Below, one piece after another: positions 1 through 33,037 of a stretch of 33,037 nucleotides of DNA (positions are counted from its first letter, which is position 1; every line of letters begins with the position of its first letter). The position numbers and the translations under genes are program-made. Below the pieces are notes generated by a model. It saw nothing but the letters and a program-made list of their open reading frames with translations. It ran no database searches and was not told the DNA's origin. This stretch comes from Candidatus Woesearchaeota archaeon (GTDB lineage Archaea; Nanobdellota; Nanobdellia; Woesearchaeales; GCA-2687795), in assembly GCA_002687795.1 (NCBI GenBank), contig NZBG01000012.1, positions 1 through 33,037 on the forward strand, given 5' to 3'.

Positions 1-150
1 AGGCTCAAGATGCGCAATATTGCACTTTCTCCTTCTTGTCTCGCCATCTATAAGAACATGGCTCTTATCAAGAGAATCAACTATTAAAGCCTTCTTTCCA
101 GCATCTCTGCCTGCAGTCTTGACCACTAATCTTCCTATCTGATTAAGCAT
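1..150 (-). CDS. rpl14e: Ribosomal protein eL14 (L14e), 3'-truncated at window edge
   Basis: Minus-strand translation from ATG at 150: MLNQIGRLVVKTAGRDAGKKALIVDSLDKSHVLIDGETRRRKCNIAHLEP, matching the eL14 N-terminal KOW-like region (GRxxVKxxGRxAGkkxxIVD...RRRxNixHLEP). Confidence 0.85.
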   Translation of the reverse strand, partial: MLNQIGRLVVKTAGRDAGKKALIVDSLDKSHVLIDGETRRRKCNIAHLEP

Positions 151-320
151 TTTAGATAAAGAATGGGGCTTAAATTTAAAAACCTTGCTATAAATACAGT
201 ACCTACGCAACTAACGTTGCGTAGTTACATCCTCCCCATTATCGCAACTGAAGTATCTAGGGCCCACCCCTAACAAGGGATGTTTAAACATGCTACTTGC
301 GTAGATACTGAAAATAAGGC

Positions 321-3300
321 TTATTCAGGGTCTAAGATAGCGCTTATATTAACGCACTCTCCCCCTAAACACCTTATGCCAGCCGTAAAATTAAACAGTG
401 TATCTCTTCCAACCTCTATGCTTTCATTAAAGGGATAGGTAAGGAAAGGCTGCAGGGCTCCCCATGCGATTGTCCAGTTTGTTAAGCTGGTGGTTGATAA
501 AGACACATTGTCATAGCATGAAATCGTTATGTTCCATGCTCCGCTGTCAGCAAAAACATGGCCTGAAGTGTTATACACAAACCAGTCTGTTGTTGAGTAG
601 TTATAGCTGGATGAGTTAATAGTAACATTATCATCAGGATTGTTCCTTAGCGTATATGTCAGATTATTTATCCCGCTTGAGTCTGTGCAGTTTGCCCTGA
701 TATGGGTAAGGTTCTGGCCATAAAGAAGGGTTGTGCAGTCAATCCATGAAGCTGCTGTATCATTGCTGCACTCTACGCTGTTTATCACAGGGGCAGTTGT
801 GTCCAGGGTTATTATTCTTGTTACTGTGCTGTTCCTGTTATTTGCCTTGTCTTCTATTGTGACATTGTAATAATACACAGAATTTGAATCAAGGCTGGTG
901 AAATTAATGCTCCTGTTATTAGGGCCAAAGGCTGTTGTGTTTACATTATCTGTATTATTATACAAATAGAAAGTGATATTTACCTCATTGGTATCGCTTG
1001 CCGTTACATTCACATAAATCCAGTCCCTGTTGAAATATGTGTTATTATCTTCTGTGCCGTTTGCATAGCTTACTGATGGGCCTGTGATGTCAATGGTAAT
1101 ATTATAATAAGTGGTGTTGGTATTGCCGGCTTTGTCAGTTACTATTGCAGCCAGCTGGCAGAGCCCTTCATCAACACAGCCAAGCTCAGAGGCATTGGTC
1201 AGGTTGAACGAGAGATTACCTTGCGTCATTAATGAGCCGTTCAGGGTAACATTAGCCAGATAAAGGTCGCTTGCATTCACAGTAAAGTTTATTAAAACAT
1301 CATTCCTTGAAATATTATCTGTATCATTCGATCTTAACTCTAATATGCCTGGGCCTGTTGAATCTAAGGTTATTCTTCTTATTTCTGTTGCTGCCAGCTG
1401 GTTTATATCATCTCTGATAGTGACATTATAAAGATAATATTCATTATCATTAAGGCCTGTGAAGTTAATGCTCCTGTTATTAGGGCCGAAGGTTGTTTTA
1501 TTTACCAGGCTGGTTGAATTATCTAAAGAGAAGCTTATATTAGCCTCGTTTGCATCAGCAGCTGTTACATTCACATAAATCCAGTCCCTGTTAAAGTATG
1601 AGTCGTTTGCTTCCGTGCCCCCTGCAAATTCTATAGAAGGGAAAGTGGAATCCATGGTTATTATCCTGGCCTCTGTTGAATTTATATTATTAGCCTTATC
1701 AACAACACTAACATTATAATAATAAACCATATTAGAACCAAGACCTGTAAAATTAATGAACGTAGTGCCATCTGTATAATTGGTATTATTAACCAACTCA
1801 AGAAGGCTATTATATAGGTAAAACCTTGTCTCATTTTTATTAGTATCTATTACTGAAACATTAATGTAAATCCAGTTCACTTTGATATCTGTATTGTTAG
1901 CCTCTGTGCCACCAGCATAGGATATTGATGGAACAACCTGGAAGTATGTTAAAGGAAGATAATCATAATTAGATCCATCCAAACTGTATGAAGTATCACA
2001 AATACCATCTTCATTTGTATCATTACATGTTTCTGAAAATCCTGTGCCATCTGGTTCTGCCCAATAATTACCTCCTATATTAGGGCCACCTATTATACTA
2101 GTGCCTGTTATTTTAGTTGTGTTGAAGTAGTTTGTTAGCTCTGTATTATTATAATAATTAACTGTATTATTGAGATAGTTGTTGAAGATCAAGTTATACT
2201 CTGGATTACCAGTAAACGCCTGAAAATATAAACCATATACAGAATTATTCTCTATATACGAACTGTTAATTGTATTATTATCACTTTCAGCATAAAAATT
2301 AATTCCATATAGAGAGTTTAAATTTGCTGTGAGATTTATAAATGTGTTATTAACGCCATAGTCAAAGTAAACACCACTTTGAGAATTTGAATTTGCTGTA
2401 ATATTAGTAAAGGTATTACTGTTACTTCTAGAAAAACGGAAGCCATAGTAGTTTCCCGAAGAATTTATGTTTGAAAAAACAGCATTATCTGTTCTATGTA
2501 TGAAAAGTTCGTTATTCTGCTTTGAATCAGAACCTATTATAGTTACATTATCAACAGTTGAACCATCCGCGTCACAGAGAATAAGTGAGGAGAGTATTTT
2601 GTCTTGGATTGTTGCTGAATAATTATAAACTTCAATCGGCCTATTGCCTGAACCAGTTATATCAGTAAAGTTATTATTACAATCTGTCTTACTATTAGAG
2701 CCAACAGTGATATCATATCGAGTATTTTCCTGAACTGTTATGTTTTTTAGAATATTGCCTGTACTATAAGTTAAAGATATACCATAAACAACATGATTAT
2801 TGAGGGTAATATCAGTAAATCTATTATAATCACTGTTGGATGCAGAGAGGCCGTATACACCATCATTGGCTGTAATGTTGGAAAATACATTACTATGAGA
2901 ATTACTCATTCTGATACTATATGTACTATTACTGAATGAAGAGTTTTTGATTATATTGTTATCAGCAGAGGAAAAGTCCAGATTATAAAAGAATTTTGAG
3001 ATACTACAGTTCATTATCGTATTATTATCGCTGCCACTATCAAGAAGGAGACCAGTGTCTATTCCGGATTTATCACCTTCAATATAATAATTCTGACAGT
3101 CAAAGGTAACATTATCAGAAGAATTAAAGTCAATACAATTTCCACTGATACCTGATATTGATTGATTAAGCCTTACTATATCCCCTGGACTTGCATTTAC
3201 AATAGCTCCAGCACAATCAGAACAACTGGAACAATTGTATATATTACCTGCCTTTGCCCAGTTGTTTGCATATTCTATATTTCCTCCAAAGTTGAACTCC

Positions 3301-3533
3301 AATGTATGTTTTCCTGGTGTCAAGACTTTGCTTGTTTCATATCCAGTTTCATCACAATTATAATCCTCAACAAACAAAGAATCATTTATCCATTCATAAT
3401 CCAAAACAGTTTGATTACACCTAATCTCTAAGAACCTTAAGTCATATAATGTTGAATTCTCGCTAACATTACTCCCTGTTGTCCCATTAGAAGCCTTAAT
3501 CGTAAGATTTCCAACACCAGTTGTATTAAACAT
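321..3533 (-). CDS. Secreted surface protein, C-terminal part: parallel beta-helix (NosD-like) repeats followed by Ig-like repeats; open in frame up to a TAG at 3609-3611
   Basis: 1070-aa ORF with repeated NxT/NxS sequons, beta-helix-type repeats (NTIxNCSI..NVFSNITAN..) and about 3 similar NRDWIYVNVTAxDxNE...GPNNRSINF modules. The coding frame extends upstream of the ATG at 3533 without a stop to 3608. Confidence 0.8.
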   Translation of the reverse strand: MFNTTGVGNLTIKASNGTTGSNVSENSTLYDLRFLEIRCNQTVLDYEWINDSLFVEDYNCDETGYETSKVLTPGKHTLEFNFGGNIEYANNWAKAGNIYNCSSCSDCAGAIVNASPGDIVRLNQSISGISGNCIDFNSSDNVTFDCQNYYIEGDKSGIDTGLLLDSGSDNNTIMNCSISKFFYNLDFSSADNNIIKNSSFSNSTYSIRMSNSHSNVFSNITANDGVYGLSASNSDYNRFTDITLNNHVVYGISLTYSTGNILKNITVQENTRYDITVGSNSKTDCNNNFTDITGSGNRPIEVYNYSATIQDKILSSLILCDADGSTVDNVTIIGSDSKQNNELFIHRTDNAVFSNINSSGNYYGFRFSRSNSNTFTNITANSNSQSGVYFDYGVNNTFINLTANLNSLYGINFYAESDNNTINSSYIENNSVYGLYFQAFTGNPEYNLIFNNYLNNTVNYYNNTELTNYFNTTKITGTSIIGGPNIGGNYWAEPDGTGFSETCNDTNEDGICDTSYSLDGSNYDYLPLTYFQVVPSISYAGGTEANNTDIKVNWIYINVSVIDTNKNETRFYLYNSLLELVNNTNYTDGTTFINFTGLGSNMVYYYNVSVVDKANNINSTEARIITMDSTFPSIEFAGGTEANDSYFNRDWIYVNVTAADANEANISFSLDNSTSLVNKTTFGPNNRSINFTGLNDNEYYLYNVTIRDDINQLAATEIRRITLDSTGPGILELRSNDTDNISRNDVLINFTVNASDLYLANVTLNGSLMTQGNLSFNLTNASELGCVDEGLCQLAAIVTDKAGNTNTTYYNITIDITGPSVSYANGTEDNNTYFNRDWIYVNVTASDTNEVNITFYLYNNTDNVNTTAFGPNNRSINFTSLDSNSVYYYNVTIEDKANNRNSTVTRIITLDTTAPVINSVECSNDTAASWIDCTTLLYGQNLTHIRANCTDSSGINNLTYTLRNNPDDNVTINSSSYNYSTTDWFVYNTSGHVFADSGAWNITISCYDNVSLSTTSLTNWTIAWGALQPFLTYPFNESIEVGRDTLFNFTAGIRCLGGECVNISAILDPE

Positions 3534-3608
3534 AACAGTCCAATTCCCGCCAACAGTAGGATAGCTTTGCGCATTAAGAATAGTAATTTCCAGCTCATAG
3601 CTTTGATT

Positions 3609-5573
3609 CTAAAGTGAAGGAACAATCCATTCAACATAATCAACAAGTCCATTTGAATTAGTATCAAACTTATCAATACTAACCTCCTGCCTAGAACCAT
3701 TCACAAGCCAATATAACCTTACAGCTTCTTCATTAGCTTCAACAGGAAGATAAGTATAACTCAGTATATCCTCATAATGAATATCCGAAGAAACAACAAT
3801 CCTCTTCTTATAATCAGAAATAACAACCTCTTCAGCAGTTGGACCTTCAGTATAGTATTCAACCTCAATCTCTTCAATCAAATCTTCAATAATAATTTCT
3901 GTAATATTCTGTTCTTCACTTGAAGCTAAACCAATTACAGCTCCTGTAATCATATTACTCTTTTTAGGCTCTATACCTCTCTTCTCATTCTCATACTCTC
4001 CCAGACTTTTTACAACATTATCCTCAACAACCTTAATCTTTGACTTATCTAATTCAATGTCATTAACGATATCCTTCACAGAAACATTGAACGCTCCTTT
4101 AGTAACATTAACCCTAATGCCAGCCTCCTTTTTATCCAGTTTAACCCTCTTCACCCACTTAACAGGTCTGCCGATAACAACCCTTGTCCTGTTAATCTTC
4201 TCAGTCTCTTCCTCAACTATCTCACTCACACTAACCCTAAACACATTGCTAACAGCAACAAGCGAAGAATCATTAGCAACAAAAAACATGCTTCTGCTCC
4301 CAACAAATCCAGAAGCAGAAACAACAGCAATCTCACCATCAATAGAAACATTCAAACCTTCAGCCTCATAATAAGAATACGAAAGAACATCACCATCCTC
4401 ATCAACGAAATACTCCCTCAAATTAATAGTATAATTCCCTCCCTCAACAAGCTTAACATCAGAAACATTCCTAACCAGTTTAGGAGCATTATTAATCTCT
4501 CTTTCCTTTTCCACAGTATAAGAAACACTCTCTACTTCCAAAGTACCATTCTCCACTTCAAAAAATAAAGAATAACTGGAAGCATTAAGACCTGGCAGCA
4601 GGCAGGTCTCCAAACAGAAATCGTTAATCTCAGTTTTGGGGGTTGAGAACCTAACGCTTAGATCAGAAACCCCGCTGTAAGCTACCTCTGCCTCCAGTTT
4701 TTTAAAATCGTAATAAGCATAAACAACCTGAGCGCTAACAACATTATCATACCCAGTTCCTTCCTTCTCTAAATAACTGTAATAAACATCATCCCATTCA
4801 GAAGAATCACTATCCAGTCCTAAGAACCCGCAGCACTCCTCCACTCCATGGCAAACATGATTAACATTCTCCCCTGAATTAACACTCCATCTAGTACATA
4901 AATTACTAGAATTAACCTCAAAATCAAACTCAGTATCCTTCACTGATAAATCAACAACACCATCAATCTCTTCAACACCATCATTATCAATATCAAAACT
5001 GCTATCATTATAATAATTCAAAACTAACTTAATAGTCTTATTCAAAACTGTTTCATTCAAAACTGTTAGGTTTTGAATGAACTTAGAAATCTGCTCTTCA
5101 GATTTCTGGTTTCCCAAAAATTCTTCGAATTTTTCAGGATGCTCAGAAACATTAGTTTCTGACATATTAACCTCAACCTGCTCTTCCAACGTTTCATTCT
5201 CAATGCTCTCATTCAAAACAGCAAATCCTGTAACACCAGCCAACCCACCTTCATCAGACTGAGAAGAATCAAAAATAAGATAATCAGTATCCCCCTCTCT
5301 CAGATAAACCTTAGCAAAACCTTCACCTGAAAACCTTGCATCAATACTAACCCTCTTCAAACTCCCTTCATTCATCAAAGACCATGAATAACTGCTTGAC
5401 TCATTCACTTCCAATCCTAAATACTCTGTATAATTATTCGTCTCAGACACGCTAATATAACCAGTAAAAGCAGGCTTAATAAAGAAAACAGCAAGAGCTA
5501 TCAAGGACAATACAAATGCCACTACAAAAATCTCTGATACACTAATCTCTCTCTTACTTTTACCTTTTTTCAT
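3609..5573 (-). CDS. Membrane-anchored secreted surface protein, N-terminal part
   Basis: ORF with N-terminal TM helix (MKKGKSKREISVSEIFVVAFVLSLIALAVFFIKPAFTGY) and a C-terminal DxNxNGLVDYVEWIVPSL motif. Start at 5573 is preferred over the ORF-track start 5615 because an SD-like GAGGAG precedes ATG 5573. Stop is TAG. Confidence 0.8.
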   Translation of the reverse strand: MKKGKSKREISVSEIFVVAFVLSLIALAVFFIKPAFTGYISVSETNNYTEYLGLEVNESSSYSWSLMNEGSLKRVSIDARFSGEGFAKVYLREGDTDYLIFDSSQSDEGGLAGVTGFAVLNESIENETLEEQVEVNMSETNVSEHPEKFEEFLGNQKSEEQISKFIQNLTVLNETVLNKTIKLVLNYYNDSSFDIDNDGVEEIDGVVDLSVKDTEFDFEVNSSNLCTRWSVNSGENVNHVCHGVEECCGFLGLDSDSSEWDDVYYSYLEKEGTGYDNVVSAQVVYAYYDFKKLEAEVAYSGVSDLSVRFSTPKTEINDFCLETCLLPGLNASSYSLFFEVENGTLEVESVSYTVEKEREINNAPKLVRNVSDVKLVEGGNYTINLREYFVDEDGDVLSYSYYEAEGLNVSIDGEIAVVSASGFVGSRSMFFVANDSSLVAVSNVFRVSVSEIVEEETEKINRTRVVIGRPVKWVKRVKLDKKEAGIRVNVTKGAFNVSVKDIVNDIELDKSKIKVVEDNVVKSLGEYENEKRGIEPKKSNMITGAVIGLASSEEQNITEIIIEDLIEEIEVEYYTEGPTAEEVVISDYKKRIVVSSDIHYEDILSYTYLPVEANEEAVRLYWLVNGSRQEVSIDKFDTNSNGLVDYVEWIVPSL

Positions 5574-5850
5574 ACTCTCCTCTCTTCCCCATAAGTCCCC
5601 AAATAACCTCTTCATACGATTGTCTAGGATGAATCTTCAACTTAGAAAGAACACTCACAGTCCTCTTCTTCAGCTTAATAGTAGTAATCCCCTTAATACC
5701 CTTAGGACCTCTACTAATCTGTACATCAGAACCCTTACCCTTCAGCCCCAGAATAACCTCTTCATAGCTTTGCCTTGGATGGATCTTTAGTCCTGACAGA
5801 AGTCTAACTGTGCTCTTCCCTAATTTAATGGTCGTGATCTCTTCTTTCAT
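5560..5850 (-). CDS. Small protein with two tandem copies of a ribbon-helix-helix-like (DUF7557-like) domain; putative DNA-binding regulator
   Basis: 96 aa with internal duplication: ITTIKLGKSTVRLLSGLKIHPRQSYEEVILGLKGK / ITTIKLKKRTVSVLSKLKIHPRQSYEEVIWGLMGK. Its 3' end overlaps the surface-protein start. Confidence 0.65.
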   Translation of the reverse strand: MKEEITTIKLGKSTVRLLSGLKIHPRQSYEEVILGLKGKGSDVQISRGPKGIKGITTIKLKKRTVSVLSKLKIHPRQSYEEVIWGLMGKRGEYEKR

Positions 5851-5855
5851 ATGGC

Positions 5856-5901
5856 ATACTTAAGTATATTTCAATATATATTGATATACTTTGGTATACT
5901 T
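5856..5901. promoter_or_regulatory. Palindrome-rich divergent promoter/operator region
   Basis: Perfect palindromes ATACTTAAGTAT (5856-5867) and TCAATATATATTGA (5871-5884), plus direct repeats TATACTT at 5885-5891 and 5895-5901. Confidence 0.6.
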
Positions 5902-5985
5902 ATATAAAAAGGTTGCTGTTTTCTAACCCTTTTTTCCACGCCAACAAATAATCTTTTAAACCAACAAGCATTACACCCTCTTAAT

Positions 5986-6660
5986 ATGAAACTCGCAGAG
6001 CTAAAACAGCAGGGCGTCCCGGACTTTGCAATAAATTATTTCACAAGCAAAAAAATCCTTAATCTAAACCCCGCCCAGGAAAAGGCGGTAAAGGCAGGGA
6101 TCCTTGAAGGAAAAAGCACACTAGTCTGCACACCCACTGGCTCTGGAAAAACAGCAATAGCAACATTTGCCCTAACAAAAACCCTAACAGAACACCCTGG
6201 CTCAAAAGTTGTTTACCTTGTCCCCCTAAAAGCATTAGCCAACGACAAATTCAGGGAATACCAGGAGCTGCTAAAAGACACAGGCTTCAGGGCAATCCTA
6301 AGCACTGGCGACATAGACTCAGGCTCTGACTGGCTAGGCAAATACGACCTCTTAATCTTAACAGTAGAAAAAATGGACTCTTTGCTAAGGCACCACTGTT
6401 CCTGGCTTCATGATATAAAATGCGTAATCTGCGATGAAATACACCTCCTTAACGATCCAGGCAGAGGGCCAACATTAGAAGTTCTTCTAACACTGCTAAA
6501 AGACCTAAACAACATGCAGATTATAGGCTTATCAGCAACAATAGGAAACCCTGAAGAATTAGCAGAATGGCTCAATGCAGAACTAGTCTTAGACAACTGG
6601 AGGCCTGTAAAATTATCCAAAGGAATCTATCATCAGGGTGAAGTAGAATTCTATGACTAA
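5986..6660 (+). CDS. Hel308/Ski2-like superfamily 2 helicase, RecA1 domain only
   Basis: 224 aa with motif I (TPTGSGKT), DEIH box and SAT motif; ends (TAA) after RPVKLSKGIYHQGEVEFYD. No RecA2, winged-helix or ratchet domains follow. Confidence 0.8.
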   Translation: MKLAELKQQGVPDFAINYFTSKKILNLNPAQEKAVKAGILEGKSTLVCTPTGSGKTAIATFALTKTLTEHPGSKVVYLVPLKALANDKFREYQELLKDTGFRAILSTGDIDSGSDWLGKYDLLILTVEKMDSLLRHHCSWLHDIKCVICDEIHLLNDPGRGPTLEVLLTLLKDLNNMQIIGLSATIGNPEELAEWLNAELVLDNWRPVKLSKGIYHQGEVEFYD

Positions 6661-6794
6661 ACATACCTTTTAACCAAAACAAACATAAGAATAACAAACC
6701 CAACAATAATAGTTATCTCAGAAACAATCCTTGCAATGGTTATAATCATAAAGAGCTTTGCCCTCTTATCCTCTTCATTCTTGAATAACTGCAT
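6657..6794 (-). CDS. Small single-TM protein (45 aa)
   Basis: Reading frame absent from the ORF track: MQLFKNEEDKRAKLFMIITIARIVSEITIIVGFVILMFVLVKRYV*. Starts 3 bp downstream of the cysteine desulfurase stop; charged N-terminus plus one hydrophobic helix. Confidence 0.5.
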   Translation of the reverse strand: MQLFKNEEDKRAKLFMIITIARIVSEITIIVGFVILMFVLVKRYV

Positions 6795-6797
6795 TTT

Positions 6798-7985
6798 CTA
6801 GACAAACTCAGCAATCTTCTTAACCTGCTCAACAAACTCTTCACACTCTTCCTTAGTATTATAAACATAAAGAGAAACCCTTGCACTACCATTCATCTTA
6901 TTAGCATTAAACCATGAATGAACACAATGTGCTCCGCTCCTTATCATTATGTTAGAGCTTTCATTCAACATAGTTGCAATATTATGAGGATTCATACCTT
7001 CAATATTAAAACTGAACACTCCTCCTCTCTTATCAGGCTCTTCAGGCCCTATAATCTTCAATCCTTTCACATCTTTCAAACCTTCAGTAATCTGTTTGTT
7101 AAGCATAACCTCATGCTCATGAATATTATCCAAACCAATCTTTTTCAGATACCTAATAGCTTCACCTAAACCTATTATCCCTGCATAGTTCTGTAATCCT
7201 GCTTCAAACCTCTCAGGAATATCTTCAAACTCATGCTCTGTATAAGTTGTTTCCTTAACAGTATCTCCTCCAACCAAAAACGGCTTAAGTTCCTCCAAAA
7301 GTTCAAGTTTTCCATACAAAACTCCAGTGCCGCTAGGCCCAAGCATCTTATGGCCTGAGCATGCAAGAAAATCCACATCAAGCTTTCTAACATCAACCTC
7401 TTTATGAGGAGCTGACTGTGCAGCATCCAGCAAAACCAAAGCATTATTCTCATGCGCAATCTTAATCATTTCCTTAACAGGATTAGAAGTGCCATCAAGG
7501 TTAGAAGTATGCACAATAGAAACCATCTTAACACCTTTAACCTTCTCCTTAAAATCCTCAATATCGCCAAACTTAAAAATACGATGCTCAACTTTATCAT
7601 TAACCTGCCATGGCAAAAGGTTAGAATTATGCTCTTTATCAGAAGTAAGCATAATATCATCCTTCTCAAACTTAAACGAATTAGCAACCAGATTAATAGA
7701 CTCTGTTGTATTCTTAGTGAATATTATCTCCTTCTCAGACTTTGCATTAAAAAACCCTTTAACCTCTTTCCTTGTCTTCAGAACCTCTTCATCAACCTGT
7801 TTCCCTAATTTATGTATGCTCCTCCCGCCGCATGCAGGAAACTCATTATAATACCTGTTGATAGCCTCAATAACCTGCTTAGGCTTCATGCTCACGCATG
7901 CAGAATCCATATAAATAATTGGCTTCCCATTGATATCTCTATCATAAACAGGGAAATCCTTCCTAATCTTCTCAGTATCAATCAT
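6798..7985 (-). CDS. sufS: Cysteine desulfurase, SufS/Csd family (class V aminotransferase fold)
   Basis: 395 aa; IYMDSACVSMKP, FTKNTTESINLVA, LLDAAQSAPHKEVDV, DFLACSGHKMLGPSGTGVLYGK (PLP lysine), RSGAHCVH. Confidence 0.88.
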   Translation of the reverse strand: MIDTEKIRKDFPVYDRDINGKPIIYMDSACVSMKPKQVIEAINRYYNEFPACGGRSIHKLGKQVDEEVLKTRKEVKGFFNAKSEKEIIFTKNTTESINLVANSFKFEKDDIMLTSDKEHNSNLLPWQVNDKVEHRIFKFGDIEDFKEKVKGVKMVSIVHTSNLDGTSNPVKEMIKIAHENNALVLLDAAQSAPHKEVDVRKLDVDFLACSGHKMLGPSGTGVLYGKLELLEELKPFLVGGDTVKETTYTEHEFEDIPERFEAGLQNYAGIIGLGEAIRYLKKIGLDNIHEHEVMLNKQITEGLKDVKGLKIIGPEEPDKRGGVFSFNIEGMNPHNIATMLNESSNIMIRSGAHCVHSWFNANKMNGSARVSLYVYNTKEECEEFVEQVKKIAEFV

Positions 7986-8908
7986 TTTTCCAGCTCCTCA
8001 TCAATGATTTTAGTAAAAGCCCTTATAGGCTTAGGACCTGTAATTACTCTGTTATTTATAAAGAATGTGGGTGTTCCCCTGACTCCTGCCTTAACACCAT
8101 CCCAAAAGTCGTTAATTACCTCATCCTTATACTTTCTTGAATCCATGCAGTCATCAAATTTCTCTATATCAAGCTCCAGCTCTTTCGCATACACTTTTAA
8201 TTCCCATGTATGATCCTCAGCTGCTTTGCATGATTCCTGCACCTCAAAAAGTATATCTCTAAACTCCCAATACCTTCCCTGTTCATTAGCGCAGTTAGCA
8301 GCCTCAGCATGCCAATCAGACTCAGCATGTTTCTCTGACAAAGGAAAGTCACGATAAACAAACCTTATCCTGCCTTCATATGTTTCAAGCAATTCCTTAA
8401 TCACTGGCTCAGCCTCCCTTGTATAAGGGCACATCAGGCAGCCGAACTCTATTATTGTAACCTTAGCATCCTCCGGCCCAATGCTTGGGTCATCATCAGC
8501 GGTAGGATAAACAACAGGACCGGTATAACTGCTATCATACTCTGACAAAGCATCTCCCTCAAACACTGCAAGAGGGCAGAAAGCATCTGATTCAGGTCCA
8601 TAACAGTTGCCATAAAGTGCATAATTATAAACAATAAATCCTGAATAGATCATGCTGGAAAAAAACATTATAAGGAAAAACCATGACAACAGCTCAAAAT
8701 GCCTGAACACAATCCTTGCAAGCTTAACATTCTTCCTCATCATCCTTCCGGTTATCTGGCTTTTCAGCCTTTGGTCTAGGTTAGAGGTGCATTTCCTGAA
8801 AGTCATCCTTCTAAACACACAATCAAATGCCTCAGCAGCAAGCTTACGGTGAGTTGCGCTGAAGATCCCCAGCACTCCAAACACTATAAGTGCTAATACG
8901 CATATCAT
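7982..8908 (-). CDS. Membrane-anchored DsbA-like thiol-disulfide oxidoreductase
   Basis: TM region then thioredoxin fold with IEFGCLMCPYTREAEPVIKEL (CxxC) and GTPTFFIN (cis-Pro). Overlaps the sufS start by 4 nt. Confidence 0.85.
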   Translation of the reverse strand: MICVLALIVFGVLGIFSATHRKLAAEAFDCVFRRMTFRKCTSNLDQRLKSQITGRMMRKNVKLARIVFRHFELLSWFFLIMFFSSMIYSGFIVYNYALYGNCYGPESDAFCPLAVFEGDALSEYDSSYTGPVVYPTADDDPSIGPEDAKVTIIEFGCLMCPYTREAEPVIKELLETYEGRIRFVYRDFPLSEKHAESDWHAEAANCANEQGRYWEFRDILFEVQESCKAAEDHTWELKVYAKELELDIEKFDDCMDSRKYKDEVINDFWDGVKAGVRGTPTFFINNRVITGPKPIRAFTKIIDEELEK

Positions 8909-8961
8909 ATAGAATTGGATTATTTAGGGGTATTTAAAGGTTGTTGAAGTTTCAAGAGAAA

Positions 8962-10533
8962 TCAAACCTTCCCAAACAACTCAACAACCCTCTTCTTCCC
9001 CAAAGTAAGAATAAAACTCGCCAGCCTTGGCCCTCTTTCCTTGTTAATAAGCACAAGATAAGCAGCCTTAAAGAACTCACCCACTTTCAGGTCAAGCTCT
9101 TTGCAGATATCATAAAACCTCTCGTGCAGCTCCTTATCATCCTTAACCTTTCCCTTAAGAACCTCAGCAGCCTTATGCAAAGCATCCTTTTGTTTCTTAT
9201 CGAGATTTAAGCCTTCAGCAACCTTTTCCTGCACACTGAACTTAAACTCCTCAGGAGCATACTTCTCCAGCCAATTCAGCACACACTTACACTTAACATC
9301 AAACCTCTCCTTATCCTCCTTAGTCTTAAGAAACTCCTCAAAAAACTCAGCAGCCTTCTTAACATCCTTCTCATAAACCTGCAGCACAGTTGTCAAATGC
9401 CTAAACCCCGGCTGGAAAGGCATCTTCTTAGGAACATCAACTGAAGACAGCTCATAAATCCTCTTCTGCTTCTCAAAATCCTTCTCCTCAGCCTTCTCTT
9501 CCTTAAAATAAATCCTTTCACACTTATCAAAATCCTCATAAACCTTTAACACATCCAAATCAAAGCTAATCGCAAACTCAGCTGCAGGCCTTGAGCCTGC
9601 AAAGATATACCTCACGATTGAGGGCTCATAAACCTCCAAAACATCCTTCAATGTAAAGATAATGCCTTTTGAAGAAGAAAACTGCTTTCCACCTTTTATG
9701 CCGATCCAGCCAAACCCAAACCCTAAAGCCTTTTCAATACCATAAACCTCCTTTGCCATCAACGCAGCAGTAGCAAAAACACCGCCAGCTACATAATGGT
9801 CCTTTCCCGCTGACTCAAAATCCACGCCCTTATAATCCCAGAAAGCCGGAACCTGGATCCTGTACTTCAACTTTAACAAACCTTTCTTCCTGAAATCAAA
9901 ACTTTTCCATTCACCCTTTTGGTCTTTATACCTGGCCTCATAACCCCCAACATACTCCATCTCTTCCGCCTCAAAACCTGTTTCTTCATCATAGATAGAT
10001 ATAGGCAGCCATCCTTCCTTAATGTTTTCTCTCCTGAACTTATTAAGAATATCTTTTATCTTATCTGTATTCTCCAAAGCAACCTTTATCTGCTCTGCAA
10101 GAACGCATTTCATATACTGCTCACTATTCCTTATTATTGTAGGGCTTAACCCGACAATAGGCAGCAGCTTCTCAAACTCTTCTTCACAATGCTCAGCATA
10201 ATTCTTATGCTTATCATCAACAACATCAGGAACATTGACAAGGGCCTGCCTAAGATGCTTCTTCAGAACATCAGCCTTTGGCATATTAACAGGAACCTTC
10301 CTAAAAACATCATAATCATCCCAATAATGGTAATGCGTTGCATTCTTCCCCTGATGCTTTAACGCCTTTGCGATAAAATCCCCCATGATAAACTCCCTGA
10401 AATTACCAATATGCAGGGTTCCTGAAGGTGTTGCCCCAGTTGCAACAACATACTCCTTTTTCCCAGGATTCCTTCTAATGATTTGTTCAGCAGCCTGGTC
10501 AGCCCAATGCATAACTTCAGTTTCTTTTTTCAT
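8962..10533 (-). CDS. lysS: Lysyl-tRNA synthetase, class I
   Basis: 523 aa; ATPSGTLHIGNFREF (HIGH-type motif) and FSSSKG (KMSKS-like); overall architecture of archaeal class I LysRS. Confidence 0.92.
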   Translation of the reverse strand: MKKETEVMHWADQAAEQIIRRNPGKKEYVVATGATPSGTLHIGNFREFIMGDFIAKALKHQGKNATHYHYWDDYDVFRKVPVNMPKADVLKKHLRQALVNVPDVVDDKHKNYAEHCEEEFEKLLPIVGLSPTIIRNSEQYMKCVLAEQIKVALENTDKIKDILNKFRRENIKEGWLPISIYDEETGFEAEEMEYVGGYEARYKDQKGEWKSFDFRKKGLLKLKYRIQVPAFWDYKGVDFESAGKDHYVAGGVFATAALMAKEVYGIEKALGFGFGWIGIKGGKQFSSSKGIIFTLKDVLEVYEPSIVRYIFAGSRPAAEFAISFDLDVLKVYEDFDKCERIYFKEEKAEEKDFEKQKRIYELSSVDVPKKMPFQPGFRHLTTVLQVYEKDVKKAAEFFEEFLKTKEDKERFDVKCKCVLNWLEKYAPEEFKFSVQEKVAEGLNLDKKQKDALHKAAEVLKGKVKDDKELHERFYDICKELDLKVGEFFKAAYLVLINKERGPRLASFILTLGKKRVVELFGKV

Positions 10534-10684
10534 TAATCAGCATAAGAATTATGGATTATAAAAAGATTACTATAAACTGGCTGTTAAGTAAGAGGGTATA
10601 GACTAATCTACTACATAAATACTTATATACTTTTTATAGTAAGATATAACAAAAAGAGGTTCTAATGAATAATATACCAGAAAA

Positions 10685-11107
10685 ATGCAATTATTATATT
10701 TTTTGTTATCGAATATTATACTTCTTATAGTTACTATGGTGATATTTATCCTATTTACTGAAAATATTCTCAGAGAAATTAATAGGTTCTGTGAATCTTG
10801 TCAACGTTTTATTTCTGAACGTAATGGTTTCTTTAAGATGCTATTTATTATTCTTTTTTTTGCTGAGCAAGGTCTTTTTTTATATATCTTAAACAAACAT
10901 TATGATATATCAAAAGATGCAGGTATTTTCATCAGTATTTTTGCGCTTATCGTGGTATTAACTGCTTCCTTCCAAGCATTTATTTGGGAATACAAATATA
11001 CCTTAACAGAACGTGCAAGGATTCTTTTGAAAAATTCTTTATTAAAATTAAGTGCATATAGAGAGTGGGTTGATAAATATCTTCGTATTAAATCAAAGAA
11101 AAAATAA
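10685..11107 (+). CDS. Hypothetical membrane protein with several TM segments
   Basis: 140-aa ORF with several hydrophobic segments; TATA-like ACTTATATACTTTTTATAG upstream. Confidence 0.55.
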   Translation: MQLLYFLLSNIILLIVTMVIFILFTENILREINRFCESCQRFISERNGFFKMLFIILFFAEQGLFLYILNKHYDISKDAGIFISIFALIVVLTASFQAFIWEYKYTLTERARILLKNSLLKLSAYREWVDKYLRIKSKKK

Positions 11108-11224
11108 TTTATGTGCTTCCTTCAGAATTTCTTTTGACTTTCTTTGTAATTCTTTAGCTTCCCTTACTAATGTTTCCTCTTCGTCCTCTTCATCAACCTC
11201 TTTAACTTCTTCATCAGGTGGCAT
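11093..11224 (-). CDS. Acidic coiled-coil-like mini-protein (43 aa)
   Basis: Reading frame absent from the ORF track: MPPDEEVKEVDEEDEEETLVREAKELQRKSKEILKEAHKLFFL*. Short and compositionally biased. Confidence 0.3.
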   Translation of the reverse strand: MPPDEEVKEVDEEDEEETLVREAKELQRKSKEILKEAHKLFFL

Positions 11225-11336
11225 ACTAATATACTAAATGACCCAATATTTAAATTTTTCTAAAAAGGATATATTTTTGGGGTATAGTATACAGTTTACT
11301 ATAACCTTTATATACCCTGCTCAATTTCCTAATATC

Positions 11337-11921
11337 ATGAAATTAATCCTTGTAAGGCATGGGGAAACGCCCTACAACATAAAGAAAATAATGCAGGGCC
11401 AGGCCCATGGAGAATTATCAGCTTTAGGCAGAGAGCAGGCTGATAAGCTAGGCAAAAGGCTCTCCAAAATGAGCATTGACCATATCTATTGCAGCGACCT
11501 GGGAAGAGCTAAGCAGACTGCAGATGAAATACTGAAACACACAAAAGCCCCCATTGAATATGTTGAAGATATAAGGGAAAAGAACTGCGGGGGATATGAA
11601 GGAAAAAGCTATTCAGGATTTGAAAGAGACCTATTAAACAGCCCTGATATGATGAACTTTAAGCCAAAGGATGGAGAATCCACCAACGAAGTGAATGAAA
11701 GAGTCTTAAGCTTTCTAACCGAAATTGAAAAAAAGCATAAAAACCAGACAGTTTTACTGGTCATGCATGGTGGTCCTATTGCAAACTTCCTATTGCAAAT
11801 ATTAAAAGACAAGAAATTTGAAGAAGTGATTCCCCCTAATTGTGCAGTAAGCATTATAGAAAAACAAGAAGACAATGATTATAAAGTAGAATTACTTAAT
11901 TGCACAGAGCATCTGTCATAA
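11337..11921 (+). CDS. Histidine phosphatase family protein (phosphoglycerate mutase-like)
   Basis: LILVRHGETPYN (RHG motif), catalytic MHGGP near the C-terminus. ATG 11337 fits better than ORF-track start 11238. Confidence 0.85.
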   Translation: MKLILVRHGETPYNIKKIMQGQAHGELSALGREQADKLGKRLSKMSIDHIYCSDLGRAKQTADEILKHTKAPIEYVEDIREKNCGGYEGKSYSGFERDLLNSPDMMNFKPKDGESTNEVNERVLSFLTEIEKKHKNQTVLLVMHGGPIANFLLQILKDKKFEEVIPPNCAVSIIEKQEDNDYKVELLNCTEHLS

Positions 11922-11982
11922 TCACTTTCTAATCTGCTTCTTATACTCTAAAATTTATATAATTATCGTTAAGAATTTGTTA

Positions 11983-12831
11983 TCAATTAACTGGAATCAT
12001 CTCATCAAAAAAAGGGTTTGAGATATTTCTTAATAAATCACGAAAATCAGATTTATAGAATCCATGTAGTTCATAAGGTCTAACGATATTTGTATCATCC
12101 CATTTATAGCGCGCATCATTCAGCATAAGCTGATTCGAAGCCATTACATTGGTTTCGCCTTCATATCCAGGACCTGTAATTCCAACACCTGGCTCATAGT
12201 CTGCATTCCATTTTCCAAACGCAGTGAGAGCTACACATGAAGCGGAATTAACACCCATCACAATATAATTTATGATTCCTCTCATAAATATAACTTCTTC
12301 TAAGTCAGTATTAATCCAGCCATTATCATAAGCTTTCTTAATGTAATGTATATCCTCAAGCTCATTTAGTTTACTTTTAAGTGGCTCAATAGTATCCCCA
12401 CGGTCTTCATACTCAAAAACAATCACAGGAACATCCTTAATTCTGCAATAATCCAAAACCTCTATTTGGTTTCTTAATTCTCTCTCTAATTCTTCAGGAT
12501 TAACCCCTTCTTCTCCATATAAGAAATATGCCTGCATATCAATCAGAAACACAGCAGAATTATCCTTTCTTGGATTAAGATACCTGCCTTCTTCTGCATT
12601 ATAAAGAAGCTCAAATTCAATCCTGTTTCCATTCTCATCGAAATATAACCTTTGATTTAATTCTTCTTCCTCACTAACCTCTTCTATAACTGGTTCTATG
12701 AGCTCAAAAACCCCTATTTCGCAGCCAAAAAACGATAAACCCAAATGGACTGACATAACTCCGCCTAATAAAAGCCTTCTAAATCTGCCAATTTTAATGT
12801 TTTTATTTACTTCTCTTTCTAAACTATCCAT
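11983..12831 (-). CDS. Isochorismatase-like cysteine hydrolase with N-terminal hydrophobic segment (possible lipoprotein)
   Basis: AVFLIDMQAYF (Asp), YIKKAYDNGW (Lys), VMGVNSASCVALTAFG (Cys) match the D-K-C triad; N-terminal GGVMSVHLGLSFFGC resembles a lipobox-like segment. Confidence 0.7.
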   Translation of the reverse strand: MDSLEREVNKNIKIGRFRRLLLGGVMSVHLGLSFFGCEIGVFELIEPVIEEVSEEEELNQRLYFDENGNRIEFELLYNAEEGRYLNPRKDNSAVFLIDMQAYFLYGEEGVNPEELERELRNQIEVLDYCRIKDVPVIVFEYEDRGDTIEPLKSKLNELEDIHYIKKAYDNGWINTDLEEVIFMRGIINYIVMGVNSASCVALTAFGKWNADYEPGVGITGPGYEGETNVMASNQLMLNDARYKWDDTNIVRPYELHGFYKSDFRDLLRNISNPFFDEMIPVN

Positions 12832-12936
12832 TATATTTTCACTCTTTAGACCCTAAATAGGATGCAATTCTTATCAAGAAAGGCGCTATATTACTTTATA
12901 AATCTTTCTATTTTAACTGCTAAGAAGAAGTAAAAA

Positions 12937-13680
12937 CTAATGCTCAAAGATAAATTTAATCCCAAACATAAACAATATTCCAATCACAAAAAAAATGAAT
13001 GAGCTCAATGATTTCTTCAAGTCAGGCTCCTTATGCAGCTCAGGAATAAGGTCAGAGGCGGAGATATAAATAAACCCTCCTGCAGCAAAAGGCAAAATAA
13101 AAGGAATAATCCCTTCAACTGAGCCAGACAAAAAATATCCAATAACCCCTCCGGCAACACAGATGATCTGCGAGACAAAATTATAAGTTAAAGCCTTTAC
13201 CTTACTAAACCCCCCATAAACCAAAGCGCCAAAATCCCCCAGCTCCTGCGGAATCTCATGGCCTATGATAATAAGGCTTGTAACAATCCCAAAAGGAATG
13301 CTAACAAAAAAGCTTGCAGCGATGATCAGCCCGTCAATAAGGTTATGTATGCTATCCCCAAACAAAATCAGATAGGTAAAAGGATGCTCATCACATCTCC
13401 CAGTATGGCAGTGATGCCAATGAAGGAACCTCTCAATAAGAAAGAACACTATAAACCCAACCAGCAGATAGCCAAATGCTTTTGTTGTAGATAGTTCTTC
13501 TAAAGACTCAGTTAACAGATGAAACAATGAGCCGCTCAGCAAAGCACCAGCGGAAAAAGCAACTAAGATAATAAGTATCTTCTTAAGCAGCCTGTCTTTC
13601 ATCCATAATGAGAAAATGCCGATTAATGATATAAAGCCAACTATAGATGTCATTAATATTATCCATAACAAAATGCTCAT
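12937..13680 (-). CDS. ZIP family metal transporter
   Basis: 247 aa multi-TM with GDSIHNLIDGLIIAASF and IGHEIPQELGDFGAL signature motifs; His-rich HWHHCHTGRCDEH loop. Confidence 0.9.
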   Translation of the reverse strand: MSILLWIILMTSIVGFISLIGIFSLWMKDRLLKKILIILVAFSAGALLSGSLFHLLTESLEELSTTKAFGYLLVGFIVFFLIERFLHWHHCHTGRCDEHPFTYLILFGDSIHNLIDGLIIAASFFVSIPFGIVTSLIIIGHEIPQELGDFGALVYGGFSKVKALTYNFVSQIICVAGGVIGYFLSGSVEGIIPFILPFAAGGFIYISASDLIPELHKEPDLKKSLSSFIFFVIGILFMFGIKFIFEH

Positions 13681-13683
13681 TTT

Positions 13684-13836
13684 TTATTCCAATGGCTCAA
13701 ACCCAGCCCCTCCATTCTTCATAGCGCCTCCGCACTTTGGGCACTTCATCCCGCTGCAATCAACACCCTTTGGAGCAGGCATGCTAAACCCGCACTTTGT
13801 GCAGACACATGTTCCTATAACATCCTTATCATTCAT
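13684..13836 (-). CDS. Small zinc-ribbon protein (50 aa)
   Basis: Reading frame absent from the ORF track: MNDKDVIGTCVCTKCGFSMPAPKGVDCSGMKCPKCGGAMKNGGAGFEPLE*; two CxxC knuckles. Overlaps the rnfD 3' end by 8 nt. Confidence 0.75.
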   Translation of the reverse strand: MNDKDVIGTCVCTKCGFSMPAPKGVDCSGMKCPKCGGAMKNGGAGFEPLE

Positions 13837-14761
13837 TTTTATTCACCTTTTCTACAAAACCAAACGGCTTCAACCTGGTCCATCTCTCAATCAGCGGACT
13901 AAACCCATTCATAAGTAAAATAGCATAAGTAACCCCCTCAGGCAGGCCGCTATAAAGCCTGATAATAACAGTAAGCACACCGCATCCAACCCCGAAGATA
14001 ACCCTTCCCTTCTTGGTCAAAGGCATGCCTTCATAACCGGTTGCCATGAAAAATGCAGCCAGGATAAGCCCTCCGGAAAGTATCTGGAAAACAGGATCCT
14101 TGCCAAGAACATAAGCCAGCACAAACAAACTGCCGATATAGGTTAAAGGAACTCTCCAGTCAATTATTTTAGTAACCATCAAAAACAATCCTCCAACCAG
14201 CAGCAAAAGCGCGGAAGTCTCTCCTATACAGCCCCCAATATTGCCTATAAAAAGCTCTGAATAAGATGCCATCTTAACCCCGCCAGCCTTCAAAGCCCAT
14301 AAAGGAGTTGCAGCTGTAACACCGTCAGCATTAATCCAGGCAGTCATCAAAGCTGGCCATGCAGCAACCAAAAATGCTCTCCCAACCAATGCAGGGTTAA
14401 ACATAGCATAACCAAACCCTCCAAACGCCCACTTTGCAATCGAAATAGCAAAGAAAGCCCCAACAGCAGGCATCCATAAAGGAACCGTAGGCGGCAAAAT
14501 CATACCTAACAACAAACCAGTAGCAACCGCAGAGCCATCAACCTTAACCTTCCTCTTAAGCAAAACCTGCATCAGCACCTGCGTCAAAACAGCGGAAACA
14601 ATGCTCACAACAATAATAAAAAGAGCCCTAGCGCCAAAAAAATAAACACCATACCCAGCAGCAGGAAGCAAAGCTAACAAGAAATAACCCATAATCCTTT
14701 TCTTTGAACTTTTATCAAAGATATGCGGGCTTACAGTAACGCTAAAATCTTGGTTAGCCAT
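13829..14761 (-). CDS. rnfD: Electron transport complex subunit RnfD (NqrB/RnfD family)
   Basis: 310 aa multi-TM; DGVTAATPLWALKAGG matches the flavinylation-site region; GYAMFNPALVGRAFL; follows rnfC. Confidence 0.88.
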   Translation of the reverse strand: MANQDFSVTVSPHIFDKSSKKRIMGYFLLALLPAAGYGVYFFGARALFIIVVSIVSAVLTQVLMQVLLKRKVKVDGSAVATGLLLGMILPPTVPLWMPAVGAFFAISIAKWAFGGFGYAMFNPALVGRAFLVAAWPALMTAWINADGVTAATPLWALKAGGVKMASYSELFIGNIGGCIGETSALLLLVGGLFLMVTKIIDWRVPLTYIGSLFVLAYVLGKDPVFQILSGGLILAAFFMATGYEGMPLTKKGRVIFGVGCGVLTVIIRLYSGLPEGVTYAILLMNGFSPLIERWTRLKPFGFVEKVNKNE

Positions 14762-14762
14762 C

Positions 14763-16070
14763 TTACTTCACACCGCCCTCCTTACTCTCGCGGATTTTCT
14801 CCTTAGCATACTTGATCCATTTAACCAATGGAACCTTGCTGGGGCAAACATAAGAGCAGATACCGCACTCAAAGCATGCAGTGGCATAATACTCCTCCGC
14901 CTGCTTTATCCTCTCCGCTCTCCCAAACCTTGCAATCGTAATAGGCATAAGATTCATAGGGCAATAATCAACGCACTTGCCGCACCTTATGCACTCCCTT
15001 TCCTCAGGCTCTTCAGCGTCTCCAAGAACCAAAACACCAGAACTGCCTTTAATAACAGGAACATTATCAGAACTCTGGGCAATCCCCATCATTGGACCTC
15101 CCATAATGAGCTTCTTAGGGCTTCCCTTATAACCCCCGCACTCCTTAACCAAATCCCTAACCAAAGTGCCTATCTTAACCATAACATTCTTAGGCTCATT
15201 AACATTCCCTGTAACAGTAACAACCCTCTCAATCAAAGGCTTGCCTAAATAAACAGCGTCATAAACAGCCTTTGCAGTGCCAACATTATTAACCACAACC
15301 CCAACATCCATAGGCAGCCCATTCAAAGGCACAACCCTGCCGACAAGCTCCTTGATCAGCATCTTCTCAGCGCCTAAAGGATACTTTGTTTTTAATGAAA
15401 CAACCTTAATATTATTATCACTCCCAACTTCCTTCTTTATGGCTTTTATAGCATCCCTTTTATTATCCTCAACCCCTATAAACCCATTCTTTGCATTAAC
15501 AATCTTCATCAGAACCTTAAGCCCTTTGACAATCTCAGAGCTATACTCAAGCATTAGCCTATGGTCAGCTGTAAGATAAGGCTCGCACTCAGCCCCATTC
15601 AGAATAACAGTATCAATCTTCTTCTCCTTAGGCGGTGAAAGCTTGACATGTGTGGGAAAAGTGGCTCCCCCAAGGCCAACAATGCCAGCCTCTTTAATAA
15701 TGCTCAACAGCTTATCCCTGCCCAGCTTATCTGCGCTCTTATTCTCCTTAAACCCTTCATCCTTACCATTTGATTCAATCACAACACTCAAAACCTTCTT
15801 TCCCATCGGATGCAGCCACTCCTTTACTTCAATAACCCTCCCAGAAACGCTTGAATGCACAGAAGCACTCACAAAACCATCACTCTTGCCTATCTTTTGC
15901 CCTTCTTTTACAGAATCACCCGCTTTAACAACAGGCTGGCACCCCTTTCCAATATGCTGCTGTAAAGGGATAATTACCCTCCTTTGGGCGCTTAAAACCT
16001 CAATCTTACTATTTTCTGTAAGCTCCAGGTGAGGTAAATATATACCTTTATTTAACAAAAAAGATGTCAT
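14763..16070 (-). CDS. rnfC: Electron transport complex subunit RnfC
   Basis: 435 aa; AGIVGLGGATFPTHVKL, NGAECEPYLTADHRLM, two 4Fe-4S motifs CIRCGKCVDYCP and CFECGICSYVCP. Confidence 0.92.
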   Translation of the reverse strand: MTSFLLNKGIYLPHLELTENSKIEVLSAQRRVIIPLQQHIGKGCQPVVKAGDSVKEGQKIGKSDGFVSASVHSSVSGRVIEVKEWLHPMGKKVLSVVIESNGKDEGFKENKSADKLGRDKLLSIIKEAGIVGLGGATFPTHVKLSPPKEKKIDTVILNGAECEPYLTADHRLMLEYSSEIVKGLKVLMKIVNAKNGFIGVEDNKRDAIKAIKKEVGSDNNIKVVSLKTKYPLGAEKMLIKELVGRVVPLNGLPMDVGVVVNNVGTAKAVYDAVYLGKPLIERVVTVTGNVNEPKNVMVKIGTLVRDLVKECGGYKGSPKKLIMGGPMMGIAQSSDNVPVIKGSSGVLVLGDAEEPEERECIRCGKCVDYCPMNLMPITIARFGRAERIKQAEEYYATACFECGICSYVCPSKVPLVKWIKYAKEKIRESKEGGVK

Positions 16071-16174
16071 AAGCTTTTAATTATTCAGCTAAATTTAAAA
16101 AAGTTTTTATATTAGAACGTTTATAAAAATAATTAAACTACAATAACCTATAAAATTAAAAAGGAGGCAAAAAA

Positions 16175-17134
16175 ATGGATAAAAAACTATTATCTTTAAC
16201 ATTATTAACAGCATTAATATTGATTGTTGGTTGCGCGGAGGAGGCTCAAGAAACAAGCTCAGCTTCTCCCTTTTTAGGGGGCACTAAAGGCATTGTTGCT
16301 GAATTTCAGGACATGGGCATAAGGAACGAGAGAACAGGCCAGAACGAGATATATGAAGGAGAAACCTTCCCGATTGAGATTCTTGTTTGGAACAAAGGCG
16401 AGGATGATGTTGAACCAAGTAATCTTCTGGTTTCTTTAATGGGAATTAATCTTCCTGATTTTGATAATATAACTGGCGAAAATGATCCAAATGTTGAGGA
16501 AGGTGCTTTATCTAATATCGCAAAAATTGAAAGGATTTCTGAATTTAACCCAGAGGGCGGAGAAATACCCCTTAATTTCATTGAATCTGACGCAGATGGC
16601 GCTAACTATACTATCAATTTAACAGGCTCCAGCTATAATGTTAACCTGTTTGCATCTGTTGTTTATAATTATACAACCTATGTGGCTGTGCCAAAGCTGT
16701 GTTATAACGGCGACCCTGCAAACACTGATATCTGTGTTGTTGATGAAGAAAAGGATGTTTTCTCATCTGCTGCGCCTATCCAGGTGAAAAAGGCAGAGGA
16801 AAAGAGAGCAGGTTCAGGTATTATAGCTGTTGAATTTGATGTAGAAAATGTTGGCAGCGGAAAGGTAACAAAACAGGGAGAAGGCTTTGACAACAGATAT
16901 GATCAGTTCGAATTTAAAATGCCAGACGCTACTGAAGCAGCAAACTGGGCTTGCACATCAGGCGGCAACACTGATTGGGGAAGACTTGACAAGAGCGGTA
17001 AAGCAAAGATCAGATGCAAGAGGAATACGCAGATACAAAAGAATGATGCAGTCTACACAAGAGAGTTTGGCTTAGAGATAAAGTATAAATACAAAGATAT
17101 TATACAGGACTCTGTGAGAATCTTGAAGAGCTAA
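16175..17134 (+). CDS. Lipoprotein of unknown function
   Basis: Signal peptide with lipobox (LTALILIVGCAEE); SD AGGAGG upstream of ATG 16175; beta-rich body. Confidence 0.7.
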   Translation: MDKKLLSLTLLTALILIVGCAEEAQETSSASPFLGGTKGIVAEFQDMGIRNERTGQNEIYEGETFPIEILVWNKGEDDVEPSNLLVSLMGINLPDFDNITGENDPNVEEGALSNIAKIERISEFNPEGGEIPLNFIESDADGANYTINLTGSSYNVNLFASVVYNYTTYVAVPKLCYNGDPANTDICVVDEEKDVFSSAAPIQVKKAEEKRAGSGIIAVEFDVENVGSGKVTKQGEGFDNRYDQFEFKMPDATEAANWACTSGGNTDWGRLDKSGKAKIRCKRNTQIQKNDAVYTREFGLEIKYKYKDIIQDSVRILKS

Positions 17135-17209
17135 GAACTCTTTTTTATTATTTTCTTTTTTTCTATTTCTGATATTGTAAACAATTTCTTGTAGGATATG
17201 TTCTTCGCG

Positions 17210-17387
17210 GATTTGCTCAGCCCTGCTCTCTGAGCAGGGTTCTTTTTTCTCCCCCTCGGAAATCAAGGGGGAGAAAAAATAAGTCTGGCAGGTAAGTTAA
17301 ATTTGCGAAGTCCCAGAGGGACACCAGAAACACGAAGTGTTTCTCAGTGCAAATTTATGGCAACTTACCGCCAGACCTGAGCAAATC
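17210..17387. repeat. Nested multi-arm inverted repeat (candidate structured ncRNA or cruciform element)
   Basis: GATTTGCTCAG(17210-17220)/CTGAGCAAATC(17377-17387); CCCTGCTC-TCT-GAGCAGGG; TTTTTTCTCCCCCT/AGGGGGAGAAAAAA; GTCTGGC/GCCAGAC; GGTAAGTT/AACTTACC; AAATTTGC/GCAAATTT; GTCCC-AGA-GGGAC; AGAAACAC-GAA-GTGTTTCT. Confidence 0.85.
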
Positions 17388-17425
17388 TACAGCACTAACT
17401 AGGCGATATACACCTTAACTTAGAA

Positions 17426-18382
17426 TTATTTTATATTTACCAACACAACCTGGCTTAGCAACGCTTCCAGCTGTATGAACTCATCAGAGCCCTCAGTCAT
17501 CCTGAACTCTGCCTCACCGCACTTATTAATAAGAAGCATCCTTTTCCTGTCATCAATCTCCAGGTTTAAGATTTCTGCCTGAATCTGCTTGATAATATCC
17601 AGGCCGGAAAGCCCATACTCCAGCATAACATTCAGCAGCTTCTCCCTTGCCTGGCTAAACTTATTCTCCAATGCCAGCCTCAACACCTCATTAACCTCTT
17701 TCGGCTTTGCAACAGAAGCTAATGAATATACTATCTCTTCATTAACCTCTTTGCCAAGCGCTGCGCAGCTTTGCATTATATTTTCCAGTCTTCTGCAGTC
17801 GCCGTTGCTAACCTCAAACAATGCCAGCTTTGCTTTCTCATCAATAACAAGGCCTTCTTCTTTTGATATCTTCTCAGTTATAACGGAAATATCCTCTTTC
17901 TTAAGAGGCTTGAACTTAAAAACAGCGCACCTGCTCTGTATAGGATCAACAATCTTGCTGCTCCAGTTGCAGCTTAAAATAAATCTGGTAGTCTTAGTAT
18001 AATTCTCCATTGTTCTCCTTAAAGCCTGCTGAGCCTCCCTTGTCAGTGCATCAGCTTCATCAAGAAATATTATCTTAAAGGGAACATCCCCTATAGCCCT
18101 TGTTCTTGCAAAATCCTTTACTTGGTTTCTTACAGTATCTATCCCTCTTGAATCAGATGCATTAAGCTCAAGAAAATTCTGCCCCCAGCTATCTCCAAAC
18201 AGTTTCTTTGCCACAACTATGGATAAGCTTGACTTGCCAACCCCTGCCGGCCCGGAAAACATCAGATGAGGCATATTCTTCTGCTCAACAAACGCCTTTA
18301 CTTTGCTAACTATATCATCCTGACCCTTAATATCAGAGAAATCATTAGGCCTGTACTTTTCTGTCCAGATAGCGTTTGCCAT
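17426..18382 (-). CDS. rfcS: Replication factor C small subunit (clamp loader)
   Basis: WTEKYRPNDFSDIKGQ, GPAGVGKSS (Walker A), IIFLDEADALT (Walker B), QSRCAVFKF. Confidence 0.93.
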   Translation of the reverse strand: MANAIWTEKYRPNDFSDIKGQDDIVSKVKAFVEQKNMPHLMFSGPAGVGKSSLSIVVAKKLFGDSWGQNFLELNASDSRGIDTVRNQVKDFARTRAIGDVPFKIIFLDEADALTREAQQALRRTMENYTKTTRFILSCNWSSKIVDPIQSRCAVFKFKPLKKEDISVITEKISKEEGLVIDEKAKLALFEVSNGDCRRLENIMQSCAALGKEVNEEIVYSLASVAKPKEVNEVLRLALENKFSQAREKLLNVMLEYGLSGLDIIKQIQAEILNLEIDDRKRMLLINKCGEAEFRMTEGSDEFIQLEALLSQVVLVNIK

Positions 18383-18422
18383 AGAAAAAGGAAATAAGAA
18401 GGTATTAATAAAGATTTAGTAT

Positions 18423-18686
18423 TTAGATAATATCTTCCTCAGAAACAACCATAAAATCACCGGTAGCCAGGACAGCGCTGAAAGGAATCAGAATCTCCCC
18501 GTCTTTATTCTTCTCAAGCTCTAATTTCTCGGTATAAGATGTTGGGCTGCTCAGCACAATATGGATCAGTTCACCGCTTCTTGTCTCAAAGATAATGTCA
18601 CCAACCTCGCCAAATCTTTTACCGGTCTTGCTTACAACCGTCTTGCCTATAAGCTGTTTTGAGAACTTTTTTTCTTCTTCTGCCAT
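18423..18686 (-). CDS. PRC-barrel domain protein
   Basis: 87 aa; LIGKTVVSKTGKRFGEVGDIIFETRSGELIHIVL. Confidence 0.8.
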   Translation of the reverse strand: MAEEEKKFSKQLIGKTVVSKTGKRFGEVGDIIFETRSGELIHIVLSSPTSYTEKLELEKNKDGEILIPFSAVLATGDFMVVSEEDII

Positions 18687-18794
18687 ATTTTCCCCTCTAC
18701 CTGTTTAGTAAAATAAATGGTGGATGCAGATATATATAAATGTTTCTATACCCCATAAGATAAATTAATCTAAATTTGAACATCACCTGACTTT

Positions 18795-19859
18795 TCAGTA
18801 ATTCAGCTTAAACCTCAACACAGCCCCTATGCCACCTAAACCTTCAAGCTTCTTGCCAGCTTCATTATCCCCGCTGATGATAAAAATCTCAGCCTTCATC
18901 TGCTCTGTCAGCTTCATCAGCTCTTCAATTTCACTAAATCTATTCTCCTGCCTGCTCTTTTGTATCAAAGAGTCTGTAACCAATAATTTGGTAACAGCGC
19001 CAGCATTAACAGCCCCTTTAACCTCTTTTAATCCATAAGCCGCCAGATTATCCTTAGAAATCTCCTTAAAAAGCTCCTCAACAAGCCCCATTTCCTTTGC
19101 AATCCTTTCTTTCTTTAGGATATTCCTTATCTCATCCCTTTTTAAGACCTCGTTAACCCCTGAGCTGCCTGTGTTAGAGCAGGTAGCCAAAACAATCTTT
19201 TTCTTTAATTCCTCGTTCTTAGCTGTCTTCATCAGCTCTTCCTTCCAGAACGCAGGAGAAGCAAGCAGTATATGCCTTATCTTATACCTTTTATCATATT
19301 CTTCTATCTTCCTTATAATATCAGAATAAAAAGTATTCTTTACATTGACCCCTTCAACCTTCTTACTAACATCCCCCTTAAGATGAGAAAGCAGCTTATA
19401 GCCCTGCTTCTTAAGCAACCCAAAATCAGCCTCTTCCCTGTCAAAAACGCAGATTAGAATATCCTCCTTCCTTTGCTCCTTTGCCTCTTTCAGCCTATCT
19501 AACTGGAACTTCAGCCAATGCTCTTTAATAACAGTTATCACACTATTCTCTTCTATGTTAAATGTATGGTAAGAGCCTTTCTGGACATCCTCAGGCCCTT
19601 CTATGATTATCCCCGAGACCCTTAAAATATCAGAATACTTATGAAACTCTAACTTCTCCGCTTTTATAGAGATAAAGACATGTTTCTTAGCAACCTTCTG
19701 CGCTCTCTCGCCTTCCTTGCCAAGCTTGATCTTTCTTATTGTTTTCCCCCGGACTATATCCTCAGGCTCTATAACCTGGCTTAGATACCATAAATCATCC
19801 ATGGTTTTTATCTTAACAGTAACCAATCCTTTTTTGGCATTTTGCTTTATTATATCCAT
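18795..19859 (-). CDS. pelA: mRNA surveillance protein Pelota (Dom34)
   Basis: 354 aa; GLVTVKIKTMDDLWYLSQVIEPEDIVRGKTIRKIK N-terminal domain and eRF1-like domains 2-3. Confidence 0.92.
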   Translation of the reverse strand: MDIIKQNAKKGLVTVKIKTMDDLWYLSQVIEPEDIVRGKTIRKIKLGKEGERAQKVAKKHVFISIKAEKLEFHKYSDILRVSGIIIEGPEDVQKGSYHTFNIEENSVITVIKEHWLKFQLDRLKEAKEQRKEDILICVFDREEADFGLLKKQGYKLLSHLKGDVSKKVEGVNVKNTFYSDIIRKIEEYDKRYKIRHILLASPAFWKEELMKTAKNEELKKKIVLATCSNTGSSGVNEVLKRDEIRNILKKERIAKEMGLVEELFKEISKDNLAAYGLKEVKGAVNAGAVTKLLVTDSLIQKSRQENRFSEIEELMKLTEQMKAEIFIISGDNEAGKKLEGLGGIGAVLRFKLNY

Positions 19860-19912
19860 TATCTTCTAATAAAACAAAAGCTTTATATATAAAATTATTT
19901 ATAGTATAGGCA

Positions 19913-21112
19913 ATGTTTAACAGAAAAAAGGGCCAGACGAGTCCTGGCGGGCAAGCCGCGTCACTTATAGGACTTATATTGCTATTGATTGTTTTCTATA
20001 TAGTGTTTCTTCCGCCATCTGAGAGAGAGGCTTTGTTGGACGGTGATGGTGATGAAGATGATGGAGATGATGACAATGGGGAAAATATCAATGAAACCCT
20101 GCTCTCGGAAGCTGTTGGCACATTATCTTATCTTGGGAAAGATAAGGTTGAAAAAACCATCCCGAACATCTACCTGTCTGAAGCCACAAACGCTAAAGAA
20201 ATTGAAAAATTTAACCCTTTTTATATAAAAAACAGCTGGTTCGACAAGAAATCCAAGACCCTAAGTTTTAATATAGACAATCTTGAAAACACTGATAATT
20301 TTATACTATCTTTTAAGGCAAGGACACATAAAGGAATCCTCACAATAAAACTAAACGAGAGGGTAATATACGAATATAGCGTTAACAAGCTTGACGTTGG
20401 GCCTATTAAGCTTAAGAAGGACTTGTTAAAAGAAAATGATAACGTTCTTGAATTCTCTGTTTCCGGCATAGGCGCAAAGTTCTGGAAAACAAATGAATAC
20501 AGCATAGAGGATACAAGAATTTTTGCTGATATAACAGACCTCAGCAGGCAAAAGAGCCAGAACATATTCATCCTCACAAGCGGGGAGTACCAAAACATAA
20601 ACAAGGCGAAAATAAGAATGATTCCTTACTGCTCCGGGCAGGAAAGCGTTGGCGTACTGAACATCTGGATAAACAACCATGACATTTACTCATCCTTGCC
20701 TGTATGCGATGACCCTATTGTACAGGAAATCCCTATTGACATAATAAACATAGGAGAAAATAATATAGTCTTCAAGTCAGATGACGGCTCTTATTCTGTT
20801 GAGCAAGTAAGATTAACATTTGACCTGAAAGAAACAAAATCTGTGACATACTTCTTTGAGCTGGAACAAGAAGACTATGATGACATCACTAATGAAGACA
20901 AGAGCGCTTACTTAAAGCTGGAATTTGTTGATGATGATGAGCCAAAGGAAGCGGAGATAAGCGTTAACGGCCATAAAGTAATGGTAGACCAGACAAAGCC
21001 GGAATATTCAAGGAGAATAGACCACTGGGTAAAGGCCGAGAACAACTATGTTATAATCAAGCCAAAGACGTTGCTGAAGATTGTCAGCATGGATATTTAT
21101 CTTGAGGATTAG
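19913..21112 (+). CDS. Membrane-anchored secreted protein of unknown function
   Basis: 399 aa; N-terminal TM (AASLIGLILLLIVFYIVFLPP), acidic linker, beta-rich ectodomain. Stop is TAG. Confidence 0.65.
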   Translation: MFNRKKGQTSPGGQAASLIGLILLLIVFYIVFLPPSEREALLDGDGDEDDGDDDNGENINETLLSEAVGTLSYLGKDKVEKTIPNIYLSEATNAKEIEKFNPFYIKNSWFDKKSKTLSFNIDNLENTDNFILSFKARTHKGILTIKLNERVIYEYSVNKLDVGPIKLKKDLLKENDNVLEFSVSGIGAKFWKTNEYSIEDTRIFADITDLSRQKSQNIFILTSGEYQNINKAKIRMIPYCSGQESVGVLNIWINNHDIYSSLPVCDDPIVQEIPIDIINIGENNIVFKSDDGSYSVEQVRLTFDLKETKSVTYFFELEQEDYDDITNEDKSAYLKLEFVDDDEPKEAEISVNGHKVMVDQTKPEYSRRIDHWVKAENNYVIIKPKTLLKIVSMDIYLED

Positions 21113-21181
21113 AATAATTAAACTATGTGTTAACTAATTTCTGTAAGGCGAAAAAAAGTTTTTCAAACTTATTTAGTAATG

Positions 21182-21862
21182 TTATTCAACCACAGTCCCC
21201 TTAAACTCCTTATTCTCTAGAAAACCCTTAAAATTCTCCAGCTCAGTGCCTTTCATAATAATAACCTTAATCCCCAGCTTCTCAGCTTTCTCAGAGGCAA
21301 CAGGATCAAAAGGCAGGTTCATTCCCGCTTTCCATTTATTACCCACAACTCTTCTGAAGTCTTTCCAGGAAATATTTTCCAAAGGCTTTGCATCCTTATA
21401 TTTCTTAGGGTCCTTATCATACACATATTCCACATTAGAAAGATTGATAACAGCACTGGCATTAAGGCTATCTGCAAACAAAACAGCATCTTTATCTGTT
21501 GAGCAGCCAGGCAGCCAGCCTGCGCAGACGATTATCTTCTTATCTGTATTAACTTTCTTAGAATAATCAATAATCACCTTTTCATAAGCCTGCTCAGAAA
21601 ATATTGCCCTCACAAGCTCAGCATTTAATCTTGTTGCCATGATGCCTATCCAGTCATAATCAGTATCCTTGACCTTAGCTATCTTAGCGGCATACTCATA
21701 ATACCTCCTGCATACCCTGCCCCCGCCGCATACAATAACAGCTCTGTTCCCATCCTTAACAAAATCAAGGATTATCTTTCTAAAACCCTTCAGGAAACTG
21801 ACATCAACCTCATCAGGCGCGATTATTGAGCCTCCAAGCGATATTATAACAGTTTTTGCCAT
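21182..21862 (-). CDS. pyrH: UMP kinase (archaeal type)
   Basis: TVIISLGGSIIAPDEVDVSF, VCGGGRVCRRYYEYA, INLSNVEYVYDKDPKKYKDAKP. Confidence 0.9.
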   Translation of the reverse strand: MAKTVIISLGGSIIAPDEVDVSFLKGFRKIILDFVKDGNRAVIVCGGGRVCRRYYEYAAKIAKVKDTDYDWIGIMATRLNAELVRAIFSEQAYEKVIIDYSKKVNTDKKIIVCAGWLPGCSTDKDAVLFADSLNASAVINLSNVEYVYDKDPKKYKDAKPLENISWKDFRRVVGNKWKAGMNLPFDPVASEKAEKLGIKVIIMKGTELENFKGFLENKEFKGTVVE

Positions 21863-21958
21863 AACAAACCTAAGACAGAATCTTTATAAAAAGCTTTCTA
21901 AAACAAATAGACTAAAACAAATGAAAAAATTTTTAAACAGCGCTTGATTGCTCTTTTT

Positions 21959-23671
21959 ATGCAAGAAAAATTAAAAGAGATAGCAAAGAAAACCGAAGGC
22001 TCTGAATTCTATACATCATTTCCTCGAGGCTACAAGCCAGGAAAAACAAAATACATCATAACCACAGGCTCGGTTATATCCGGTGTGGGAAAAGGAACAT
22101 TTTCCTCCTGCCTTGGCAGCATGCTGAGGATGTATCATGGGCTTAATATAACCCCTTTAAAATTTGAATGCTATGTAAACTATGACGCAGGCACACTAAA
22201 CCCTTACAGGCATGGAGAAGTCTTTGTTCTTGATGACGGCACAGAAACAGACCTTGACCTGGGAACATATGAAAGGATGCTTAACAAAAGCCTGACAAAA
22301 AACAGCTTTGTAACAATGGGCAGGGTCTTCAAAACAATAATAGACAAAGAAAGGAAAGGCGATTACCTTGGCAGAGACGTAGAATTTATTCCTCATATAA
22401 CAGGCGAAATAAAAAGCTTTGTAAGAAAGCTTGCAGTCGAATCAAAAGCTGACATTCTCATGATTGAAATCGGCGGCACAGTTGGAGAGATCCAGAACTC
22501 TCTCTACCTTGAAGCGATGAGAGAGCTTGCATATGAAGAAGGCAGGCAGAACGCATGCTTCATCAACGTTACCTACATCCTTCAGCCAGGCTCTCTTGGA
22601 GAGCAGAAAAGCAAAGCAGCCCAGCTGGGAATAAAAGCCCTGATGAGCGTTGGCATACAGCCTGACATAATAATCTGCAGGTCTGAAAAGCCCATAACAG
22701 AAAAAATCAAGGAAAAAATAAGCATATACTCCAATGTCCCAGTCTCAAGAACGATAGGCTTCCATGACACAAGGAACATATACAAATTCCCGTTAACGCT
22801 AAAAGAAAAAGAAATTGACAAAGCTGTTCTTGAAATCCTAAGCCTCAAGCCAGGCAAATCTGTTCCTGAGCTGAAAAAATGGAAAGAGCTTGTAGAAAAA
22901 ATAGACAAAGCTGAAAAAGAAATAACAATAGGCATGGCAGGAAAATATACAAACGTCCATGACTCTTACATAAGCATACTAAAAGCATTGGAGCACACTG
23001 CGCCATATTATAATGCATCCATAAAAATAAAATGGATAGAAGCTGAAGAAATAGAAAAAGGCAGAGTTTCTGTTAAGGACGCCCTAAAAGACATTGACGC
23101 CCTCATTGTCCCGGGCGGCTTTGGCAAGAGAGGCACAGAAGGAAAGATTGAATGCATAAAATATGCAAGAGAAAACAATGTACCCTTCCTTGGCTTATGC
23201 TTCGGCTTCCAGATGGCAGTCATAGAATATGCAAGAAACATGTGCGGAATAAAAGAAGCAAACTCCACAGAAGTTGAGCCCGAATGCAAAGAAAACGTGA
23301 TAGACTTCCTCCCTGAGCAAAAAAAGATAGAAGGCCTTGGGGGAAATATGAGGCTTGGCAGTTATCCAGCAGTCCTCAAAAAAGGAAGCCTTGTCTGTGG
23401 TTTGTATAATAATGAGAAGATAGATGAAAGGCATCGCCATAGGTATGAAGTAAACAATAAATATGTTGAGCAGCTGGAAAAGAAAGGGCTGGTTTTCTCA
23501 GGCAGATCCCCAAAAGGAAACCTTATGGAATTCTTAGAGCTCCCCGGCCATAGGTTCTTTATAGGAACCCAGGCTCACCCATGCTTCAAATCAAGGCCAA
23601 GCAGCCCAAGCCCTGTCTTCTCCGGGCTGATTAAAGCTGCTCTTGAACATTCTCAGAAAAAGTCTACATAA
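21959..23671 (+). CDS. pyrG: CTP synthase (divergent)
   Basis: TTGSVISGVGKGT, NPYRHGEVFVLDDGTETDLDLG, EIGGTVGEIQ, GLCFGFQMAVIEYARN (glutaminase Cys). ATG 21959 preferred over TTG 21944. Confidence 0.92.
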   Translation: MQEKLKEIAKKTEGSEFYTSFPRGYKPGKTKYIITTGSVISGVGKGTFSSCLGSMLRMYHGLNITPLKFECYVNYDAGTLNPYRHGEVFVLDDGTETDLDLGTYERMLNKSLTKNSFVTMGRVFKTIIDKERKGDYLGRDVEFIPHITGEIKSFVRKLAVESKADILMIEIGGTVGEIQNSLYLEAMRELAYEEGRQNACFINVTYILQPGSLGEQKSKAAQLGIKALMSVGIQPDIIICRSEKPITEKIKEKISIYSNVPVSRTIGFHDTRNIYKFPLTLKEKEIDKAVLEILSLKPGKSVPELKKWKELVEKIDKAEKEITIGMAGKYTNVHDSYISILKALEHTAPYYNASIKIKWIEAEEIEKGRVSVKDALKDIDALIVPGGFGKRGTEGKIECIKYARENNVPFLGLCFGFQMAVIEYARNMCGIKEANSTEVEPECKENVIDFLPEQKKIEGLGGNMRLGSYPAVLKKGSLVCGLYNNEKIDERHRHRYEVNNKYVEQLEKKGLVFSGRSPKGNLMEFLELPGHRFFIGTQAHPCFKSRPSSPSPVFSGLIKAALEHSQKKST

Positions 23672-25064
23672 TATTCTTTCTTAACATATTTTTTGCAATC
23701 TTGATAAACTCTTCCTCCTTCTCTGAAGGTATGATCGCGCCGGCTGCCTGGGGATGGCCTCCTGAATCCCCGCAACCCACTTTCTTAATGATCTCTGTAA
23801 TAATCTGCCTTAAATCAACATCCTCAATGTTGCTCATACTTGCTATCCTTAATGAAACCTTCACCGTATTCTCCTCTGTCCTTGCCAAAGACATGATATA
23901 AGTGCCCTCCTCAATATTATTAGACCTTGACAGGATAGACGCAATAGTGCCGATCATTGAAGGCATAATATTATCCTTTGCATTAATAATCATCAGGCCC
24001 TTTTCTTTAAATATGCAATCTGAATCTTTATTCTCAGTATGCCACTTCAACGCTTTCACTATCTCTTTCTTATACTCATTAAGATTATTAATCGCCTTTC
24101 GCTTGGACTTCTCCTCATTTAAACAAACGCCAATCCCCAAAGACGCCTTATTAAGCCTGCCGCAGGAATTAAGAAGCGTGGAAAACTCTTTTGCATCCCT
24201 CAAAGGGCACTCCTTATCTTCCTCTATAAGCGTATACACATTGCCCAGAACATCCTCCGGATTCTTTTCAGCTGACCTCTTTAAGATAATAGCTGTCACA
24301 AGCTTCTTCATCTCATCTTCTGTCAGATGTATAAGCTTTCTCCAGCCTTTCTCTGTTTTTGGGTTGATGCCTACCTGGTCAAGAAACTGTATAACGCCTG
24401 ACTCAGAGCCAGTCACCCCTGGAATATAAGGGTCTGAGCAGTACTCCAGCACTTTATGGATTGGCTTTGTCTGCGCCCCAAATATCCTCAGCCCCTTTTT
24501 AACTTCAATCTTCTTCCCGCTAACCGCAATATCCAATATATCCCTATTCAGCCTCTGAAAACCGTTCTCCTCCTGCACATCCCCAATAGCCCCTATCACC
24601 GCTATATGCGCCATATCAATATTCTTATCCAGAGAAGAACAAAAAAGGTAAACAACCCCTGCCCCCGAAATTTCCTTTCCCCCGTCTATGCCAAACAGGT
24701 TAGGATTAATATGATAAGGAGACGCCTGTTTATCCTCAATCTCATGATGGTCTAAAATAAAGAAATTCTTATTATGGAACAGCTTCTTAATGCTGTTAAA
24801 ATAAGCGCTCCCCAAATCTGTAAAAATAAAAGTATTATAATCCTCCTTAGAAAGCTCTTCCAGCACCTCCTCACTCAGCTGCTGTACTATAGAAATAGAA
24901 TATCTCCTGTTCTCAGATGTCAGCAGCTTGATTAAAATAGAGCATGCGCAGATGCCGTCGCAATCCAGATGGGAAACAACCCTCACAGCTCCATTTTTAT
25001 CTATCTTCCTGAATTCTTTAGCGCTTTCTCTTAGATGCTCCCTAAAAAGCTCATACTTATCCAA
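23664..25064 (-). CDS. DHH family phosphoesterase (archaeal RecJ-like)
   Basis: SHLDCDGICACSIL, ILDHHEIED (DHH), GCGDSGGHPQAAGAII (DHHA1). TTG start at 25064; 3' end overlaps pyrG convergently by 8 nt. Confidence 0.88.
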   Translation of the reverse strand: MDKYELFREHLRESAKEFRKIDKNGAVRVVSHLDCDGICACSILIKLLTSENRRYSISIVQQLSEEVLEELSKEDYNTFIFTDLGSAYFNSIKKLFHNKNFFILDHHEIEDKQASPYHINPNLFGIDGGKEISGAGVVYLFCSSLDKNIDMAHIAVIGAIGDVQEENGFQRLNRDILDIAVSGKKIEVKKGLRIFGAQTKPIHKVLEYCSDPYIPGVTGSESGVIQFLDQVGINPKTEKGWRKLIHLTEDEMKKLVTAIILKRSAEKNPEDVLGNVYTLIEEDKECPLRDAKEFSTLLNSCGRLNKASLGIGVCLNEEKSKRKAINNLNEYKKEIVKALKWHTENKDSDCIFKEKGLMIINAKDNIMPSMIGTIASILSRSNNIEEGTYIMSLARTEENTVKVSLRIASMSNIEDVDLRQIITEIIKKVGCGDSGGHPQAAGAIIPSEKEEEFIKIAKNMLRKNIM

Positions 25065-25081
25065 TTTATTTCACAATAGAA

Positions 25082-25537
25082 TTATTCTATATATAAATTC
25101 AGTTTCTTTGGCTCAAACTTCCAGTTCAAAGGAAGCCTTTTTGCCCTTTTGTAGTATTTGACCAGCCTTTTGATCTTTGACTCAGTAAGCTGCAGCCCTC
25201 TTAGCGCGCTCTTATCATGCTTGTTATTCTCTAAATGCTTCTTTTCATTTATTGCCTTCTTAATCAAGGCCATTAAATCCTCTGGAAGCTCTTTCAGAAG
25301 GCTGCTCTCTTTCAGGATTTTTGTGATTTTCTTCTTAGTGACAGCGGAAACATCAGGTATCCCATACGTATCCCTTAGTATGATTCCTATATCTGATGCT
25401 GTCTTGCCTTCCTTAGCAAGCTTTGTGACCAACAGCTCAACCTCTTTAGGCTTATACCTCACCCAAGTGGATATTACCTTCTTTGAAGGTTTTGTTGAGC
25501 CTGCCTTTCCCTTCTTTCTTGAATACATACGTGCCAT
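25082..25537 (-). CDS. rps15: 30S ribosomal protein uS15
   Basis: MARMYSRKKGKAGSTKP...TWVRYKPKEVELLVTKLAKEGKTASDIGIILRDTYGIPDV. Confidence 0.93.
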   Translation of the reverse strand: MARMYSRKKGKAGSTKPSKKVISTWVRYKPKEVELLVTKLAKEGKTASDIGIILRDTYGIPDVSAVTKKKITKILKESSLLKELPEDLMALIKKAINEKKHLENNKHDKSALRGLQLTESKIKRLVKYYKRAKRLPLNWKFEPKKLNLYIE

Positions 25538-25735
25538 TTTATTATATTATAAGGAAACAAAGAAATTCTTGTCTCCAGTATAGGAAAGTTAATTACAACC
25601 TGCCTATCTCTTGATTATTATAAGAAAGGCTGGCTTATTTATAAAGATTTTGGTTGGGTTACAGTCCAGGGCAATAAACTTTATATACCACTCAATAATC
25701 CCATTTATCATAACAAAACAAGGGAGATGATCATA

Positions 25736-25999
25736 ATGAAAAAACAAGTTGAAGAGCACAAGTTTGGAGATTTATTTCAAGGGAGGGTACACGTATTTGA
25801 TGGTTTTCCGTTTCCTTTAACGGGAGGAGAGTATGTGCTGATGCATTCTGGCTTACCAGCACCTTGTTTAGAGCAAAGATGCGACGAGCATCCTAATAAC
25901 AACAGAACCGGTTCTGCTGCTGTGATGCGCCAGAGAGGATGCGACGCTAAACCCAGTGAATATTGCAAAAGGCCTTACCTACACAGGTATGGGAAATAA
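25736..25999 (+). CDS. Small Cys-containing protein of unknown function, tandem paralog 1
   Basis: FGDLFxxxVxVFDGFPFPLTGGEYVLMHSGLPAPCLEQRCDEH; ATG 25736 follows AGGGAG. Shares the core with the downstream ORF. Confidence 0.6.
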   Translation: MKKQVEEHKFGDLFQGRVHVFDGFPFPLTGGEYVLMHSGLPAPCLEQRCDEHPNNNRTGSAAVMRQRGCDAKPSEYCKRPYLHRYGK

Positions 26000-26004
26000 T
26001 CACA

Positions 26005-26238
26005 ATGAAAGAACCAGAGCCAAGATTCGGAGATTTGTTTAAGGAGTATGTATGCGTATTTAATGGATTTCCGTTTTCTTTAACAGGAGGAGAGTATGTA
26101 CTGATGTATTCTAGCTTATCAGCACCTTGTTTAGAGCAAAGATGCGACAGACATTTTAATGATAGTAAAGGCTGCTCTGCTGTTAATGATAAAAACATTT
26201 CAAAGGGCGTGAAGCGCCAGGGCTGGTATAGAAAATAA
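26005..26238 (+). CDS. Small Cys-containing protein of unknown function, tandem paralog 2
   Basis: MKEPEPRFGDLFKEYVCVFNGFPFSLTGGEYVLMYSSLSAPCLEQRCDRH; high nucleotide similarity to paralog 1 in the core. Confidence 0.6.
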   Translation: MKEPEPRFGDLFKEYVCVFNGFPFSLTGGEYVLMYSSLSAPCLEQRCDRHFNDSKGCSAVNDKNISKGVKRQGWYRK

Positions 26239-26376
26239 GCAAACTTAGTGAAGCATCAATAAAAACAAAATCATATATAGGCTGGCTTTCTAGCTATTGT
26301 TAAAGACTATCTAATAATAGTAACATTTATAAAAAAGAAAGGATTCCTCAAAATATTAATTTAGGGGGTAGATAAT

Positions 26377-26823
26377 ATGATTAAACAACTAAAGAAATCT
26401 TTTATAGGGTTAACAGCCTTTTTGGCTGTGATGATATGCTTAACAGGCTTCTCTTTGATTGTTGCAGGGCAGTACTCTGGAGCAGATGTTCAGGAAAAAG
26501 AAGGTGCGCCTGAATTCAAGTCATATGTAGTAACTATGTCTGAACAGTACACACTAAACTATCAGGTGGCAAGGTTATACAATGTTAAGATTGATGTTGA
26601 AGAGGTATCACCTGGAAAACTAAACCTAAGGCAGAATGATATAGTAAAGCTGATGGTTGATAGCGGCTTTGGCTGCGTGTTCAGCATCCATGGGTATGGC
26701 ATATCAGTGTATGTTCCTAAGGATGTAAAGACAGAGATTGCATTTAATGCTGTCAGGAAGGGCGTCTTTGCATATTCCTGCAAGGGAGAAATAGAAAGGG
26801 CAGGATTGGTTGAGGTTTATTAA
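26377..26823 (+). CDS. Secreted/membrane-anchored cupredoxin-like protein
   Basis: N-terminal TM; C-terminal LRQNDIVKLMVDSGFGCVFSIHGYGISVYVPKDVKTEIAFNAVRKGVFAYSCKGE resembles the COX2-type cupredoxin fold; SD-like AGGGGGT upstream. Confidence 0.6.
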   Translation: MIKQLKKSFIGLTAFLAVMICLTGFSLIVAGQYSGADVQEKEGAPEFKSYVVTMSEQYTLNYQVARLYNVKIDVEEVSPGKLNLRQNDIVKLMVDSGFGCVFSIHGYGISVYVPKDVKTEIAFNAVRKGVFAYSCKGEIERAGLVEVY

Positions 26824-26853
26824 ACCTCTTTTTTATTTCTTTTTTTCTAAATA

Positions 26854-26893
26854 AAGCGATGCGAGAAAACATAAAATAGCCCTGTCAGGATTC
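26854..26893. repeat. Direct repeat copy A (tRNA 3'-end duplication)
   Basis: AAGCGATGCGAGAAAACATAAAATAGCCCTGTCAGGATTC, 39/40 identical to 26968-27007. Confidence 0.9.
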
Positions 26894-26967
26894 CCACATA
26901 AGGGTTTCACCCTTATCAACCCGTGGTCTATCACTCACTTCGTTCGTGATAGCCCGACTTGGTTACG

Positions 26968-27007
26968 AAGCGATACGAGAAAACATAAAATAGCCCTGTC
27001 AGGATTC
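26968..27007. repeat. Direct repeat copy B (contains tRNA 3' end)
   Basis: AAGCGATACGAGAAAACATAAAATAGCCCTGTCAGGATTC. Confidence 0.9.
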
Positions 27008-27075
27008 GAACCTGAGTCGCAAGGTCCAGGGCCTTATGCTTAAATTTGCATGCTTGACCACTACACTACAGGGCT
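26991..27075 (-). tRNA. tRNA-Gln-like (apparent CTG anticodon) with about 12-nt insertion in the anticodon stem
   Basis: Minus strand AGCCCTG...CAGGGCT acceptor, D-arm GTGTAGTGGTCAAGCATGC, T-arm TCAGG-TTCGAAT-CCTGA, anticodon arm (GC)AAGG-CCCTGGA-CCTTG(C) once 12 nt are removed; 85 nt total versus 73 expected. Confidence 0.65.
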
Positions 27076-27211
27076 ATAATGCAAGAATATCCAAAGTGAT
27101 TTATAAATCTTTATAATAAAGACATTGCCAAAGGAATTTTTGTAAAAAATTCTTTGTAGCCTTTCAGAAGAAGATAAAAGGATAAGATTATTATTTTTCA
27201 GTAAAACTTAT

Positions 27212-28462
27212 ATGTTTTCTTTCAACAACATCTTTAAAATGCAGGCAGTAGCTAATATTGAAAGGAAATTAGCAGAATATTCTCCCACTAAATATTCAAA
27301 TAAAGAAATACCTGGAATTATTCCATTCTATAGAACAACCAATGCCCCTCAAGAACAAAAAGCAGAACCTTTGGAAGAGAAAATAATAAAGTTTCCTGAT
27401 AAAAGATATGCCACAGAACATATACAGTTTAAAACCCCTACACCTCTTAGATATTTAGTAAATCCTGATTCAGCTTTATCTGAGGTTTATTGTCTCCCTG
27501 AAGGGCAAACAATAGTTAGAAGGAACTGGAGAAAACCTGATATAACAAATAAAGAGCTGGAATGTTTAATAGAATTATGCGGGGAAGAATATAGAGCTAG
27601 TTTAGAGAAAAATAATGAAGTGGGAAATGATTTCAGTGCTTATTTAAGAGAATCTGAAAATGATGATGCAAGAAAGAGGATTTCTAAGAGGAAAACACCC
27701 GGCAAATTCTGTGTAGCTCCTTATGGAAGATTGGGGGCTCCTAAAAAAATGATAGCTGCAGTATCAGATTCATCTTCCATAGATGATTACTTCTTAAATT
27801 CGGATAACTACTTTGAAGCTTTTGAAAAGATGTCAAAAGCTCTCCAGGAGATGGGCATATCAGAAGAAAAAGCTGGTTATGCCGCAAGAAGCGGAGTAAG
27901 GTACCATGAAGATTATCATAAAGAGCAAAGTTGGTTTGTTAAGCACAGAGATAGCCCTTTCCTTGCAGAGTTAAATGGGGAACTTGGATTAGCTGATAGG
28001 CTGTATAATACATCTCAAGACCCAAAATACAGGGAAAGGCAAAACGAGTTTGCAATTCTCTCAGATATTTGTTTGAATAATGGGTTAGCAATGATAGCAG
28101 CATATTTTAGTGATTATGGTGTCGCCTTTACTCCAGGTAATATTTTAAGATACGTTGGAAAAGAAATGCCCAATGGAGCATTGCAAAGATTACTAAGAAA
28201 AAGTATTGAAAACGGGGAAATAGACTTAAATAAATTAGAGAAAATAGGCAAAGAAATAATCGAGGATTATAGCGATAGAGGTGAATTAACTAAAATAGAC
28301 CATAATAAGCAGGATTCAAATCATAAGAAGACATATGATGGAAAGGAAGCAGAAGAAACGCAAGCGGAATCAGATGCAAAAAATTCTGAAACAGAAGGGG
28401 AAGAAGCTGGAAAAGATACAGCAGAAGCAACCGACTCAGCAGAGCAGGCAGAAGCTGTATAA
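27212..28462 (+). CDS. Hypothetical protein with HExxH motif (putative zincin-like) and acidic C-terminal tail
   Basis: 416 aa; GVRYHEDYHKEQSWF contains HExxH; low-complexity E/A/D-rich tail. Confidence 0.55.
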   Translation: MFSFNNIFKMQAVANIERKLAEYSPTKYSNKEIPGIIPFYRTTNAPQEQKAEPLEEKIIKFPDKRYATEHIQFKTPTPLRYLVNPDSALSEVYCLPEGQTIVRRNWRKPDITNKELECLIELCGEEYRASLEKNNEVGNDFSAYLRESENDDARKRISKRKTPGKFCVAPYGRLGAPKKMIAAVSDSSSIDDYFLNSDNYFEAFEKMSKALQEMGISEEKAGYAARSGVRYHEDYHKEQSWFVKHRDSPFLAELNGELGLADRLYNTSQDPKYRERQNEFAILSDICLNNGLAMIAAYFSDYGVAFTPGNILRYVGKEMPNGALQRLLRKSIENGEIDLNKLEKIGKEIIEDYSDRGELTKIDHNKQDSNHKKTYDGKEAEETQAESDAKNSETEGEEAGKDTAEATDSAEQAEAV

Positions 28463-28512
28463 CCATTATCGTTAAATATATATATCCCTACTTCTCACCA
28501 TTGTGTGTAATA

Positions 28513-28848
28513 ATGGAACTTACACTGGAGGAGTTAAAGGTAATCAAGGAACAGGTTTCTGAAGGAAAGCCTTTAAAAGAAGTTTTAACACAATTCTCTG
28601 ATGCGGAAATCACAATAGTTCTGCTTAGATATCCTCCATCGCATGTATTGCACATAGGTGAAGCATTCTTTAGGCCTGATGAAGCTATAAAATACATAGC
28701 TAACACCCCAGCCAGCCCTCATAGAGTAGATGGAACAATTGGAGATTTAGAAAAATGCGCAATCTTGGATGGAAACTGCCAATCTCTTAAGGAAGGTAAG
28801 ACAGATTCTGTTTATGCTTTACTAGGAAGAAAACTAAAAGAACTCTAA
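28513..28848 (+). CDS. Hypothetical protein
   Basis: 111 aa from ATG 28513 (MELTLEELKVIKEQVSEGKPLKEVLTQF...). Confidence 0.5.
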   Translation: MELTLEELKVIKEQVSEGKPLKEVLTQFSDAEITIVLLRYPPSHVLHIGEAFFRPDEAIKYIANTPASPHRVDGTIGDLEKCAILDGNCQSLKEGKTDSVYALLGRKLKEL

Positions 28849-28890
28849 CTTTCCGCAACATTATTATACAAACTATCCTTACTTTATTCT

Positions 28891-29214
28891 ATGCAAAGAG
28901 GAAGACCTTCTAGATCTAAGATAAGAGAAAACATAACAGAAATACTCTATTTCCTTAAAGATGGCTATGGCTATGACATTTACAAGGCATACTTAGCCAT
29001 CTTCCCCAAAGTAACGCTAAGATCAATCTATTACCATCTTAAGAAAGGGGTTGAGTTAGAGGAGTTTAAGATAAAAAAGATAGCCCCTGAGCAGGGTAGT
29101 TACAGCTGGGGAGCTTCTGTAGAAAGAACTTATTACAGCTTAGGGCCTAATGCTAAACCAATTGGAGATATTAAAGTAAAAAACTTTGTTGACAAAAATC
29201 ATAAAGAGAAATAA
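28891..29214 (+). CDS. Winged-helix DNA-binding protein (PadR-like)
   Basis: 107 aa; RGRPSRSKIRENITEILYFLKDGYGYDIYKAYLAIFPKVTLRSIYYHLKKGVELEEF. Confidence 0.6.
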   Translation: MQRGRPSRSKIRENITEILYFLKDGYGYDIYKAYLAIFPKVTLRSIYYHLKKGVELEEFKIKKIAPEQGSYSWGASVERTYYSLGPNAKPIGDIKVKNFVDKNHKEK

Positions 29215-29221
29215 TTCTATC

Positions 29222-29788
29222 TTAAACGTCCACAAATATCCTGTGCTTTTCTATGCCTTTGAGCTCGTTCATTACCCTGTGGATAATGATTTTCTTAGGC
29301 TCTGGCAACAGCTTAACCCTTTTTTTCAGGTCATTAAAGCTCTCAAAAGGCTTTCCTTTCCTTTCTTCAAGGATTTCCCACATATGCTTCTTTCCCAGGC
29401 CTGGCAACAGCTCTAACTGGTGCATTCTTGTGCTTAAAGGCGCGGAATTATTAAAAAAATCAACAAACCTCTTCTCATTCTCTGTTACAAGCTTCTCTAT
29501 GCTGTATTCAAGCTCAGCCTTGGCTGTGGCTGTGAGTTTTTCTAAAGGAAGTTTTCCTAGAATATGATGGATCTCTTCCCTTTTCCCTTCGCCTATATAG
29601 ATATCTTCCCCTGGCTGCAGCTGCCTTGAATCCTTTTTAGGCACAAGCTCAAGCAGAGTGAAATGCTCTTTGCCCAAAGCCTGGACAATAGCGTTCTTTC
29701 TATGCGAAGGTGTGCTGTCAAATGGATACCCGTTTGGCAGGTAATCCAGCACAACTGCCTTTTCCTCTCTGGTTATTTTCTTGAACAT
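29222..29788 (-). CDS. DUF655 family protein (helix-hairpin-helix, putative nucleic-acid binding)
   Basis: VLDYLPNGYPFD...HRKNAIVQALGKEHFTLLELVPK...LLPGLGKKHMWEILEERKGKPFESFNDLKKRV; classical position after rpoF. Confidence 0.88.
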   Translation of the reverse strand: MFKKITREEKAVVLDYLPNGYPFDSTPSHRKNAIVQALGKEHFTLLELVPKKDSRQLQPGEDIYIGEGKREEIHHILGKLPLEKLTATAKAELEYSIEKLVTENEKRFVDFFNNSAPLSTRMHQLELLPGLGKKHMWEILEERKGKPFESFNDLKKRVKLLPEPKKIIIHRVMNELKGIEKHRIFVDV

Positions 29789-29882
29789 TTTATTTCACTA
29801 GTCTTAGACTGGCGGTTCAAAGTGGAATAAAATGTGCTCAAAAGTGAGTGGCCCGAACGGTCACGAACTTTCGACACATATT

Positions 29883-30221
29883 TCACTTCTTTACAAATTC
29901 TTTTACAGTGCTTATTATCTTCTTTATATTTTCATTATTGACAGTGATTGTATAGCCCTGGAGCGCTGATTTAAGCTCTTCTGTTGAGGTTGGCATTATA
30001 TCAACAATCTTGCATATATGCTTCTCTTTCAGCCTTGGCACCTTCAGCTTGTCAAGCTTCTCAAATAAGGCTTTGCTGTCTTTAAGTGGAAGCTTGGTAA
30101 ACTGGTTCAGATACTCAACTGTTTTATTTACTCTTATATTAGGATCTTTGATCTTAGACAGGTCTTCTTTCACTTCAGCCATTGTAAGAGGCGTTTCTGA
30201 GATTGTTTCTTTTGCTTGCAT
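29883..30221 (-). CDS. rpoF: DNA-directed RNA polymerase subunit F (Rpb4)
   Basis: 112 aa; EYLNQFTKLPLKDSKALFEKLDKL..., TEELKSALQGYTITVNNENIKKIISTVKEF; between eL21 and DUF655. Confidence 0.85.
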   Translation of the reverse strand: MQAKETISETPLTMAEVKEDLSKIKDPNIRVNKTVEYLNQFTKLPLKDSKALFEKLDKLKVPRLKEKHICKIVDIMPTSTEELKSALQGYTITVNNENIKKIISTVKEFVKK

Positions 30222-30231
30222 TTTTTCCTCC

Positions 30232-30522
30232 TTATGCCTTTCTTAGATGAACAGGGTGTATTACCAGGGTTTTTTGCTTGCTTTTATCCTTTATTGCTAC
30301 AGTATAGCAGTTTCCCTTCTTCTCTTTGATAACCCCTATTTTGGAATGGAATCTATGTGAATATATGCCTTTCTGGATGCCTGGCTCTATATTTAACAGC
30401 ACCTTTTCCCCTTTCTTAAACTCCTGAAAGTACTTTCTAAGGCTTATTTTGCCCTTTTTTCTTATGTTCTTACTGAATTTATTCCTGGTCTTTCTTCTGG
30501 TTCCGCCAATTCTCTTAACCAT
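30232..30522 (-). CDS. rpl21e: Ribosomal protein eL21 (L21e)
   Basis: GTRRKTRNKFSKNIRKKGKISLRKYFQEFKKGEKVLLNIEPGIQKGIYSHRFHSKIGVI. Confidence 0.92.
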   Translation of the reverse strand: MVKRIGGTRRKTRNKFSKNIRKKGKISLRKYFQEFKKGEKVLLNIEPGIQKGIYSHRFHSKIGVIKEKKGNCYTVAIKDKSKQKTLVIHPVHLRKA

Positions 30523-30675
30523 TTTTAGATTCCCCCAACTATTTAAGGCTCATAAGATGTTATATTATAAAAAGCTTTTTATTATATGGGCTTCATCCAA
30601 AAAAAGGTTGCCATCAATATCCTGTTTTGACAATTTCCGATAACTTTAAATATTTTAATGTTCTGTGTTTTTGGA

Positions 30676-31455
30676 ATGAGCGAAAAAAAGGAAGATGTCG
30701 AGATACCCTTTGCAACATATGATGTTGAAGGGAGGAAAAAGGCTAAACAAAAAGAGCATGAGCATTCAGAGCATTCGCATTCTAAGGAGCATAATATATT
30801 CAATATTAAAAAGGAGAAAGGCGAGATTGTAATCCCTCTTCATCCAATTAAATTAAACGCAAGAACCTTTGAGAGAAGCATTTTTATTGCTATTATACTC
30901 TTCCTTGCATCATTATTGGTATTTAAGCCAGCATTTATTTTCTGGGAAGGAAACCCACTGGTAAAGGAGACTGCCTCTAATGATGTTGTTGGGGCTGTAA
31001 CAACTGAGAACTCCAGCAATGATACTATTGAAGCTGAAACAGCTGAAGAAGAAGAAGAAGAAGAGGAGGAAGAGGAAGAGCCGGAAGAAACCAGTTCTGG
31101 TGGACTGACAGGGAAGATAAAGCTTATTGTAGGGGTTATAGGCTCTGAGGAGAAAGATACAGGCGGCAAAATAACCTCTGTAGGCTTTGTTGTTGACAAC
31201 CAAAAATCAGCCTTTGTTCCTCAAGTAAAGATATATATTTTTGATGCAGATTCAAGGGATATCTATAAGACAAGGCCAAGAGAAACCTATGAGGCTGAGA
31301 GCGTTCTTGGCGCAGGCAAAAAGCTTTCTAAGGTGGTTTCAGTATTAGCCCAGTTCCCTGATACCAGCGGAGGAAAGACAGTTAAGCTTGAGCTTTATGA
31401 TGCAGAAACAGATGAGCTTCTTGATGATGGCTCGAAAGTGGTTGTAATTTCGTGA
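30676..31455 (+). CDS. Hypothetical single-TM protein with His-rich N-terminus and poly-Glu linker
   Basis: MSEKKED...HEHSEHSHSKEH..., TM SIFIAIILFLASLLVFKPAF, E-rich linker, beta-rich C-terminal domain. Confidence 0.6.
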   Translation: MSEKKEDVEIPFATYDVEGRKKAKQKEHEHSEHSHSKEHNIFNIKKEKGEIVIPLHPIKLNARTFERSIFIAIILFLASLLVFKPAFIFWEGNPLVKETASNDVVGAVTTENSSNDTIEAETAEEEEEEEEEEEEPEETSSGGLTGKIKLIVGVIGSEEKDTGGKITSVGFVVDNQKSAFVPQVKIYIFDADSRDIYKTRPRETYEAESVLGAGKKLSKVVSVLAQFPDTSGGKTVKLELYDAETDELLDDGSKVVVIS

Positions 31456-31564
31456 GGGTTTTGAATATCTCTTTCTGGATTGAGGACACTTTCTTTTATA
31501 GTTTTATACCTCTCCAATGTTTTAATGGAAAAGTTTATATATAGGATGATATACTATATATAAT

Positions 31565-31873
31565 ATGAATAAAGCTATACCTATTATTGAGCCTAATAGG
31601 GAAGTTACAGAGAAAGGAAATATAATAGCTTTTTCAGCTTGGGAGGTACCAGTCTCAAAGTTTTACCCAGAAGGTGTGAAGTATTCCCTTGTGTTGATTT
31701 GTGATAATAAAAGAGTAATTGGCTTTGACAACTACAACAATGAAGGCCACCATAAGCATTACTTGAAGGAAAATGTATTGGTTAAAGAAAAGTTAAAGTT
31801 CAAGAGCTTAGAAGACACAATAAATAGGTTTTTAGAAGAAGTTGACAGATTTGAGAATAAGGAGGTTGATTAA
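31565..31873 (+). CDS. TumE-like (DUF6516-type) toxin candidate
   Basis: 102 aa; KYSLVLICDNKRVIGFDNYNNEGHHKHYLK...LEDTINRFLEEVDRF, immediately followed by a wHTH gene. Confidence 0.6.
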   Translation: MNKAIPIIEPNREVTEKGNIIAFSAWEVPVSKFYPEGVKYSLVLICDNKRVIGFDNYNNEGHHKHYLKENVLVKEKLKFKSLEDTINRFLEEVDRFENKEVD

Positions 31874-31874
31874 T

Positions 31875-32258
31875 ATGGAAATCAGAAAATTGACAATTAT
31901 AGTAGAGCCAAAGCAGGAATTTAGAGAAAGAATTAAAGGTTATGCTAGAAAAATTGATAAAGGAAAAAGAGGATTAATAGCAGGGGAAAGCATATCTTTC
32001 CCAAGTATAGATGTGCTTAAACAATTTCTAACACCGAAGAGAATACAGTTACTGAGAATAATCAGAAATCAAAAGCCTAAATCCTTGTATGAATTGGCAA
32101 AACTATCTGGCAGGAAACAAGAATCTGTGTTCTATGATATTAAATTATTAGAGAACTCAGGGTTCATTGAAATTGAGAAGATTAAGGATGTCAGAATTAA
32201 GACCATACCCAAAATTGGTTATGACGAGGTTGATGTAAGGATTCCGATAAAGGCATAA
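31875..32258 (+). CDS. Winged-HTH antitoxin/regulator (HVO_A0114-like)
   Basis: LKQFLTPKRIQLLRIIRNQKPKSLYELAKLSGRKQESVFYDIKLLENSGFIEIEK; SD GGAGG at 31861-31865; ATG 31875 lies 1 nt after the toxin stop. Confidence 0.7.
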   Translation: MEIRKLTIIVEPKQEFRERIKGYARKIDKGKRGLIAGESISFPSIDVLKQFLTPKRIQLLRIIRNQKPKSLYELAKLSGRKQESVFYDIKLLENSGFIEIEKIKDVRIKTIPKIGYDEVDVRIPIKA

Positions 32259-32672
32259 TCAGATATCCAGGCTAACCACTGCCTTGTAACCATCCTTTGT
32301 TTTCTTAAAGCTGTACTTGTAATTGGTTACAGCCTTTACAACAGTCTCCCCTTTCTCAGGGGTTATTGGCTCTCCGTATAGCTTTGCGGTGACATGAGTT
32401 TTATCTATTTCTTCAATCTCTACCTTTGAAAAGAATTTCTGCTCAGTATCAACTATGGCTATAAGGCCCTGGAGCCAGTTAAACATAAGCTCTTCTTCAT
32501 TATCCCCTTTTATCTCGAACTCTTCTATGTCTTTTGGATTTACTTTTTTTATTTGGCATATAACTGAGAACAAAGCTAAAGCTGCGTTCTCGAACACTTC
32601 TTTCAGGCTCTTGCCATAGGCTTCGAACAGCACATCTGATGTTAAGTCGTTTATGAATTTGTATTTTTGCAT
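32259..32672 (-). CDS. Archease
   Basis: YKFINDLTSDVLFEAYGKSLKEVFENAALALFSVI...GDNEEELMFNWLQGLI; archease family layout. Confidence 0.82.
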   Translation of the reverse strand: MQKYKFINDLTSDVLFEAYGKSLKEVFENAALALFSVICQIKKVNPKDIEEFEIKGDNEEELMFNWLQGLIAIVDTEQKFFSKVEIEEIDKTHVTAKLYGEPITPEKGETVVKAVTNYKYSFKKTKDGYKAVVSLDI

Positions 32673-32792
32673 TTTAACATTGAATCTTTTTAGTTATTAA
32701 AAGTTTTCCATTATTAATATAATTTGCTGAAAAAGATAAGATATTGGTTAAGTGGCTGAGAAAAATGGGTGGTTTGGGGTTTGTGTGGAGTT

Positions 32793-33037
32793 TTATTGGA
32801 GTGTTACTAGGGCTGTGATCTTGCAAACACTTTGAGTGCAAGGCTCTAAGGCTTTTCCTAAGATTGAATTCCTGCAGAGGTCGTTTTGATAATTGATCTC
32901 TTTGAGTTCATCAAAATCAGAAGCTGTTCTTACATCTTTTATTTCGCATTTCATTGCATGGCCTTCAGTTGAACTTGTTGTTAAGAGGTCGCCTGGCTGG
33001 ATTTCTCCGTTTTCATTTGTTACCTTTGTTGGGACCC
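32793..33037 (-). CDS. C-terminal fragment of a surface/tail-fibre-like protein, truncated by window edge
   Basis: Minus-strand translation: VPTKVTNENGEIQPGDLLTTSSTEGHAMKCEIKDVRTASDFDELKEINYQNDLCRNSILGKALEPCTQSVCKITALVTLQ*; typical 'PGDLLTTSSTxGHAMK...GKALE' C-terminal module. Confidence 0.65.
   Translation of the reverse strand, partial: VPTKVTNENGEIQPGDLLTTSSTEGHAMKCEIKDVRTASDFDELKEINYQNDLCRNSILGKALEPCTQSVCKITALVTLQ

Follow-up and report, generated by a model that had tools for sequence, protein, structure and literature searches.

A compound palindrome in a Woesearchaeales genome, probably built from two nested MITE-like elements

Several described systems resemble the repeats reported here. 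Like the prokaryotic MITEs (PMC10969869), these repeats are short, non-coding, multi-copy and intergenic, with very stable predicted folds, and in the best-preserved genomes they carry inverted repeats and 7–9 bp direct repeats. They differ from MITEs in having a conserved cloverleaf core, in which the stems change completely yet stay paired, and in holding a second palindrome nested in an arm; in addition, a source transposon was not found for them in searches for IS1595-type and Y1 transposases. The list of archaeal MITEs, as given in the accessible part of that review, names no DPANN archaea. Nested palindromes are known from the mitochondria and plastids of Volvox carteri, in the form of short palindromic repeats (PMC2670323), and our second element type resembles the double-hairpin elements described, with other hairpin-forming elements, from mitochondria (e.g. 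PMC2800124). Unlike the Woesearchaeales elements, these belong to organelle genomes and have shorter units, and the accessible portions of these sources do not describe for them the transposon-like ends and 8–9 bp duplications seen in our first type. Finally, IS1397, ISKpn1, and IS621 use REP/BIME sequences as insertion targets (PMC1525189). The likeness is that palindromic repeats are the specific target of a mobile element, whereas the insert here is a small palindrome rather than a gene-bearing insertion sequence, and the genome under study (76% complete) has no REP-like array and no Y1 gene. No papers on such elements in Woesearchaeota were found in the open-access literature. The novelty lies in the archaeal family, the cloverleaf core and the stem turnover; nested palindromes as such are already known from the Volvox organelles.

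The window, that is, the whole 33,037-nucleotide stretch analysed, is contig 12 of this genome (G000). As the preliminary description had it, a 178-bp structure lies in it between two convergent genes, a lipoprotein gene and rfcS; their stops are at 17134 and 17426, respectively. That description traced an outer helix, three arms and two triloop hairpins by eye, and all are present at the positions it gave. RNAfold recovers the same fold on both strands, with MFE values of -97.3 and -103 kcal/mol (z -9.5 and -10.9); shuffled sequences average -51.7 and -54.8, and none of 200 is as stable. The features are listed below, with the cloverleaf called type 1 and the double hairpin type 2; C8 and C9 denote places in G000, G001 is a sister genome, and R2 is the type-1 covariance model.

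17147–17154, no strand: candidate left target-site duplication ATTATTTT (8 bp), from the direct repeat with 17425–17432 and the G001 junction
17155–17424, no strand: putative insert, 270 bp, missing from G001 between the same genes, from synteny and the gap difference
17210–17387, plus: type-1 cloverleaf palindromic element with type-2 interruption, from RNAfold, the uninterrupted homologues at C8 and C9, and R2
17210–17220, plus: outer helix (11 bp), 5' side, GATTTGCTCAG; the C8 and C9 copies are similar, with small changes
17221–17239, plus: arm 1 (8 bp), CCCTGCTC-TCT-GAGCAGGG
17243–17279, plus: arm 2 (14 bp), TTTTTTCTCCCCCT..AGGGGGAGAAAAAA, from the alignment of copies
17283–17289, plus: arm 3 host stem, 5' side, GTCTGGC, from comparison with C8 and C9
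17290–17369, plus: type-2 double-hairpin palindromic element inside the arm-3 loop; separate copies in G000, G190, G014, G111 and others
17291–17298 with 17362–17369: arm 3 helix GGTAAGTT/AACTTACC
17299–17306 with 17349–17356: arm 3 helix AAATTTGC/GCAAATTT
17310–17322, plus: type-2 hairpin 1 (triloop), GTCCC-AGA-GGGAC; 94% paired in the alignment, 80% when shuffled
17326–17344, plus: type-2 hairpin 2 (triloop), AGAAACAC-GAA-GTGTTTCT; 99% paired in the alignment, 82% when shuffled
17370–17376, plus: arm 3 host stem, 3' side, GCCAGAC, from comparison with C8 and C9
17377–17387, plus: outer helix, 3' side, CTGAGCAAATC; identical at C8 and C9
17425–17432, no strand: candidate right target-site duplication ATTATTTT, overlapping the rfcS stop codon, from the direct repeat and the G001 junction

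A search of the same genome revealed two close type-1 copies (C8:9272-9366 and C9:3288-3383), besides partial matches elsewhere. Both have the outer helix, the first two arms and a base for the third; arm 3 itself consists in both of GTCTGGC-AAC-GCCAGAC only, the empty form GTCTGGCAACGCCAGAC. In place of the AAC loop the window has about 80 nt (17290–17369) holding the double hairpin, namely GTCCC-AGA-GGGAC, ACC, AGAAACAC-GAA-GTGTTTCT and CAGT, where the conserved ACC and CAGT flank hairpin 2. The double hairpin also stands by itself at C25:10515 and C5:1102 of G000 and in other genomes. Since arm 3 is empty at C8 and C9 and type 2 occurs separately, the 178-bp structure is two elements, a type-2 double hairpin inside a type-1 cloverleaf. 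It is thus a dispersed, composite repeat, which the window alone could not have shown. Two other repeats were noticed in the window. A 49-bp stretch and its copy 114 bp away are 90% identical (26854–26902 and 26968–27075); the stretch overlaps a tRNA 3' end (gene at 26991–27075, minus strand) and might be left over from an old integration or be a piece of a tRNA. At 25733–26182, two direct repeats of 187 nt are 76% identical and 263 bp apart.

Matches by DNA similarity above an E value of about 1e-3 were mostly chance, and covariance models were therefore built for type 2 (R1) and type 1 (R2). Their seeds were hand-trimmed to equal length, which biases the alignments towards the structure; free folding of single copies mostly yields the same shape. 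R2 matched 11 of the 196 Woesearchaeales genomes, with about 14 loci in G128 and five in G000, and R1 matched 34 of the 196, with 16 matches in G190, eight in G014 and up to seven in G000. In a phylum-wide sample searched at stricter thresholds, R2 was found in 15 of 380 genomes and R1 in 11 of 380, nearly all from the same order. A GTDB pattern scan matched only the Woesearchaeota genome JACPII, and a plasmid search gave no match for the element. No long ORF lies within 17155–17424 of the window, and the elements are accordingly short, non-coding and multi-copy, with the five and up to seven matches in G000 and about 45 places in G128. They are a small mobile palindromic DNA family scattered through Woesearchaeales.

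The order rnfC, lipoprotein gene, rfcS is the same in the window and in G001, where the gap between the latter two genes is about 13 nt as against 291 nt in the window. The G001 junction reads uninterrupted as CTCTTTTTTTATTTTATATT, and in the window the insert is flanked by CTCTTTTTTATTATTTT and ATTATTTTATATT. Judged by this comparison, the window junction probably represents an 8-bp duplication of ATTATTTT around a 270-bp insert. Insertion here is probable rather than proven, because the region is AT-rich, about 15% of mismatched flank pairs have an 8-bp repeat by chance, and no clear terminal inverted repeat was seen at the ends of the window copy (17155–17424). The last point weighs against mobile DNA, and the ATTATTTT duplication could be due to chance. 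The C8 and C9 type-1 copies show no target duplication, which likewise counts against mobile DNA; none was seen at the type-2 insert of the window either, and for the C8 copy, whose far flank differs in G001, no clean empty site was found there. As a separate observation, an in-frame stretch of about 1.57 kb that looks like an intein interrupts rfcS of G001 (L201, G001:C38:3431-5980; 854-aa open frame); rfcS of the window has none.

Transposon-like ends are seen more clearly in relatives. In G128 the type-1 core lies within an element of about 204 bp bounded by 15-bp GGCTCTGTAGAAAAT terminal inverted repeats, and this end pattern has 92 matches in the genome against none for the backwards control. 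Target duplications of 9 bp match at no fewer than eight of nine positions in 13 of 19 G128 copies and in 0 of 342 mismatched controls. An inverted repeat together with an 8-bp direct repeat, a combination found in 0.1% of mismatched flank pairs, also occurs at C6 of G000 (GGCTGTGATGCAAC; AAAATTAG), in G065 (GGCCATGTAGAAAT; GCATTAAT) and in G143 (TGAGCCTG). The searches made brought up no autonomous partner, a further point against the mobile reading: an IS1595-type transposase was not found in the 11 carrier genomes, and inspection of the 92 ends in G128 revealed no obvious kilobase-scale pair. A REP/REPIN or IS200/IS605-type palindrome, moved in single-stranded form by a Y1 (RAYT/TnpA) transposase, would suit the strong hairpins and the lack of a visible target duplication at the C8 and C9 copies and the type-2 insert, and Y1 transposases are present in G001, G190, G014, G043, and G143. 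We nevertheless consider this origin unlikely, although it may apply to type 2: no Y1 gene was found in G000 (76% complete) or G128, both of which are rich in type 1, and 8–9 bp target duplications with inverted repeats accompany copies in G128, G065, G143, and at C6 of G000. Such duplications and inverted repeats are not known as a feature of Y1 transposition.

The position of the window copy between convergent genes, shared by a few other copies, and the T-runs of arm 2 on both strands would fit a terminator or a bidirectional mRNA 3'-end structure. Among 33 type-1 copies, however, only five are between convergent genes, 11 being between divergent and ten between co-directional genes and seven inside a predicted short ORF, and the lipoprotein gene and rfcS of G001 end normally without the element; a 3'-end signal is therefore hardly credible.

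The stems of type 1 turn over completely while pairing is kept. Arm 1 of the C9 copy, compared with C8, is replaced wholesale by CCCCTATCC..GGATAGGGG and still pairs. Over 42 distinct copies the four type-1 helices are 93–96% paired (the outer helix 95%), figures that lean towards pairing because the alignment was fitted to the structure; shuffling lowers this to 50–60% in arm 1, arm 3 and the outer helix (50% in the last) and to 80% in arm 2, the type-1 arm with the highest sequence conservation. Outside arm 2, most pairs show three to four Watson-Crick types. In type 2 the junction letters (AA, ACC, CAGT) and the triloops are conserved. Taken alone, the type-1 covariation would read as RNA under selection, and very strong pairing would also fit a selected RNA. 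Replication template switching, however, can create and restore perfect stems (PMC8794818). Palindromic mobile DNA is where such switching would be expected, and covariation is predicted by it as well. Selection on folded transposing DNA and template-switch repair cannot be separated here.

The preliminary description proposed a new structured ncRNA or a cruciform element. The latter half is borne out, because copies occur in the same genome and order, relatives have terminal inverted repeats with target duplications, this site is free of the element in the sister species, and one palindrome is nested in another. For the ncRNA half no positive support emerged, since there is no Rfam family (nothing meaningful at gathering or relaxed thresholds), the gene context is not fixed, and the TATA-like TGTATATC on the minus strand, although present, is not distinctive, the octamer occurring twice and TATAT 79 times in the window. 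The description had itself set scattered REP- or MITE-like copies against an RNA, and the copy search found them; the covariation that it proposed to look for is very strong across copies, but is also expected from template switching in palindromic DNA. A functional structured RNA, that is, an RNA-gene family transcribed from the minus strand and spread through the genome with its fold under selection, would be in line with the extreme stability on both strands, the covariation with up to four Watson-Crick types per pair, and the conserved junction letters and triloops of type 2. It is also at odds with the uneven occurrence (11 of the 196 genomes for type 1 and 34 for type 2), and template switching alone can make and maintain perfect stems; we regard it as very improbable. 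There is no positive evidence for a role as RNA or terminator, and gene contexts are mixed.

The preferred reading, to which we assign a probability of about 0.86, is that two mobile palindromic elements, both MITE-like and non-autonomous, together make up the feature. A transposase supplied in trans would have brought the type-1 element in between the lipoprotein gene and rfcS, by cut-and-paste or by copying. The type-2 element would have entered the exposed arm-3 loop later, possibly when the loop was single-stranded or extruded as a hairpin. That pairing survives the change of stems may be due to template switching that corrects quasi-palindromes, to selection on the transposing DNA to stay foldable, or to the two together.

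Nesting is not confined to the window. C5:1102 and C8:13328 of G000 are two copies of another palindrome in which type-2 units occupy different hairpins, the counterpart hairpin in the other copy being without an insert. As in Volvox, palindromes thus lie inside palindromes in occupied and empty forms (arm 3 of the window versus C8 and C9; C5:1102 versus C8:13328). Copies of 326–536 bp in G128 have the same ends and further palindromes within their arms. In these copies (L180–L191) the arms contain different palindromic families, including repeated GGCGAGTTTTGG and ATTTTCTTTTCCTTCC hairpins, in a nested hierarchy. In G190 (L121–L128 and L133), hairpin chains follow the type-2 unit (AGAAACGC..GCGTTTCT and CTCTGGGC..GCCCAGAG) and make up compound palindromic arrays that share the left start TGTCAAAAACACC. 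A more speculative proposal, which we consider less likely than not, is that these are structure-defined mobile elements, whose identity lies in the folded single-stranded shape (a cloverleaf, or a double hairpin with fixed junction letters) and not in sequence, and which insert preferentially into each other's hairpin loops, building ever larger nested palindromes.

Small-genome DPANN archaea thus contain abundant compound palindromes of shared architecture. They are a natural setting in which to test if pairing-preserving 'covariation' can arise through DNA mobility and template switching, with no RNA function involved, and the origin of such covariation matters for covariation-based calling of new ncRNAs. 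As occupied and empty arms are present in one genome, loop-targeted insertion is directly testable.
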